Positions 1 through 64,000 of a stretch of DNA of 64,000 nt are shown piece by piece. How positions within the stretch are numbered: the stretch's first letter is position 1; each line of letters opens with the position of its first letter. Made by a program: the position numbers and the translations under genes. The DNA lies in NCBI RefSeq assembly GCF_025398035.1, contig NZ_CP104558.1, positions 2,356,001 to 2,420,000 of the forward strand. The letters are read 5' to 3'. Source of the stretch: Rossellomorea vietnamensis. Its GTDB lineage: Bacteria > Bacillota > Bacilli > Bacillales > Bacillaceae_B. A model generated the notes under the pieces. It had not been told where the DNA came from, ran no database searches, and worked only from the letters and a program-made list of their open reading frames with translations.

Positions 1-1301
1 TAATCCACCACGGGCTTCACGGTCCAGTTATCATAGAAAAGGGAATCCTTCTGATTGTATGGTGTGAAAGGAATCTCCTTTAACAGGAGCTGTTCAAAGA
101 CGGCACGCCCACTGCTCATGGTGCGATGGAGAATCGTCATATCTCCATAACCGTAGCCTTCTTCTCGTAATCTCTGAATCTCTTCTGTGATCCAGACGGC
201 TTCTTCATCGGCTGTGGCGGGTCTTGAATAGAGGGGCTTCTGTCCCTCCACTTTTGTTGCGATCAGCTCTTTTTTCCGCCGGTGTTCATTCCGCCCGATG
301 ACTTCATTCCCGAGTCCGATGATATAAGCGTCAGACCGGTAATTTTCTTTTAAAGTCACGACTTTGGCATCCGTGAACTCCTCATCAAAATCCAAAATGA
401 ATTCGTTCCGAGCTCCGTTAAAGGTGTAAATCGTTTGATCATCATCCCCGACCACGAACAGATTACGGTGAGCCGCAATCAATTTGATCAATTCATATTG
501 AACCAGATTCGTATCCTGGAATTCATCGACCATCACATATTGAAACCGGTGCTGAAGGGAAGTCAGCAGATTCGGATTTCCCAACAGTAGTTGATAGGCC
601 TCTGTCAAAATATCATCAAAATCCATCTTATGATTCACGCGCTTCCACTCTTCATATTTTAAGAGGATGCTTCGCACTTCTTTTTCTGACTTGGACTTCT
701 CAGGGAGCTCCCGTATATCTTTCTGATTGAGCTTATAATGAGAAAGCTTGGCAAGGAGCGTCTCAGCATCATACGGATCATATATATTCATTTCTCTCTG
801 GATCTGTTTCAAGATGATTTGTTTATAGCGCTCGTTCCCGATCACTTCCTGTGTGTAATGGCGGGATCTGAGCAAGTAAAGGAACAGGGCATGAAACGTG
901 CTGGCATGTACCTGTCCACCATGTTCTGCTCCCGGAAGCCTTGAAATCCGCTGCTTCATCTCTTCCGATGCTTTCTTGGTAAATGTGACAAGCAAAATAT
1001 TTCTTGGCTGAATGTCTTTCACGGCCATCAAGTAACCTGCACGGCAGACGAGCACCGTCGTTTTTCCCGTTCCTGCACCGGCAAGAGTCAAGCATGGTCC
1101 TTTCACACAACGGACCGCTTCAACCTGAGCCGCATTCAGATGAATCCCCGCTTCCTCCATCGTCCGAAAGAAAAAAGCATCCTCGTCACGGGAGGATATC
1201 AGCTGCTTCGTGGTTTCCCCCTTATGGAGCGGAGCCACGGGAATCTCCTTCTTATCTGCTTCATATGGATAAATGGAATAGTTGGATACTACTTTATTCA
1301 A
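1..1301 (-). CDS. UvrD/Rep-family DNA helicase, C-terminal part outside window
   Basis: Superfamily I 3'-5' DNA helicase of the UvrD/PcrA/Rep group, possibly the Bacillus YjcD-type branch. Visible motifs in order are the ATP-binding GAGTGKT loop (about residue 75), motif Ia TFTKKASEEM, the Walker B VDEFQDTN, motif III GDDDQTIYTFNGA and ENYRSD of motif IV. About 433 residues are present and the gene runs off the left edge. The start is taken as TTG at 1301, because AGGAG lies 8 bases upstream and the nearby ATG at 1308 hits a stop after four codons. It probably acts in DNA repair or replication; the exact paralogue cannot be fixed from the part seen. Confidence 0.9.
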   Translation of the reverse strand, partial: MNKVVSNYSIYPYEADKKEIPVAPLHKGETTKQLISSRDEDAFFFRTMEEAGIHLNAAQVEAVRCVKGPCLTLAGAGTGKTTVLVCRAGYLMAVKDIQPRNILLVTFTKKASEEMKQRISRLPGAEHGGQVHASTFHALFLYLLRSRHYTQEVIGNERYKQIILKQIQREMNIYDPYDAETLLAKLSHYKLNQKDIRELPEKSKSEKEVRSILLKYEEWKRVNHKMDFDDILTEAYQLLLGNPNLLTSLQHRFQYVMVDEFQDTNLVQYELIKLIAAHRNLFVVGDDDQTIYTFNGARNEFILDFDEEFTDAKVVTLKENYRSDAYIIGLGNEVIGRNEHRRKKELIATKVEGQKPLYSRPATADEEAVWITEEIQRLREEGYGYGDMTILHRTMSSGRAVFEQLLLKEIPFTPYNQKDSLFYDNWTVKPVVD

Positions 1302-1473
1302 AGCTCATTCTCCTAGCTTTTCTTTCGATTCATAACCTTCTCATCATAACAAGAGCCCTCCGTGAATAGCAATGACAATCTCAGGACGAAACAGATGCAC
1401 GGGACGATATGTAAATACTGTTAAACGATTGTTTAATCCCCCGAACCCTAGTAGAATAAATGTTTTGAAACAC

Positions 1474-1491
1474 TAAACAAACGTTTGTTTA
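1474..1491. promoter_or_regulatory. Perfect 18-bp palindrome, operator-like
   Basis: TAAACAAACGTTTGTTTA is a perfect inverted repeat upstream of both the divergent helicase gene and the small ORF at 1559. A degenerate relative, TTAAACGATTGTTTAA, lies at 1421-1436. The same CAAACGTTTG core appears twice near 61.8 kb. Shape and length suit a dimeric TetR-type repressor, but no regulator gene is adjacent, so the binder is unknown. Confidence 0.55.
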
Positions 1492-1558
1492 AATCAGATA
1501 TGCTCCCAGAGGATTAATCTATCGAAAGAAAAGGTAATAGAACAATAGGTGATAAACA

Positions 1559-1792
1559 ATGAAACTGACAAAATGGGGCTACACCCGCTTCAACAGCATA
1601 AAAGCAGAATTCGACCACTTCCCCCACTCCCTCGTCATCCTGAGGAAAATCAGAAACTACTACTTCATCAACAAAATCCACTGGTCCCACCTCGACCCCG
1701 TCGTCGAAACCCATCACCTAGAACAAATGGAACTGCTGGTGAACAGGGAAATGGATCTGGAGGAGAATTACCTTAATAGGAGATTGGATTAA
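1559..1792 (+). CDS. Small hypothetical protein, 77 aa
   Basis: Not recognised. The predicted protein is rich in aromatic and charged residues, has no membrane segment or cysteine, and ends in an acidic-basic tail. The ATG at 1559 is preceded by AGGTGAT with 5 bases of spacing, a convincing ribosome binding site, and the palindromic operator-like site lies about 70 bases upstream. An overlapping frame from 1549 to 1776 is proline- and arginine-rich and looks like a shadow. Real expression is plausible rather than proven. Confidence 0.45.
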   Translation: MKLTKWGYTRFNSIKAEFDHFPHSLVILRKIRNYYFINKIHWSHLDPVVETHHLEQMELLVNREMDLEENYLNRRLD

Positions 1793-1932
1793 CGCTCTTT
1801 TTTGTTCATATAATGAAATTAGCGCTGTTCCAATGTAGAATGTCTGATTTTGAAGTAAAGTTCAACACTGATTTCAAATGATTTTTACTGTTTGATCTTT
1901 ATCCAAAGAAAATATTATGAAAAAGCACAGAG

Positions 1933-2056
1933 TGGATTGAAGCGAAAGGTGCTCGACTCCGACGGGAATAGCGGGAAAGTTGAGACCCCACAGGGCAAGC
2001 CCGAGGAGGCTCAACTCACGCCCCGCGGAAAGCGAGCACCTGCAGCGAAAAGGAAC
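1933..2056. repeat. Palindromic Bacillaceae-type intergenic repeat
   Basis: The element has outer arms AGGTGCTCG (1947-1955) and CGAGCACCT (2033-2041) and an inner pair around GTTGAG and CTCAAC. Its composition is GC-rich with CGGGAA and CCCCGCGG segments, unlike the AT-rich surroundings. I recall similar sequences being scattered through many Bacillaceae genomes. An open frame of 64 codons through it is an artefact of the repeat. It could form a long hairpin in RNA or DNA; no transposase is present, so it would be non-autonomous if mobile. Confidence 0.6.
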
Positions 2057-2267
2057 GGTCTCCGTTATATTGAATTTACTCTTTAGGACTAATAAAATTT
2101 TTTAAAAAACAAGAAAAAATGAGATAAACCAAGATAACCGCCCATTTCAATTCAAAAACCACCCAAAATCGCACTATATTGATTATTCTGAACATTTGCA
2201 TTAATTTTATAATTTGTTAATATATAATTAATAAATGATTTACAAAACAATCTTTAAAGGAAGGCGT

Positions 2268-2367
2268 GATTCCAATGAAGTGAGTTAGCAAAGCATGTCA
2301 GCATCACATCTCGCTTTTGAGATCGGCCCGTGAAAACTGATTTCAAGATGTGTGGATATGCGGGAAT
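2268..2367 (+). ncRNA. Structured RNA candidate, tandem copy 1
   Basis: First of two tandem modules 122 bases apart. It begins with GATTCCAATGAAG and folds by eye into a long arm: GCATGTC (2293) with GATATGC (2355), CACATCT (2305) with AGATGTG (2346), GAGATCGG (2319) with CTGATTTC (2337), capped by loop CCCGTGAAAA (2327-2336). ATTCC and GGAAT can close the module. The AT-rich stretch upstream (about 2196-2228) holds TTGCAT and TATAAT-like hexamers at poor spacing. The family is not recognised and the strand is inferred from the fold. Confidence 0.5.
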
Positions 2368-2389
2368 GCGCAATCTTATTTCAGGAGAT

Positions 2390-2489
2390 GATTCCAATGA
2401 AGAATGTAAGCGAAGCATGCTAACATCATGGTACGCAAGAAGATAGCCCGTGAAAACTATCTTCGTAACATGTGGGCGTGTGGGAAAAT
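2390..2489 (+). ncRNA. Structured RNA candidate, tandem copy 2
   Basis: The second module repeats GATTCCAATGAAG, AGC-AAGCATG and the loop CCCGTGAAAA (2447-2456). The stem under the loop is GAAGATAG (2439) with CTATCTTC (2457), different in sequence from copy 1 but perfectly paired. This is compensatory change between paralogous modules. GCATGC and GCGTGT make the lower stem with two G-U pairs. No open frame with a ribosome binding site runs through it. A hairpin at 2614 could end the transcript. Confidence 0.5.
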
Positions 2490-2613
2490 CAGCGGCAAAT
2501 GAAAATAAACTAATAAACCATGCAAGACCATTAATTTAATGTTAAATGAATGTTACGTATGTGTATTAGTAAGAAAGGATAGTAAAGTTAATTGAATAAG
2601 ATTTACTTAAGTT

Positions 2614-2652
2614 AAGGCGCTGTTTATGTGGTATAGGCATAAGCAGCGTCTT
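2614..2652. terminator. Hairpin terminator candidate
   Basis: AAGGCGCTG-T-TTATG pairs with CATAA-G-CAGCGTCTT, a 15-bp stem with two G-U pairs and a 9-base loop. On the plus strand it is followed by TTAAATTTGT, and on the minus strand by TTAACTTAAG, so the T-runs are weak. It lies just past the stop of the minus-strand acetyltransferase and also after the tandem RNA candidate, so it may serve both. Confidence 0.5.
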
Positions 2653-2662
2653 AAATTTGTGT

Positions 2663-3208
2663 TCAATATTCATCTTTTAATAAAGAGCAGACAGCCGCAT
2701 CACAAAAAACGCCTTTTTCAAATGCCGCTTTTCTCAATACGCCTTCAAATGTAAATCCTGCTTTTTCGAGGCTCCTCTTCGATGCCACATTTTCCGGATC
2801 GTAATACGCTTCAATACGATTAAGATTCATTTCTTCAAAGCCGTATCTCAGGACCGGCTGTAATACTTCTGTGATGACCCCTTGCCTCCAATAGGATGGA
2901 TGAACCTCAAACCCCACCTCGGCTTTAAAATGTTCTTTCTCCCATTGATGAAACCCGCAGCTGCCGATGATGTCGCCGGATTCTTTCAGGGCAATCCCCC
3001 AACGGATCCCTTCATTCAGATAAAACCTTTCGTTCCACTTCTCGATGATCTCCAGTGCCTGTTTTTCCTCTTGAAACGATTCCAGATCATAATATCGGGT
3101 GACTTCATCTTTTGAGAAATAATCAAAAACACGGGGAGCATCCCCTTCTTTCATCTGTCTTAAGCGAAATCTATCTGTTTCAAATGCCGGAAAGGTTCGT
3201 GTCAACAT
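2663..3208 (-). CDS. GNAT acetyltransferase, RimJ/RimL type
   Basis: A 181-residue acetyltransferase of the GNAT fold that transfers acetyl from acetyl-CoA to an amine, in RimJ/RimL enzymes the N-terminus of a ribosomal protein. The N-terminal ETDRFRLRQ strand, the HPSYWRQGVITEVL acetyl-CoA loop (central third) and NVASKRSLEKAGF near the C-terminus are typical. The second methionine at 3208 is chosen because AGGAG sits 7 bases before it, while the ATG at 3214 is only one base from that site. The gene stands alone. The substrate is unknown. Confidence 0.85.
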   Translation of the reverse strand: MLTRTFPAFETDRFRLRQMKEGDAPRVFDYFSKDEVTRYYDLESFQEEKQALEIIEKWNERFYLNEGIRWGIALKESGDIIGSCGFHQWEKEHFKAEVGFEVHPSYWRQGVITEVLQPVLRYGFEEMNLNRIEAYYDPENVASKRSLEKAGFTFEGVLRKAAFEKGVFCDAAVCSLLKDEY

Positions 3209-3362
3209 TTTCATTCTCCTTTTCTTCTTGTTCTCCTTATGTATTCAACATGGGATTTTCCAATGCCTTCTTATAAGAGTAAATTTTTATTAATTCACCG
3301 TTTGTGTTCTTTCCTTCATCTGGTTACAATCGATGTAATAGATGAAAAAGGATGGGGATGAC

Positions 3363-4970
3363 ATGAAGGCCGATAAAATACTGGTAAGCACTGCCCTATT
3401 CACCGGGAATGCAGCTGCTCCCATCGACGGCTTCGTTGCCGTAAAGGATGATGTGATCATTGGGGTTGGCCCCCGTTCAGAGATGGAGAGTTTCATAGGG
3501 CCCTCTACGGACATCAGGGATGCCGGAAACCGCCTGGTGACGGCAGGGTTCCATGACTTTCATCTTCATTGGTTTTTAGGAGCGATGTTTGAGGGGTTTT
3601 GTCAACTGACCTTCGGGACAACAGAGGATAGGACAGCGAGAATGGTGGCTGAATATGCCCGGGAACATCCCGATGAGGAATGGGTGCTTGGATTCGGATG
3701 GCATCATGTCCGCTGGCCGGACCAGACCACCCCCACTCGCCACTCACTTGATCGATACCTGCCCCACCGCCCCGTTGTCCTCCTCAATGAAGAAGCTCAT
3801 AGCGCATGGCTGAATACAGCTGCCCTCGAGAAATTGGGGATTCACCGGGATACTCCCGAACCTCCTTTTGGTAAAATTGAAAAAGATGCCGACGGTGAAC
3901 CAACCGGATTCTTATATGAGACGGCCGTTCAGTATGTGACGGAAGCTTTTACATTCGAGAAGAAAGTAAAGAACAGATTGATGAACGGAATGCTGAAGAA
4001 GACGGCATCCTACGGGATCACATCTGTAGCCGACATGCTGCCTCTTCCCGGCTATACATTGGGAGATCCCGGGTTTTATCGGGAATTTGAAGAAAAAGGC
4101 GAGCTGACGACCCGCATTCACTTCCTGGACGTGCTGGATGGTGACCTCGGGCGTGGCATTCAATTCAGGGAGAAGTATCAATCGGATAAGCTTCAGTTTT
4201 CTGGTTTGAAGCAGTTCCTCGATGGGGTCCCCCTGACGTATACGGGGTATTTGCTTCAGCCATACTCAGACCGGCCGACGGAAATTGGCGGGACCATTTA
4301 TGAACCACATGTTTATCAAAAGTGGATCGAGGATGCTGACCGGGAAGGCTTCCGGATCCGCCTGCACGCTTGCGGGGACGCAGCTGTCCGGTTGGGCCTG
4401 GATGTGTATGAGCATGCGAGGAAGGTCAATGGTGCAAGGGATTCCAGACATACGATCGAACATATTGAAGTATGCGACCCACATGATTTCGAGCGCTTCC
4501 GGAAGCTCGGGGTCATCGCATCCATCCAGCCCGAGCATCTCACGTCGGGTTCCATGGATTCCCATGCATATCTGGACAGACTCGGGATGGAGCGGGCACA
4601 CTATACGTGGCCGATCGGTTCATTGGACAAGCATGACGCAGCCATTGCGTTTGGAACGGACTTTCCGATTGTGGACTTGAATCCGATGCTCGGCCTTTAC
4701 AGGGCCGTCACACGGAAGCACGAAGACGGCTCTCCCCAAGGCGGATGGAATCCTCTTGAGAAAATTTCATTGGCCCATGCCCTGATTCATTACACGAAAT
4801 CCCCTGCTTACGGAAACTTCAGGGAGCATGATTTAGGAACGATCGAAGTCGGAAAGAAAGCTGATTTAGCCGTTTTGGACCGGAATCCTTTCGAAGTCGG
4901 TGCGGAAGAACTCCTTGAGACGGGTGTATGGATGACACTGATGGACGGCAGGATTGTGTATGAAAAATAG
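3363..4970 (+). CDS. YtcJ-like amidohydrolase
   Basis: A metal-dependent hydrolase of the amidohydrolase superfamily, 535 residues, close in length to B. subtilis YtcJ. The GFHDFHLH motif near residue 70 supplies the first two metal histidines. Further ligands are likely in RLHACGD, HTIEHIEV and AFGTDFPI, the last holding the catalytic aspartate. A small beta-sandwich is formed by the N-terminal DKILVST and C-terminal GKKADLAVLDRNPF segments. The ATG at 3363 is used because GGATGGGG precedes it; the earlier ATG at 3342 has no such site. The gene is monocistronic and ends at a terminator. The substrate cannot be inferred. Confidence 0.85.
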   Translation: MKADKILVSTALFTGNAAAPIDGFVAVKDDVIIGVGPRSEMESFIGPSTDIRDAGNRLVTAGFHDFHLHWFLGAMFEGFCQLTFGTTEDRTARMVAEYAREHPDEEWVLGFGWHHVRWPDQTTPTRHSLDRYLPHRPVVLLNEEAHSAWLNTAALEKLGIHRDTPEPPFGKIEKDADGEPTGFLYETAVQYVTEAFTFEKKVKNRLMNGMLKKTASYGITSVADMLPLPGYTLGDPGFYREFEEKGELTTRIHFLDVLDGDLGRGIQFREKYQSDKLQFSGLKQFLDGVPLTYTGYLLQPYSDRPTEIGGTIYEPHVYQKWIEDADREGFRIRLHACGDAAVRLGLDVYEHARKVNGARDSRHTIEHIEVCDPHDFERFRKLGVIASIQPEHLTSGSMDSHAYLDRLGMERAHYTWPIGSLDKHDAAIAFGTDFPIVDLNPMLGLYRAVTRKHEDGSPQGGWNPLEKISLAHALIHYTKSPAYGNFREHDLGTIEVGKKADLAVLDRNPFEVGAEELLETGVWMTLMDGRIVYEK

Positions 4971-4991
4971 CGGCAGTGTATAACGAAAAAG

Positions 4992-5022
4992 AGGTCCGTC
5001 CCTCAAACCCGGGGACGGACCT
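4992..5022. terminator. Bidirectional terminator built from the GGTCCGTCCC word
   Basis: AGGTCCGTCCC (4992-5002) pairs with GGGACGGACCT (5012-5022) around a 9-base loop, followed by ATCTTTTTATTTT on the plus strand. It lies between the convergent amidohydrolase and helicase genes. The left arm is an exact copy of the 12-base word GGTCCGTCCCTC that recurs across the window. Confidence 0.85.
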
Positions 5023-5028
5023 ATCTTT

Positions 5029-6162
5029 TTATTTTGTTTCCGGTTGTTGCAGTCCGCCGCCGCGGATGGTTTTTTCCTGGAATGGCAGGTTGAGTTCTTT
5101 ACTTAGTTTTTCAAGGAAGCTCAGTTCGCGCTTGGATACGAGGCAGATGACGGTTCCTTCTGCCCCCATGCGGCCGGTTCTTCCTGAACGGTGGATATAC
5201 TGCTTCGTGTCGCTCGGGAAATCGAAATGGATTACGTGTGTGACATCGGTGATATCGAGGCCGCGTGCCGCGACATCGGTTGTCAGGAGCATGGACACTT
5301 TCCCTGAGCGGAAACGATCCAGGGATTGCTTACGCTCCATCTTATTCGATTCTCCTGCTAAGACTTCAAGCTCGACTCCCTTATATTTAAGCTTCTCTTC
5401 CATTTCAGAGAGTCTCTCCAGTTGATTGAAGAATACAAGTGCCTTGATACCTTTGAAGTAAGAGATACTTCTGAGGGCTTCCACCTTATCCCGCAATTCA
5501 CTATATACAAAGACATGGTCTACTTTCGGATTATCGAGGTTGGCTTCCATTTTGACAATTTCATGGTTCTGTAAGAGAGATTCGGCTACTTGTTCCGTTT
5601 CATCTGATAAAGTTGCCGAGAAGAACAGCACCTGACGTTCTTTCAAAGTCGATTTGATGATATCCTTCACTTCCCGGATATGCTCTGATGAAATCATTAA
5701 GTCAAACTCATCGACGACGATGGTTTTCACTTCATGCATCTTCAGTTTTTTCATTTTCATCAGTTCGATCAGGCGACCCGTTGTGCCGACTACGATATGA
5801 GGCTTTTTCTTCAGCTTCTCAACTTGTTTCTTGACGTTCGCACCACCGATGAAGGCAGCACTCGTAATGTCCGTCCCCTTAGCCCATTTCTGGATTTCCT
5901 GGTGGATTTGCATGACCAGCTCTCTTGATGGTGCAAGGATGACAGCCTGTGCCTGTTTTCTTGATGGATCGATGGCCTGGATGATCGGGAGTAAATAAGC
6001 CAGGGTTTTCCCTGTCCCCGTTGGTGATTCACACACAACGTCCTTCCCTTCCATGATAAGGGGCACAACTTTTTCCTGTACGGGAGTGAATGCAGTAAAA
6101 CCTGATTCTTCCCAGTTTTTCTGTAGTATTGGCGAATGGATGATGCTTGAGATTGAATTCAT
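5029..6162 (-). CDS. yfmL: DEAD-box RNA helicase, YfmL-like
   Basis: An ATP-dependent RNA helicase of 377 residues, the length of B. subtilis YfmL (376), which is implicated in 50S ribosome assembly. Motifs in order: a Q-motif around GFTAFTPVQ, SPTGTGKT (about 46-53), PSRELV, TTGRLIEL, VDEFD in place of DEAD, FSATL, RGLDI and HRSGRTGRMG. There is no long C-terminal extension of the CshA type. The start has AAAGGA 8 bases upstream. It follows the sensor kinase gene by 15 bases, so the two are probably cotranscribed. Confidence 0.88.
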   Translation of the reverse strand: MNSISSIIHSPILQKNWEESGFTAFTPVQEKVVPLIMEGKDVVCESPTGTGKTLAYLLPIIQAIDPSRKQAQAVILAPSRELVMQIHQEIQKWAKGTDITSAAFIGGANVKKQVEKLKKKPHIVVGTTGRLIELMKMKKLKMHEVKTIVVDEFDLMISSEHIREVKDIIKSTLKERQVLFFSATLSDETEQVAESLLQNHEIVKMEANLDNPKVDHVFVYSELRDKVEALRSISYFKGIKALVFFNQLERLSEMEEKLKYKGVELEVLAGESNKMERKQSLDRFRSGKVSMLLTTDVAARGLDITDVTHVIHFDFPSDTKQYIHRSGRTGRMGAEGTVICLVSKRELSFLEKLSKELNLPFQEKTIRGGGLQQPETK

Positions 6163-6177
6163 TCGTTTCGTCCTTTC

Positions 6178-7494
6178 TTAATCGGTAAAGGCAGAAGGCT
6201 CTTCCTCAATGGGTAAGCTGATTTCCACTGCCGTTCCTTTTTCTATATCACTTTGAAAGTGTATTTGTCCTTTATGGCGTTGGATGATTTTTTTGCACAC
6301 GGCAAGACCGAGGCCCGTGCCTTTTTCTTTCGTCGAGTAAAACGGTTCACCCAGATGTTCGATTCTTTCAGGCTCCATGCCGACTCCATTATCCTTCACA
6401 ACTACTTGAGCGTTCGTCCCCTGCTCTTCCAACGTGATCGAGACCTTCCCATCCCTGGATGGGGGGATGGCTTCCACGGCATTTTTTATGATATTGATGA
6501 AAACCTGTTTAAGCTGATTGGACTCGGCTGACACATACAAAAGTTTTTCAGACAGGTTCTCATATGTAATGGACACATTATCAAGATTAGCCTGTGCTTC
6601 CATCAGGACGAGGACCTGCTGGAGGATATCATCGAGTCTTTCAGGACGGAAGTGGGTTTCCTGTTGTTTTCCAAGGATCAGCATCTCACCTGAGATCAAA
6701 TCAATTCGATCCACTTCAGAGAGCATAATGTCTAAATGATCGTGGTTAATGGTATTGGTCGTTTGCATAAGTTGGATAAATCCCTTGAGAGATGTGAGCG
6801 GGTTGCGGATTTCATGTGCAACGGCAGCTGCTAACTGACCAATGACGGAAAGCTTTTCCGATGCGACGACCATTTCTTCGTTTTCCCGATTGGATGTGAT
6901 ATCCCTTGCGATGGCGAACATTCCTGTCACCTCACGATTAATGATAATCGGAACGAGGGAGCATCTGAGGATCTTTCCTTTATTATCGCCGATACGGATC
7001 ATCGTTTCAAAGGTGGATGCGAAGCCTTTGAACGTAGCGAAAAAGTAGTCTGTCACCCGCTTCATTTCTTCTTCATCCAGGAACTTACTGAATTTCACTT
7101 CCTTTAACTCTTCATGGGTGAATTCAAGCAATCCCTCGGCTTCTGCGTTGACAGATATGACATGTCCATCCAAACTCAGCTCCAAGACGGCATCGGGATT
7201 TTGTTCGAACAATGAATGATAATGCTGATTCCTTATCTGAAGCTGTTTCTCTTTATTCGATAGTTTATCGTTGGAGAGAATCAGCTCATTGGTCCTGCGG
7301 TATATCAGGAAGAATATGATGATACCTGTTACAAACGTAAATAGCCAGCCCTTATAGCGCTGAAAATAAATATACATACTAAGCTTCTCATGTGCGATGA
7401 TCATGGAAGCATAATCTGAAAACACAATCCATAATGCGCCTAACAATACATAGGTGACGGATATTCTCAAGGCAATATCTTTAGCTTGTTTCAT
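6178..7494 (-). CDS. PAS-domain sensor histidine kinase
   Basis: A membrane histidine kinase of 438 residues. Two N-terminal membrane segments (about 10-28 and 48-66) flank a very short outer loop. A PAS domain follows (about 90-200, with FEQNPDAVLELSLDGHV), then HisKA with phospho-acceptor His227 in AVAHEIRNPLTS. The HATPase domain has NIIKNAVEAIP, DNGVGM and GTGLGLAVCKK. No response regulator is adjacent. This is like the orphan KinA-KinE sporulation kinases, which feed the Spo0F phosphorelay; that role is an inference. It lies immediately upstream of the yfmL-like gene. Confidence 0.87.
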   Translation of the reverse strand: MKQAKDIALRISVTYVLLGALWIVFSDYASMIIAHEKLSMYIYFQRYKGWLFTFVTGIIIFFLIYRRTNELILSNDKLSNKEKQLQIRNQHYHSLFEQNPDAVLELSLDGHVISVNAEAEGLLEFTHEELKEVKFSKFLDEEEMKRVTDYFFATFKGFASTFETMIRIGDNKGKILRCSLVPIIINREVTGMFAIARDITSNRENEEMVVASEKLSVIGQLAAAVAHEIRNPLTSLKGFIQLMQTTNTINHDHLDIMLSEVDRIDLISGEMLILGKQQETHFRPERLDDILQQVLVLMEAQANLDNVSITYENLSEKLLYVSAESNQLKQVFINIIKNAVEAIPPSRDGKVSITLEEQGTNAQVVVKDNGVGMEPERIEHLGEPFYSTKEKGTGLGLAVCKKIIQRHKGQIHFQSDIEKGTAVEISLPIEEEPSAFTD

Positions 7495-7826
7495 GATGTG
7501 AAATTCACCTAAATTCCAATAGTCTTTCCCCTATGGTTTCTCAGTTCTTATCCATTTATCAAAAATACTCATAAGACTGAAATACGAGAGTATCTTCATC
7601 TGTTTCATTTACTTTGACAACACACCTAATCATAACATAGGGAGCCTGAAGGAAGAGAATAAATAATAGTATGAGCCATCGGATTTTAAATGATCGTTTT
7701 CACCCTGCGGTTTCCCCCACCCCATCAAAGAAACTCCGCCCTTTTTCCTAATTTTTCAAATTGGTGTTTATTTTTCTCAGGAAAGGTAAAAAGAGAACAA
7801 CATGATAGTGAAGGCAGGTGATGCGA
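7495..7826. other. Divergent intergenic region, 332 bp
   Basis: The region lies between the sensor kinase and the AbrB-type gene. No ORF or strong hairpin is seen. A GTTTAT (7766) and AGGTAA (7784) pair with 12 bases between resembles a weak SigB-type promoter for the AbrB-type gene. TTGACA at 7614 has no matching -10 box at 16-18 bases. These calls are tentative. Confidence 0.3.
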
Positions 7827-8135
7827 ATGTTAAGTATGATGTATGGGAGCAAACCTTTCAGTAAAAGCGGTACAATCACTCTCCCCCATAAATGGAGGGA
7901 GAAGTTTGGACTGTTGCCGGGAAAACTTGCAGAGCTCGTCTATCAAAACAACTGCCTCTATATTAAGCAGGCCACGCGGGACTCAACCCACAACAAACGC
8001 TACATCTCAGAAAAAGGAACGGTCCACATCCCGAAGGAACTCCGGGAAGAAATGGGCATGGCGTATCCATCCTCCTACTGCCTGCACGTCAACGAAAAAG
8101 ACAACTGTTTTATGATCACAACGGAGAAAGAATAA
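7827..8135 (+). CDS. Double AbrB/SpoVT-type swapped-hairpin protein
   Basis: A 102-residue protein made of two consecutive AbrB-like units. The first runs through SKSGTITLPHKWREKFGL, the second through SEKGTVHIPKELREEMGM. Each has the beta-turn, G-hydrophobic-x-(I/L)-P and amphipathic helix of the DNA-binding looped-hinge fold. Ordinary AbrB has one such unit and dimerises; here both halves are in one chain. ATG at 7827 is preferred over the upstream GTG/ATG codons because AGGTG lies 6 bases upstream. It may be a transition-state-type DNA-binding regulator or an antitoxin-like protein; no toxin gene is adjacent. Confidence 0.7.
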   Translation: MLSMMYGSKPFSKSGTITLPHKWREKFGLLPGKLAELVYQNNCLYIKQATRDSTHNKRYISEKGTVHIPKELREEMGMAYPSSYCLHVNEKDNCFMITTEKE

Positions 8136-8138
8136 AAT

Positions 8139-8182
8139 AAGGTCCGTCCCTCGCTGCTTTAAAGCGATGAGGGACGGACCTT
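8139..8182. terminator. Long bidirectional terminator overlapping the thrB 3' end
   Basis: A 22-base arm (8139-8160) and a 22-base arm (8161-8182) pair almost perfectly, with two mismatches and essentially no separate loop. Each arm contains an exact copy of the GGTCCGTCCCTC word, in inverted orientation (8141-8152 and 8169-8180). The right arm codes for the last residues of ThrB, VRPSSL, so the terminator is partly inside the gene. Confidence 0.8.
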
Positions 8183-9094
8183 TGGTTGTTGGGTTGTGAT
8201 GCTGCTGCCCGTTTGGGAGATGGATAGTTTGCGGACGTCCATGGTCGGGAAGGATTGTTCGAGCTGGCGGAAGAGCCATTCACTTGCTTCCCGTTCCACA
8301 AAGCAGGCAACCGTTGGGCCGGCCCCGCTTAAAGCGACGCCGAAAGCACCGAATCGATCTGCCACTTTTTCAACGGCATCGTAATGGGGAAGAAGCTTTC
8401 TACGGTGAGGTTGATGATAACGATCCCGCTTCATCATCTTCCCGACCATTTCCCAATCACCGCTAAGGAACGCCGCGACCAAAACATTCGATACCGCTCC
8501 AGCACCAACGGATTCTGCAAACGACAGAGATGATGGGAGGACATTTCTCGAATCCGACGTTTTCAGCTCCGCTTTCGGAATGACGCATACAACATCGATT
8601 GGAAGGTCAGGAACCGTGATCAGGTTAACACCCTTTTCATCCTGACAGCTGACGACAAACCCTCCGTAGAGCGATGCCCCGACGTTATCGGGATGACCTT
8701 CGAAACGATTTGCCAGAACCAGCTTCTTTTCCTGGGTCAACTTGAGGTCGCATAAAGCATTGGCGAGCTCGACCCCTGCCACGACAGCCGCTGCACTGGA
8801 TCCGAGACCCCTGGTTAATGGGATATCACTTGATACGTATAAATGACATGGAGCAGGCTTCCTTCCATATTCATCTGCCACTTCCTTGACGACTTCTACG
8901 ATGAAATGCGACTCATCTTCAGGAAATACCTCCAGGGCCGCTGACAAAGGGATCACATGCCAGTCATCTGCTTCATGTGCCTCCACGGTTAAAAAGACAT
9001 CCAAAGCCAAACCGAGTGAGTCAAATCCTGCTCCTAAATTGGCTGTACTCCCCGGGACGATGATTTTCCACGAGCGAGGTTCCCGGCCCTTCAT
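8159..9094 (-). CDS. thrB: Homoserine kinase
   Basis: Phosphorylates L-homoserine with ATP in threonine biosynthesis. The 311-residue protein is close to the B. subtilis length of 309. It shows the GHMP-kinase signature [13 protein letters not shown] (about residue 90), an N-terminal [18 protein letters not shown] and a C-terminal [12 protein letters not shown]. It overlaps thrC by ATGA, so translation is probably coupled. The last residues (QPKVRPSSL) are encoded by the terminator repeat, so this tail is likely not conserved. Third gene of hom-thrC-thrB. Confidence 0.95.
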
Positions 9095-10152
9095 ACCCCG
9101 ATCGTTCCCTTGATATAATCCTTCACCAGTTCACGATCATTTGGCAGCTTCACCGGTGTCACCGGGCTGCACTCCATGGCCGTAACCGGATCTTTCAATC
9201 CATTCCCCGTCAATACCGCGACAACCTTCGACCCTGGTTCAAGGAGCCCTTTTTCCAATGACTTCTTGATCCCTGCGATGGAAGCACAGGAAGCCGGCTC
9301 CGCAAAGATCCCTTCTTTCCTTGCCATCAGCTGATAGGCTTCCAGGATTTCTTCATCCGTCACTTCATCAATATGTCCGTTGGATTCCTTCAATGCGTCG
9401 ACGGCCAATGTCCAGCTCGCCGGGTTCCCGATGCGAATGGCAGTGGCAATCGTTTCGGGCTGGGGAATCACGCGGTCGTGGACGAGAGCCGCTGCCCCCG
9501 ATGCTTCAAAGCCGAACATGCGGGGAAGCGATGAAGATCTGCGCTCAGAATATTCCTTGAATCCTTTCCAGTATGCTGAAATATTCCCTGCATTCCCGAC
9601 AGGTATCGCGAGCACATCAGGGGCTTCCCCTAATCCTTCGATGACTTCGAAGGCCCCCGTTTTCTGTCCTTCCAGTCGATATGGATTCACTGAATTCACA
9701 AGCGTGACGGATTCCGTTTTACTCAGCTCACGGACAATCTCCAGGGCTTCATCGAAATTCCCTTCGATTGAAATGATCTCGGCCCCGTACATGACGGCTT
9801 GAGCCAATTTCCCTTGAGCGATTTTCCCTTCCGGAATGACGACGACGCATTTGATCCCCGCTCTTGCTGCATAAGCTGCAGCTGAAGCAGAAGTATTGCC
9901 TGTCGAAGCGCAAATGACCGTCGTGCTGCCTGACTCCACCGCTTTCGCAACGGCCAGGACCATCCCCCGGTCCTTAAAGGAGCCTGTCGGGTTCGCCCCC
10001 TCAACCTTTGCATAAAGCTCAATGCCCCACTCCTCGGACAACGACTTCAGCTCGATCAATGGTGTGTTTCCCTCGTTCAGACTTAAAAGGGGAGTATCTG
10101 CATTTAATGGAAGATGTTCTCCATACTCTTCCAGTAGTCCTTTCCATCTCAT
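9091..10152 (-). CDS. thrC: Threonine synthase
   Basis: A PLP enzyme converting O-phosphohomoserine to threonine, the last step of the pathway. At 353 residues it matches the short Bacillus type. The PLP lysine lies in GSFKDRGM (about residue 60). The phosphate-binding glycine loop is [14 protein letters not shown], and [17 protein letters not shown] is the family signature. The start ATG overlaps the hom stop by four bases (ATGA), as its own stop does with thrB. Confidence 0.96.
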
Positions 10153-11447
10153 CCTTTTTCTCCTCCTTCTACGCGGTATGAGCTTTCGATCGAATGAACC
10201 GCTTCATAATCCTTCAGCTCCATGAGGATATCTTCGTAATGCTCCAGGGATGCCTTATGAGTCACCAGGACGATTTCAGCAAACTCATCACTGTCCAGGG
10301 GATTCTGAAGTATTTTTTCGAAACTGACTCCGTGATTCGAGAAGATGGACGTCAGTTTGGCCAATACGCCCACTTCGTCACGAACGTGCAGCCGCAGGAA
10401 ATATTTCGAATGAATTTCATCAGGTTCTTTTAGTTTCTTCGGGAACTGCGGATTCACGGCACTCTTCCCATTCACGCCCAATCTCATATTCTTCATGATT
10501 CCCACCATATCGGATACTACAGCAGTCGCAGTAGGGAGACTTCCTGCACCGGGACCGTAAAACATCGTTTCCCCCACTGCTTCGCCGTACACGTACACGG
10601 CGTTATATTCATCATGTACAGACGCGAGGGGATGTTCATTTTGCAGCAGGGTCGGCTCGACGCTTACCTCGACCTTTTCCCCTTCCCGGTGGGCGTAACC
10701 GATGAGTTTCATCGTGTAGCCGAACTGTTCGGCATATTGGATGTCATCTCCCGTTACTTCCGTGATGCCCTTCACTTTCACATCCGCCAGGTCCACATTC
10801 ATGGAGAACCCCAGGGTGGACAGGATCGCCATCTTCCTTGCTGCATCCAATCCACCGACATCTGCCGTCGGATCCGATTCAGCATAGCCGAGATCCTGGG
10901 CTTCCTTTAGGACATCATCGAAGGTCCGTCCCTCTTTCGTCATCTTTGTCAAAATGAAGTTCGTGGTCCCGTTGACGATTCCCATCATTTTCGTGATGCG
11001 ATCCGAGGCAAGGCCGTCTACTAAGCTTCTTAAAATCGGGATGCCTCCTGCGACGCTTGCTTCGTAGAATAAGTCACAGCCATTTTCCGAGGCCGCTCTT
11101 AATAATTCAGGTCCATGGAGGGCCATGAGATCTTTGTTTGCCGTGACGACATGCTTACCTTCGTGTAACGCATGCAGGAGGTGCTCCTTCGTTGCTTCGA
11201 TTCCACCCATGACCTCGACCACAATATCAATTTCAGGGTCAAACAGGACTTCCTCAGGATTCAAGGTCAATATGCTGTTTTCGATATCCAGTCCCCTGTC
11301 TTTCTCTAAATCCTGAACGAGGGCTTTTTTCACCGTCACCGGGCAGCCGATCTGATGAGACAATTTATCCTGATGATTCTCTACTATCTTCACCACTCCG
11401 GCTCCCACCGTTCCGAGTCCTAAAAGTCCGATTGAAATTGATTCCAT
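10149..11447 (-). CDS. hom: Homoserine dehydrogenase with ACT domain
   Basis: Reduces aspartate semialdehyde to homoserine with NAD(P)H. Of its 432 residues, the N-terminus holds the Rossmann motif [13 protein letters not shown]. The middle carries ANKDLMA and [14 protein letters not shown], and the C-terminal 80 residues form an ACT domain starting near [12 protein letters not shown], the usual site of threonine feedback. First gene of hom-thrC-thrB, downstream of a good promoter that carries a 16-bp palindrome. The codons for EGRT (10923-10934) are one of the exact copies of the 12-base word. Confidence 0.96.
10923..10934 (+). repeat. 12-base word GGTCCGTCCCTC inside hom
   Basis: An exact copy. 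On the hom coding strand it reads GAG GGA CGG ACC, giving EGRT. Confidence 0.7.
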
Positions 11448-11504
11448 AAGCCGAAAACCTCCATTTGTTTATTTCTGATGTACATTTGTATTTGTATAGT
11501 GGAC

Positions 11505-11538
11505 ATTATAGTTGAAAAAATTACCTATTACAATAGGT
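11505..11538 (-). promoter_or_regulatory. hom promoter with palindromic operator
   Basis: On the minus strand the -35 box is TTGTAA (11528-11533) and the -10 box TATAAT (11505-11510), with 17 bases between. The perfect palindrome ACCTATT-AC-AATAGGT (11523-11538) covers the -35 box, an ideal place for a repressor. In B. subtilis the hom promoter is controlled by ThrR, so a ThrR-like protein is a reasonable but unproven binder. Confidence 0.7.
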
Positions 11539-11627
11539 TTTTGCGTATTTTCAGAATGTAAGAGCTTACAAGTTTAATTGATTATGATCGTTCTAGTTAT
11601 CTCCACGAAAAATCATATCAACTTGCT

Positions 11628-11674
11628 AAAAACAGAGGACCGCCCCCAACTACTCACGCAGTTAAGAGCCGTCC
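11628..11674 (-). terminator. Terminator of the ilv-leu operon
   Basis: On the minus strand GGACGGCTCTTAACT pairs with AGTTGGGGGCGGTCC, mostly Watson-Crick with G-U pairs, followed by TCTGTTTTT. It comes 6 bases after the ilvA stop. The arms look like decayed copies of the GGTCCGTCCC word. Confidence 0.75.
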
Positions 11675-11679
11675 CATCT

Positions 11680-12663
11680 TTACACAATATGATGCAGCTG
11701 TCTGGCCATTTTGGACAAATCCCGATAAACAGGGATTTTACTCGGGTCGGCGTTCCCGCCGCTGATGACGCACCCTACCTTCTTCCCCTGTACCTTGACC
11801 TTTTGACACATGGCTGCCGCCAAGGATGCGGCTCCCGCTCCTTCAACCAGGGTTTTCTCCCGTTGAAGCATGAACATGATGCTATAGGAGATTTCTTCAT
11901 CGGTCACGGTGACCATATCATCCACATACTTCCGGATGATCGGAAACGTGAGCTCTCCAGGCTTCTTGACGAGGATCCCGTCAGCAATGGTATGAACATG
12001 CTCAAGTGAACCCTTATTGCTTCCCGTGAAAAAGTTATACGTGGCCGGCGCCCCCAGTGCCTGCACGCCGACAATCTGTACGCGGGGATTAAAGGCTTTC
12101 ACGGCCAGTGCCATCCCTGCGAGCAAGCCCCCTCCACCGACGGGGACGAGAATCATGTCTAAATCACTGAGCTGTTGAAGCATTTCCAGTGCGACTGTCC
12201 CTTGTCCAGCCATCACTTTATGATCATCAAATGCATGAACATACGTCGAGCCTTTTTTGATTTTCTCCTCAAGTGCTGCCCCGTAGGCTTCCTGATAGGT
12301 GTCTCCAGTCAAAACGATTTCAGCTCCGTAATGTTTCGTTGCCGCAACTTTAGTGGACGGCGTCCGCTTTGGCATGAAGATTTTTGAAGGGATCCCGCGC
12401 TTAGCAGCAGCCAGCGCCACCCCTTGGGCATGATTTCCTGCAGATGCGGCAATGATCCCCCTCCCTGCTTCTTCTTCAGACAATGACATGATTTTATTCA
12501 TGGCGCCCCTTACTTTGAAGGAACCTGTCCGCTGCAGGTTCTCCATTTTCAAATAGACTTCTCCACCAGTGAACGCATTCAGCGTCGACGATTGCTTTAA
12601 CGGTGTTCGATGCACCTGATGACTGATTCTTTCCATTGCTTCTACCACTTCAGTGTTATCCAT
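11680..12663 (-). CDS. ilvA: Threonine ammonia-lyase, short form without ACT domain
   Basis: Deaminates threonine to 2-oxobutyrate, the precursor of isoleucine. At 327 residues it consists of the PLP catalytic domain only: SFKVRGAMNKI holds the PLP lysine, ASAGNHAQGVA and the glycine-rich PVGGGGLLAGMA follow. The C-terminal ACT-like regulatory domain of classical IlvA is missing, so it resembles the catabolic TdcB form in architecture. Its place as last gene of the ilv-leu operon, its ATG sharing a base with the leuD stop, argues for a biosynthetic role. It is probably not inhibited by isoleucine in the usual way. Confidence 0.9.
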   Translation of the reverse strand: MDNTEVVEAMERISHQVHRTPLKQSSTLNAFTGGEVYLKMENLQRTGSFKVRGAMNKIMSLSEEEAGRGIIAASAGNHAQGVALAAAKRGIPSKIFMPKRTPSTKVAATKHYGAEIVLTGDTYQEAYGAALEEKIKKGSTYVHAFDDHKVMAGQGTVALEMLQQLSDLDMILVPVGGGGLLAGMALAVKAFNPRVQIVGVQALGAPATYNFFTGSNKGSLEHVHTIADGILVKKPGELTFPIIRKYVDDMVTVTDEEISYSIMFMLQREKTLVEGAGAASLAAAMCQKVKVQGKKVGCVISGGNADPSKIPVYRDLSKMARQLHHIV

Positions 12664-13277
12664 TAAATTCCCAAGTCACTCACCTCATATTTTTTTTCGT
12701 AGTCTTCGATTTGTGTACCGTAATGCAACGTTAAATCGATTTCATCCAGACCCTTCAGAAGCATTGTTTTCCAATAAGGATCAATGTCAAAGGAGACACG
12801 CAGCCCCTCAGAATCACAGATGGTCTGGTGCTCAAGGGACACTTCGATTTTATATAAGTCCACTTGACTCTCATTCTTCAAAAGGGCATCGACTGTTTTT
12901 TCATCCAGTTGAATCGGCAGGATCCCATTCTTTAAACAATTGTTATAAAAAATGTCCGCGAAGCTCTTCGCGATGATCACCTGAAATCCATAGTCCTGAA
13001 GGGCCCAGGGTGCATGTTCCCGTGAAGACCCGCATCCGAAATTCTTTCCACCGAGAAGAATTTCGGAATCCCGGTATTTTGGGGTATCCAATAAAAAGTC
13101 TCTTCTCAAGGACTTCCCATCGTCTTCAAACCGCCAATGATAAAATAAGAACTGACCGAAGCCTTTACGCTCGATCCTTTTCAAGAATTGTTTCGGTATG
13201 ATTTGATCCGTGTCTACGTTGTCCCTCCTGAGAGGAAATACATTCGCTTCCACATGATTGATTGCCACCCTTTTCAC
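12663..13277 (-). CDS. leuD: 3-isopropylmalate dehydratase small subunit
   Basis: Partner of LeuC in converting 2- to 3-isopropylmalate in leucine synthesis. The 204-residue protein has NVDTDQIIPKQFLK near the N-terminus and the swivel-domain signature GKNFGCGSSREHAPWAL (about residue 75). It starts 3 bases after the leuC stop, and its stop TAA shares a base with the ilvA start, so it is tightly coupled within the operon. Confidence 0.96.
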   Translation of the reverse strand: MKRVAINHVEANVFPLRRDNVDTDQIIPKQFLKRIERKGFGQFLFYHWRFEDDGKSLRRDFLLDTPKYRDSEILLGGKNFGCGSSREHAPWALQDYGFQVIIAKSFADIFYNNCLKNGILPIQLDEKTVDALLKNESQVDLYKIEVSLEHQTICDSEGLRVSFDIDPYWKTMLLKGLDEIDLTLHYGTQIEDYEKKYEVSDLGI

Positions 13278-13280
13278 CTC

Positions 13281-14696
13281 CTATGAAATCGGCATTTTTT
13301 CAAGCTTTCGTACGTCGGTCAATTTCCCTGTGATGGCCGCGGCTGCTGCCATGGAAGGACTGAGAAGATGGGTTCTTGAACCATTCCCCTGCCTGCCTTC
13401 AAAGTTCCGGTTGGAAGTCGATGCACAGCGTTTGCCGGGTGGGACGATGTCGTCATTCATGGCGAGACACATGCTGCAGCCCGCTTCCCTCCATTCAAAA
13501 CCAGCTTCTGTAAAGATCGTATCCAAGCCTTCCTCTTCTGCCTTTTTCTTCACTTTAAACGAGCCTGGCACAACCAAAGCGGTGACACCCTGCTTAACGC
13601 TGTGCCCTTTCACCACTTCAGCCGCCGTCCTCAAGTCACTCAAGCGTGAATTCGTACAAGAACCGATAAATACATAATCAACCTCAATGTCCTCGATTCT
13701 CATTCCGGCTTCAAGTCCCATATAATGAAGCGCCCGCTCCACCCCTTCCCTTTCAGAAGGGTCCCCGTACTCATCCGGATGAGGGACGGACCTTGAAATC
13801 CCGGCACCCATCCCCGGGTTCGTCCCCCATGTTACATGAGGTTCGATTTCTTCACCCCTCACCTCAATTCTGTGATCATAGGTGGCGTCACGATCGCTTG
13901 TCAGGGATTGCCACTCTTCCTTGCACTGCTGGAACGTTTTATTCTTGGGAAGGTATTCCCTGCCCTCTAAATAGTCAAAAGTCGTTTCGTCGGGACTGAT
14001 CAATCCGGCTTTCGCACCTGCTTCAATGCTCATATTACAGACGGTCATTCTTTCTTCCATGGACAGATTGCGAATCACGTCTCCCGTGAATTCGATGACA
14101 TATCCGGTGCCGAAACCGACTCCATAGGTGGAAATGATGTTCAGGATCACGTCTTTAGCCGTGACACCGAATCCGAGCTCCCCTGAAACTTCGACTTGAA
14201 GGGTCCGGGGCTTCGATTGCCACAATGTCTGGGTCGCCAGTACATGCTCCACCTCACTCGTCCCGATCCCAAAGGCCAGTGCCCCAAACGCTCCGTGGGT
14301 TGAAGTATGGCTGTCTCCGCACACGATCGTTTTCCCCGGCTGGGTCAGACCCAGTTCAGGACCGATGACGTGGACGATCCCTTGATCGGGATGATGGATG
14401 TCTGCCAGGGTGACGCCGAATTCTGCACAGTTTTTCTTCAATGTCTCCATTTGCAGCCTGGCGACTTCATCTCTGACAATGTGACGCTCCCTTGTCGGCA
14501 CGTTGTGGTCCATGGTCGCGTAAGTCAGATCCGGCCTCCTTAGCTTGCGATCTTTCAGGCGCAACCCCTCGAATGCCTGGGGGGATGTTACTTCATGTAC
14601 AAGGTGAAGATCGATGTATAATAAATCCGGCTTTCCCTTTTCCCTGTGTACGATGTGTTTTTCCCATATCTTTTCGATGATATTTTTCCCTGCCAT
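13281..14696 (-). CDS. leuC: 3-isopropylmalate dehydratase large subunit
   Basis: A [4Fe-4S] aconitase-family enzyme, 471 residues. The cluster cysteines are visible in [12 protein letters not shown] and GCSMCLAMN, with [20 protein letters not shown] upstream. The start is the ATG at 14696, with AGGAGG close by; the frame stays open 46 codons further upstream into leuB, but that extension does not resemble LeuC. One copy of the 12-base word (13781-13792) encodes SVP in [10 protein letters not shown]. Confidence 0.96.
13781..13792 (-). repeat. 12-base word GGTCCGTCCCTC inside leuC
   Basis: An exact copy; the plus strand reads GAGGGACGGACC and the leuC coding strand reads GGTCCGTCCCTC. The frame differs from that used in hom. 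Confidence 0.7.
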
Positions 14697-14799
14697 GAAC
14701 TCCCTCCTGTTTTGGTAAGATTTTATTTCAATGAAGATTGTTTCGGTTAGAGAGTGACCGTAGATTTTGCTTCGGTCACCTTCTCCATAAAATTTATTA

Positions 14800-15912
14800 T
14801 TACAAGTACGCTGCCAGGATGGAGGACAAGGCATGATCCGCTTCCAGACGCTCTACGACCAGCTGACTCATGGCACCCGTTCCGACGACGGTACCGCGTC
14901 CCATCGTCCAAAGATCTCCTGTCCGGTAACCTGCATTCAGGACTTCCTGGACCCCCATTTCGATCATTTCCGCTTCTTCTTTCAAGCCGAAGGAATGGCG
15001 AAGCATCATGGCAACCGATAGAATCATAGCCAGTGGATTGGCTTTTCCTTTTCCGGCGATATCAGGGGCGGATCCGTGAACCGGTTCGTAAAGACCGAAT
15101 GAATCCCCTCTTAAACTGGCGGAAGGAAGCATCCCAAGTGAGCCTGTGATCATGGAAGCTTCGTCGCTCAGAATGTCACCGAACATGTTCTCGGTCACAA
15201 GCACGTCGAATTGTTTCGGCTGATACATCAGCTTCATGGCTGCGACATCCACAAGCATGTGTTCGACTTCTACATCCGGATATTCACCGGACACTTCGTT
15301 CACGACTTCACGCCACATTCGACTGGTTTCCAGAACGTTTGCCTTGTCGACGGACGTTAGTTTTTTCTTGCGTTTCTGAGCCAGCTTGAATGCTTTATGG
15401 ACGATCCGTTCAATTTCACTTTTTTCATAGACCAGGGTGTCAACGGCCACTTCATCCCGCTTCCCCTGGCGGCCGGACGGCTGACCGAAATACAATCCAC
15501 CCGTCAGCTCCCTGACAATCACCAAATCTACTTCTTCCACAATCTCCCGTTTAAGCGGGGATGCCCCCAGTAAACTTTCAAATGCCTTCACCGGGCGCAG
15601 ATTCGCGAAAAGGTCGAACTCTTTTCGGATGGCCAGGAGCCCTTTTTCAGGACGGATTTCTTTCGGCAAGTGCTCCCATTTCGGTCCTCCGACTGCCCCT
15701 AATAGGACGGCATCGCTCTCTTTACAAAGCTTGATCGTTTCAGGAGGTACCGGTGTACCGAAGCGATCAACGGCCGATCCCCCGATGAATCCTTTCTCGA
15801 CTTCGAATTCATGACCGAACCAATCACCCACTGCCTTCAGTACTTCTAATGCCCCGTCCATAATCTCTTGACCGATACCGTCTCCTGGTAGTACAGCGAT
15901 TTTTCTCTTCAT
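14800..15912 (-). CDS. leuB: 3-isopropylmalate dehydrogenase
   Basis: Oxidises and decarboxylates 3-isopropylmalate with NAD to 2-oxoisocaproate. The 370-residue protein shows [14 protein letters not shown] at the N-terminus, the substrate-binding [10 protein letters not shown] (about residue 140) and [24 protein letters not shown] in the NAD region. ATG at 15912 is preceded by AGGAGGTAATTCTA; an in-frame ATG 16 codons upstream lacks this. About 100 bases separate it from leuC, without a terminator that I can see. Confidence 0.96.
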
Positions 15913-15972
15913 TAGAATTACCTCCTGATTTTTTGGTTTATGAGGAGCCTTATAATTCAAGGCTCCCGTGGT

Positions 15973-19111
<3,139 letters not shown>

Positions 19112-19115
<4 letters not shown>

Positions 19116-20833
19116 GGTTTCACTCCTAACATTTCATGTAATCCTTTTCCTGGAGCCACCATCGGGTAGACATTTTCCTTCGGGTTCACCCAGCAATCGA
19201 TGAGCACCGGTTCATCACTTGTTAAGGCTTCTTTCAAAACAGAATCGACTTCTTCCTGGGTTTGTACTTTATATCCTTTGATTCCATATGATTCAGCCAG
19301 TTTCACAAAATCAGGCTGGGTGGAGAACACCGATTGGGAATATCTCTCTTCAAAGAACGTTTCCTGCCACTGCCTCACCATTCCAAGTGTGCCGTTATTG
19401 AGAAGGACCACTTTTACAGGAAGGTTCAATTCTTTCAGGAGAACAAGCTCCTGGAGAGTCATCTGGAAGCCCCCATCCCCTACAAAGGCGACAACTGTAC
19501 TGTCCGGGTTTGCTAACTGTGCCCCGATCGCTGCGGGGAATCCAAATCCCATCGTGCCAAGTCCTCCGGATGTGACCCAGTTATTCGGCTTTTTAAAAGA
19601 ATAGTATTGGGCCGCCCACATTTGATGCTGACCGACGTCCGTTGTGACGACGGCTTCGCCGTTCGTCATTTCGTATACCTGCTCAATCAACCGCTGAGGT
19701 GATAACACATCATGGGCCTGGTTATACCAGAAAGGATATTCCTTTTTGTATGATGTAAGGTGTTGATGCCATCTATCAAAATCAGGCTTCTCGGGTTCAT
19801 GCTGAAGGAGTCTGGCAAGAGCCTGCTTCGCATCGGCCACGATCGGGATCTGGGTTTCAACGTTCTTACCAATCTCAGCCGGATCGATATCGATATGAAC
19901 CACTTTGGCCCTTGGTGCAAAGGTAGCGAGATTCCCTGTTAAACGGTCATCGAAACGGGCACCGATATTAATGAGCAAGTCACATTCATGGATGGCCATA
20001 TTACTCGCATAACATCCGTGCATCCCTGCCATGCCAAGAAACAGTGTATGGTCTGCCGGGAATCCCCCTAATCCCAATAAGGTGTGAACCACCGGGATGT
20101 CATATTGTTCAGCGAATGCCTTCAATTCCTCTGTCGCCTTCCCGTGCAGCACTCCTGCCCCTGCAAGGATGACAGGCTGCTTCGACACCTTGATCGCGTC
20201 CACCAGCTTCTTGATTTGGAGGGGATTCGGATAAAAGTTGGGCTGATAACCGGGTAAGTCCATTTCCACTTCATGTACCGGATAGGCCTGCTCTAAGGTC
20301 AAATCTTTTGGAATATCGACGAGTACGGGTCCGGGCCTCCCGGTTGATGCGATATGAAAGGCTTCCTTCACTATCCTCGGTAAATCTTTAATATCCCGTA
20401 CCTGGTAATTATGCTTGGTGATCGGCATCGTGATGCCTACCACGTCCGCTTCCTGGAATGCGTCGGTTCCGATGACACCCGACGCCACCTGCCCCGTGAA
20501 CACTACCAGCGGAAGTGAATCCATCATGGCATCTGCAATCCCGGTCACGAGATTCGTCGCTCCAGGTCCAGAGGTCGCAATGACCACACCCGGCTTACCC
20601 GATACCCTTGCATATCCCTCCGCTGCGTGGATGGCCCCTTGTTCATGGCGGGCGAGTACGTGCTTGATCGGGGCTTTGTATAGAGCATCGTAAATCGGCA
20701 AGACCGCTCCTCCAGGGTACCCAAACAGAATCTCAACCTTTTCCTCCTTCAAAGCTTTCATGAGCATATCAGCACCGTTGACGTTTTCTGTCAGTGTCTG
20801 TGAAGCCGGTTCTGCCTCTACCTTTGCTCTCAT
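19112..20833 (-). CDS. ilvB: Acetolactate synthase large subunit
   Basis: The thiamine-diphosphate enzyme making acetolactate and acetohydroxybutyrate. In its 573 residues are the catalytic glutamate in [14 protein letters not shown] (about residue 67), [20 protein letters not shown], and the ThDP motif from [12 protein letters not shown] to [14 protein letters not shown]. First gene after the T-box, it begins ilvB-N-C-leuA-B-C-D-ilvA. Anabolic type rather than AlsS, given the adjacent ilvN. Confidence 0.96.
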
Positions 20834-20910
20834 TGCCTATCTCTCCTCTCCTTTTTTAAATTGCTGTGATTGATTTTTCCCGGAGCATTGTTCATCCATT
20901 TGATTCAAAC

Positions 20911-21204
20911 AAAAAAGACCTTTCCACCCACTACGACAGAGTTCATCTTTCGCAGGGGCGAAAAGGTCTTACATCCTTTCCACGGTACCACCCTCGTTCA
21001 GAGATGATCGATATCATCTCCCTTGGCAGGCTGATCGGTTTCACCAGCCTTTGTTTTTGTAACGAGTATCATCTACTCGATCGTTCCTACTTACACGGTT
21101 CAGAACGATACTCAGAGGGGATGTCGGTATTGGGTGTATTGCCGGTTTGCAGCACCACCAGCTCTCTGAAAATACGGTTCCCAATCCTTTTACCTCTTCA
21201 ACGC
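20911..21204 (-). promoter_or_regulatory. T-box riboswitch controlling ilvB-leu genes
   Basis: On the minus strand the leader has the Stem I pieces GTTGAAGAGG and AGAGAGCTGGTGG, a stem-II pair, the conserved T-box AGGGTGGTACCGTG (20981-20994), and a terminator from AAGACCTTTTC (20960-20970) and GAAAGGTCTTTTTT (20910-20923). The lower Stem I appears to be AGAGG with CCTCT, which places the specifier in GACATCC. That gives AUC (Ile) at 21120-21122. CUC (Leu), usual for ilv-leu, overlaps the stem and is the alternative. Uncharged tRNA would favour readthrough into ilvB. Confidence 0.9.
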
Positions 21205-21210
21205 TTTCAC

Positions 21211-22878
21211 TTATTCGGTTTTCAAGATCCCACCTGTACTTGCTGATGTAACAAGTTTTGCGTATCTTGCAAGATACCCTTTTTTGATTTTCGGAGGAGG
21301 CTGTACCCACTCCTGTTGTCTGAACCTCAACTCTTCTTCAGAAACCATAAGGGAAATCGTCCGGTTCGTTAGATCAATGAAGATGGGATCTCCATTTTCC
21401 ACAACACCGATCGGTCCTCCTTCAGCTGCTTCAGGGGAGACATGCCCGATTGAAATGCCCCGGGATGCTCCTGAAAATCTGCCGTCTGTCATGAGTGCGA
21501 CTTGCTTCTCAAGTCCGCGTCCTGCAATGGCTGCCGTCGGTGCCAGCATCTCCGGCATTCCCGGTCCGCCCTTTGGACCTTCATATCTGATGACGACAAC
21601 ATGACCTTCTTTCACTTCTCCGCTTTCAATTCCGGCAAGTGCCTCATCCTGGGATTCATATACAATCGCCTCGCCCATGAATGTTTTAATGGATGGGTCG
21701 ACTGCCCCCACTTTGATGACACCGCCATTAGGAGCGATATTCCCGAAGAGGACGGATAATCCCCCGACTGGACTGTGGGCATTTTCCCTGCGGCGTATGA
21801 CATCATCATTTTGAATATGAGCATCCTTCACATTTTCATAAAGGGATTTCCCTGTAACGGTGATGCGGTCTTTGTGTACGGCTTCCATTTCACAGAGCTC
21901 TTTAATGATGGCGCTGACCCCTCCGGCATTGTGAACATCCTGCATGGAGTAATCCGAGGCCGGGCTTATCTTGGATAGATAGGGAACCCTTTCTGCGACT
22001 TTATTGATCCGGTTGATGTCGTAATCGATTTCCGCCTCATTGGCAATTGCCAGCGTATGGAGGACGGTATTCGTCGAGCCTCCCATCGCCATGTCTAAGG
22101 CGAATGCGTCATCGATGGTGTCCTCTGTTATGATGTCTCGTGGCTTGATATCTTTTTTCACCATTTCCACAAGATGTTTCGCTGCGTCTTTGATCAATTT
22201 GTGACGTTCTTCTGAGGTGGCTACGATCGTCCCGTTCCCCGGTGGAGCCATTCCTAGCATTTCCATCAGGGAATTCATGGAGTTCGCCGTGAACATCCCG
22301 GAGCATGACCCACAGGTCGGACAGGCATTTGCTTCGATATCGAGAAGCTGTTCTGCCGTCATCCTTCCTGACTGGTGGGCGCCGACCCCTTCGAAAACGG
22401 ATACGAGTGATAATGGCTTCCCTTCACTTGAGACTCCTGCTTCCATCGGGCCACCCGATACAAAAACGGAAGGGACATTGGTTCTGACTGATGCCATCAG
22501 CATTCCCGGTGTGATCTTGTCACAGTTTGGAATGTAGAATACTCCGTCGAACCAGTGAGCATTGATGACGGTTTCTGCCGAGTCGGCGATCAGTTCGCGA
22601 CTCGGGAGTGAGTACCTCATCCCGATATGTCCCATGGCGATCCCGTCGTCGACACCGATCGTATTGAATTCGAACGGGATTCCCCCCGCTTCCCGGATCG
22701 CTTCTTTCACCACCTGGGCGAATCCGTTTAAATGCATATGACCGGGGATGATGTCGATATAAGAATTACATACCCCGATAAATGGTTTTTCCATGTCTTC
22801 GAGCTTGACTCCCGTCGCATAGAGTAAACTGCGGTGGGGAGCCCGGTCGATCCCTTTCTTGATCATGTCACTTCGCAC
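21211..22878 (-). CDS. ilvD: Dihydroxy-acid dehydratase
   Basis: Dehydrates the dihydroxy acids to 2-oxoisovalerate and 2-oxo-3-methylvalerate. The 555-residue iron-sulfur enzyme has cluster cysteines in [16 protein letters not shown] and [17 protein letters not shown], the family signature. The start is GTG at 22878, with GGAGGTG five bases before it. It lies 15 bases after ilvE, and the T-box begins immediately after its stop, so ilvE-ilvD form the promoter-proximal, T-box-free part of the operon. Confidence 0.96.
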
Positions 22879-22893
22879 GTCATCACCTCCAAC

Positions 22894-23793
22894 TTAGCCG
22901 ACTTGAGCATTTTGTTTGTAAACTTTTCTTCCATCCTGCGTGACAGTATTTCTGAATTCCTGCAATAATTGATTCGTATACTTCCCAGGTTTTCCGTCTC
23001 CGATGACACGTCCGTCAACTTTTACAACGGCGATGACTTCAGCGGCTGTCCCTGTTAAGAACACTTCATCTGCCGTGTATACATCATGTCGGGTGAAAAC
23101 TTCTTCTTTCATCACGAAACCTGCTTTTTCGGCGATTTCGATGATGGCATTCCGGGTGATCCCTTCGAGGGCCCCTACGTACCCCGGCGGTGTAAGGATT
23201 TTTCCTTTCTTCACAATGAAGATGTTATCGGCCGATCCTTCTGCTACATATCCTTGATCGTTCAACATCAATGCTTCGCTGACGCCTGCAAGATTTGCTT
23301 CGATTTTAACGAGAATGTTATTTAAATAGTTTAATGATTTAACTTTAGGTGAAAGTACATCTGCACGATTTCGCCGGCTTGCGACGGTAACGATATCGAT
23401 GCCCGTTTCATATAAGCTTTTAGGGAATAGAGCCAGCTGTTCAGCAATGACGATGATCTGTGGCTTCCTGCAAGTGAATGGATCCAGCCCCAGGTTTCCA
23501 ACACCCCTGGAAATGACCACACGTATGTAGGCATTCTCGAGTTTATTTTTTTTCAATGTATCAACGATAATGTCGCTCATTTCTTCTTTAGAGAGTTCAA
23601 TGTGCAACATGATGGATTTTGCTGAGTCATAAAGGCGATCAACATGTTCATCCAGACGGAACACGTTCCCATCGTACATTCGAATCCCTTCGAACACTCC
23701 ATCTCCATATAGAAAACCATGGTCGTACACAGATACAACTGCGTCTTCCTTTTTTACGTATTGCCCGTCTAAGTAGATCCACTGTTCGTTCAT
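22894..23793 (-). CDS. ilvE: Branched-chain amino acid aminotransferase
   Basis: The last step for Val, Leu and Ile, with PLP as cofactor. The 299-residue class IV aminotransferase shows SVYDHGFLYGDGVFEGIR at the N-terminus, the PLP lysine in KVKSLNYLNNIL and the GYVAEGSADNIF signature. The second ATG (23793) is preferred since AAGGA is 9 bases upstream; the ATG at 23802 abuts that site. A good promoter lies about 150 bases upstream. Confidence 0.94.
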   Translation of the reverse strand: MNEQWIYLDGQYVKKEDAVVSVYDHGFLYGDGVFEGIRMYDGNVFRLDEHVDRLYDSAKSIMLHIELSKEEMSDIIVDTLKKNKLENAYIRVVISRGVGNLGLDPFTCRKPQIIVIAEQLALFPKSLYETGIDIVTVASRRNRADVLSPKVKSLNYLNNILVKIEANLAGVSEALMLNDQGYVAEGSADNIFIVKKGKILTPPGYVGALEGITRNAIIEIAEKAGFVMKEEVFTRHDVYTADEVFLTGTAAEVIAVVKVDGRVIGDGKPGKYTNQLLQEFRNTVTQDGRKVYKQNAQVG

Positions 23794-23944
23794 GTTAATC
23801 ATTCCTTTCCCGGTTGAAATTTATTTGATTATTCGGAAATTTATTTTTGCAACGAAAGTACGTTGACTGTAAGCCTGTTGAGAGGGGGCTGAATCGGTTT
23901 ATGATTGCCTCTTCCCGCCGGCTCAGGTTTTTATATTGAGGACA

Positions 23945-23973
23945 ATATTACTCCCGTTTCCCCGGAAGGTCAA
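23945..23973 (-). promoter_or_regulatory. SigA-type promoter of ilvE-ilvD
   Basis: On the minus strand TTGACC (23968-23973) and TAATAT (23945-23950) with 17 bases between. The leader of roughly 140 bases holds a small hairpin CAACG-CGTTG but no T-box. The rest of the 500-base gap up to the hmgA terminator holds the cre-like site described separately and otherwise nothing I can name. Confidence 0.7.
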
Positions 23974-24018
23974 CAGGGTTTTTGTAAATTATTTGACTAT
24001 TTAGATTAATCTGATTAT

Positions 24019-24034
24019 AAGTAAACGCTTACAT
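24019..24034 (-). promoter_or_regulatory. CcpA cre-like site upstream of ilvE
   Basis: The minus strand reads ATGTAAGCGTTTACTT, matching the cre consensus WTGNAARCGNWWWCAW with one mismatch. It sits about 45 bases upstream of the -35 box, a position suited to activation. CcpA activation of ilv-leu from an upstream cre is known in B. subtilis. Confidence 0.55.
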
Positions 24035-24248
24035 CTTTGTCCTAATAGAGTTTAGCATGAGAAAAAAATATTTAAGATTTTTTTCATTAGAGGGGTGAAT
24101 CGGTATTCAGAAGCGGCGTATATACCAATCAAAAATTTTTCGACAAAATCCTACAGGGATGGGGTTTGGGGGAGTTTGTACCCAGTCGGATTTGGGTCTG
24201 GTGCATCCTTTTCACCACCTTACAAGCGACATGCTTTTTCCATTGCAC

Positions 24249-24293
24249 AAAAAAAGAATCAATCCAGAGCCGGTCCCCTGGATTGATTCTTTT
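24249..24293 (-). terminator. Terminator of the homogentisate operon
   Basis: AAAGAATCAATCCAG (minus strand, from 24292 down) pairs with CTGGATTGATTCTTT (24267-24253), followed by TTTTG. The hairpin begins at the hmgA stop codon. Confidence 0.85.
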
Positions 24294-25437
24294 ATACCCA
24301 TGTAAACATATAATTCTGATCTTCGACATCGTTTGCTTCTTTGACGATTTTCAACGGTTTGAAGGTATCGATCATGACAGCGAGCTCCAAGGTTTCTTTT
24401 TTTCCGATACTGGCTTCCGTTGTTCCTGGATGAGGCCCGTGTGGAATTCCACTCGGATGGAGGGTGATCGACCCTTCCTTGATCCCCTTCCTGCTCATGA
24501 AATTCCCTTCCACATAATACAGCAGTTCATCACTGTTCACATTGCTGTGGTTATAGGGAGCCGGGATCGATTCAGGATGATAATCATATAATCGCGGCAC
24601 GAATGAACATACGACGAAGTTATGACCTTCAAACGTCTGGTGGACAGGCGGCGGCTGATGGACACGGCCGGTGATCGGCTCGAAATCCTCTATGTTGAAT
24701 ACCCATGGATATAAATATCCATCCCATCCGACGACGTCCAGTGGATGATGATCCAAGACATGGGAATGAAGCGCACCCCTGGATTTGGTGATCACTTCAA
24801 ACTCTCCCTTTTCATTCTTCGTTTCAAGCTTCTCAGGTCCCCGCAGATCACGCTCACAAAACGGACTGTGTTCCAGCAGCTGCCCGTACTCGTTACGATA
24901 GCGACGAGGAGTGGTGATCTGGCTGAAGGACTCGACGATCAGCATCTTCGTCTCTTCTTCAGGAACGACCCGGTAGATGGTTCCGATCGGAATCACCACA
25001 TAATCACCTTTTCCATACGTGATCGTTCCGAACATCGTCTCTACCTTTCCTTTACCAAAATGGATATAAAGCATTTCATCACCGTCACCATTCCGGTAAA
25101 AGCTTGTCATCTCTTCCGTGACATAGGCGGTTCCAATCAATAAATCGGAGTTACCAAGTAAATACTCACGGCTCTTTAAGGCACAGCCTTTCTTCTCGAC
25201 TTTGTCTGTAAAGAAATGTCGATGACGCAGAGCACCCTCTTCCTCAAATTCCGGCATATAACTGCCTAAAAACTTTGTTTTCGCCACAGCCGTGGGCAAG
25301 TGATGATGATACAGGATCGATTGGGTTCCCGAAAATCCCTTCGTTCCCATGACCTGCTCCCTGTAAAGCGTTCCGTCTTCCTTTTTAAACATGGTGTGAC
25401 GTTTATGAGGTATGTTCCCCAATTGACGATAGTACAT
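24292..25437 (-). CDS. hmgA: Homogentisate 1,2-dioxygenase
   Basis: An Fe(II) enzyme that opens the homogentisate ring to maleylacetoacetate. At 381 residues it is shorter than the human enzyme (about 445) and of the bacterial cupin type. Near the C-terminus SDELLYYVEGNF and HPSGIPHGPHPG carry the predicted iron-binding glutamate and histidines; WDGYLYPWVFNIEDFEP is another conserved block. It is last in hpd-aminotransferase-flavin reductase-fahA-hmgA and overlaps the end of fahA by 35 bases. Confidence 0.9.
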   Translation of the reverse strand: MYYRQLGNIPHKRHTMFKKEDGTLYREQVMGTKGFSGTQSILYHHHLPTAVAKTKFLGSYMPEFEEEGALRHRHFFTDKVEKKGCALKSREYLLGNSDLLIGTAYVTEEMTSFYRNGDGDEMLYIHFGKGKVETMFGTITYGKGDYVVIPIGTIYRVVPEEETKMLIVESFSQITTPRRYRNEYGQLLEHSPFCERDLRGPEKLETKNEKGEFEVITKSRGALHSHVLDHHPLDVVGWDGYLYPWVFNIEDFEPITGRVHQPPPVHQTFEGHNFVVCSFVPRLYDYHPESIPAPYNHSNVNSDELLYYVEGNFMSRKGIKEGSITLHPSGIPHGPHPGTTEASIGKKETLELAVMIDTFKPLKIVKEANDVEDQNYMFTWV

Positions 25438-26368
25438 GGTCTTCCCCCTTTCTTCTCTCTACAATCGTATTCCTTAATACTCCTAATCCCTTAATCTCTA
25501 ATTCCACTACGTCCCCGGGCTTCAACCACGGATGCTTCTCGGGACCAAGCTCTAAAATGCAGCCGCTGCCGACCGTACCGGATCCGATCACCTCACCGGG
25601 ATACAGGGTGACGTCTTTCGATGCGCGCTCGATCATGTCTTCAAATGTATAATGAATATCCTGATAATTCCCCTCGGATAAGTGCTTCCCATTCACTTTT
25701 GCCGTCATGGGCAGATCAAGACGTTCCCCGTTTCGATACGTATCCATCTCATCCTTCGTCACTAAATAAGGTCCGAATGACGTGGCAAAATCCTTTCCTT
25801 TCGCAGGACCGAGCCCGACTTTCATTTCATGCTTCTGGATGTCCCTTGCACTCCAGTCATTCATGATCATATAGCCGTAAATGAAGTCTTGCGCGCTTCC
25901 TGGGGAAATGTTCCTGCCTTCTTTTCCGATGACGCAGGCGATTTCCAGCTCGTAATCGAGCCACTCACAGCCGGCAGGTTTCGCGATGGGATCGCCTGGA
26001 CCTTTTACAGCTAAGTGATTGGTGAAATAAAACACGGGAATGTCATACCATTCCGGCACCACGTCGAGCCCCCTCCGTTTACGGGCCGTTTTCACATGCT
26101 CTTCGAAGGCATAGAAATCCCGGATGCTCACAGGTCTTGGAATCGGTGCCTTCAGTGTGACGTCCCGTAATGGATACACTCCCTCTTCTCCCTCTGAAAA
26201 AGCACCCAGCTCCTTCATCCGTTTCAGTCCTTCGTCACCAAGATTGATGATGGATATCATATCTTTAGGAAGTGAGCCTCCGCTCACAGCATGGATATCC
26301 ACGACAAGTTCATCCTGAACCATCCCCGCCTTTACTTCTCCATCTATTAAAAAACTAACCAACTTCAC
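25403..26368 (-). CDS. fahA: Fumarylacetoacetate hydrolase family protein
   Basis: Likely cleaves fumarylacetoacetate to fumarate and acetoacetate, or in Bacillus-type pathways maleylacetoacetate directly. The 321-residue protein shows the FAH metal site in CEWLDYELEIACVIGKEGRN and DWSARDIQKHEM, and EVIGSGTVGSGCILE near the C-terminus. GTG at 26368 is used, with AAGGTGATG upstream. Context (hmgA, hpd) makes the tyrosine role strong; sequence alone would allow other FAH-family substrates. No maleylacetoacetate isomerase gene is seen nearby. Confidence 0.88.
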   Translation of the reverse strand: MKLVSFLIDGEVKAGMVQDELVVDIHAVSGGSLPKDMISIINLGDEGLKRMKELGAFSEGEEGVYPLRDVTLKAPIPRPVSIRDFYAFEEHVKTARKRRGLDVVPEWYDIPVFYFTNHLAVKGPGDPIAKPAGCEWLDYELEIACVIGKEGRNISPGSAQDFIYGYMIMNDWSARDIQKHEMKVGLGPAKGKDFATSFGPYLVTKDEMDTYRNGERLDLPMTAKVNGKHLSEGNYQDIHYTFEDMIERASKDVTLYPGEVIGSGTVGSGCILELGPEKHPWLKPGDVVELEIKGLGVLRNTIVERRKGEDHVLSSIGEHTS

Positions 26369-26374
26369 GTGTCA

Positions 26375-26986
26375 TCACCTTTTTCGAATCAATTCAAATG
26401 AATCGGATAATGGTTTGGTGTACATCTGGCCGGCAAGCCTTCCCACCGGTTTGAGTTTCTCTGAATCTATTTTCCCGTCATAGTAGAGTTCATCATTGAT
26501 CCTGACACACTCCACCTTCCCGATGACAAGGCTTCCTGCACCGGGATGATCGCCGAAGTGAAGGACCTCATGAAGCACGCATTCCAACTGAACCTTGCTT
26601 TCCGTCACTCCAGGAGGCTTTACAGTGATGGACTCTTTCTTCGTCAGTCCGACCTGTTCAAATTCATCCACGTCGGAATCAAATTCGATGGCACAGTTAT
26701 TCATCTCCTCCACAAACTCTTCACTGACGATGTTGATGACAAATTCCTTCGTTTTCTCGATATTTCGAAGAGTATCCTTTTTGCTGCCATCTTTCCCTCT
26801 TCTCATAGGAGAGAAGCAGACGAGCATAGGCTCTGCAGAAATCGCCGTAAAGAAGCTGTATGGAGCGAGGTTCGCATTCCCTTTTTCATCAATGGATGAA
26901 ACAAAGGCAATCGGTCTTGGCAGAATCGAGCCGATCATCAATTTATACGCTGACTGCCACTCAAGGGTCTGGGGTTTGATGTCCAT
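26375..26986 (-). CDS. Flavin reductase-like FMN-binding protein
   Basis: A 203-residue protein of the DIM6/NTAB flavin reductase-like family with a split-barrel FMN-binding fold. Typical blocks are LPRPIAFVSSIDEKGNANLAPYSFF at the N-terminus and HFGDHPGAGSLVIGKV toward the end. It starts one base after the upstream aminotransferase stop. Such proteins supply reduced flavin to a partner oxygenase; which one here is not clear, since Hpd and HmgA are iron dioxygenases that need none. Its place in this operon is conserved-looking but unexplained. Confidence 0.8.
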   Translation of the reverse strand: MDIKPQTLEWQSAYKLMIGSILPRPIAFVSSIDEKGNANLAPYSFFTAISAEPMLVCFSPMRRGKDGSKKDTLRNIEKTKEFVINIVSEEFVEEMNNCAIEFDSDVDEFEQVGLTKKESITVKPPGVTESKVQLECVLHEVLHFGDHPGAGSLVIGKVECVRINDELYYDGKIDSEKLKPVGRLAGQMYTKPLSDSFELIRKR

Positions 26987-26987
26987 T

Positions 26988-28097
26988 TCACTTCACCCCT
27001 TTGTTATTCAAAATGGATTCCAGCGCTGCAACAAATCGTTTATTATCCTCTTCTGTTCCAACCGTGACCCTGACCGTGTCCGGGTATCCCAGTAGAGTTC
27101 CTGAACGAACGACGAGACCCTCTTTTACGAGTTCATGGGACACCACGTCCCCATTCAAGCCTGTGTCCACCATGATAAAGTTGGATTGAGAAGGGAAATA
27201 GGATAAGCCCATCCGGTCGAATTCCCCCTCCAAGTAATGACGACCCTGTTCGTTCTTATGGGTGCATTCCCTTATAAACGCCTGATCTTCCAGGGCAATG
27301 ATCGCCGATTTCTGGGCAACGGTATTCACATTGAAGACATCCTTCACTTTACGGAGCTGTTCAGCAATTTCCTCATTCATGACTCCGAACCCGACCCTTA
27401 ACCCGGCAAGGCCATAAATTTTTGAAAATGTCCTGAGGACGATCAGGTTTTCGAATGCCGTAAGAAGCGGCAGGGTTTCTAAATAATCATCGGTTGTCAC
27501 GTACTCCATATAGGCTTCATCCACCACCACGAGAACGTGTGATGGGACACTTTCGATAAACTGCAGGAGTTCCCTTTTACCAACGATGGTCCCCGTTGGA
27601 TTATTGGGGTTGCAGACAAAGATCAATTTTGTTCTTGGAGTGATGTGGTCATGCATGCCCTGTAAATCATGGGTACCGGCTACGAGAGGGACAATGACGG
27701 GTGTGCCTCCCTCTAACAACACATTGGTCTGATACCTTGGAAACGTCACGTCGGCCATGATCGCCTCGTCTCCGCTGCTCAAATAGGCCCTCGTCAACAG
27801 CCGGATCACTTCATCCGATCCGTTCCCGAATACGAGTTGTTCTTTCGGAACGCCCAAGAACGCTGAAACTTTTTGACTCAGATCCACCGCAGCCCCGTCG
27901 GGATATAAAAACAGGTCGCTTCCGTTTTCTTTAAACCACTCTTTCACTTTCGGGGAGCAGCCATATATATTTTCATTTTCTGATAACTTTCTGATGGAGC
28001 TGAGTCCATGCTCCTTCTTTAAGTCCAGAAGCGTCTTCCCTAGCACATATGGAGCGATATGTGTGACCGCTTCCCTTGTTTTGAACTTCAATGCCAT
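26988..28097 (-). CDS. HisC-type aminotransferase, probable tyrosine/aromatic aminotransferase
   Basis: A PLP aminotransferase of the histidinol-phosphate class, 369 residues. It has FGNGSDEVIRLLTRA, the NPNNPTGT loop, DEAYMEY and the PLP lysine in TFSKIYGLAGLRVG. HisC-family enzymes often also transaminate aromatic amino acids. Lying between hpd and fahA, with no histidine genes near, it most likely makes 4-hydroxyphenylpyruvate from tyrosine. An unusual structured intercistronic segment precedes it. Confidence 0.85.
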   Translation of the reverse strand: MALKFKTREAVTHIAPYVLGKTLLDLKKEHGLSSIRKLSENENIYGCSPKVKEWFKENGSDLFLYPDGAAVDLSQKVSAFLGVPKEQLVFGNGSDEVIRLLTRAYLSSGDEAIMADVTFPRYQTNVLLEGGTPVIVPLVAGTHDLQGMHDHITPRTKLIFVCNPNNPTGTIVGKRELLQFIESVPSHVLVVVDEAYMEYVTTDDYLETLPLLTAFENLIVLRTFSKIYGLAGLRVGFGVMNEEIAEQLRKVKDVFNVNTVAQKSAIIALEDQAFIRECTHKNEQGRHYLEGEFDRMGLSYFPSQSNFIMVDTGLNGDVVSHELVKEGLVVRSGTLLGYPDTVRVTVGTEEDNKRFVAALESILNNKGVK

Positions 28098-28127
28098 ACA
28101 TATACCCTCGCCTTCCTCATGGATGAA

Positions 28128-28231
28128 GGGGGTTGACTCATGTGTTAGCTTATCTCCCCGTTCAAATATGTACCTGCAATCGGTACGATATTAAGCGTAG
28201 AAGCAGCTAATCTCTTCATGAGTTAACCCCC
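28128..28231 (-). other. Structured intercistronic element between hpd and aminotransferase gene
   Basis: GGGGGTTGACTCATG (28128-28142) pairs with CATGAGTTAACCCCC (28217-28231), one G-U. Inside are TTAGCT (28145) with AGCTAA (28205) and a small hairpin GTACC/GGTAC (28170-28186). The result is a branched arm of about 104 bases in the hpd-downstream mRNA. There is no T-run after it, so it is not a plain terminator. It may tune processing or translation, or may be a small inserted repeat. Confidence 0.5.
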
Positions 28232-28279
28232 TGACCGGTCCTTTGACCCCCGTTATATATATTCTATCTATCTATTTTT

Positions 28280-29395
28280 TTATAGGTTCCCTCTGCGTTC
28301 CTGTTCGCGTTCGATGGATTCGAATAATGCTTTGAAGTTTCCTTCGCCGAATCCCCTCGCCCCTTTACGCTGGATCACTTCGATGAATAGTGTCGGACGA
28401 TCCACGATCGGCTTCGTGAAAATTTGAAGCAGATATCCTTCGTCATCCCTGTCTACTAAAATATTCAACTCTTTGATCTGCGAAATCTCTTCATCAATTT
28501 CACCTACACGCTCTGAGAGCATTTCGTAATAGGAATCAGGAGTGCTTAAGAACTCTACTCCATTTTCTTTCAGGATCCCGACTGTCTTCACAATATCCTC
28601 TGTCAGGATGGCAATATGCTGCACTCCCGGACCACCGTAGAACTCAAGATATTCCTGGATTTGTGATTTGCGTTTCCCTTCAGCAGGTTCATTGATCGGG
28701 AATTTGATGCGGCCCCCGTTATGCATGACCTTGGACATCAGGGCAGAATATTCTGTTGTGATGTCCTCATTCGTGAAATGACGCATTTCCTTGAAGCCCA
28801 TCACTTTTTCGTAGTATTCCACCCACTCTTCCATGCGCTCCACGTTTCCGACGACGTGGTCGACAGCGATGATGCCGGCATCTTCATTTTTAAGCGCGGT
28901 ATCATATTTTTCAAATCCAGGCATGAAAATCCCTTTGTAATCTTTACGTTCCACAAGTGTATGGATCGTGTCCCCGTATGTACCAATCACGGCTTTCTTC
29001 ACTGTTCCGTTATCATCTTCCAGTGTGGAAGGGGGCATGATTTCAATGGCACCACGTTCCACCGCTCCACTGTAAGCCTTTTCAATATCATCCACGACAA
29101 GTGCGATGTCTTTGATGCCATCTCCGTGTTTCTTCACGAATTGGGATACCCGGCTTCCTTCATGCAGACTTCCTGTAATGAGCAATCTCACCTTGTTTTG
29201 TTGCAGTACATAGGATACCGTGTCCCGATTGCCCGTTTCGAGCCCTGAATAGGCAACGGTCTTAAATCCGAATGCTGTACAGAAGAAGTGGGCTGCCTGC
29301 TTGGCATTGCCTGTATAATATTCTAAATAATCGACATCTCTTACCGGGAAGACCTCTTCTGCCTTAACCTGTTTTTTTGCCACGTTCTCTTGCAT
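28280..29395 (-). CDS. hpd: 4-hydroxyphenylpyruvate dioxygenase
   Basis: Converts 4-hydroxyphenylpyruvate to homogentisate with Fe(II) and O2. The 371-residue protein has two VOC modules; the iron ligands of the C-terminal one are His180 (IIAVDHVVGNV), His260 (GPGVQHIAIL) and Glu339 (TLFIEV). AGGGG precedes the ATG. First gene of the tyrosine operon, it has its own promoter, yet no terminator separates it from the dehydrogenase-complex operon upstream. Confidence 0.96.
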   Translation of the reverse strand: MQENVAKKQVKAEEVFPVRDVDYLEYYTGNAKQAAHFFCTAFGFKTVAYSGLETGNRDTVSYVLQQNKVRLLITGSLHEGSRVSQFVKKHGDGIKDIALVVDDIEKAYSGAVERGAIEIMPPSTLEDDNGTVKKAVIGTYGDTIHTLVERKDYKGIFMPGFEKYDTALKNEDAGIIAVDHVVGNVERMEEWVEYYEKVMGFKEMRHFTNEDITTEYSALMSKVMHNGGRIKFPINEPAEGKRKSQIQEYLEFYGGPGVQHIAILTEDIVKTVGILKENGVEFLSTPDSYYEMLSERVGEIDEEISQIKELNILVDRDDEGYLLQIFTKPIVDRPTLFIEVIQRKGARGFGEGNFKALFESIEREQERRGNL

Positions 29396-29434
29396 ATTAA
29401 CCCCTCCATTAAACGTAAGTATATTCTGAATATT

Positions 29435-29463
29435 ATATTAAATCGTTTTGTATAACTTCTCAA
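29435..29463 (-). promoter_or_regulatory. SigA-type promoter of hpd
   Basis: The minus strand has TTGAGA (29458-29463), 17 bases, then TAATAT (29435-29440). It lacks the CGTT-N7-CGTT repeat seen at the phenylacetate-linked promoters, so the tyrosine branch may be controlled separately. Confidence 0.65.
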
Positions 29464-29515
29464 GAATGGCTAGTAAAGCTTAAACGCTTCTCTGTGATGA
29501 AGTCCGTCCCTCTTT

Positions 29516-30943
29516 TCATCTCACTGGTTCCTTTTTTCTGGGAGGCATATGGACGGCGTCCCCCTTTAACCCTTCGACCGCTTCGAGCATGGTCTCATTC
29601 ATGCTGGGGTGGGGATAGAGCGGAAAGCGAAAGTCCTCATCCCTCGCTGCCATTTCGAGTCCCATTACACCTGCCGTGATCAGCTCGACCGCCCCCATTC
29701 CCATCATATGGACACCAAGGATCACATCCGTTTCACTGTCAGACACGACTTTGACGAATCCGTCCTTCTCCTCTGTGAGCTGGGCGTACCCATTTCCCCT
29801 GACAGGGTTCTCACTCACCGTGACCGAATACCCTTCACTCTTCGCTTCCTCTTCTGTAAGGCCTGCGTACGCAATCGGGGGACTCATCTGCACCACCGTA
29901 GGCACGAACCGCAGATCCACCTCTACCGGAAGTCCCGCCATTGCCTCTGCAGCTGCCTTCCCCTGCTTGATCGCCTTCACGGCGAGGGACGGACCTTCCG
30001 TCACATCCCCGATCGCCCAAATATGGGGAATGGAGGTCCGTCCCTCCCGATCTGTCTGGATATATCCCCGCCCGGTTGTTTCGATACGAAGGCGGTCGAG
30101 ACCGAGATCTGATAGATTCGGTTTTACTTGGCCGCTCACAACAAAGTGAGAACCTTCGATGGAGACCGTTTCTCCCTCTTCGTTTTTGAGCTCTGCAAGG
30201 ACATGTCCTTCCCTCTCACTGGCCTTTTTCAGTACGCAATCTTTGATGACACTGATTTTCTGCTTTTTTAACTGCCTGGACAATTCTTTGGAAAGGGAGG
30301 GATCCAATGCTAATTCTTCCCTCAGGATTAACGTGACCCGACTACCCAATGTGCAGAAAACGGAGGCAATCTCCAGTGAAATATAATCTGCCCCATACAT
30401 GATCAGTTCCCTGGGGATGTCTTCCAGCTCGAACACCTGTCTTTCCTTCAGGACCGTATCATCATTGAAGATGATTTCATCCGGATAGTGAAAGTCTCCA
30501 CCTGTTGCGACAATCGCCTCTTTAAAATTCAGAAGACTGAATTCATGTCCGTTTTCGACTCCGATACGGGATTCGGACAGGAATGAAGCCGTCCCTTTAA
30601 TGATTTCAACCTTGTTTGCTTTACAGAGGGATTCCACACCGGTCCGGAGCTGGGTGATTTTTTTATTTTTATAGTGTTGAAGAGTCGCAAGGTTTGCTTC
30701 CACTTCCCCGAACTCCATCCCCATCTCCTTCAGATGCTTCGTCTTTTTGAATTCCTGGGCAAAATGAGTGAATACCTTTGACGGGATGCAGCCTTTATTC
30801 AAGCAGGTGCCCCCCAGGTCCTCCCGTTCGATCAGGGTGACCTGTCTGCCAAGGCAGGCTGCTCTGATGGCTGCGTGATAGCCTCCGGGACCTCCTCCGA
30901 TGATAATGACATCTTTTTCTTCTGTAATTTCCCCTACTACCAT
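29516..30943 (-). CDS. Dihydrolipoyl dehydrogenase (E3 of the 2-oxo acid dehydrogenase complex)
   Basis: An FAD/NAD enzyme of 475 residues that reoxidises the lipoyl arm of E2. The N-terminal IIIGGGPGGYHAAIRAA binds FAD, the redox disulfide is Cys47-Cys52 in GGTCLNKGCIPSK, and the C-terminal LYPHPSMNETMLEA holds the catalytic His-Glu pair. Last gene of the thioesterase-pheDH-E1a-E1b-E2-E3 operon; its ATG follows the E2 stop directly. Two exact copies of the 12-base word lie in it, 51 bases apart and in opposite orientation. Confidence 0.92.
   Translation of the reverse strand: MVVGEITEEKDVIIIGGGPGGYHAAIRAACLGRQVTLIEREDLGGTCLNKGCIPSKVFTHFAQEFKKTKHLKEMGMEFGEVEANLATLQHYKNKKITQLRTGVESLCKANKVEIIKGTASFLSESRIGVENGHEFSLLNFKEAIVATGGDFHYPDEIIFNDDTVLKERQVFELEDIPRELIMYGADYISLEIASVFCTLGSRVTLILREELALDPSLSKELSRQLKKQKISVIKDCVLKKASEREGHVLAELKNEEGETVSIEGSHFVVSGQVKPNLSDLGLDRLRIETTGRGYIQTDREGRTSIPHIWAIGDVTEGPSLAVKAIKQGKAAAEAMAGLPVEVDLRFVPTVVQMSPPIAYAGLTEEEAKSEGYSVTVSENPVRGNGYAQLTEEKDGFVKVVSDSETDVILGVHMMGMGAVELITAGVMGLEMAARDEDFRFPLYPHPSMNETMLEAVEGLKGDAVHMPPRKKEPVR
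29984..29995 (-). repeat. 12-base word GGTCCGTCCCTC in the E3 gene, copy 1
   Basis: An exact copy; the coding strand reads GGTCCGTCCCTC, encoding GPSL. Confidence 0.7.
30035..30046 (+). repeat. 12-base word GGTCCGTCCCTC in the E3 gene, copy 2
   Basis: An exact copy in opposite orientation; the coding strand reads GAG GGA CGG ACC, encoding EGRT as in hom. Confidence 0.7.
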
Positions 30944-32122
30944 TTATATCAACTCCAAAAGCATGGATTGAGGCTCTTCGATCAAATCTCTCAAACGATT
31001 TGTAAATGTCACGGCCGTCCCGCCATCCACCACTCTGTGATCAAAGGACATGGAGACATTCATCATGGAGCGGACGACAATGTCATCGTGTTCGTTCACC
31101 ATCGGACGCTTCTTCGTTTTATGAAAAGCGATGAGGGCTACTTCCGGTTCATTTATGATCGGGGTGGCCCCGATCGAGCCGTCCAGCGGGCCGACATTAC
31201 TGACCGTGAAGGTACCTCCTTTGATCTCTTTCATCGTAAGCTTGCCTTCCTGAGCCTTGACGGTGAGGGCCTTCATTTCAGCTTGAATTTCGACCATTGT
31301 CATTCCTTCCACCCCTTTGATGACAGGAACGATCAGACCATCATCCGTGTCGACTGCGACACCGATATTATGGTGTGGCTGAAGCTCGATGCATTCTTTT
31401 TCTTCATTGAGGCGGGCATTGAAAATTGGGAACTCTTTTAAACAGACAGAAAGAGCTTTGATAAAATAAGCACCCATGGAAATGGACTGACCACTTCTTT
31501 TCATTGTCTCTTTCCAGATTAATAGATTCGTCACGTCGATTTCTTCAAAATGGGTGCAGTGAGGGATGGTTCTGAGTGATTGAGCCATCTTGGAAGCAAT
31601 TTGTTTTCGCCTGCCCCTGAAAGGGATGGTCTTCGGCGCGGTTTCTGCTGGACTTACCTGAACAGCAGGCACAGTTTCCACTTCAGGTTTTGGAGGTGTC
31701 CCTACTTCGCCTTTCATATAGAGGAGAACATCTTCATCGACGATTCTGCCCCCGGCCCCTGAACCGACCACTTCTTCTATATTGACTCCATTTTCCCTTG
31801 CGATTTTTCTCGTATACGGGGAAGCAAGGATCCTCTTCTTCTTCGTGAACTGAATCGTTTGGGGAACGGTACGGCGGCTTTCATCCCTGCTTTCCTTTTC
31901 CATCAACAATACCGTCGATCCAACGGGAATGGTCTCCCCTTCACTTACGGTGAATTCCTTGATCACACCTGAAAACGGTGCCGGGATCTCCGCCGTCATT
32001 TTATCTGTTTGTACCTCTACAAGTGGTTGATCCGCTCTCACCACATCCCCCACCTTCACAAGAAAGTGATTGATATTAGCTTCGGTCATCCCTTCCCCGA
32101 TATCATGAAGCTTAACTTCCAT
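30944..32122 (-). CDS. Dihydrolipoamide acyltransferase (E2)
   Basis: The core enzyme of a 2-oxo acid dehydrogenase complex, 392 residues. A single lipoyl domain carries the lipoylated Lys41 in VEVQTDKMTAEIP. The subunit-binding domain spans about 110-145 (ILASPYTRKIARENGV, GSGAGGRIVDEDV). The catalytic domain ends with the active-site histidine in SMSFDHRVVDGGTAV. The linker is proline-rich. It transfers the acyl group made by E1 to CoA; phenylacetyl is my inferred acyl group. Confidence 0.92.
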   Translation of the reverse strand: MEVKLHDIGEGMTEANINHFLVKVGDVVRADQPLVEVQTDKMTAEIPAPFSGVIKEFTVSEGETIPVGSTVLLMEKESRDESRRTVPQTIQFTKKKRILASPYTRKIARENGVNIEEVVGSGAGGRIVDEDVLLYMKGEVGTPPKPEVETVPAVQVSPAETAPKTIPFRGRRKQIASKMAQSLRTIPHCTHFEEIDVTNLLIWKETMKRSGQSISMGAYFIKALSVCLKEFPIFNARLNEEKECIELQPHHNIGVAVDTDDGLIVPVIKGVEGMTMVEIQAEMKALTVKAQEGKLTMKEIKGGTFTVSNVGPLDGSIGATPIINEPEVALIAFHKTKKRPMVNEHDDIVVRSMMNVSMSFDHRVVDGGTAVTFTNRLRDLIEEPQSMLLELI

Positions 32123-32137
32123 GGACTCCCTCCTTGT

Positions 32138-33133
32138 CTAATAGCGTGCCACTCTCTCCACTGCAGCAAGCACTCGTTTACTGTCAGGCAAATAGAAATC
32201 TTCAAACCCGAAATACGGAACAGGCGTATCGAATCCTGTTACGCGTTCTGTAGGCGCTTTTTGATATAAAAAGGATGTGTCATTGATGATCGCAAGCACA
32301 TCATTTCCAACCCCACCCGTTGCATGGGCTTCGTGGACGATGACGGTCCTCCCCGTCTTCTGGACAGAGTTCGAGATCAGATCCTTATCAAGGGGATAGA
32401 GGGTTCTGAGGTCAAGCACCTCACAGGAGATGCCTTTATCCGCCGCTTCCTTCGCTGCGTCCTCGGCTACCTTCACCATCGCACCCCAAGCAATGATCGT
32501 GACATCCTCACCCTCTGCTACTACCTTGCCCTTCCCGATTTCCACGGTGTACTTCTCTTCCGGCACTTCCTCTTTGGAAGACCGGTAGCATCTCATGGGC
32601 TCAAGGAAGAGGACAGGATCGGGGTCTTCAATCGCCGCGATCAGAAGACCTTTTGCATCATACGGTGTGGCCGGACAGACAACCTTGATTCCCGGCATAT
32701 GAGTGAAAAGTGCCTCTGTGCTATCGGAATGGATTTCAGGTGCCCGGACCCCTGCCCCATAAGGAGCCCTGATGACCAATGGGCAGGTGAAATGGCCGAG
32801 TGTCCGTGCACGTAATCTGGAAGCATGGGTCATGATCTGCTCATATGCCGGGTAGATGAATCCTAAAAACTGTACCTCCGTCACCGGGCGGAATCCATTC
32901 AATCCCATCCCGATGGCGGCACCGATAAAGCCGGCTTCACTTAAGGGTGTATCAAGCACCCGGTCTTCGCCGAATTCCTGTTGCAGGCCGTCAGTCGCCC
33001 GGAACACTCCCCCGTTCGCCCCGATATCCTCACCCATCAACAGGACATCCTCGTTTTCCTTTAGCATCACTCTCATCGCATCCGTGATGGCCTGAACCAT
33101 CGTCAATGTCTTCATTTTCGTTAAGGTGCTCAT
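32138..33133 (-). CDS. 2-oxo acid dehydrogenase E1 component, beta subunit
   Basis: Partner of the adjacent alpha subunit in thiamine-dependent decarboxylation. In 331 residues it has LMGEDIGANGGVFRATDGL, TPLSEAGFIGAAIGMGLNG, the RAPYGAGVRAPEIHSDS block and a C-terminal transketolase domain with DLRTLYPLD and HEAHATGGVGNDV. ATG at 33133 is used, with GAGGTG upstream; it lies one base after the alpha-subunit stop. Confidence 0.92.
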   Translation of the reverse strand: MSTLTKMKTLTMVQAITDAMRVMLKENEDVLLMGEDIGANGGVFRATDGLQQEFGEDRVLDTPLSEAGFIGAAIGMGLNGFRPVTEVQFLGFIYPAYEQIMTHASRLRARTLGHFTCPLVIRAPYGAGVRAPEIHSDSTEALFTHMPGIKVVCPATPYDAKGLLIAAIEDPDPVLFLEPMRCYRSSKEEVPEEKYTVEIGKGKVVAEGEDVTIIAWGAMVKVAEDAAKEAADKGISCEVLDLRTLYPLDKDLISNSVQKTGRTVIVHEAHATGGVGNDVLAIINDTSFLYQKAPTERVTGFDTPVPYFGFEDFYLPDSKRVLAAVERVARY

Positions 33134-33134
33134 T

Positions 33135-34199
33135 CTATTCACCTCTCAATTGCTCAAGGAGCTTTTCTTTTTGTTCCTGGATCGTCCAAGTCGGGGTGGC
33201 AAACACATAGTCGAAGATCAAACTCGGATCCGCGGCTGTATATGCTTCCAGTTCGTCGACGGCAAGGTCCACTTCCTTCGCACATTCCTTTTGGACAGAA
33301 GCCGTCCATTCCTCGTCAAGCCAGCCCCTTAGCCTCATGTATTTGGTTAAACGGTCGACGGGGTCATTATCTTTACGCCTGGACTCGCTTTCCTCTTGGT
33401 TACGGTACTTCGTCGGATCATCGGCTGTCGTATGGGCACCGTATCTCCATGTCACCGATTCGATCAAGGTAGGTCCGTCCCCGTTCCTTGCACGCTCCAG
33501 TGCTTTCAATGTTTCAAAATAAACGGCAAAAATATCATTGCCGTCGATGCGGACGCTTGGGATATCGTAGGCCAGTGCTTTCTGGGCAATGGTCTTCGTC
33601 TTCATTTGCTTGTGCATGGGGACAGATATGGCATATTGATTATTTTGATTGAAGAAGACGACCGGAGCCCCCCATACGCTTGCCAGATTCAATCCTTCAT
33701 GAAAATCCCCCTCAGAAGTGGCGCCGTCTCCGAAATAGACAATCGCCGCATTCCGGGTTCCTTTTCTCTTCTCGGCGAAAGCCGCGCCTACCGCATGTGG
33801 AAGCTGGGTCGCAATCGGGATGCCTGGAGTAAAGATGTTCTTCCCTTCAGGAGGCACACAACCTTCATTCCTCCCTTTCCAGAAAAGAAGGATGTGAAGG
33901 AGCGAATGTCCGAATGTCATGGTTGCGCCATGATCGCGGTAGGATGGAAATAACCAGTCTTTTTCCTGCAGGGCAAGTGCGCTCCCCACCTGGGATGCCT
34001 CCTGGCCTTCATATGGTGCATACGTTCCGATCCGCCCCTGGCGCTGGAGGCTGACGGCTTTACGATCGAAAGTGCGGATCCTGATGAGATGCCGGTAAAA
34101 CGTACGGGCCAATACTTCTGAAATATCTTTTTCATACTCGCTTTGAACCAGTTGTCCTTGTTGGTCCATCACTTGGACCAGTTGAAATTCCTCGATCAT
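33135..34199 (-). CDS. 2-oxo acid dehydrogenase E1 component, alpha subunit
   Basis: Binds thiamine diphosphate and decarboxylates the 2-oxo acid. The 354-residue protein has GRIGTYAPYEGQEASQVG, the ThDP motif GDGATSEGDFHEGLNLA ending in NQNNQYAIS, and the phosphorylation-loop-like RYGAHTTADDPTKYR. It looks closer to PdhA than to BkdAA, which fits other short-chain or aryl substrates. The true start is ATG 34199 with GAGGTGATG before it; the longer frame extends into the preceding gene. Substrate specificity cannot be read directly; the neighbouring phenylalanine dehydrogenase suggests phenylpyruvate. Confidence 0.9.
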   Translation of the reverse strand: MIEEFQLVQVMDQQGQLVQSEYEKDISEVLARTFYRHLIRIRTFDRKAVSLQRQGRIGTYAPYEGQEASQVGSALALQEKDWLFPSYRDHGATMTFGHSLLHILLFWKGRNEGCVPPEGKNIFTPGIPIATQLPHAVGAAFAEKRKGTRNAAIVYFGDGATSEGDFHEGLNLASVWGAPVVFFNQNNQYAISVPMHKQMKTKTIAQKALAYDIPSVRIDGNDIFAVYFETLKALERARNGDGPTLIESVTWRYGAHTTADDPTKYRNQEESESRRKDNDPVDRLTKYMRLRGWLDEEWTASVQKECAKEVDLAVDELEAYTAADPSLIFDYVFATPTWTIQEQKEKLLEQLRGE

Positions 34200-34261
34200 T
34201 TCATCACCTCGTGTGGTGCAATATTGTTGGAGATTAGGGATAATCATGAAACTGCCTGGAT

Positions 34262-35431
34262 TTACGTTCTCACCGACCACTTCGGACGCTTCGCATGGGA
34301 GAAGAAGCTGTTTCTTCTCGTGCGTGCGTGGATCCGGTCTTCGCAGAAACGGTTGGCCGCTTCCACCGTGGTCATGTGCTCATTTTCTGACTGCAGATAA
34401 ATGTTTTGAAGGCTGTTGTAGATGGCACTCGTCTTTTGGAGGACCCGTTCTTTGTTCGGCTCATATAATTCGTCCGCCACCTGGATCAGCCCGCCGGCAT
34501 TGACGATGTAGTCAGGTGCGTACAGGATCCCTTTTTCGTGAAGCCTCAACCCATGGGAAAGATCTAATAGCTGATTATTGGCAGAACCCACGACCGCCTT
34601 TACTTTCAACTGATCCACCGTGTGATCGTTGATGACTCCCCCGATCGCACACGGAACGAAGACATCCGCATCGACAGAATAAATTTCTTCTCCCGATACG
34701 ACTTTGATGGCCGCACCCATGTTCTTCGCTTTCGCAACCAATAGATCGATGGATTTCTGACTGATATCCGTTACATATAGATCTGCTCCCTCTTCCAGCA
34801 GTCGCTCGGCTACTTTAAACCCGACTTTCCCGAGCCCCTGAATGGCGTAGCTTTTTCCATGAAGGTCTTTTGAGCCCCAGACATTTTGATTTGTCGCCTG
34901 CAACCCATAAATCACGCCCATCGCTGTCGGGATGGATGAGTCACCGCTCCCGCCGTACTCTTCATTGACGCCGACGATACAATTTGTCTCTTTCAAGGCA
35001 TAAACGAAATCTTCAGGCGTGGTCCCCATATCCGTCCCTGTATAAAATCGTCCGTTAAGGGATTCAACGAATTGACCGAAGGCACGGAACAACTCCGGAT
35101 GTTTATCTTTTTCCGGATCACCGATAATGACCGCCTTCCCTCCACCGAAGTCGACGTCGGCCGCTGCACATTTATACGTCATGCCTTTGGATAAGCGCAG
35201 CACATCCTCAAGCGCTTCATCTACTGATGAATAAGGTCTCATGCGGCATCCGCCAAGAGCTGGACCGAGGGTGGTATTATGTATGGCGATGATGGCTTTA
35301 AGCCCTGTTTCTTCATCGTTGCAAAACACGACCTGCTCATGGTTCTGTATTTTCTGGAACATATCCATATCATTTCCCCCTACAAGCTCTCTGTTTGTAA
35401 CCGCTTTCAATTCAGTCGATACTTTAGACAC
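34262..35431 (-). CDS. pdh: Phenylalanine dehydrogenase
   Basis: Oxidatively deaminates phenylalanine to phenylpyruvate with NAD. It belongs to the Glu/Leu/Phe/Val dehydrogenases, 389 residues. The stretches [33 protein letters not shown] and the ending [12 protein letters not shown] match Bacillus phenylalanine dehydrogenases rather than leucine dehydrogenase, which has AAAGLNLGGGKTV and AEDVGTT at these places. The NAD loop is [12 protein letters not shown] at 35431 is the start, with AAAGGAGG 7 bases upstream. It leads directly into the E1 genes. Confidence 0.88.
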
Positions 35432-35469
35432 TTTGCTTCCTCCTTTTACTACCCGCTTCATAAATGATT

Positions 35470-35865
35470 CTAGCTATCTTGTATTCTTTCTTTGATTATC
35501 TCTTTCGGTAATACCACTTGCTTCACTTCACCTTTTCCGATGAGTCTGTCACTCTTTCTATCTCTGACAGTCACTTCCGTTACGATGACGTTTCGTTCAT
35601 GTTCAATAACGTTCGCTCTAATTTCAAGAAGGGAACCTGTTTTCGCCGGAGCCACATGCCGGGCGTTCACCTCTGCCCCCATTCCTTCTTCGTCATCTTC
35701 CAAATAGGGTAGAATGATTTTCCTGGATGCCCATTCCATGTGATATACCATCGACACCGTTGAATACACGGGATGAACCACGTTTCCTTCAAACTGGGCA
35801 TACATGCCGGGGGTGACTTCAGTCGTAATGACGGCGGTATGTCCTACTGCTAATCCAGACTTCAT
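35470..35865 (-). CDS. Hotdog-fold thioesterase
   Basis: A 131-residue protein resembling the fluoroacetyl-CoA thioesterase (FlK)-type hotdog family, with [20 protein letters not shown] and [20 protein letters not shown]. Such enzymes hydrolyse short or aryl acyl-CoAs. As first gene of the phenylalanine dehydrogenase operon it could release CoA from stalled phenylacetyl-CoA or its intermediates, a role played by PaaI elsewhere; this is inference. The promoter with a CGTT repeat is just upstream. Confidence 0.75.
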
Positions 35866-35905
35866 TGCTTTCCCCCTTTAAACCAACGAATCATATATTT
35901 TTATA

Positions 35906-35953
35906 TAACGTTAATTCAACGATATAATAACATTTTGTTTTATAAATAGTCAA
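35906..35953 (-). promoter_or_regulatory. Promoter and CGTT-repeat operator of the thioesterase-pheDH-E1-E2-E3 operon
   Basis: The minus strand has TTGACT (35948-35953), an 18-base spacer and TATTAT (35924-35929). Overlapping the probable start point is CGTT-GAATTAA-CGTT (C to C 11 bases), with flanking TATA making it also an imperfect palindrome. The position right after the -10 box predicts repression. Confidence 0.65.
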
Positions 35954-36017
35954 TGAATTGTTATAATATTTAAAATATTATATTAATATAAGTTATGCAA
36001 AGTGATTCTATTAACGC

Positions 36018-36053
36018 AAAAAAGCAACGGAATCAAAGTCCCGTTGCTTTTTA
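36018..36053 (-). terminator. Terminator of the ABC importer operon
   Basis: AAAGCAACGG (36021-36030) pairs with CCGTTGCTTT (36041-36050); poly-A and poly-T runs on either side allow termination in both directions. It lies about 30 bases past the ATPase gene. Confidence 0.8.
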
Positions 36054-36081
36054 CAGAAGGTTGTTTATTCTTTTTAACGTT

Positions 36082-36882
36082 CTATGATAGAAGGGCACGG
36101 TCACTTGCCAGTTGACTGCCTCGAATCCTCTGGAATTCGTGAAGCAGTCCTTCGACGGTGAGATGCTTCTTCTGTTCTTCATTCACTTCAAGGATGATCT
36201 GTCCCTTATCCATCATGATCAAACGGTTCCCGAGATCCAGGGCCTGCTGCATGTTATGGGTGACCATCAATGTAGTGAGCTTGTACTTCTCCACAATTTC
36301 CTTTGTCAGGTTCGTAATCAGATCCGCCCGGGCCGGATCAAGGGCAGCCGTATGTTCATCCAGCAGCAGGATCGATGGCTCTGTGAATGTTGCCATCAAG
36401 AGGGAAAGGGCCTGCCGTTCTCCACCCGACAATAACCCTACCTTGGCATTCAGGCGGTTTTCAAGTCCGAGATGAAGGGTTTCAAGTACTTCTTTAAAGA
36501 ACACTTTCCGTTTCTTCGTGACCCCCATCCTGAAGGTCCTCGTCCGGTTGCGTGAATACGCCATGGCCAGGTTCTCTTCTATGGTCATGGATGGTGCCGT
36601 CCCTGCCATGGGATCCTGAAATACGCGCCCGATCAGCTTTGAACGTTTATACTCAGAAACCTTCGATACCTCGTGGTCATCGATCAACACATTTCCGATA
36701 TCAGGAATCAACACCCCTGAGACGATATTCATCAGTGTCGATTTCCCGGCTCCATTACTCCCGATGACCGTGACGAAATCACCTGGATTCAGAGAGAGCT
36801 GAATATCATCAAGGGCGATTTTTTCATCGGGTGTCCCTTCATTGAATACTTTATGAATTCGATTTAATTGTAACACCGCCAT
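36082..36882 (-). CDS. ABC importer ATPase, TrpZ type
   Basis: Energises the adjacent permease. In 266 residues are Walker A GSNGAGKST (about 37-45), the signature LLSGGERQALSLLMA, Walker B SILLLDEHTAALD and the switch histidine in MVTHNMQQAL. It overlaps the permease end by about 30 bases, so the start is uncertain among closely spaced ATG and GTG codons (36882, 36885 or a few codons further in). The family is the TrpXYZ/PotN-like uptake system for aromatic compounds or amino acids. Confidence 0.88.
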   Translation of the reverse strand: MAVLQLNRIHKVFNEGTPDEKIALDDIQLSLNPGDFVTVIGSNGAGKSTLMNIVSGVLIPDIGNVLIDDHEVSKVSEYKRSKLIGRVFQDPMAGTAPSMTIEENLAMAYSRNRTRTFRMGVTKKRKVFFKEVLETLHLGLENRLNAKVGLLSGGERQALSLLMATFTEPSILLLDEHTAALDPARADLITNLTKEIVEKYKLTTLMVTHNMQQALDLGNRLIMMDKGQIILEVNEEQKKHLTVEGLLHEFQRIRGSQLASDRALLS

Positions 36883-37879
36883 CACCCTTTCTCTCTGAAA
36901 TCGGCGTTTGGTTTACCCGTTCCGCCATCCGCTGCGCCTTTCGTTTCTTATCCTTATAACGATCCATCACCTTAGGCATGACAAGGGCCAGAATGACGAT
37001 GGTCGCCGTGATCAGTTTCATATCTCCTGTTTCAAGGAAATCTACGCGAAGAGCCATGGAAACGACCAATCGATAGATGATCGCCCCGCCGATAACAGCT
37101 AAGGTTGTACGGGCAATCGTCTTCGTTCCGAATAATGCTTCCCCGATGATGACAGAGGCAAGCCCGATGATGATCATCCCGATCCCCATTCCCACGTCGG
37201 CAAAACGGCTGTACTGGGCGATCAGGGCACCGGATAGCGCCACCATTCCATTCGAGATCCCTAATCCTAGTATGATCATCAGATTCGTATTGGCAGAGAA
37301 GCTGCGGATCATCCGTTGATTATCCCCTGTCGCTCTCAGCGCCAACCCGATTTCCGTTTTCAAAAATGCATCTGTCAAAAATTTGATCACAAGCGTGATG
37401 ATCGTCATGATAAATAGGATGCTCCACGTTCCCGGAACAGGTTCTCCAAGTCCGATGCCTGTCCATACTTTATTAAGGGCGGCATCGATTCCAAGAGGGG
37501 ACCAGAATCCTTCTATCCCTGTAAACGCGGTATCCTGACTGAGCAGGGGTACATTCGATCTTCCCATGATCCGGAGGTTGATGGAATATAGGGCGATCAT
37601 CATCAAGATCCCTGATAATAAGGCATTGATTTTACCAAACGTATGAAGTAAACCTGTTATACATCCTGCTACAAATCCGATCACTATCGCCGTAATCGTT
37701 GCGATGACGGGGTTTACGCCACTGACGATCATGGTTGCAGCGACAGCGGCCCCTGTTACGAAGCTGCCATCGACTGTTAAATCAGGAAAATCCAATATCC
37801 GAAAGGACAGATAGACTCCGAGGGCCATAATAGCGTAAATGATTCCAGATTCAAAGGATGCGAATATTGCTGTTGGCAC
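36851..37879 (-). CDS. ABC importer permease, TrpY type
   Basis: A membrane protein of 342 residues with about eight to nine hydrophobic segments. It resembles the branched-chain/TrpY-like permease family (YLSFRILDFPDLTVDGSFVTGAAV; ALRATGDNQRMIRS on a cytoplasmic loop). The start is GTG at 37879 after AAAGGG. The C-terminal 40 residues are basic and cytoplasmic. Second gene of the importer operon. Confidence 0.88.
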   Translation of the reverse strand: MPTAIFASFESGIIYAIMALGVYLSFRILDFPDLTVDGSFVTGAAVAATMIVSGVNPVIATITAIVIGFVAGCITGLLHTFGKINALLSGILMMIALYSINLRIMGRSNVPLLSQDTAFTGIEGFWSPLGIDAALNKVWTGIGLGEPVPGTWSILFIMTIITLVIKFLTDAFLKTEIGLALRATGDNQRMIRSFSANTNLMIILGLGISNGMVALSGALIAQYSRFADVGMGIGMIIIGLASVIIGEALFGTKTIARTTLAVIGGAIIYRLVVSMALRVDFLETGDMKLITATIVILALVMPKVMDRYKDKKRKAQRMAERVNQTPISERKGDGGVTIKSNS

Positions 37880-37895
37880 GAATCATCATCCCTTT

Positions 37896-38903
37896 CTATT
37901 TTTCTTCAATAAACTTCCCAAGATCTGACCAGGCTTCCTGTACTTCCACACCTTGTTCTTCAGCTGCCGCTTTATTGAACATCAACTCGAAATTTTCCGG
38001 AGCCTGTACAGGGAGTTCAGAAGGCTTTTTCTCTCCTTTTAAAATCTTCACCGCCATCAACCCGGTTTGGTAACCAAGATCTTCATAGTTGAATCCACTC
38101 GCTGCAATGGCTCCTTTTTTCAATGAATCGAGTTCCCCGACGAATAGAGGAATATCCTTTTCATTCGCTACCGTGATGACCGATTCAAGAGCTGAAACGA
38201 CTGTGTTATCTTTCGGGATGTAAAGGGCATCGACCCTCCCTACCATGGATTCAGTCGCCTGTTTGACATCTGCAGACGTTGAAACAGTGGCCTCAACCAC
38301 TTCAACACCGGCTTCTTTCGCAAGCTTATTCACTTCAGCTACCTGCACGACAGCATTTTGTTCTCCGGAATTATACACAACCCCGATCTTCTTCGCTTTC
38401 ATTTCATCTGTAATAAAGTGGAGTGTCTTTGAAATCGCTTCTGGGTGAGTATCTGTCGTACCTGTTATATTCTCACCTGGCTCGTCAAATGACTTGACCA
38501 GTTCAGCACCGACAGGATCCGTGACAGAGGTGAATACGATTGGAATGTCTTTCGTTGCATTCAGGGCAGTTTGGGCACTTGGGGTAGAGTTTGCAAAGAT
38601 GAGGTCTACACCGTCCCCGACAAAGTTCTTCGCAATGCTTTGTGAGTTACTTTGGTCTCCTTGAGCGATTTGAACATCATACTTAACGTTTTCGCCTTCT
38701 TTGAAACCGTTTTCATCCAATGCTTTCTTAAAACCTTCAAATGCCGCATCCAGTGATGGATGTTCCACAATCTGGGTTACCCCGATGACATATTGCTTCT
38801 CACCATCTCCACCGCCGGAACTCTTATCACTACCACATCCTGATAGAATCAGCATTCCAAATAACATAGAGATCACAACAAGTAATAAACTCTTCTTCTT
38901 CAC
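37896..38903 (-). CDS. ABC importer substrate-binding lipoprotein, TrpX type
   Basis: A 335-residue extracellular binding protein anchored through the lipobox LILSGC (cysteine about residue 23) and a glycine/serine linker. The body, with YVIGVTQIVEHPSLDAAFEGF and GVDLIFANSTPSAQTAL, is the periplasmic-binding type 1 fold of the ABC_sub_bind/TrpX family. The start is GTG at 38903 with GGGGG upstream. A promoter with the CGTT repeat places the importer in the phenylacetate regulon. Likely ligand is an aromatic amino acid or aromatic acid; not provable from sequence. Confidence 0.9.
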   Translation of the reverse strand: MKKKSLLLVVISMLFGMLILSGCGSDKSSGGGDGEKQYVIGVTQIVEHPSLDAAFEGFKKALDENGFKEGENVKYDVQIAQGDQSNSQSIAKNFVGDGVDLIFANSTPSAQTALNATKDIPIVFTSVTDPVGAELVKSFDEPGENITGTTDTHPEAISKTLHFITDEMKAKKIGVVYNSGEQNAVVQVAEVNKLAKEAGVEVVEATVSTSADVKQATESMVGRVDALYIPKDNTVVSALESVITVANEKDIPLFVGELDSLKKGAIAASGFNYEDLGYQTGLMAVKILKGEKKPSELPVQAPENFELMFNKAAAEEQGVEVQEAWSDLGKFIEEK

Positions 38904-38940
38904 AGAAATCCCCCTTTTTCTCTTCCTGATATATGATCAG

Positions 38941-38955
38941 TAGTCTACTAGACTA
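38941..38955. promoter_or_regulatory. Short perfect inverted repeat in the importer 5' UTR
   Basis: TAGTCTA-C-TAGACTA lies between the promoter and the binding-protein gene. It could be a second operator or a small hairpin; nothing further supports it. Confidence 0.3.
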
Positions 38956-38984
38956 GCAAATCCATGTATGATAAAAATATGAAC

Positions 38985-39048
38985 GAACGTAAATACAACG
39001 TTATATTATCACTCCAGTCACAAAATAGTCAATAATATTCGGAAAATT
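38985..39048 (-). promoter_or_regulatory. Importer promoter with CGTT repeat and CodY-like box
   Basis: The minus strand has TTGACT (39027-39032), 18 bases, TAATAT (39003-39008). Directly downstream is CGTT-GTATTTA-CGTT (38985-39000), the same spacing as at the dehydrogenase operon. Immediately upstream of the -35 box AATATTCGGAAAATT (39034-39048) matches the CodY consensus AATTTTCWGAAAATT at 13 of 15 places. Confidence 0.65.
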
Positions 39049-39168
39049 TAAAAATTAATACTAGTATAGTCGGTCTTGGGGGGAATATCTAGAGGAAGTT
39101 ACGGAAAATTTTTGTGCAATAGCTTTCTGACATGAGGATGGAATCTGTGCCACTTTGTGAACCCTACC

Positions 39169-39202
39169 AAAAAAAGCGCCCTCCCTATAAGGAGCAGCGC
39201 TT
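39169..39202 (-). terminator. Terminator after the nitronate monooxygenase-like gene
   Basis: AAGCGCTGCTCC pairs with GGAGGGCGCTT on the minus strand, followed by TTTTTTT. It lies 18 bases beyond the stop codon. Confidence 0.85.
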
Positions 39203-39219
39203 AAAAAACCTCCATCTTA

Positions 39220-40176
39220 CTAAGAGCGCATTCCGTAACTGGAAAGCTCTTTAAAAATCCTGTTTGCATCGCTCATCATTCTTTCCAGCAGCACCTCTAC
39301 CGTTGGAATATCCCCTACAAGACCGGACACCTGCCCGCCGTTGATGAAGCCCTGATCCAGTTTCCCTTCAAGTGCCCCAATCCGGTGATGATCCTCGGAT
39401 GTCATGTGGTTGAACTCATCAGGAGCGACCCCCTCCCGCTCTTTTTGAAGCAACCCATCTGCATAAGGTGTCTTCATCACACGTCTCACCCTGCCGACAG
39501 AACGGCCCACGATGACCGTGCTATCGTCCTTTGCATCCACCAGGGTAGATTTATAGTTTTCATGAAAAGGAGCTTCCATGGTCGCGATGAACCGTGTTCC
39601 CATTTGCACTCCGCTTGCACCAAGGGCAAGCATGGAAGCAAGTCCCCGTCCATCACCGATCCCACCTGCTGCCACTACCGGAATTTTTACCGTATCCACG
39701 AGCTGAGGAATAAGGGCCAGAGTGGTCGTTTCCAGATTGGAGTTGATCCCGGCGGCTTCATATCCTTCCGCGACGATCACATCCGCCCCTGCCTCTTCCG
39801 CTTTCTTTCCCTGTTTTTTCGAAGCGACGACACAGATCACCTTTACATTGTGCTCATGGAAATAGGGAATGAGCGGGGATGGATTTCCCGCTGATAAGGA
39901 AACGACCGGTATGCTGTGTGTCACCACTAAGCGAACCATCTCCTTCAGATGCGGTGTGATGGAAATCGGAATGTTCAGGGCAAAAGGCTTACTGGTTCTC
40001 TTTTTCGTTTCAACAATGATCCCTTCCACTTCCTCCACGCCCATGGTCCCGACTCCGATCGTGCCAAGTGCTCCTGCTTCAGAGATTGCCGCCGTCAACG
40101 GGGCATTGCTGATGTTCCCCATGCCACCTTGAATGATAGGATATTTTATATGTAAGACGTTCGATAGGTTATTCAT
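39220..40176 (-). CDS. Nitronate monooxygenase / 2-nitropropane dioxygenase family protein
   Basis: An FMN-dependent TIM-barrel protein of 318 residues. Family blocks are YPIIQGGMGN near the start, EAGGxxx-like AEGYEAAGI in the middle, and VVAAGGIGDGRGLASMLALGASGVQMGTRF for FMN phosphate binding. FabK-like enoyl reductases share this fold. It lies between paaX and the importer under a CGTT-type site, so it may act on an aromatic or unsaturated CoA intermediate; the substrate is unknown. The second ATG (40176) has better spacing from AAGGGGG. Confidence 0.82.
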   Translation of the reverse strand: MNNLSNVLHIKYPIIQGGMGNISNAPLTAAISEAGALGTIGVGTMGVEEVEGIIVETKKRTSKPFALNIPISITPHLKEMVRLVVTHSIPVVSLSAGNPSPLIPYFHEHNVKVICVVASKKQGKKAEEAGADVIVAEGYEAAGINSNLETTTLALIPQLVDTVKIPVVAAGGIGDGRGLASMLALGASGVQMGTRFIATMEAPFHENYKSTLVDAKDDSTVIVGRSVGRVRRVMKTPYADGLLQKEREGVAPDEFNHMTSEDHHRIGALEGKLDQGFINGGQVSGLVGDIPTVEVLLERMMSDANRIFKELSSYGMRS

Positions 40177-40189
40177 CATAATCCCCCTT

Positions 40190-40204
40190 CGTTAAATTTA
40201 TGTT
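40190..40204 (+). promoter_or_regulatory. Degenerate CGTT repeat upstream of the nitronate monooxygenase-like gene
   Basis: CGTT-AAATTTA-TGTT has the same 11-base period with one substitution. On the minus strand it follows a TATAAC -10-like box (about 40204-40209), with TTGTCG 15 bases upstream as a poor -35. Confidence 0.4.
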
Positions 40205-40249
40205 ATACTTTTTGGTGTTGTTCGACAAGAGCATTCGTCAAATTCAAGA

Positions 40250-40261
40250 GGTCCGTCCCTC
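40250..40261 (+). repeat. 12-base word GGTCCGTCCCTC beside the paaX terminator
   Basis: An exact copy in noncoding DNA, directly adjoining the paaX terminator hairpin but not part of its stem. Confidence 0.65.
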
Positions 40262-40262
40262 T

Positions 40263-40302
40263 AAAAAACCACCTGCCGATTCAAAACGGCAGGTGGTTTT
40301 TT
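40263..40302. terminator. Terminator of paaX
   Basis: ACCACCTGCCG pairs with CGGCAGGTGGT around an 8-base loop, with A6 and T6 runs outside, so it may work in both directions. It begins at the paaX stop. Confidence 0.88.
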
Positions 40303-41177
40303 CAGTCAAGTAATAACGGATGTGTCATCACGTTATAGCTCACATCTTTGTTCTTCAGTTCGTTTCCGTCTTCAAACACACTTTCAAAGAATCGGGATGC
40401 CGGTTCTGCGAGTTCTTTGTAGTACTCTCCGAACAGAGTGGCTGCGTGGGCTCCGAGCCATTTTTCAGGCAGTAGTTCCTCCGGCAGGCCAGGATCGACG
40501 AAGAGGAATTTCCGGTATTCATGGACGAGCTTCGTTCTTTCCACGAAGCATTCGGCGTCGCTCATTTGCCCTTTACTGATTTTACTCTTATCAATCATGT
40601 ATTGTTGGCTGTACCGGGAAATGAATTCCTGGTAACGGTCATTGATCTCGTTCAGGTCCCAGCTCTTTTCGATTAACCGTTGATTGTCATTTGGACCTTT
40701 ATGTTCTGCGATGAAGAAATCCACGTACTCTTTAATATCGTACTTATCGATAAGGGATTGCACCTGCTTCTCCAGATTGTTGGGAGAAATCCACGTACTC
40801 GTCGACAGCGTTCCAAATCCGCTCCAAACCAGTTCTTTTCTCAGCTCATCACGGATACTCCTGATTTCTTCAGGAATGGAATACATGAGGATCCTCCACT
40901 TACCATCCCATTGCTCAGGCTTTAGTTTAAATATCCTGTTTGCCGCCTCTTCCATGCGTATTTCACCGCGTTCAGTCAGGGAGTAATAGCTTTTGTTCCC
41001 CTGCTTCTCTGCTTGGACCCATCCCTGCTTGTTCATCCGGGAAATCGCGGCACGGACGGCCTGATCATTATGACCAAATTCGTTCAGCAGGCGAATCAAG
41101 CTGCCAATCCATATTTTATTTCCGTAGTGGCGGATATAGTCTCCGTATAGTGTAAAGATCATTGATCTTGTATTCAT
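40302..41177 (-). CDS. paaX: PaaX-family transcriptional repressor
   Basis: Regulator of phenylacetate catabolism; PaaX proteins leave DNA when phenylacetyl-CoA binds. The 291-residue protein has an N-terminal winged helix (about 1-90, with LLNEFGHNDQAVRAAISRMNKQGW), the central PaaX domain (KLKPEQWDGKWRILMYSIPEEIRSIR) and a C-terminal PaaX_C region. AAAGGAG precedes its ATG. A CGTT repeat lies about 40 bases upstream of the gene, so it may repress itself. It lies downstream of the paa operon in the same direction. Confidence 0.92.
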   Translation of the reverse strand: MNTRSMIFTLYGDYIRHYGNKIWIGSLIRLLNEFGHNDQAVRAAISRMNKQGWVQAEKQGNKSYYSLTERGEIRMEEAANRIFKLKPEQWDGKWRILMYSIPEEIRSIRDELRKELVWSGFGTLSTSTWISPNNLEKQVQSLIDKYDIKEYVDFFIAEHKGPNDNQRLIEKSWDLNEINDRYQEFISRYSQQYMIDKSKISKGQMSDAECFVERTKLVHEYRKFLFVDPGLPEELLPEKWLGAHAATLFGEYYKELAEPASRFFESVFEDGNELKNKDVSYNVMTHPLLLD

Positions 41178-41213
41178 CGCTGCCTCTCCTTTTATCCTAT
41201 CGCATTCATTTAT

Positions 41214-41233
41214 GACGTTAATTTTACGTTTAG
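41214..41233 (+). promoter_or_regulatory. CGTT repeat at the paaX promoter
   Basis: CGTT-AATTTTA-CGTT, period 11. On the minus strand it immediately follows TATTAT (about 41239-41244), a probable -10 box; the -35 box is poor. It is read in the opposite direction relative to the gene compared with the dehydrogenase and importer operons. Confidence 0.55.
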
Positions 41234-41296
41234 TAAATATAATAGCATAAAAAATCCAGGAAGATAAATGAATATTCTTGGATACATATTTTAAAT

Positions 41297-41325
41297 TAAA
41301 AAATCAGGCTCCCCCAAAGAGCCTG
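41297..41325 (-). terminator. Terminator of the 73-aa gene
   Basis: CAGGCTC pairs with GAGCCTG around a 7-base loop, followed on the minus strand by ATTTTTT. Confidence 0.75.
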
Positions 41326-41329
41326 CCCC

Positions 41330-41551
41330 TCAATGATACACCCTCAACATCTCCAGCATCTTCACAAAGTCATACGTGTTTACGACCTTTTCCCTGGACC
41401 AGTTTGCCTCGATCCACTTTACAAGCTCCTCCTGACTGTTGAACACTTCCCCGCTCGTGTCCGCCTTCCTGATCATAAATCTGCCGTTATCTTCATCTGC
41501 GACGACGAGACAAGGAATTTCGCTTTCGACTGTCATGATTTCAAATTCCAT
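41330..41551 (-). CDS. Small hypothetical protein, 73 aa
   Basis: Not recognised. It is an acidic soluble protein with VESEIPCLVVADEDNGRFMIRK and SQEELVKWIEANW, suggesting a compact alpha/beta fold. The start is ATG 41551, with GAGGTGAT upstream. It sits between the terminator of the phenylacetate operon and its own terminator, so it needs either readthrough or a separate promoter, which I do not see clearly. Confidence 0.6.
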   Translation of the reverse strand: MEFEIMTVESEIPCLVVADEDNGRFMIRKADTSGEVFNSQEELVKWIEANWSREKVVNTYDFVKMLEMLRVYH

Positions 41552-41600
41552 CTTTATCACCTCACGTCTATCCTTTCTAAAAAGGAAACCTCTTAATCAC

Positions 41601-41622
41601 AAAAAGCCCTGCAAAACAGGGC
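41601..41622 (-). terminator. Terminator of the phenylacetate operon
   Basis: GTGCCCTG-TTTT-GCAGGGC on the minus strand, followed by TTTTTG, right after the thiolase stop. Confidence 0.85.
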
Positions 41623-41624
41623 AC

Positions 41625-42830
41625 TTACGATTCTATATTTTCAACGAGGGTCGCGATTCCCTGACCTACTCCGATGCACATGGTGGAGAGGCCGTATCGT
41701 ACTTTCCTTTTCTTCATTTCATAGAGAAGGGTGGTAAGGATACGGGCTCCACTTGCTCCAAGCGGATGACCGAAGGCGATGGCCCCTCCGTTGACGTTGA
41801 CGATTTCTTCATTCAGTCCAAGTTCACGGATACAGGCGAGGGACTGGGCCGCGAAGGCTTCATTCAGTTCCACCAAACCGATTTGATCAAGGGCAAGGCC
41901 TGAACGCTTCAAGACCTTTTGTGTGGCATAAATCGGACCCAGTCCCATGACAGAAGGTTCAAGGCCCGCAGTGGCAGACGTCACATAGCGGGCAAGGGGG
42001 GTGACGCCTAATTCTTCGGCCTTCTCCCTGCTCATGAGTAAAAGGGCTGAGGCCCCGTCATTCACACCGGAAGCATTCCCGGCCGTCACGGTCCCCCCCT
42101 GGAACAGAGGCTTTAGTTTCTGGAGCTTCTCACTATTGGTGTCGGGTCTTGGATGCTCATCCATCATAAAGGTAGAGACATTTCCTTTGCGGTCACGAAG
42201 CTCCAACGGTACAATCTCCTCTTTGAAACGTTCTTCATCCATGGCACGCTTCGCCTTCACCTGGCTCCAATACGCAAAGTGATCCTGTTCTTCACGTGAA
42301 ATGCCGAACTGCTTCGCCACGTTTTCAGCCGTTTCCGGCATGGAATCGGTCCCGTATTTTTCTTTCAGACGGGAGTTGACGAAACGCCAGCCGATGGTCG
42401 TATCGAACATTTCCATATTGCCTCTCGGGAATTCTTTTGAAGGCTTGGCCATGACGTACGGTGCACGGGTCATGCTCTCGGTGCCACCTGCAATGAAGAC
42501 CTCCCCTTCTCCTGCTAAAATGGCCCTTGCTGCATAGTTTACAGCGTCCAGTCCCGAGCCGCATAGACGATTGATGGTCGTCGCACCGACTTCGACAGGA
42601 AGACCCGCAAGGAGAGTCGACATCCGTGCCACATTCCGGTTATCCTCTCCGGCGCCGTTGGCATTTCCCAGTACCACTTCTTCGATCGTATGGACGGGCA
42701 CGAGGGGATTTCTTTCCACCAGGGCTTTGATGACATGAGCTCCAAGGTCATCGGGACGCACTTCCTTTAATGCTCCTTTGTATCTTCCGATCGGGGTCCG
42801 GACGGCATCTACAATGACAACCTCTCTCAT
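41625..42830 (-). CDS. paaJ: Thiolase, probable 3-oxoadipyl-CoA/3-oxo-5,6-dehydrosuberyl-CoA thiolase
   Basis: Cleaves the beta-keto CoA products of the phenylacetate pathway to acetyl-CoA and succinyl-CoA. The 401-residue thiolase has nucleophile Cys in [12 protein letters not shown] (about residue 90), the substrate-binding [11 protein letters not shown] and the second cysteine in CIGVGQGIA. Its start overlaps the paaH stop by ATGA. Last gene of the operon, before the terminator. PaaJ is assigned by context; PcaF-type activity cannot be excluded. Confidence 0.9.
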
Positions 42831-43702
42831 GATTGATGCTCCTTTTCTTTTGTTTCTGAATAATCATAGACCCCTTTGCCTGTTTTTCTGCCAAGGCGGC
42901 CTGCCTTTACATACTTCTCCAGCAATGGCGCCGGGCGATACTTCTCTCCAAGCTTTTCGTGAAGGTACTTTAGATTATTCAGTCTTGCATCCAATCCGAC
43001 TAAATCACCGAGTTCAAAGGGACCCATCGGGTAATTCAAGCCAAGCTTGATCGCTTTATCGATTTCCTCGGGAGACCCTAGTCCTTCCTGAAGCATGTAG
43101 AAGGCTTCATTCCCGACGAGCGCCGAGATCCTGCTTGTAACAAACCCCGGGAATTCATTGATGACCACTGTTTCTTTCCCCATCAGACGGGCAACCTGCC
43201 CGATGACCTCTGCCGTTTCATCACTCGTTTCCAATCCCCGCACGATTTCGACGAGTGGCATTTTATGTACAGGATTGAAAAAGTGCATGGCAATTACTTT
43301 ATCCGGACGTTTCGTAAAGGATCCGATTTCAGTCGGACTCATGGTGGACGTATTGGTCGCCAGATAGCAATACTCAGGTGCATGGGCATCCAGTACCTCG
43401 AATACGCCACGCTTGATGTCTGTTTTTTCCGGAACGGCTTCGATGACAACGTCAGCATCCCTGACGGCAATCGATAGATTCGTTGAATAGCTCATCAGCT
43501 CTTTTGCTTCTACATACTCCTGCTGTGTAAGCTTGTTTCTTTCGATCCCCTTCCGGAAGATGATTTCGATTTCTTCTCTCGCGTGATCCAACTGCTCTTG
43601 TTTAATATCAACCAGTGTGGTTCTGAAACCTCCTGTTGCACTTACATAGGCTATCCCTCTACCCATCACACCCGAACCCACTACCACGATATGCTGTGTC
43701 AT
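42827..43702 (-). CDS. paaH: 3-hydroxyacyl-CoA dehydrogenase
   Basis: Oxidises 3-hydroxyadipyl-CoA with NAD. The 291-residue protein has the Rossmann loop [14 protein letters not shown], the catalytic histidine in [25 protein letters not shown] and the C-terminal [16 protein letters not shown]. The size fits the short Hbd/PaaH type. It is separated from the aldehyde dehydrogenase by a 28-base hairpin. Confidence 0.92.
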
Positions 43703-43727
43703 CCTACATTTCCCCTTTCTTGCAATA

Positions 43728-43755
43728 AGGGGTTGACCTTGTTAGGACAACCCCT
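43728..43755 (-). other. Intercistronic hairpin between aldehyde dehydrogenase and paaH
   Basis: AGGGGTTG pairs with CAACCCCT, with a further CC/GG inside. The run after it is CTTATTGC, too poor for a strong terminator. An mRNA processing or stability element, or weak attenuation within the paa operon, is likely. Confidence 0.5.
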
Positions 43756-43767
43756 GCTTGATGTTTT

Positions 43768-45285
43768 TTATACGCCAAATGGATTTAACGGACGGTTTCC
43801 GAAGTACGAAATGATACTCTTCGTTTCAGTATACAGATCCAGGGTTTCTACACAGAGCTCACGGCCGAACCCGGACTGCTTATAGCCTCCGAATGGTGTC
43901 CCCGGGAATGCCGAGAACGGGCAGTTCACCATGACGATCCCAGCCTGGATCGCCTTCGATACTCTTGTCGCACGTCCATGGTTTTGAGTCCATACGGCAG
44001 AACCCAATCCATATTCACTGTCGTTCGCCAGTTTGATCGCTTCTTTTTCATCCTTGAATTTCATTACGACCACAACAGGTCCGAAGATCTCTTCTTTTAC
44101 CACCTTCATATCGTGATTCACATCGGTGATGATGGTTGGCTCATACCAGTAGCCATTTTCGAAGCCTTCCACCTTGGCCGTGCTACCCCCGGCGAGGATT
44201 GTTGCTCCTTCTTCTTTGGCGGACTGGACATATCCATCGATCGTATCCAGCTGACCCTGGTTGATGATTGCCCCGATATGTGTTCCTTTGTCATGAGGAT
44301 CAGCGAGTTTCAGCTTCTTCGTCTTCTCAACGAACTTCTCCATGAACTCATCGTAGATATCTTCGTGCACATATAATCTGGAACGCGCTTCACAGGATTG
44401 CCCTGTATTATAGAAGATTCCGAATAGGGAACCATCCACAGCAGCATCCACATCTGCATCTTCAAACACGATATTAGGGGATTTCCCGCCTAATTCAAGA
44501 GTGACTCTTTTTAACGTTTGAGACGCTTTTTCCATGATGTTCTTCCCGATCGGAGTGGAACCGGTGAAGGCCACTTTATCTACCTTTTCATGCTCCACCA
44601 AGTAATTACCGACAGAAGAACCTGCACCCGGGATGATGTTGACGACCCCTTCAGGTACTCCCGCTTCTATACAGATTTCACCTAGGACGATGGCCGTAAG
44701 TGGTGTGAGCGTCGCCGGTTTCACTACTACCGAGCAGCCTGCTGCGATAGCCGGTGCAATTTTCCATGCGGCCATCATCAGTGGATAATTCCAAGGGATG
44801 ATCTGAGCACAGACACCGACCGGTTCTTTCTCTGCGACGTTTGTGAATTGACCCGGTACGTTATTGACCGATCCACGGTGACCTACGATCGCACCTGCAT
44901 AGAATTCAAAGTCTTCGATTGCCTGCATCACTTGACCTTGTGCCGCAGATAACGATTTCCCGCTGTCCATGATTTCAAGGGAAACAAGTTCATTGAAACG
45001 GGATCTCATAATGCCGGCAATTTTATTGAGCACACGGGAACGCTTATTGATCGGGAACTTCTTCCACTTACCGAAGTCGAATGCATTCCTTGCTGCCTCC
45101 ACCGCTTTTCCCGCATCTTCCACTGAAGCAAGTGATACGGTTGCGATCGCTTCACCTGTTGCAGGGTTGTACGTCGTGAAGGTTTCCCCAGACGTGCTTT
45201 CCATACGCTGACCGTTGATCACCAATGAATAATGCTCTCTTTTCATTTCAAGGACTTCAAAGCTTTGCTCTTTTACTGTAGACAT
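43768..45285 (-). CDS. NAD-dependent aldehyde dehydrogenase
   Basis: A 505-residue aldehyde dehydrogenase resembling the betaine aldehyde type. It has IIPWNYPLMMAAWKIAPA, catalytic Glu in LELGGKSPN and catalytic Cys in FYNTGQSCEARSRLYV. In the phenylacetate operon it most likely oxidises the ring-opened semialdehyde, the job of the dehydrogenase half of PaaZ; no MaoC-type hydratase domain is attached. Phenylacetaldehyde dehydrogenase is the alternative. AAGGAGATGG precedes the ATG. Confidence 0.85.
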   Translation of the reverse strand: MSTVKEQSFEVLEMKREHYSLVINGQRMESTSGETFTTYNPATGEAIATVSLASVEDAGKAVEAARNAFDFGKWKKFPINKRSRVLNKIAGIMRSRFNELVSLEIMDSGKSLSAAQGQVMQAIEDFEFYAGAIVGHRGSVNNVPGQFTNVAEKEPVGVCAQIIPWNYPLMMAAWKIAPAIAAGCSVVVKPATLTPLTAIVLGEICIEAGVPEGVVNIIPGAGSSVGNYLVEHEKVDKVAFTGSTPIGKNIMEKASQTLKRVTLELGGKSPNIVFEDADVDAAVDGSLFGIFYNTGQSCEARSRLYVHEDIYDEFMEKFVEKTKKLKLADPHDKGTHIGAIINQGQLDTIDGYVQSAKEEGATILAGGSTAKVEGFENGYWYEPTIITDVNHDMKVVKEEIFGPVVVVMKFKDEKEAIKLANDSEYGLGSAVWTQNHGRATRVSKAIQAGIVMVNCPFSAFPGTPFGGYKQSGFGRELCVETLDLYTETKSIISYFGNRPLNPFGV

Positions 45286-45309
45286 AACTCCATCTCCTTT
45301 TTGATTGAA

Positions 45310-46083
45310 TTATTTTCCGTGAAAGGCTGGTTTTCTTTTCTCCATAAAGGCTGTCACGCCTTCGCGGTGATCCTCAGTCCTACCTGCGATCCGCTGGGCA
45401 CAGGCTTCTTTTTCTAAGTATTCGTTGAAGGATAGATCGGCACTTCCCTTTAATAAGCGCTTCATCAAGCCGATTGCCTTCGTTGGCATGGAGGCTATCC
45501 TTTCGGCAAAGGCAGCCGTCTCTTCCTGCCACTCATCCACTGTGATGATTTTCGTGACGAGACCAAGTTTTTCAGCATCCGTTGCCTTGATCTTCTCGCC
45601 GAATACGGCAAGCTCAAGTGCTTTGGCGTATCCAACAATATTTGATAAGTAATAAAGGTTTCCTGAATCCGGAACGAGTCCGACATGCACAAATGCCTGA
45701 ACGAAGCTCGCTTTCTCTGACACGAGCCTGAAATCACAAGCCAGCGCCAGACTAAATCCCGCTCCTGCGGCCACTCCATTGACAGCGGCGATGACAGGTT
45801 TTTCACACTGCTCGATTTCCTTCACCATCGGCCCGTAATTATTTCGCAGCACTTCACCGTGGTCCATGCTTTCATCCACTTCACTCAGATCCTGCCCCGA
45901 GCAAAAGGCCCTGCCTTCCCCTGTGATGACGATAGCCCTCACTTCTTCATTTCGTGAAGACTCTTTTATCGCCTTTTGGATTTCGAGATTCAGTTGACGG
46001 ATGAAGGCATTCAGCTTATCGGGACGATTCAGGGTGATCCAGGCTACGTTATTTTTCACTTCATAGGTAATCGTTTCAAACAT
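45310..46083 (-). CDS. paaG: PaaG-type enoyl-CoA isomerase
   Basis: A crotonase-fold protein of 257 residues. The oxyanion-hole segments are AFCSGQDLSEV and NGVAAGAGFSLALACDFR, and VHVGLVPDSGNLYYL matches PaaG, which isomerises the ring-1,2-epoxide to the oxepin. The aspartate of PDSG stands where classical hydratases have glutamate. The gene follows paaF closely. Confidence 0.88.
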   Translation of the reverse strand: MFETITYEVKNNVAWITLNRPDKLNAFIRQLNLEIQKAIKESSRNEEVRAIVITGEGRAFCSGQDLSEVDESMDHGEVLRNNYGPMVKEIEQCEKPVIAAVNGVAAGAGFSLALACDFRLVSEKASFVQAFVHVGLVPDSGNLYYLSNIVGYAKALELAVFGEKIKATDAEKLGLVTKIITVDEWQEETAAFAERIASMPTKAIGLMKRLLKGSADLSFNEYLEKEACAQRIAGRTEDHREGVTAFMEKRKPAFHGK

Positions 46084-46095
46084 CCTGCAGCCTCC

Positions 46096-46875
46096 TTATT
46101 TTCCTTTGAAATCAGGTTTGCGTTTTTCCACGAAAGCCTTCATGCCTTCTTTCTGATCTTCAGAGGCAAAAAGGAGATAGAAGTTCTTACGCTCATACTG
46201 CATTCCTTCATAAATCGAGGAATCCACGGCTTTATGTACAGACTCCTTGATCAAGCGAAGGGAAAGCGGAGGCTTGGCAGCCAGTTTCCTCGCAAATTTC
46301 TCTGTTTCTTCCATTAATAACTCTTTAGGAATCGTCCGGTTGATGACTCCCCATTGGAGTGCTTGGGCGGCTGTAAACATGTCTCCTGATAACAACCATT
46401 CCATGGCACGGGATTTCCCGATCAGCTTCGTGAGCCTTTGTGTCCCGCCTGCTCCCGGCATGACCCCAAGATTCACTTCGGGAAAACCGAAGCTTGCATC
46501 CTCCGTTGCGAATAATAGGTCACAGCAGAGGGCAAGCTCAAATCCTCCGCCTAACGCAAACCCCTGGACCGCTCCGATGATCGGCTTCTTGATCCAGGCA
46601 AGGCGGTCCCATTCGGTGAATTGATTCAAGAGCTCCAGATCAATGGCCCCGTCCTCTGCCATTTCATCGATGTCAGCTCCTGCGGCGAACGCTCTCCCCC
46701 TGCCGGATAACACCATCACTTTCACATTGTCGTTCCGGTCAAACGCTTCGATTGCATGGACCAGTTCCGATACCATGGGACGATTGATGGCGTTCAGGAC
46801 TTTCGGTCTGTTCAGTTCGATGAAACCAAGTCCGTCCCTCTCGCTCACAACGATATATTCGTACTCTTTATTCAT
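46096..46875 (-). CDS. paaF: PaaF-type enoyl-CoA hydratase
   Basis: A crotonase of 259 residues that should hydrate 2,3-dehydroadipyl-CoA. It has GRAFAAGADIDEM, GFALGGGFELALCCDLL and the canonical catalytic glutamates within FPEVNLGVMPGAGGTQRL, unlike the neighbouring PaaG. Its start overlaps the EthD gene by 8 bases. Confidence 0.9.
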   Translation of the reverse strand: MNKEYEYIVVSERDGLGFIELNRPKVLNAINRPMVSELVHAIEAFDRNDNVKVMVLSGRGRAFAAGADIDEMAEDGAIDLELLNQFTEWDRLAWIKKPIIGAVQGFALGGGFELALCCDLLFATEDASFGFPEVNLGVMPGAGGTQRLTKLIGKSRAMEWLLSGDMFTAAQALQWGVINRTIPKELLMEETEKFARKLAAKPPLSLRLIKESVHKAVDSSIYEGMQYERKNFYLLFASEDQKEGMKAFVEKRKPDFKGK

Positions 46876-47176
46876 TCACTTCTTCGCCGATCATAAGGGT
46901 GACAAGATCTGCGGCAAAGCCCATAAGGTCCTTCCCGGAAGCTTTTCCTTCGTCGGATTTCATGGCTGCCTTCAGTGCTTCATGGCTTTCATAGTACATT
47001 TCACACATTAAGTAATATTTGCCTTCCCCACCCATCGGAGATCCGACAATGCGAGTGACGTCCATCTTCTTCAAGCCAGGGATCTTCGCTGTGATCGGAC
47101 CGTGGGTGTTGAAATAATGTTCATCGAATGTCTCTTTGTTTTCAGGGTGCTTATATAACGCGATTAGTTTTACCAT
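46868..47176 (-). CDS. EthD-family small protein
   Basis: A 102-residue dimeric alpha+beta barrel protein with HYFNTHGPITAKIPGLKK, which is the EthD domain hallmark. EthD proteins accompany oxygenases or degradative operons, but the reaction is often unknown. It lies between paaD and paaF and overlaps paaF, so it belongs to the operon. A role in handling the reactive epoxide or oxepin is possible but purely inferred. Confidence 0.8.
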   Translation of the reverse strand: MVKLIALYKHPENKETFDEHYFNTHGPITAKIPGLKKMDVTRIVGSPMGGEGKYYLMCEMYYESHEALKAAMKSDEGKASGKDLMGFAADLVTLMIGEEVNE

Positions 47177-47218
47177 AATGGAATCTCTCCTTTGATTTTC
47201 AGTAGTTTACTAGATTTT

Positions 47219-47698
47219 TCACATCATCGTGGATATAGGTTTCATGGCTTCGAACGGGTTCCGGCATTGTTTACAGTAGAGGATGCTTCTGCAGGCGGTT
47301 GGCCCGAACAGGTTCTCCATGGATGTATAGGGGGAATCACAGTACGGGCAGTGAATCTCCCAATCTTCTTCCCCTGTAAAATGTTCCGGCGGAGGCGCAA
47401 TGCCGAATTCCTTCAGCCGCTCCCGTCCATTCACCGTCAGTCGATCCGATGTCCATGGCGGAGAATAGACGAACTCCACCTGTACGGTTCGGACGTCCAG
47501 TTGTTCCCTGCACGCCTTCTCCACATTGCCTTTAATGATGTCCAGTGCAGGACAGCCTACAAAAGTGGGAAGAAGTTCGATCACAACATTCCCTGCCTGT
47601 TGATCGACGCGATTGACCATTCCGAGGTCCACAATGCTGATGGAATCGATTTCAGGATCTTTCACTGTTTGAAGAACATCTAAAACGGTTGCAGTCAT
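47219..47698 (-). CDS. paaD: Phenylacetyl-CoA epoxidase subunit PaaD
   Basis: A maturation factor of the ring-1,2-epoxidase. The 159-residue protein has an N-terminal DUF59-like domain (VKDPEIDSISIVDLGMV, LPTFVGCPALDII) and a C-terminal zinc-ribbon with CPYC and CKQC. It starts 13 bases after the paaC stop. PaaD is thought to help insert the metal or cluster; it is needed in vivo. Confidence 0.93.
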   Translation of the reverse strand: MTATVLDVLQTVKDPEIDSISIVDLGMVNRVDQQAGNVVIELLPTFVGCPALDIIKGNVEKACREQLDVRTVQVEFVYSPPWTSDRLTVNGRERLKEFGIAPPPEHFTGEEDWEIHCPYCDSPYTSMENLFGPTACRSILYCKQCRNPFEAMKPISTMM

Positions 47699-47711
47699 TT
47701 TCCCTCATCCT

Positions 47712-48530
47712 TTACCAGCTTGCAGCCGGATTTGTTTGATAGACTTCGCTTAAGGTCGAAAGTGCCGTATCCAGTTCAGGGGTGTGTTCACCTAAGCGTC
47801 CATTCCCCTTTTTCATGCCTACAATCGGTGGAAAGGAGAGTTGACAGGACCTGAAGACCGGCTCGAGTGCGAGCTCCCAACGTTTTGTTAAACTTTCCTC
47901 CCCTTCGATCAAAGCCATAAGGGACATTTCTTTCCCCCTTGGCCCAAGGGTCAGGACTCCCCCGAATTCTCCCAGTACTCTTTCCATTGCCTTTTTCATG
48001 CGCTCCCTTGCTTCCCCGCCGGCATTCATCAACTGTATGAACCAGGTTTTCCAGTGAAGCAGGTGATAGTACAATTCAGTGTTGATCTTGACGGCCATCT
48101 CGGCAAGTGGTTCATAGGAAGAATTCTTAAGTGCATCGATCCGCACTTTTTTTGCTACACTGTAAAAATAATGCCGCACCACTGCAAAGGCCCAATCATA
48201 ACGTGGTTCTTCCATGTAGTTTCCGGGTCCATTCACTTCTTCAAGGAGAATGGCATTTCTTCTTTCTGCCGCTTTCCGACCATGGGCGAGATGGTCCTGA
48301 TCCCCTTCTCCCAATTCTTCAAGCAGCTGATAAAACATGGTCGCATGTCCCATGGTGTCCTGGTTGATGGAAGAAAACGCGACATCTTCTTCGATATGGG
48401 GAGCGAGCCCCAGCCATTCAGATCCCCGGTAAGCAAGGATGAAATCGTCATCAGCCAGTTGATATAAGAGGCTCAAGAGGGCTTCCCTGTAATCAGCATT
48501 CGGAATATCCTGTGGACGTTTCACGTTCAT
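47712..48530 (-). CDS. paaC: Phenylacetyl-CoA epoxidase subunit PaaC
   Basis: A ferritin-like structural subunit paired with PaaA. It has 272 residues from the ATG at 48530, whose ATGA overlaps the paaB stop; a GTG further upstream lies within paaB. The visible helices include DDDFILAYRGSEWLGLAPHIEEDVAFSS in part and HLLHWKTWFIQLM. Metal ligands are incomplete, as is normal for this non-catalytic partner. Confidence 0.93.
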   Translation of the reverse strand: MNVKRPQDIPNADYREALLSLLYQLADDDFILAYRGSEWLGLAPHIEEDVAFSSINQDTMGHATMFYQLLEELGEGDQDHLAHGRKAAERRNAILLEEVNGPGNYMEEPRYDWAFAVVRHYFYSVAKKVRIDALKNSSYEPLAEMAVKINTELYYHLLHWKTWFIQLMNAGGEARERMKKAMERVLGEFGGVLTLGPRGKEMSLMALIEGEESLTKRWELALEPVFRSCQLSFPPIVGMKKGNGRLGEHTPELDTALSTLSEVYQTNPAASW

Positions 48531-48883
48531 TTCTTCTTCACCAACTCTCCCCACGACATGATTTCTTTCTCATCAAGCATTTCCTGTTCGTACTGTCTCC
48601 ACTTCTTTTTCAAATAGCCGTAGCCCTTGGCGTTACGGTAATCTTTATTATCAAGGCGGGAGACGCTCTCTCTTTCTTCAGGCGTCATCATCCGGACATC
48701 CGACCGTTTCACGACCCATATATCCGAAACAGGCTCCCGTCTCATGAAATTCTCCTGAGCCATCACCATGGCAAGCTCATGGTTGGGAGCCAGCAGACTG
48801 AACTGATGCTGCATCTGTGCTCCGTCCGACCGTTTACTGAACACTTCAAATTCCTGATAAAAGTTCTGACCCTTGTCTGACAT
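48527..48883 (-). CDS. paaB: Phenylacetyl-CoA epoxidase subunit PaaB
   Basis: A small bridging subunit of 118 residues with FEVFSKRSDGAQMQHQFSLLA and FMRREPVSDIWVVKRSD, both typical of PaaB. It links PaaAC dimers in the E. coli complex. The C-terminal 30 residues are lysine-rich. The gene is between paaA and paaC, overlapping paaC by four bases. Confidence 0.93.
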   Translation of the reverse strand: MSDKGQNFYQEFEVFSKRSDGAQMQHQFSLLAPNHELAMVMAQENFMRREPVSDIWVVKRSDVRMMTPEERESVSRLDNKDYRNAKGYGYLKKKWRQYEQEMLDEKEIMSWGELVKKK

Positions 48884-48899
48884 CTCATCTCATTCCCTT

Positions 48900-49868
48900 C
48901 TAACTTACTCGGTCACCAGGGCTTAACGCTTCCCGGACCCACGCATTGTTATCGTAGGATAATTCCCTTAAACGGAGGCGGTCCTTCGATTTCGGTCCGT
49001 TGTTGCGGATGATTTCCTTAAAGCGGCTCCAGTCGGGCTGCTTATAGATCCATAAGTCCTGTTCTTCATCAAAGTACATGGTTTCATCCGGGAGCGTCAG
49101 TCCCAATGACAGCATCCTTGGAACATATTTCGTGAAAAAGTCCTGACGAAGCTGTTCATTCGTTTTCGTCCGGATGTTGTACTTGATGGTGATATCCTGC
49201 TTGGAAGAGCCCGTCGTCTTCGCATCACCTGGTCCAAAGAACATCAGAAGCGATTCCCACCAACGGTCCACCGCATCCTGAACCAATGCCTTCTGATCCG
49301 GTGTTCCTTCTGCTAGGGCCATGATGATGGCCTCACCATGCTGGGCATGGAATACCTCCTCGGCACAAATCCTCTTCAGCGCCCTGGCGTACGGTCCGTA
49401 GGAAGCATGAAGCATATTCGTTTGCGTGATGATCGCCGCCCCGTCCACAAGCCAGCCAATCAATCCTGCATCCCCCCAGGTCGGTGCCTCCATATGAAAG
49501 ACGTTATGAAACTTTAAATCTCCGGAAAACAAATCCCTCATGATATGCTCTCTCGTTTTCCCGTAAGGCTTCATCAAATCCTCCGCTACACGAAGCAGAA
49601 GCTGTCCGTGCCCCATTTCATCCTGAACCTTCGCCATGATCCCCAGTTTTCTTCTGAGGGTAGGTGCTTTCGGAACCCACTCCTTCTCAGGGAGCGCCCC
49701 CATGATTTCACTGATGCCGTGCATGGAGATCAGCTTGATCAGTGCATTCCGGTATTCATCCGGCATCCAATCATCGGCTTCTATCTTTTCGTCATTTTCG
49801 ATCTTTTTCATAAAATGAGCCATACGCTCATCATCCGTCAATGGTTGATTGGTTAATACGTCACTCAT
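48900..49868 (-). CDS. paaA: Phenylacetyl-CoA epoxidase catalytic subunit PaaA
   Basis: The di-iron subunit that epoxidises the aromatic ring of phenylacetyl-CoA. It has 322 residues from ATG 49868 (AAGGAGGG upstream; ten further in-frame codons lack support). The diiron motif residues are in QDEMGHGQLLLR and CAEEVFHAQHGEAIIM. MEAPTWGDAGLIGWLVDGA is family-typical. It follows a 37-base hairpin element after paaK. The PaaE reductase expected to feed electrons is not in the operon. Confidence 0.94.
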   Translation of the reverse strand: MSDVLTNQPLTDDERMAHFMKKIENDEKIEADDWMPDEYRNALIKLISMHGISEIMGALPEKEWVPKAPTLRRKLGIMAKVQDEMGHGQLLLRVAEDLMKPYGKTREHIMRDLFSGDLKFHNVFHMEAPTWGDAGLIGWLVDGAAIITQTNMLHASYGPYARALKRICAEEVFHAQHGEAIIMALAEGTPDQKALVQDAVDRWWESLLMFFGPGDAKTTGSSKQDITIKYNIRTKTNEQLRQDFFTKYVPRMLSLGLTLPDETMYFDEEQDLWIYKQPDWSRFKEIIRNNGPKSKDRLRLRELSYDNNAWVREALSPGDRVS

Positions 49869-49883
49869 TACAGTCCCTCCTTC

Positions 49884-49920
49884 ATCACACCATTTCAACG
49901 TTATACTGAAATCGTGTGAT
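49884..49920 (-). promoter_or_regulatory. Inverted repeat between paaK and paaA
   Basis: ATCACACCATTTCA and TGAAATCGTGTGAT are complementary over 14 bases with one mismatch, around the 9-base loop ACGTTATAC. The loop contains an ACGTTAT like half of the CGTT repeat. No T-run follows, so a DNA operator or an mRNA stabiliser or processing site is more likely than a terminator. Confidence 0.5.
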
Positions 49921-49941
49921 AGGTATTTTTCTCAAAAAAAT

Positions 49942-51267
49942 TTATTGAAGAATGGCTTCTCCCCTAAAATCGACAATCCGGATGGCTTTACCTTCCGAGC
50001 GGGGGATTTCCCTGGGAGCTCTCACTTTGACATCCATGGAAACATAGCAACGATCTTTCATCAGGCTCTTCACTTTTCTTTCCAGTTCACTCAGACGGTC
50101 ATGATGTAAGTCGTTCGATACCCCATTGAAACATTCATCCGTCACCTCGACCTGCAGCTCCACCAAATCCAGTGCCCCTTTTTTCTTTAAATGGACTTGA
50201 TAATGGGGTGCAAGTTCACTTATCTGAAGCAGAAAATGCTCCATTTCCGATGGAAACACGTTCACACCCCTGATGATGAGCATGTCATCGACTCTTCCTT
50301 TCACCCTGGACATCTTCACCGTGGTTCGTCCACATGAGCATGTTCCGTGCTGAATCGAAGCGATATCGCCGGTCCTGTACCGGATGATCGGAAAGGCTTC
50401 CTTCGTCAAGCTTGTAAACACAAGCTCCCCTACTTCGCCTTCCGGCAGGGTCTCTAATGTATCAGGGTTAATGACTTCCACAAGGAAATGATCCTCTGCA
50501 ATATGAAGACCGTCCCGTGCTTCATGACATTCCATGGCAACCCCGGGCCCGATGACTTCACTTAACCCGTAAATGTCGCATGCTTTAATATCCATCTTCC
50601 GCTCCAGCGTCTTCCTCATTGAATCTGACCAAGGCTCGGCCCCGAAGATTCCATATTTCACAGAAAGGGACGCCGGATCCTTTCCTTGTGCCTCCATGGA
50701 TTCAGCTAAATTGAGAACGTAAGAAGGCGTACCGCATATGATGGACGGCTTGAAGTCTTCCAATAATGTGATCTGCCTGGACATGTTCCCTCCTGACACC
50801 GGAACTGTGATCATCCCGAGCTTCTCACTACCATAATGAAGGCCAAGGCCCCCGGTAAATAAACCATATCCATATGCGTTATGCAGGACATCCCCCGGTT
50901 TCCCGCCTGCCATGCTGATTGCCCGTGCAACGATTCCGCCCCACATATCAATATCATTCTGGGTATAGCCTACGACAGTGGGCTTCCCGCTCGTACCGCT
51001 TGAAGCGTGAACCCTTACCATTTCCTCGCGCTCTACGGCAAACAGGCCGAATGGATAATGATCCCGAAGGTCTTTCTTGATTGTAAGCGGTAACATTTTT
51101 AAGTCTGACAAAGACTTTATGTCCTTCGGCTTGATGCCCCTTCTCTCAAACTGTTCCCGGTAAAAGGGAACTTTCTCATAAACGACTGAAGCAACATGTT
51201 GCAGTCTCTCTAGTTGAAGGCGCTCCATTTGCGTTCGACCGGCGGTTTCAATCTCATGCAAAATCAA
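49942..51267 (-). CDS. paaK: Phenylacetate-CoA ligase
   Basis: Activates phenylacetate with ATP and CoA. The 441-residue adenylate-forming enzyme has the P-loop-like HASSGTSGKPTVVGYT (about 90), DIYGLSEVIGPGVAMEC, FPIIRYRTGDIA and the C-terminal IRGVNVFPSEME with PREIPRSEGKA. First gene of the paa operon, with a promoter carrying CodY-like and CGTT-repeat sites. If phenylacetyl-CoA is also made from phenylpyruvate, PaaK would serve exogenous phenylacetate or salvage. Confidence 0.96.
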   Translation of the reverse strand: MILHEIETAGRTQMERLQLERLQHVASVVYEKVPFYREQFERRGIKPKDIKSLSDLKMLPLTIKKDLRDHYPFGLFAVEREEMVRVHASSGTSGKPTVVGYTQNDIDMWGGIVARAISMAGGKPGDVLHNAYGYGLFTGGLGLHYGSEKLGMITVPVSGGNMSRQITLLEDFKPSIICGTPSYVLNLAESMEAQGKDPASLSVKYGIFGAEPWSDSMRKTLERKMDIKACDIYGLSEVIGPGVAMECHEARDGLHIAEDHFLVEVINPDTLETLPEGEVGELVFTSLTKEAFPIIRYRTGDIASIQHGTCSCGRTTVKMSRVKGRVDDMLIIRGVNVFPSEMEHFLLQISELAPHYQVHLKKKGALDLVELQVEVTDECFNGVSNDLHHDRLSELERKVKSLMKDRCYVSMDVKVRAPREIPRSEGKAIRIVDFRGEAILQ

Positions 51268-51307
51268 AGTATCGGCCTCCCTGATATGATATAAAAATAT
51301 ATTTATA

Positions 51308-51403
51308 TAACGTTATTAATTCGTTTATAAAAATATGTGTTATATTCAACTACTCAAAAGATAACGTGTCTGCTGAAAATTGTCAATATATTTTCAGAAA
51401 ATT
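51308..51403 (-). promoter_or_regulatory. paaK promoter with CodY-like box and CGTT repeat
   Basis: The minus strand has TTGACA (51381-51386), 17 bases, TATCTT (51358-51363). TATTTTCAGAAAATT (51389-51403) matches the CodY consensus at 14 of 15 places and abuts the -35 box. CGTT-ATTAATT-CGTT (51311-51325) lies in the early transcribed region. The rest of the 250-base gap to the DUF899 gene shows nothing else certain. Confidence 0.65.
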
Positions 51404-51519
51404 TAATTAAAGTACATTTGTTGACGGCAAGGCAAGGTACAATCTATTTCCTGAAAAGAAGGACATCTCATACAAATACAGAATCTTACATATGACACGT
51501 TCAAATAGGAGGCAATAAT

Positions 51520-52428
51520 ATGACCACTTTTGAAGGAACGAAGGAAATACAGGCATTAGAGTTGGAAATCATGGAAAAGAAAAGGCAGCTTGCACAGCTA
51601 CGCAAAGAACAAGCGCCGCAAAAGGTTGAAAACTACCTCTTTTTAACAACTGATCAACAAACCGTTACATTGGAGGAACTTTTCAAAGACAAGGATGAAC
51701 TTATCATCATCCATAATATGGGGAGGAATTGTCGCTATTGTTCCATGTGGGGAGATGGCTTTAATGGGGTGTATCATCATTTGTTAAGTCGTTGTGAATT
51801 TGTGCTATCCTCTCCAGACGACCCGGCCGTTCAAGAAGACTTTGCAGCTTCAAAAGGGTGGGCCTTTCCACTTGTATCATCGAAAGAAAACACTTTTTCA
51901 CAAGATCTCGGGTTTAAAAACGGGAAAACCTCCATGCCTGGAGTATCCACTTTCAAAAAAAATGAAGAAGGCATGATTTATCATTGCAGCTCTGCTTACT
52001 TCGGGCCCGGAGACGAATATTGCGTCATTTATTCTTTACTGGATTTATTACATGCTCCATCTGAAGATTTTGTCCCTCAGCTGAAGCATAACCTTCGTTC
52101 ATCCTTTCAGCTCACTCATAATGTTGCAGTTGGAGTGAAGCATTACCATGAAGCGATTCAATTTTACACGAATATCATTGGAATGAAGGTTGAAGAGCAG
52201 GGACAAAAGGAAACAAAGTTCTCGATGAATGGGCGGAATTTCTTCATTGAAGATAGTGATCATAACACCGTGCATTTCGAGTTCGCTGTGGATGATTTTG
52301 ATAGAAGTAAGCAAAAGCTCCTGGACAGCGGCTGCAGGGTAGATCATGTCTATCATTCGAAAAGTGAAATGATATCGGATCCATTTGGATTGTCGTTTCA
52401 TTTGTATGAGGTCCGAAAAAACAATTAA
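51520..52428 (+). CDS. DUF899 thioredoxin-like domain fused to a VOC domain
   Basis: The 302-residue protein starts with a 30-residue coiled-coil-like helix (LELEIMEKKRQLAQLRKEQ). A DUF899/AhpC-like domain follows (about 40-185), with the RNCRYCSMWGDGFNG motif bearing a CxxC. The C-terminal 105 residues are a glyoxalase/VOC module (NVAVGVKHYHEAIQFYTNIIGM to DPFGLSFHLYE). The fusion suggests a redox or thiol-linked enzyme, but no substrate can be named. It has an AGGAGG-like site and ends at a shared terminator. Confidence 0.8.
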   Translation: MTTFEGTKEIQALELEIMEKKRQLAQLRKEQAPQKVENYLFLTTDQQTVTLEELFKDKDELIIIHNMGRNCRYCSMWGDGFNGVYHHLLSRCEFVLSSPDDPAVQEDFAASKGWAFPLVSSKENTFSQDLGFKNGKTSMPGVSTFKKNEEGMIYHCSSAYFGPGDEYCVIYSLLDLLHAPSEDFVPQLKHNLRSSFQLTHNVAVGVKHYHEAIQFYTNIIGMKVEEQGQKETKFSMNGRNFFIEDSDHNTVHFEFAVDDFDRSKQKLLDSGCRVDHVYHSKSEMISDPFGLSFHLYEVRKNN

Positions 52429-52433
52429 ATATA

Positions 52434-52471
52434 AAAAAGCCTGCCTCGAATTCCTCCAAGGCAGGCTCTTT
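52434..52471. terminator. Bidirectional terminator
   Basis: AGCCTGCC (52438-52445) and GGCAGGCT (52460-52467) with A- and T-runs outside; shared by the convergent DUF899-VOC and MFS genes. Confidence 0.85.
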
Positions 52472-52476
52472 CCATC

Positions 52477-54075
52477 TTATTCAGTAGCCGGTTTAAGGAT
52501 TGTCTCTTCCTTCTCAGCTTCTTCCTGTAATTCTTTGTCACGTTTAATCTTCCCGTTTCCAACCGACAGGGCCACTCCGACACCGATCGCAATGAAGATC
52601 AGGCCAGTTAAGAAGACGGTTGTGAACGCATCGGACCATGCGGTTTCAATCGATGCAATCACGATGCTGCCGATTTCTTTCGGTACTTCCAGTAACCCCG
52701 GGGTCACGAGGAGTCCGAATAGCGCATCCGTCTTTTCGCTTAATCCGCCAAGGATCTGAGCTGCCGCAGGATTATCCTGCTGTGCCGCTACATCCTTCAT
52801 ATTTTCCTGAAGGGATTGATTCATCACAGCGTTTAATACGGTGATTCCGATTGTCCCCCCGATGGACCGGAAGAACGTTGCGGAAGAGGTGACGGCTCCC
52901 AGCCTCGATTTAGGGAATTCATTTTGAACCGCGATCATAAGGGTCGGCATGACAAGACCCATTCCGAATCCCATCACGATCATGTACATATACGCTGTAT
53001 ATTCCTTCGATTCAGGACCCATCGTACTCATCAGGAAGAATCCAACCACGGTGATCAGCATCCCTGCCGTCAGGACTGTACGATATCGCAATCTTAATAA
53101 TAATCTTCCGCCGATGATACTCGCCGTGATCAAGGCGATCATCATCGGTGTCATGGTAGATCCCGCTTGAGTAGGCGTCACCCCGAGGATCCCCTGCATG
53201 AACATCGGTACGAACATGATCGCACCGAACATTCCTAATCCGAGAAGGAACCCTAAAGCATTCGTTGTGGCAAAGACCCGGTTTTTAAACAGGCTTAAAT
53301 CGAGAATCGGTTCCTTCGCTTTGTTTTCAATGAACCCGAATACCAGAAGCAAGACGATGGATCCGCCAAATAGCATGAAGCTCGTTCCTGACACCCACTC
53401 GAATTTATCCCCACCGAAATTCAGTCCTAGTAATAAGAGGACCAATGCCGGGATCAGGGTGATGATTCCCAGGTAATCAATGCTTACCTTATCCGTCGGG
53501 CGACCGACATTTTCATATTTCAAACCGATGAATAATAAAAGGGCCGATAATAAGCCAAATGGTACGTTGATCAAGAAAATCCAGTGCCAGCTGATCGTAT
53601 CGACAATGAAGCCGCCAATGAACGGGCCGATGACCGAGCTCAATCCGAATAAAGCCCCGAACACACCCTGCCATTTTGCACGCTGCTCAGCGGTGAAGAT
53701 ATCTCCGATGATGGTTTGGGATAATGGCATGATCATCCCTCCGCCGATCCCCTGAAGACCGCGGTACAGCACGAGCTGCTCCATGGAAGTGGCCGTGGCA
53801 CATAGACCTGACCCGATAATAAAGATGATGACTCCGATTAAATACAATAATCGTCTGCCATACAAATCCGATAATTTACCCACGATCGGTGTAACCGTTG
53901 TGGAAGTGATCAAATAAGCCGTGGTCACCCACGCAAAAATGGAAAACCCGTTCAATTCTGCGATGATTGTCGGCATCGCCGTCCCGACCACCGTTTGTTC
54001 AAGGGCACTAAAGAACATACCGATGATCAGGCCGGTCAGAACTAAACGTTTATTTATCCCTGGTTGTACTGACAT
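52477..54075 (-). CDS. DHA2-family MFS drug exporter
   Basis: A membrane proton antiporter of 532 residues with about 14 hydrophobic segments, the EmrB/QacA type. The loop GKLSDLYGRRLLYLIG is motif A, LVLYRGLQGIGGGMIMPLSQTIIGD covers motif B, and GLSSVIGPFIGGFIVD is motif C, typical of exporters. The C-terminal tail is charged and cytoplasmic. It lies 12 bases after a MarR gene, which likely represses the pair. The drug or lipid substrate is unknown. Confidence 0.9.
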   Translation of the reverse strand: MSVQPGINKRLVLTGLIIGMFFSALEQTVVGTAMPTIIAELNGFSIFAWVTTAYLITSTTVTPIVGKLSDLYGRRLLYLIGVIIFIIGSGLCATATSMEQLVLYRGLQGIGGGMIMPLSQTIIGDIFTAEQRAKWQGVFGALFGLSSVIGPFIGGFIVDTISWHWIFLINVPFGLLSALLLFIGLKYENVGRPTDKVSIDYLGIITLIPALVLLLLGLNFGGDKFEWVSGTSFMLFGGSIVLLLVFGFIENKAKEPILDLSLFKNRVFATTNALGFLLGLGMFGAIMFVPMFMQGILGVTPTQAGSTMTPMMIALITASIIGGRLLLRLRYRTVLTAGMLITVVGFFLMSTMGPESKEYTAYMYMIVMGFGMGLVMPTLMIAVQNEFPKSRLGAVTSSATFFRSIGGTIGITVLNAVMNQSLQENMKDVAAQQDNPAAAQILGGLSEKTDALFGLLVTPGLLEVPKEIGSIVIASIETAWSDAFTTVFLTGLIFIAIGVGVALSVGNGKIKRDKELQEEAEKEETILKPATE

Positions 54076-54087
54076 ATGTTTCTCTCC

Positions 54088-54549
54088 TTATTCTTCTGTA
54101 TTGTTCTCAACGGCTGCAGCGAGCTTTTCATAGATGGTGACAAGTTGTTCCACATCTTCTTCTTCAAGATAGGACAGGTATCGGGAGAAGATCCCCCTCC
54201 TCACCTTTTTCGCACTCTCGAAAACCTCTCGCCCGTCTGTCGTAAGCTGTAACTTTACAATCCGGCGGTCGCTTTCGTCTCTATGCCTTGATACAAAATC
54301 GTTCTTCAGCAATCGATCGATCATGACCGTGATCGCACTGGGCTTAACATCTAACTTCTCAGCAAGCTCCGTCGATTTCATATCTTCTGAAGTCGACAAA
54401 AGATATAGTATGAAAAACTGAGGACCCGTTAAATTCATATCTTTCAATGCAACCGCCATTTCCTGCTGAATATGGCGATTCGTTACGTGAAATGCTGTAA
54501 ACAAGCGATCTATATAAGAGTGCTGGATCTGTTCCAGGTCCAAGATCAT
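54088..54549 (-). CDS. MarR-family regulator
   Basis: A winged-helix repressor of 153 residues, with helix-turn-helix STELAEKLDVKPSAITVMIDRLLKN and wing SRHRDESDRRIVKLQLT. It is likely the local regulator of the MFS exporter gene 12 bases downstream. The ATG at 54549 abuts GGGGG; a TTG six bases further in would have better spacing and may be the true start. A 27-bp inverted repeat overlaps its promoter. Confidence 0.9.
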   Translation of the reverse strand: MILDLEQIQHSYIDRLFTAFHVTNRHIQQEMAVALKDMNLTGPQFFILYLLSTSEDMKSTELAEKLDVKPSAITVMIDRLLKNDFVSRHRDESDRRIVKLQLTTDGREVFESAKKVRRGIFSRYLSYLEEEDVEQLVTIYEKLAAAVENNTEE

Positions 54550-54570
54550 CCCCCATTTCTATTCAACCAT

Positions 54571-54619
54571 TTAATATTTAACCTGTTTAAATATTAATCA
54601 CCTTATGTAAAAAAGTCAA
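54571..54619 (-). promoter_or_regulatory. marR promoter and operator
   Basis: The minus strand has TTGACT (54614-54619), 17 bases, TAATAT (54591-54596). TTAATATTTAA (54571-54581) and TTAAATATTAA (54587-54597) form a perfect 11-bp inverted repeat with 5 bases between, covering the -10 box. This predicts autorepression by the MarR protein. Confidence 0.7.
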
Positions 54620-54789
54620 TATTTTTTTCTCCCCTATTTTCGGCAGCAAAAATATCAGAAAACATGCATTATAAAAACTTTTATACGTAAATGCTTTCAT
54701 AAGAATTTATCATTTACATGGGGTTATACACTCTTTATAATCGGGTTGATTGTTTTTCAAACTACCGCAATTCAAAAGGAGCGTGCTCC

Positions 54790-55635
54790 ATGATGAAACA
54801 AGTTCAATCTTTGTTAAACATATCTCTTGGTGCGTTTTTAATCGCATTGAATATACATTTCTTTCTCTCACCCAATAAGGTGGGTACGGGAGGCACGAGC
54901 GGAGCCGGCATCGTGATTTCTCAATTCATGGACTTACCTGTAGGCGTCATCATGTTTACACTGGACATGTTATTATTCGTTCTCGGCCTGCTATTGATCG
55001 GCCCAAGTTTCGGATTGAAATCCGTGTTCGCCAGTCTTTCACTCAGCGGAATGGTGTGGGGGTTGGAGATGTTCCATCCTCTCCGCAACCCAATCGGTCA
55101 TGATGTCCTGATTCAAATTGTCATCGGGACGCTGATTGGAGCCATCGGAGTCGCCATGATCTTTAACCAGGGTGCTTCCGCCGGAGGTACCGGCGTCCTG
55201 GCAAAAATCATCCACAAATTCACCGGACTGGAACTGGGACGTGCCGTTCTTGCTTCGGATGTTCTGATTGTCCTTGCGTCTGCCTGGTTCTTCGGACTGC
55301 AGGTCGGACTATATGCATTCTTTGGTTTGTTGCTCAAGGGGATGATGATTGACCGCACGCTTCAATTTTTCAATGAAAACAAAGAAGTGGTCATCATCAG
55401 CGAACACAGTGAAGAAATCAAGGAGTACATCGTTGGTGACCTGGAAAGAGGGGCCACCGTCCATTCGGCCAAGGGAGCCTTTTCCGATGATCAGAAAGAA
55501 GTCATCACGACCATTGTCGGACGCAAAGACTTCTCCAAATTGAAATCATATATCCAATCGACCGATGAGAAAGCATTCATTACGGTTCACAGCATGAACG
55601 AAATCTGGGGAAATAACTTTAAATCATTTGCTTAA
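54790..55635 (+). CDS. YitT-family membrane protein
   Basis: 281 residues from ATG 54790, where AAAAGGAG is 8 bases upstream; the longer frame has no support. The N-terminal 190 residues contain about five to six membrane segments with the YitT repeats PNKVGTGGTSGAGIVIS and NQGASAGGTGVLAKIIH. The C-terminal DUF2179 domain (GDLERGATVHSAKGAFSDDQKEVITTIV) is cytoplasmic. Function in transport is suspected for the family but unproven. Single gene with its own terminator. Confidence 0.88.
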   Translation: MMKQVQSLLNISLGAFLIALNIHFFLSPNKVGTGGTSGAGIVISQFMDLPVGVIMFTLDMLLFVLGLLLIGPSFGLKSVFASLSLSGMVWGLEMFHPLRNPIGHDVLIQIVIGTLIGAIGVAMIFNQGASAGGTGVLAKIIHKFTGLELGRAVLASDVLIVLASAWFFGLQVGLYAFFGLLLKGMMIDRTLQFFNENKEVVIISEHSEEIKEYIVGDLERGATVHSAKGAFSDDQKEVITTIVGRKDFSKLKSYIQSTDEKAFITVHSMNEIWGNNFKSFA

Positions 55636-55652
55636 ATGGCTGTTTCGCAAGT

Positions 55653-55685
55653 CAGGTGTCTTCGGATAGAAGGCACCTGATTTTG
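55653..55685 (+). terminator. Terminator of the YitT-family gene
   Basis: CAGGTGTCTTC pairs with GAAGGCACCTG (one mismatch), followed by ATTTTGG. Confidence 0.65.
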
Positions 55686-55737
55686 GTTCGGCCCCTTTTT
55701 CATATATGATAGGAAAAGGAAATATTCGATTGAATGG

Positions 55738-56430
55738 ATGATGACCGTGAAGAAAAGACAGACCACAGAACGAAAAGTATATAGCCATCTGAAGGACGCG
55801 CTATTGGCGAGGAAGATCGCACCCGGTACCCAGCTGGTCGAGCAAATCATCTCTCAGAAGATGGCTGTAAGCAGGACCCCTATCCGACATGCGTTGAAAC
55901 GGCTGGAAGCAGAGGGGCTGGTTCAGATCATACCGAATCGCGGCGCATTCGTCGTCCATCCTACCAGGGAAGAGATCATTTCTTTTTTTGAATTGAGGAA
56001 AGAAATCGAATTCCTGACTGTAAAGTACGGCCTTCCTAAAGTTAGAAAATCCGATATACCTAAGCTTTATTCGTTTCTGGAAGAAGAACAGGAAACGTAT
56101 AGACAAAAGGATTTGTTAAAATACGTCGAGCTTAATAAGCAATTCCATTTGTTCCTTGCGGAGGTAAGCGGAAATAAGTTTCTGATCCGCTATATGGATG
56201 AAATGCTTACCCAGTCCAATGTCTATTTGTTTTTATTTGATGTGTTTTATCATGTTGAACCTGGGGAAAATGTCCGTTTCCGGGAACATGAGGAAATGGT
56301 GAAGGCCATTGAAAACAGGGATCAGCAGACGCTGCTGGAATTGATTGATCTTCACATGAAGCACAGCTTTGATGATCTCCGGTTAGAGGAGAGTGGGTAT
56401 TCTTCGTTGGAGTCTGTGTTGGAGGAATAA
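55738..56430 (+). CDS. GntR-family regulator with FCD domain
   Basis: A 230-residue repressor: the winged helix at about 10-75 (VEQIISQKMAVSRTPIRHALKRLEAEGLV) and an all-helical FCD ligand domain after it (FFELRKEIEFLTV, FHLFLAEVSGNKFL, HEEMVKAIENRDQQTLLELIDLHM). FCD members sense small carboxylates. The start is unclear among ATG 55738, ATG 55741 and GTG 55747; GGATGATG favours the last. No target gene is adjacent in the same direction. Confidence 0.87.
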   Translation: MMTVKKRQTTERKVYSHLKDALLARKIAPGTQLVEQIISQKMAVSRTPIRHALKRLEAEGLVQIIPNRGAFVVHPTREEIISFFELRKEIEFLTVKYGLPKVRKSDIPKLYSFLEEEQETYRQKDLLKYVELNKQFHLFLAEVSGNKFLIRYMDEMLTQSNVYLFLFDVFYHVEPGENVRFREHEEMVKAIENRDQQTLLELIDLHMKHSFDDLRLEESGYSSLESVLEE

Positions 56431-56442
56431 CTATAATAACGC

Positions 56443-56484
56443 AAAAAAAGCCGAATCCCGTAACTTGCGGGGTTCGGCTTTTTT
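56443..56484. terminator. Bidirectional terminator
   Basis: AGCCGAATCCCG and CGGGGTTCGGCT with A7 and T6 outside, shared by the convergent GntR and yfmM genes. Confidence 0.9.
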
Positions 56485-56486
56485 CA

Positions 56487-58043
56487 TTAAAACAATTTCG
56501 TTGTCCAGTCTTCACAGTTCCATACTTCCGTCGCTACATCCTGATAGAAGTCAGGTTCGTGGCTGATTAAGAGCACGGTTCCTTTGTATTCCTTCAATGC
56601 CCGCTTCAACTCTTCCTTAGCCTCAACGTCCAAGTGATTGGTCGGTTCATCGAATACAAGGACGTTCGATTCCTTGTTCATCAATTTGCATAGGCGTACC
56701 TTTGCTTTTTCCCCACCGCTCAGCACTTCTACCTTGCTTTCGATATGCTTCGTCGTCAATCCGCATTTAGCAAGTGCTGCACGTACTTCTGCCTGGTTCA
56801 TGGAAGGAAACTCATTCCATACCTCTTCGATGCACGTGTTATTGTTCTTTGATTTGATTTCCTGCTCGAAATAACCGATATGAAGATAATCACCCAGCTC
56901 CACTGAACCGGAGATCGGTTTGATTTCCCCGAGGATGCTCCGTAATAGAGTCGTCTTCCCGATTCCGTTGGCTCCTGATAGAGCAATCTTCTGCCCGCGC
57001 TCCATCTTGAGGTTGAGAGGCTTTGATAACGGTTCATCGTACCCGATCACAAGATCCTTCGTTTCAAAGATGACCCTGCCTGCGGTTCTCGCTTGTTTAA
57101 AATGAAATTCCGGCTTCGGCTTTTCCGCAGCCAGTTCGATCATATCCATCTTATCAAGCTTCTTCTGACGGGACATGGCCATGTTACGGGTGGATACACG
57201 GGCCTTATTGCGGGCCACGAAATCCTTCAGCTCCGATATTTCCTGTTGTTGTCTCTTGAAAGCTGACTCAAGCTGCTGCTTCTTCATTTCGTGGACACGC
57301 TTGAATTCGTGATAGTCCCCCGCATAGCGATTCAATTCCTGATTTTCCATATGGTAGATCAAATTGATGACACTATTTAAGAACGGGATATCATGAGAAA
57401 TCAGGATGAAGGCATTTTCGTATTCCTGCAGGTAACGTCTCAACCAATTGATATGCTGCTCATCAAGATAGTTGGTAGGCTCATCGAGTAATAAAATATC
57501 CGGCTTCTCAAGTAAAAGCTTTGCCAACAATACTTTCGTCCGCTGCCCTCCACTTAAATCGTGGACATCCTTATCCAATCCGATATCATCCAACCCAAGT
57601 CCACGGCCGATTTCTTCCACCTTGGCATCAATGATGTAGAAATCATTATTCGTCAGTGCATCCTGAAGGGTCCCGGTTTCCTCAAGTAATTCTTCCAGTT
57701 CTTCAGGGGTAGCTTCCCCCATCTTGGCGAAAAGCTCATTCATTTCCGTTTCCATATCAAAGAGGTATTGAAAGGCCGTCTTCAATACATCCCGGATCGT
57801 CATCCCCTGCTTCAGCTTCGCATGCTGATCCAGATAACCGATGCGGATCCGCTTCGCCCATTCGACTTTTCCTTCATCGGGCTCAAGCTTTCCTGTAATG
57901 ATATTCATAAATGTAGACTTTCCTTCTCCGTTGGCACCGATCAAGCCGATATGCTCACCCTTCAACAAACGGAAAGAAACGTCATTAAAAATCGCACGGT
58001 CACCGAAACCGTGGGTTAAATTTTTGACTGTTAATAAACTCAT
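56487..58043 (-). CDS. yfmM: ABC-F ATPase, YfmM-like
   Basis: A cytoplasmic ribosome-associated ABC-F protein of 518 residues, the same length as B. subtilis YfmM. Two ATPase cassettes carry Walker A GANGEGKST (about 36) and GANGIGKTT (about 350), signatures LSGGQRTKVLLAK and LSGGEKAKVRLCK, and Walker B LLLDEPTNYLD and VFDEPTNHLD. The linker includes MKKQQLESAFKRQQQEISEL. ABC-F proteins act on the E-site or drug-bound ribosomes; which role this one has is not shown by sequence. Confidence 0.92.
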   Translation of the reverse strand: MSLLTVKNLTHGFGDRAIFNDVSFRLLKGEHIGLIGANGEGKSTFMNIITGKLEPDEGKVEWAKRIRIGYLDQHAKLKQGMTIRDVLKTAFQYLFDMETEMNELFAKMGEATPEELEELLEETGTLQDALTNNDFYIIDAKVEEIGRGLGLDDIGLDKDVHDLSGGQRTKVLLAKLLLEKPDILLLDEPTNYLDEQHINWLRRYLQEYENAFILISHDIPFLNSVINLIYHMENQELNRYAGDYHEFKRVHEMKKQQLESAFKRQQQEISELKDFVARNKARVSTRNMAMSRQKKLDKMDMIELAAEKPKPEFHFKQARTAGRVIFETKDLVIGYDEPLSKPLNLKMERGQKIALSGANGIGKTTLLRSILGEIKPISGSVELGDYLHIGYFEQEIKSKNNNTCIEEVWNEFPSMNQAEVRAALAKCGLTTKHIESKVEVLSGGEKAKVRLCKLMNKESNVLVFDEPTNHLDVEAKEELKRALKEYKGTVLLISHEPDFYQDVATEVWNCEDWTTKLF

Positions 58044-58148
58044 GTCGTAAACACCTTTTCTTTCTATACTAAAATTCGCTCTCTCTATTATAAGGGTCCT
58101 TTTGCTTAGAAGATAGGGGGAAATGAGCTGGTGTTTTTTTACTAACGC

Positions 58149-59264
58149 TTACCCGAGGGCCCCGGCTACGTCATAGTCAGCGGGATCAAGTTCAGTCGTT
58201 TCACCCATCACCAGTTTGGCAAGTTCCGATCCAAGGTATGGACCAACCGTCAAACCCGATGCCCCAAGACCATTTGCCACCCAGACATCATCCAGCCCCG
58301 GTACCGGTCCGAAAACCGGAAGGAATCCAGGAGTGAACGGCCTGAATCCGACTCTCGTTTCCACTACTGCCGCGTCTCCAATCCCAGGTGCGACAGCCGT
58401 TGCCTTCTGAAGGACTTCGTATAGACCGCCCGCTGTCACCCGGTGATCAAAGCCCACATCGTTTTCATGTGTGGCTCCAGCCACGACTTTCCCCTCGGGG
58501 AAGGCAAGGAGGTATTGATCATTCGGAGGCATGACGACGGGCCATTCACCCGTCTCTCCCCCTCCTATTTCCAGATGGAGGATTTGGGCTTTCTGGGAGG
58601 TTACAAGAAAGTCTATTCCGAGAGGCTGAAAGAGTTCCTTTGCCCAGGCACCGGCAGTTACGATCACTCCATCCGCCCGAAGCACTTCATCCGCTATCTG
58701 GACACCGGTGACCCTGTTTTTTTCGTGTAACAATCCGGCATCCCCTTGTCGTAGTGTTGCTCCGTTCTTTTTAGCCCCGTTCAAGAGCGCATCCCGCATT
58801 GCCCTGCCATCCACCCGGGCTGCGCCGCTTACGTGAACAGCCTGGAACTCTTCTGATAACAGCGGAAAGCGCTGACGTGTTTCTTCTGAAGTCAGAAGCG
58901 TCAGTTCACCGATTTCCGGAGCATCCTCCCTGCGTTTCTCTGCTCTCTCCATCATTTTATGGAGCTTATTCACATCCGTGTGGAGGCTGATGGCCCCCAC
59001 ACGTTTATAACCTGTTTCAGTTTCTCCGTCTGCTTCTAACTGTCCTATGATGCTCGGATAATACTTCGCCCCACCCTTTGCCAGGCGATACCACACTTTA
59101 TTCCTGCGCTGTGAAAGCCATGGACAGACGATCCCTGCCGCTGCATCCGTTGCCTGTCCAGGGTCATTCCGGTCAATAATCGTGACATCCGCTCCTGCTT
59201 TCGCAAGATGATACGCTGCGGAAGCCCCGAGAATGCCTCCCCCAATGATGATATATGATTTCAT
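58149..59264 (-). CDS. FAD-dependent amino acid oxidase/dehydrogenase (YurR-like)
   Basis: A DAO-family flavoprotein of 371 residues. It starts MKSYIIIGGGILGASAAYHLA, the FAD-binding loop, with DAAAGIVCPWLSQRRNK following and the C-terminal GFRPFTPGFLPVFGPVPG and VANGLGASGLTVGP. The size and pattern fit YurR and glycine oxidase-like proteins. The ATG at 59264 has AAAGGTG upstream; the frame extends 20 codons further without such a site. It may oxidise a D-amino acid or glycine derivative. Single gene. Confidence 0.85.
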   Translation of the reverse strand: MKSYIIIGGGILGASAAYHLAKAGADVTIIDRNDPGQATDAAAGIVCPWLSQRRNKVWYRLAKGGAKYYPSIIGQLEADGETETGYKRVGAISLHTDVNKLHKMMERAEKRREDAPEIGELTLLTSEETRQRFPLLSEEFQAVHVSGAARVDGRAMRDALLNGAKKNGATLRQGDAGLLHEKNRVTGVQIADEVLRADGVIVTAGAWAKELFQPLGIDFLVTSQKAQILHLEIGGGETGEWPVVMPPNDQYLLAFPEGKVVAGATHENDVGFDHRVTAGGLYEVLQKATAVAPGIGDAAVVETRVGFRPFTPGFLPVFGPVPGLDDVWVANGLGASGLTVGPYLGSELAKLVMGETTELDPADYDVAGALG

Positions 59265-59354
59265 GCAAAACACCTTTTCAGTCCATTTTTTCTTTATTTT
59301 ACTTGAGAAGAGGGGCGAACTCAATGGCTGGACGTTTCAATGGATGGGAATCAG

Positions 59355-59418
59355 CTTGTACCTGGTACAAGTTGCCCTTTTTGTACCAGGTACATCCCCT
59401 CCTATATGGACCAGGTAC
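59355..59418. repeat. Cluster of GTACC-(T/A)-GGTAC palindromic words
   Basis: CTTGTACCTGGTACAAG (59355-59371) is a perfect palindrome. GTACCAGGTAC follows at 59383-59393 and GACCAGGTAC near 59409. They lie in the leader upstream of the T-box promoter. They could be operator copies or a dispersed short repeat. Confidence 0.5.
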
Positions 59419-59485
59419 ACAATCATCACCAAACCAAAAACCACCATCAATTCCAGACAATTCTCACTACTTTTCCCAAAATAGA

Positions 59486-59514
59486 TTGACAAGTTGTTTT
59501 GATTCATGATAAAA
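59486..59514 (+). promoter_or_regulatory. Promoter of the T-box/symporter transcript
   Basis: TTGACA (59486-59491), 17 bases, ATAAAA (59509-59514). The -35 box is perfect and the -10 box poor. Confidence 0.5.
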
Positions 59515-59524
59515 ATTGTATAAC

Positions 59525-59766
59525 CTAATATTGAATAAGCTTTGAAGGAAACTAGTAGCGGACATTTCCCTGTTTAAGAGAGCCGGTGGTTGGTGTGAAC
59601 CGGTACATAGATGAAGCGAATTTCGATTCCGGAGCTTCTTTTGACGAGATCAAAAGACGGGTAAGACCGTTATGTGTGAAGAGTGATGAGAAACATTTTC
59701 TCATAACTAGGGTGGTACCGCGATATTCAAATCGTCCCTACGATATGTAGGGGCGATTTTTTTATT
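59525..59766 (+). promoter_or_regulatory. T-box riboswitch upstream of the sodium symporter
   Basis: Stem I begins near AAGCTTTGAAGGAA, has an AGTA box and the AGAGAGCCGGTGGTTGG distal bulge. The lower stem pairs AAGCTT-AGGAA with TTCC-AGCTT. The specifier region GCGAATTTCGATTCC places UUC (Phe) at 59622-59624; UUU one base earlier also codes for Phe. The T-box AGGGTGGTACCGCG is at 59709-59722, and the terminator AATCGTCCCTAC/GTAGGGGCGATT with T7 ends at 59766. Confidence 0.9.
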
Positions 59767-59816
59767 TGGTCAGAAATTACCCTCACACGTCAATAATAAC
59801 CGAAAGGAGTATGAGA

Positions 59817-61160
59817 ATGAGTCAGCGTGAACAATGGTCATCGAAAATCGGCTTTATTTTGGCGGCAGCCGGGTCTGCCATCGGATTGGGGGCCATATGG
59901 AAATTCCCTTATATTGCCGGTGAAAATGGAGGCGGAGCATTCTTCCTGATCTTTATTTTATTTACTTTAATACTCGGCCTTCCATTATTACTGGCTGAAT
60001 TCTCAATCGGACGTACGGCGGGAAGCAATGCGGTGGATTCGTACCGAAAGATTGCTCCCGGGACCAAATGGCACTGGGTGGGGGTCCTCGGGATGGTCAC
60101 ATCCTTCATTCTGCTTTCCTTCTACAGTGTCATCGGGGGATGGATCGTCGTTTATTTATTCAAAGCTGTTACAGGACAATTAAACGGCCTTTCTTCAGAT
60201 CAATACGCAGAAGTATTCGGGGCAACGATATCAAACCCCGGGATAAGTGTGTTCGTCCAGCTCCTCTTCATCCTGATGACCATCATCGTGGTGGCCAAGG
60301 GGATTGAAAAAGGGATTGAACTCGCAAGTAAAATTATGATGCCGGCATTATTCATTCTTTTCATTTTGTTAGTGATCCGCGCAGTGACCCTTGATGGTGC
60401 AGCGGAAGGAGTTACATTCCTGCTCCAGCCGGACTTTTCCAAAGTAACGTCACAGACGATTTTAGAGGCGATGGGTCAATCGTTCTTTACGTTAAGTGTC
60501 GGGGTTTCGGTGATGGTGACATACAGCTCATATCTTCCGAAAACACAAAGTCTTCCCCGTTCGGCCATTTCGATCGTGGCGATGAATATCTTCATCGTAT
60601 TACTGGCTGGACTTGCGATTTTCCCGGCAGTATTCGCTTTTGATCTGGAGCCCGGCGCAGGTCCGGTGCTGCTATTTAATGTACTGCCCACTGTGTTCAG
60701 TCAGCTTCCTTTCGGGATGCTCTTCTTTATCGCATTCCTTGTACTATTCTTGTTCGCAGCATTGACTTCAGCGTTCTCGATGCTTGAGATCATCGTATCG
60801 GTCATTTCGAAGGGGGACCCCGGAAAGCGTACGAAATGGTCGTGGATCATCGGTCTCGCCATCTTCGTTTGCGGTATCCCATCGGCTTTATCTTTCGGGG
60901 TACTTGGTGATATCACATTGTTTGGGAAAACCATCTTTGATTTAGCCGACTTTACAGTAAGTAATGTATTGCTTCCCATCGGATCATTGCTCATAGCTCT
61001 CTTTGTACCGCTCAAAATGAAGAAAACTGCTTTATATGATGAATTGAAGCAGGGCAGCGGGTTGAAACGGGGATTGTTTGAAACCTGGTTCTTCTTGATC
61101 CGCTTTGTGGCGCCGGTGTTAATACTATTCGTCATGCTTGATGTCCTGGGAGTGTTTTAA
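59817..61160 (+). CDS. Sodium-dependent amino acid symporter (NSS/SNF family)
   Basis: A 447-residue membrane protein with 11-12 segments of the LeuT/SNF family. The first segment [31 protein letters not shown] holds the unwound substrate/sodium site; [19 protein letters not shown] and others follow. ATG 59817 is chosen, with AAAGGAG 7 bases upstream. The T-box points to an amino acid substrate, most likely phenylalanine or another aromatic. This fits the catabolic island earlier in the window. Confidence 0.9.
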
Positions 61161-61177
61161 CCCCTCCCAGGACATAC

Positions 61178-61212
61178 AAAAGGGTTGACCCGAGCCGCGG
61201 GTCAACCCTTTT
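61178..61212. terminator. Bidirectional terminator
   Basis: AAAAGGGTTGACCCG pairs with CGGGTCAACCCTTTT, 15 bp with a short loop, between the convergent symporter and SOD genes. Confidence 0.9.
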
Positions 61213-61214
61213 CT

Positions 61215-61736
61215 TTATGATGCTCCATACCCCATGATCACTCCGCACGCCAATCGTTTCCCTGCATCTCCTGAAGGCTGTGACCTGAAGTCATCCGGGT
61301 TTTGATGAATGATGACACCCTTCCCTATCACATCTTTCACGTTGAATTTATTCGTGAAAAAGGACATCTTTGCGTAGCCGTCATTTGAAAACAAAACAGG
61401 AAAATCCCCTGCATGATTCCCATGCGGCTGGTTGGTCGGATTCCAATGCCCTCCTGCAGACGTGAATGGTTCATTGGGTTCCCCTATTTCACATACCCCT
61501 TTTTCATGGAGGTGAAATCCGTGGGGACCGATCGGCTTTTGATCACCCTCTCCTTCTTTATAGGAAGGTAAACCTGTCACCTCGGCAAATACTTCAACAC
61601 CATTTTGCACTTCCCGAAAAAACACATATCCTTTGAGCCCTGGAGCGAGTGGACCACCCTGAATGTGAGCGTATGCCATGTTCGGAGCATTTCGGTAATG
61701 GGAATAGGCAGGATAGCCATATTGATAATAATTCAT
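61215..61736 (-). CDS. Cu/Zn superoxide dismutase-family protein with Tyr-rich N-terminus
   Basis: 173 residues from ATG 61736, with AAAGGGGG 7 bases upstream. Metal ligands appear complete: His75 and His77 in GFHLHEKG, bridging His97 in GGHWNP, zinc ligands His105, His108 and Asp111, and His144 in IIHQNPDD. Cys82 and the cysteine in RLACG can form the usual disulfide. There is no signal peptide or lipobox. Instead seven of the first 22 residues are tyrosine, recalling spore-coat proteins. A coat-associated dismutase is possible but inferred. Confidence 0.85.
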   Translation of the reverse strand: MNYYQYGYPAYSHYRNAPNMAYAHIQGGPLAPGLKGYVFFREVQNGVEVFAEVTGLPSYKEGEGDQKPIGPHGFHLHEKGVCEIGEPNEPFTSAGGHWNPTNQPHGNHAGDFPVLFSNDGYAKMSFFTNKFNVKDVIGKGVIIHQNPDDFRSQPSGDAGKRLACGVIMGYGAS

Positions 61737-61811
61737 CCGTGTGCCCCCTTTCTTCACCTTATTTTATGTTGGAACCCGGGGCGACATGATGAAAAACCTG
61801 GAACAGTGATT

Positions 61812-61886
61812 TTAACCAAACGTTTGTTTAACATCGAAAATCCTTTTCCTATCAAGGGTTCGTACCGTTATTCAAACGTTTGTTTA
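61812..61886. promoter_or_regulatory. Two CAAACGTTTG palindromes between SOD and ispA
   Basis: TTAACCAAACGTTTGTTTAA (61812-61831) and CAAACGTTTG flanked by T-rich sequence (61873-61886) lie in the 350-base divergent region. Both share the core of the perfect palindrome at 1474-1491. The gap holds nothing else I can name except the ispA ribosome binding site. Confidence 0.5.
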
Positions 61887-62093
61887 AATTTTCATCACCC
61901 AAATGAGCGACCTCCCCGCTCATCCCCTCAATCAGATGGGTCAGTCCTCCCTATATGCAAAGGTGAAAGAAAATATGACTGGTTTTATTTTCCTATTACT
62001 ATTATCCCTTTTCATTTTGTCCAAAAAATGTTATATTTTCAGAAACTTCTGATTTATTTTCCTGTGTGCAACACTATTTTAGGAGGGATTGCT

Positions 62094-63056
62094 ATGCAAG
62101 GTGAAATGAGGTTAATTCCCTATTTCATGGACGAAATGATTGTGGATGCAAATGAAATTCCTAAAGGCGTTGACTTAATCCAAGCCCCAAGCATGTGGAA
62201 AAATGGGTATAAAGGGAAAGGTGTCACCATCGCAATCCTTGATACGGGATGTGATATGAACCACCCTGATCTTACAGGAAGGGTGAAAGGATTCCGAAAT
62301 TTCACCGACGATGATGACGGTGCAGAGGATAATGTGACGGATTACAGCGGACACGGTACCCATGTGGCTGGGACAATTGCCGCAAACGAAAATGGTGACG
62401 GGGTCATCGGAGTGGCTCCAATGGCTGACTTACTGGTGATTAAAGTTCTCGCCGGCAGCCGCGGAAGTGGTCAGTATGATTGGATCGTGAACGGTATTCT
62501 ATATGCCATCGAGCAAAAGGTCGACATCATTTCCATGTCTTTGGGGGGGCCTTCGGATTATGATCCTCTGCATGAAGCCATTCAAAAAGCGGTGGATGCC
62601 AATATCCTCGTGGTGTGCGCTGCAGGGAATGAAGGCGACTCCAATAGCGGCACTGATGAATTTTCCTACCCTGCCTGCTACAATGAAGTCATTTCGGTCG
62701 GCGCCATCGATCTTCAAAGAAAGTCTTCCTACTTTACCAATTCCAACAATGAAGTTGACCTGGTGGCCCCCGGCGAACAAATCCTATCGACCATTCCCGG
62801 AGAAAAATACGCCAAGCTCAGCGGAACCTCCATGTCAGCTCCCCACATCTCTGGAGCATTAGCCCTGATCAAAGAATTTGAACAAGCATCCTTTGACCGG
62901 AAACTTTCTGAATGTGAAGTATATGCGCAGCTCATTAAGCGGACTGTACCACTTGGATTCCCGAAAACTTTGGAAGGGAATGGCCTGGTCTTTTTAACTG
63001 CTCCTGACCTCCTGCGCGAGCACTTGAGAAACCAGCCTCTTGCCCAGATTGGGTGA
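62094..63056 (+). CDS. ispA: Intracellular serine protease
   Basis: A subtilisin-type intracellular protease, 320 residues (B. subtilis IspA has 319). The catalytic triad is Asp50 (ILDTGCD), His87 (SGHGTHVAG) and Ser246 (GTSMSAPH). The N-terminal MQGEMRLIPYF is the short intracellular propeptide with the LIPY motif that blocks the active site until removed. There is no secretion signal. AGGAGGG lies before ATG 62094; the frame is open much further upstream through noncoding sequence. IspA is a major stationary-phase protease. Confidence 0.95.
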   Translation: MQGEMRLIPYFMDEMIVDANEIPKGVDLIQAPSMWKNGYKGKGVTIAILDTGCDMNHPDLTGRVKGFRNFTDDDDGAEDNVTDYSGHGTHVAGTIAANENGDGVIGVAPMADLLVIKVLAGSRGSGQYDWIVNGILYAIEQKVDIISMSLGGPSDYDPLHEAIQKAVDANILVVCAAGNEGDSNSGTDEFSYPACYNEVISVGAIDLQRKSSYFTNSNNEVDLVAPGEQILSTIPGEKYAKLSGTSMSAPHISGALALIKEFEQASFDRKLSECEVYAQLIKRTVPLGFPKTLEGNGLVFLTAPDLLREHLRNQPLAQIG

Positions 63057-63068
63057 TGGACACAAAAA

Positions 63069-63140
63069 GAACAGCCATTGATGGCTGTTCCAGACTGTAG
63101 ACAAACCCCACCTTCACTTTAACCGAAGGTGGGGTTTTCT
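63069..63140 (+). terminator. Two hairpins between ispA and the insertion sequence
   Basis: GAACAGCCA/TGGCTGTTC (63069-63090) is the likely ispA terminator, though without a T-run. AAACCCCACCTTC/GAAGGTGGGGTTT (63103-63137), followed by TCTGATATTTT, is a strong hairpin that may belong to the end of the insertion sequence. GACTGTAGACAAACCCC at 63092 is a possible IS terminus. Confidence 0.6.
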
Positions 63141-63168
63141 GATATTTTAAAAGATTTTTCTCCTGTTT

Positions 63169-64000
63169 CTAGGCTGGACATGGCCCTCGCCATGTCCAGT
63201 TTGCCAACTTCTTAAGATTCATGGCAGCGAATGTAAGCATCGCCTGCATTGAAACTTTTTTAAGACCTCTTAAGGTCGTCCAACGCATGCCATGCTTTTC
63301 TTTTGCGTCCGCAAAGACCCGTTCGATCGTTTCTTTGCGTTTCGCATATAGAGTTTTATTAAGTTCTGTATGTCTCAAATGTTCTACTTCATCTATGTAA
63401 TCCTGCCACACATGTCGATGAATCATCTTGGTGTGATTCTTACTTTGTGTACAACGTTCTAACAGAGGACAGTCTTTACATTCCAAAGGATTTGAAGCGT
63501 ATTGTTTGTACCCGTCTCTTGTGGTAGTACGGTAAGGTAAAATTTGTCCTTCGGGACAAAGATAGGAGTCAAAATATTCATCGTAAACGTATTCGTATTT
63601 CCTAAGATATCCGTCTTTCGTTCTCGGCCGTGTATAAGGCATAACGGGTCTGATTTCTTGGTCCATGAGGAATTTAGCGATGTGGGGTGTTTTATATCCT
63701 GCATCAACAGCGACAGAACTGGGCTTACCGACTTTATCCGTGACTTGAGTGACGAGCTTGTCCAACATCCGACTATCGTGAACATTTCCTCCCGTGACAA
63801 GAGATCCTAAGATAAAACCCCGGGAGTCGCTTGCCGTATGAAAAGAATACGCAAACAGCTTTTCGCGCTCATCTTTTACGTAATACCCACTTTCAGGGTC
63901 TGTCGTGCTGACCTTTATTTCTTTTGACTCTTCTTTATTCTGTGGGGGGAAGGGCTTTTTTCCGTGTTCCTCTCGGTCAATGTTGATCTCTTTATCCAGC
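63169..64000 (-). mobile_element. IS1182-family transposase, 5' part outside window
   Basis: A continuous frame of about 276 codons from the right edge to the stop at 63169. STTDPESGYYVKDEREKL, SFHTASDSRGFILG and VAVDAGYKTPHIAKFL form the DDE core; the cysteine pattern CKDCPLLERCTQSKNH and ETIERVFADAKEKHGMRWTTLRG near the C-terminus are typical of IS1182/IS5-like transposases. The last codons include a CTGGACATGGC/GCCATGTCCAG hairpin (63174-63199). No frameshift is seen in the part present, so the element may be intact. Target duplications cannot be judged. Confidence 0.85.

Follow-up and report, generated by a model that had tools for sequence, protein, structure and literature searches.

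The lambda bar minigenes are two-codon minigenes, tandem riboswitches consist of tandem paralogous structured domains, and in type III toxin-antitoxin systems the antitoxin is a repeat RNA. For two-codon minigenes, bound ribosomes have been proposed to protect the leader RNA, according to the portion of the study available to us (PMC8708949), and the accessible part of another report lists 27 intergenic small RNAs in a Paenibacillus (PMC5670726). The locus described here lies in a 64,000-nt stretch of DNA (below, the window) from the 4.52-Mb single-contig genome of Rossellomorea vietnamensis. A preliminary description of the window had pointed out two similar modules, 122 nt apart, at positions 2268-2489, and rechecking of the coordinates placed them where they had been reported. 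The modules share GATTCCAATGAAG (2268-2280 and 2390-2402) and AAGCATG (2291-2297 and 2413-2419) and carry the same loop, CCCGTGAAAA, on 8-bp stems (P4) that differ in sequence and keep their pairing (Table 1). The element overruns this span, reaching from approximately 2195 to 2660. Conservation among the Rossellomorea loci extends over a block at ~2100-2660 and drops on both flanks in the more divergent loci. From its sequence, the pair of modules looks like part of a putative freestanding RNA gene of ~430 nt; the 436-nt RNA deduced folds 4.8 SD below shuffles (z -4.8). The earlier notion of a structured small RNA held up. The preliminary description had overlooked that the modules contain ribosome-binding sites and micro-ORFs, and had not noticed the 3' third of the RNA.

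Table 1. Predicted features of the element (window coordinates)
Feature	Position	Strand	Basis or detail
Promoter-like region	2186..2223	+	Alignment of 28 Rossellomorea loci; conservation and own reading
Conserved box TTCTGAAC	2186-2193	+	5' part of promoter-like region
Putative -35, TTTGCA	2195-2200	+	17-nt spacer to -10
Putative -10, TAATAT	2218-2223	+	Alignment of Rossellomorea loci
Inferred transcript, ~430 nt	2230..2660	+	Conserved block ~2100-2660; fold z -4.8; ends inferred
Shine-Dalgarno of module 1, AAAGGAAGG	2256..2264	+	Sequence; anti-SD duplex statistics, 74 modules
Module 1 (covariance-model hit)	2265..2366	+	P2 2293-2299/2355-2361; P4 2319-2326/2337-2344; loop 2327-2336
Micro-ORF 1, ATG AAG TGA	2275..2283	+	Sequence; comparative tests
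Shine-Dalgarno of module 2, AGGAG	2383..2387	+	Sequence; anti-SD duplex statistics
Module 2 (covariance-model hit)	2387..2486	+	P2 2415-2421/2475-2481; P4 2439-2446/2457-2464; loop 2447-2456
Micro-ORF 2, ATG..TAA, MKNVSEAC, 8 codons	2397..2423	+	Stop at end of P2 5' arm
Conserved Shine-Dalgarno-like AGAAAGGA	2572..2579	+	Precedes terminal micro-ORF; alignment, duplex statistics
Terminal micro-ORF, TTG start, 7 codons, TAA	2592..2615	+	Stop at base of terminator-like hairpin
Terminator-like hairpin, 18 pairs	2612..2654	+	Terminator scan (1 found vs 0.2 expected)

As far as can be judged from sequence, the element has a promoter and a terminator of its own, as a freestanding small RNA gene should. 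Alkaliphile relatives carry GAATATTTACA-N17-TAATAT, or a similar arrangement, at the position of the promoter. The promoter call rests on conservation and on our reading of the alignment, because a generic promoter scan did not pick the sequence at 2195-2223 at the window locus and an automatic pick across the relatives chose another site there. A strongly kept box (TTCTGAAYATTT / GAATATTTACA) lies over the -35 element at 2184-2200 of the window and at many relative loci, and could be the site of a regulator; the CodY-like core, which we take to be TTCWGAA, was set against this box by eye only. A conserved linker with GTATTAGTAAGAAAGGAT separates the modules from the terminator-like hairpin. 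The U run that follows this hairpin is weak in the window and clearer in Fictibacillus and the alkaliphiles. In four Paenibacillus loci (L110, L118, L128 and L131), the interval between the last module and the terminator holds a second conserved stretch, approximately CCATATGC..GACATGG ... CCATGTCAGGGATATGG, of which a shorter relative, ATGCAAGAC or similar, is found in Bacillaceae. Separately, a dyad-symmetric repeat element occupies positions ~1930-2045 of the window; a 35-mer at 2006-2040 has 17 genomic copies, of which 14 are exact and the other 3 differ at three positions, and sequence similar to the repeat stands immediately upstream of the RNA at L010 and L019.

A long module consists of an outer stem, P2 (of the GCAUGYY...RRCAUGC type), a stem P3, and an apical stem, P4, with its loop. 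The case for structure is made by covariation, which is seen in P2, P3 and P4; folded one at a time, the modules are unremarkable (z -1.6 and -0.5). Covariation had been taken as a sign of RNA structure in the preliminary description, and pairing indeed exceeded that of shuffles in alignments of 30 and of 74 modules. Among the 30 Rossellomorea modules, standard pairs occupied 98.7% of cells (88.3% in shuffles), 12 of the 25 pairs had changed on both sides, and versions of the structure slid along the alignment paired in 31-51%. Among 74 modules from several genera, in an alignment that leans towards structure through having been fitted to the covariance model, 96.1% of cells paired, compared to 77.8% in shuffles, and two-sided changes were seen in 340 cells, compared to 94, affecting 20 of the 25 pairs. 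A further pairing, P1, between UUCC before the start codon and GGRA after P2, could form in 91.9% of cells in the 74 modules, with no two-sided change, and is therefore a possible but unproven helix. A pseudoknot pairing CCC of the loop with GGG was rejected by eye, as the loop bases vary with no matching change. The loop, called invariant in the preliminary description and identical indeed in the two window modules, varies in the relatives, following approximately G[CT]CNGTGAAAAC with GTGACAGC and GTGATAAC variants.

Conserved homologues in sister genomes, on which the preliminary description had made its proposal hinge, are plentiful. A covariance-model search of the relatives yielded matches in Rossellomorea and several other genera of Bacilli. 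The first model (R1) detected the element, always as a pair of modules, in 28 of 36 Rossellomorea genomes; the other eight, two of which are less than 90% complete or more than 5% contaminated, gave no convincing match (best at most 19.5 bits, judged to be chance after inspection of the motifs). Across the order, the same model matched 45 of the 397 genomes at E ≤0.1, the weakest of these matches possibly being due to chance. In the class, a second model (R2) matched 21 of 398 genomes; in the phylum it matched 4 of 299, all four belonging to the class. It also matched 50 of 100 genomes of a genus that we take from its near-identical modules to be Paenibacillus. A search for the exact pattern in genomes of named species returned 55 stretches, of which two were dropped as chance matches (L113, with no model hit, and L150, at 19.6 bits). 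The genera represented are Rossellomorea, Fictibacillus, Metabacillus, Paenibacillus, Saccharibacillus, Salipaludibacillus, Halalkalibacter, Alkalihalobacillus and Caldalkalibacillus, together with several Bacillus-labelled records and one Peribacillus-labelled record. The last of these, labelled Peribacillus frigoritolerans F-D2, has flanking proteins ~96% identical to those of Metabacillus idriensis (comparison of L109 and L147) and is possibly mislabelled. No match was found among plasmids and phages by blastn, nor among viral contigs with two exact patterns. Loci contain from one to four clear modules, the highest number occurring in Paenibacillus dauci, Saccharibacillus and three further genomes; Saccharibacillus shows in addition a fifth, weak module match (15.6 bits). 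The alkaliphile genera mostly have a single short module of ~57 nt that lacks P3 and P4, and one genome (L095) has three short modules.

In the modules, a purine-rich Shine-Dalgarno (SD) sequence is followed by GATTCC, or a variant of it, and then by NTG. In the 74 hits with E ≤0.001, which come from 39 loci and were counted by alignment columns, the start codon is ATG in 69, TTG in 3, GTG in 2 and CTG in none; weaker hits (e.g., L095:1782, L095:1901 and L145:5690) lie outside these counts. Duplexes with the presumed 16S tail had a median of -11.35 kcal/mol at the 74 modules, compared to -3.6 kcal/mol for 740 background windows from the same modules and -8.2 kcal/mol for the window's own long ORFs (first ATG, n = 46). 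Read in frame, 25 of the 74 modules reach their first stop after 2 codons and 35 after 8 or 9. The remaining 14 depart from this pattern, with 4 codons (one module), 10 codons (one) or 12-18 codons (twelve). An SD sequence, a start and a stop within a few codons are the hallmarks of minigenes and uORFs, and 62 of the 74 modules end within 10 codons. Early stops (codon 3 or 4) and late stops (codon 9 or 10) tend to exclude one another: 22 modules have only the early one, 35 only the late one, 3 have both and 14 neither (Fisher p 1.2e-6, uncorrected for relatedness, the related sequences not being independent). Module 1 of Fictibacillus illustrates the exchange: in some species codon 3 is CAA and codon 9 is TAA, and in others it is the other way round (L097 and L098 against L120 and L123). 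Twelve distinct modules have one extra nucleotide before AGC, which breaks the frame; each of them reaches a stop by codon 5. The other two frames also have stops 10-11 nt after the start, in 31 and 26 of the 74 modules; these arise from the conserved AGC motif, so that stop density by itself is not frame-specific. Of the 25 stops at codon 3, 18 are TAG, an apparent bias.

The 3' end of the RNA shows a similar arrangement. In 27 of 31 loci, the 31 spanning nine named genera, two Bacillus-labelled records and further genomes, an SD sequence and a start codon open an ORF of exactly seven codons just before the terminator, its end falling between -3 and +8 nt relative to where the terminator starts; dinucleotide shuffles satisfied the same rule in 1.0% of cases on average. 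As the range and length were chosen post hoc, four of the terminators were placed manually and the loci share ancestry, the comparison of 27/31 with 1% is descriptive and gives no clean p-value. The ORFs of the other four loci have 6, 6, 8 and 9 codons. The start codon varies by clade: Rossellomorea, Paenibacillus and Saccharibacillus use TTG, Metabacillus and Fictibacillus use GTG, and the alkaliphiles use ATG. Two Paenibacillus loci (L110 and L118) have another in-frame ATG immediately after the SD sequence, three codons ahead of this start; initiation there would extend the ORF to 10 codons. The peptides have no sequence in common (e.g., LNKIYLS, VNMFDSR and MLEESIV). Length and place of the terminal ORF are kept and its sequence is not, which points to the position of a ribosome and not to a peptide.

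What comparison of the relatives demonstrates, at the level of predicted features, is an architecture of covarying stems, SD-start combinations, short in-frame stops and a mostly seven-codon terminal ORF at the hairpin; from it we infer how the RNA may be translated, expressed and stabilised, and what its target and physiological role may be. Our preferred reading, held with about equal measures of belief and doubt, is that the element constitutes a gene of its own for a structured RNA of Bacilli, as opposed to the leader of a neighbouring gene, and that this RNA works by the docking of ribosomes on micro-ORFs beside hairpins. Counted from the first nucleotide of the start codon, P2 begins after 18-19 nt and, for the terminal ORF, the terminator begins after 17-29 nt; such distances put the hairpin at about the leading edge of an initiating ribosome. 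Ribosomes would dock on each module, start, and finish within a few codons next to the hairpin. On a two-codon module, the ribosome would stop in front of P2, before the stem must open; on an eight-codon module, whose ORF ends at the end of the P2 5' arm, it would have to open P2. In the most probable mechanism, the RNA would work through ribosome occupancy: cycling ribosomes would make no useful protein, would protect the RNA from decay, and would flip the modules between P2-closed and P2-open states. The micro-ORF peptides are an unlikely product, because their sequences are not conserved. The RNA would then act in trans as a regulator that titrates ribosomes or senses translation; here we infer beyond precedent, since the two-codon minigenes of PMC8708949 act in cis only, in the portion of that article available to us. 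That we are dealing with an RNA class built on ribosome docking, defined by an SD sequence, a start, a 2- or 8-codon ORF, a hairpin at the leading edge and a 7-codon ORF at the terminator, is a tentative proposal in which doubt prevails. An RNA of this class would, in trans and with no protein encoded, titrate ribosomes (or initiation and termination factors) or sense the translational state; were ribosomes to dock as proposed, the soaking up or sensing of translation would fall to RNA alone.

The RNA might instead be a small RNA that base-pairs in trans with mRNAs, through the accessible apical loop (GUGAAAAC) or the linker, its SD-like sites and micro-ORFs serving only to attract ribosomes or 30S subunits for stabilisation, in the manner of STAB-SD sequences. 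A gene that stands alone between a promoter-like sequence and a terminator-like hairpin fits such a function, as does conservation of the loop core, and a strong SD sequence can stabilise Bacillus RNAs without translation, as stated in the accessible part of PMC3997798. However, the loop does not belong to the core of the element, because short-module loci lack the P3/P4 hairpin and loop and still retain the SD-start-AGCGAA-P2 sequence; and STAB-SD action pure and simple requires neither stop codons nor a length of seven codons. We regard base-pairing as unlikely to be the basis of the RNA's function.

Binding of a protein or a metabolite offers a second alternative, decidedly unlikely in our opinion, under which the modules would be aptamers or would sequester, for instance, a GGA-binding protein, their resemblance to SD sequences being incidental. 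Tandem modules with one conserved core, and the many GGA and GGGA stretches, are in keeping with this. So is the conservation of AGCGAA and of the loop GTGA beyond the needs of an ORF: AGCGAA is preserved even where the module's ORF has stopped before reaching it, so that part of the constraint is not translation, a point against our preferred reading. But ligand binding leaves unexplained the ATG, GTG or TTG at SD spacing, the exchange of stops between codons 3 and 9, and the 7-codon ORFs, and no aptamer of Rfam matches the element. Rfam 15, applied to the whole window at the gathering cut-off, gave a single hit, a full-length T-box leader at 59533-59742 (+ strand; 150.9 bits). When hits with E up to 10 were admitted for positions 2100-2700, five were obtained, all far below gathering (best E 1.9); one of these sub-gathering hits, HgcG at 9.5 bits, overlaps module 1. 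At 13 relative loci, Rfam found only cspA and SAM, both outside the element.

A third possibility, which we rate as very improbable, is that the element is a cis-acting leader, either a tandem riboswitch or a ribosome-sensing attenuator, controlling read-through to the next gene. Its tandem domains and the micro-ORF abutting an intrinsic terminator do bring attenuation to mind. When neighbours were tallied at 30 loci with a simple ORF caller (ORFs of at least 70 codons), the nearest downstream ORF was on the same strand in 13, as a leader would require, but on the opposite strand in 17, and no same-strand downstream gene recurred across genera. Nor did the element take up, at these 30 loci, the leader position upstream of a regulated gene typical of minigenes and uORFs, or lie upstream and on the strand of consistent genes as tandem riboswitches do. 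In the window, the next same-strand gene begins ~850 nt past module 2, the distance given in the preliminary description, and lies beyond a convergent GNAT gene. With no gene consistently found after the element, a tandem riboswitch is not favoured. The promoter-like and terminator-like ends, the covariation and the homologues in Bacilli agree with the preference of the preliminary description for a small RNA, an assignment that is well supported, on sequence-level grounds.

Flanking genes are held in common within the Metabacillus group, between two Salipaludibacillus, and between Alkalihalobacillus and one further genome, sharing being confined to clades apart from weak similarities. The ORF upstream of the element in P. 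dauci weakly resembles the upstream ORF in Saccharibacillus (34% over 92 aa); on the downstream side, two Fictibacillus are weakly alike over short stretches (49% over 49 aa), and both also resemble one further genome there (33-38% over 42-43 aa). Of the 28 Rossellomorea loci, 25 retain one or more of the window neighbours, but none of the four neighbours tested matched at L028-L030. Both at the 30 loci and at these three Rossellomorea loci, the element is conserved independently of its neighbours, as expected of a freestanding small RNA. The 77-aa ORF at 1559-1792 (+ strand) has no Pfam match and adjoins the RNA in 24 of the 28 Rossellomorea loci. The GNAT acetyltransferase gene (2663-3214, - strand) was not found in L023 and L024, where an amidohydrolase gene closely follows the RNA.

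Finally, a gene for very short bioactive peptides of 7-8 residues, suggested by the conserved ORF length and the recurrence of MxxVSEAY/C in modules, is scarcely credible in view of the dissimilar terminal peptides, the many modules encoding only M-x, and the lack of significant peptide-level selection on Val at codon 4 (40 of 45 translated modules, compared to 19 of 26 others; p 0.11).

The RNA family appears to be new. The open-access literature searched, including the available portions of PMC11109978, PMC8632094, PMC6429828, PMC8708949, PMC3997798 and PMC5670726, contained nothing like the element; it adds a family absent from Rfam 15 and spread over relatives in Bacillaceae and Paenibacillaceae, and an otherwise noncoding RNA organised around repeated ribosome-binding sites and fixed tiny ORFs is without precedent in the literature searched. 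Unlike a type III toxin-antitoxin system, in which a toxin gene lies directly downstream, it has no recurrent same-strand downstream gene at the 30 loci. It resembles tandem riboswitches in its tandem paralogous structured domains and differs from them in having no consistently associated downstream gene. With uORFC-6-1, a uORF motif of Bacillales, it shares a structured RNA embedding a short ORF; the part of PMC8632094 available to us describes uORFC-6-1 as associated in cis with hflX, mainly upstream of that gene, whereas the element has no consistent gene association. Like SR1/SR1P of Bacillus subtilis, it is a freestanding small RNA with an ORF; SR1, in the accessible text of PMC8501984, encodes one small protein with a partner, while the element has several micro-ORFs and no conserved peptide. 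Indeed, the conserved functional peptide expected of a dual-function small RNA was not found among the clades, which differ in their terminal peptides, nor in the Val residue (see above). STAB-SD sequences and 5' stabilisers of Bacillus mRNAs (cryIIIA and gsiB) have in common with the element a strong SD sequence near the 5' end and, as proposed here, protection of RNA, and the portion of PMC3997798 at hand describes for them no micro-ORF length constraint or conserved module such as the element has. The axe-txe mg2 minigenes come close in design, being likewise made of an SD sequence, a start, one further codon and a stop; the available part of PMC8708949, however, places the axe-txe minigenes in a leader, with action in cis, whereas those of the element are repeated, structured and freestanding. 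In kind, the element is a combination of freestanding small RNAs and minigenes.
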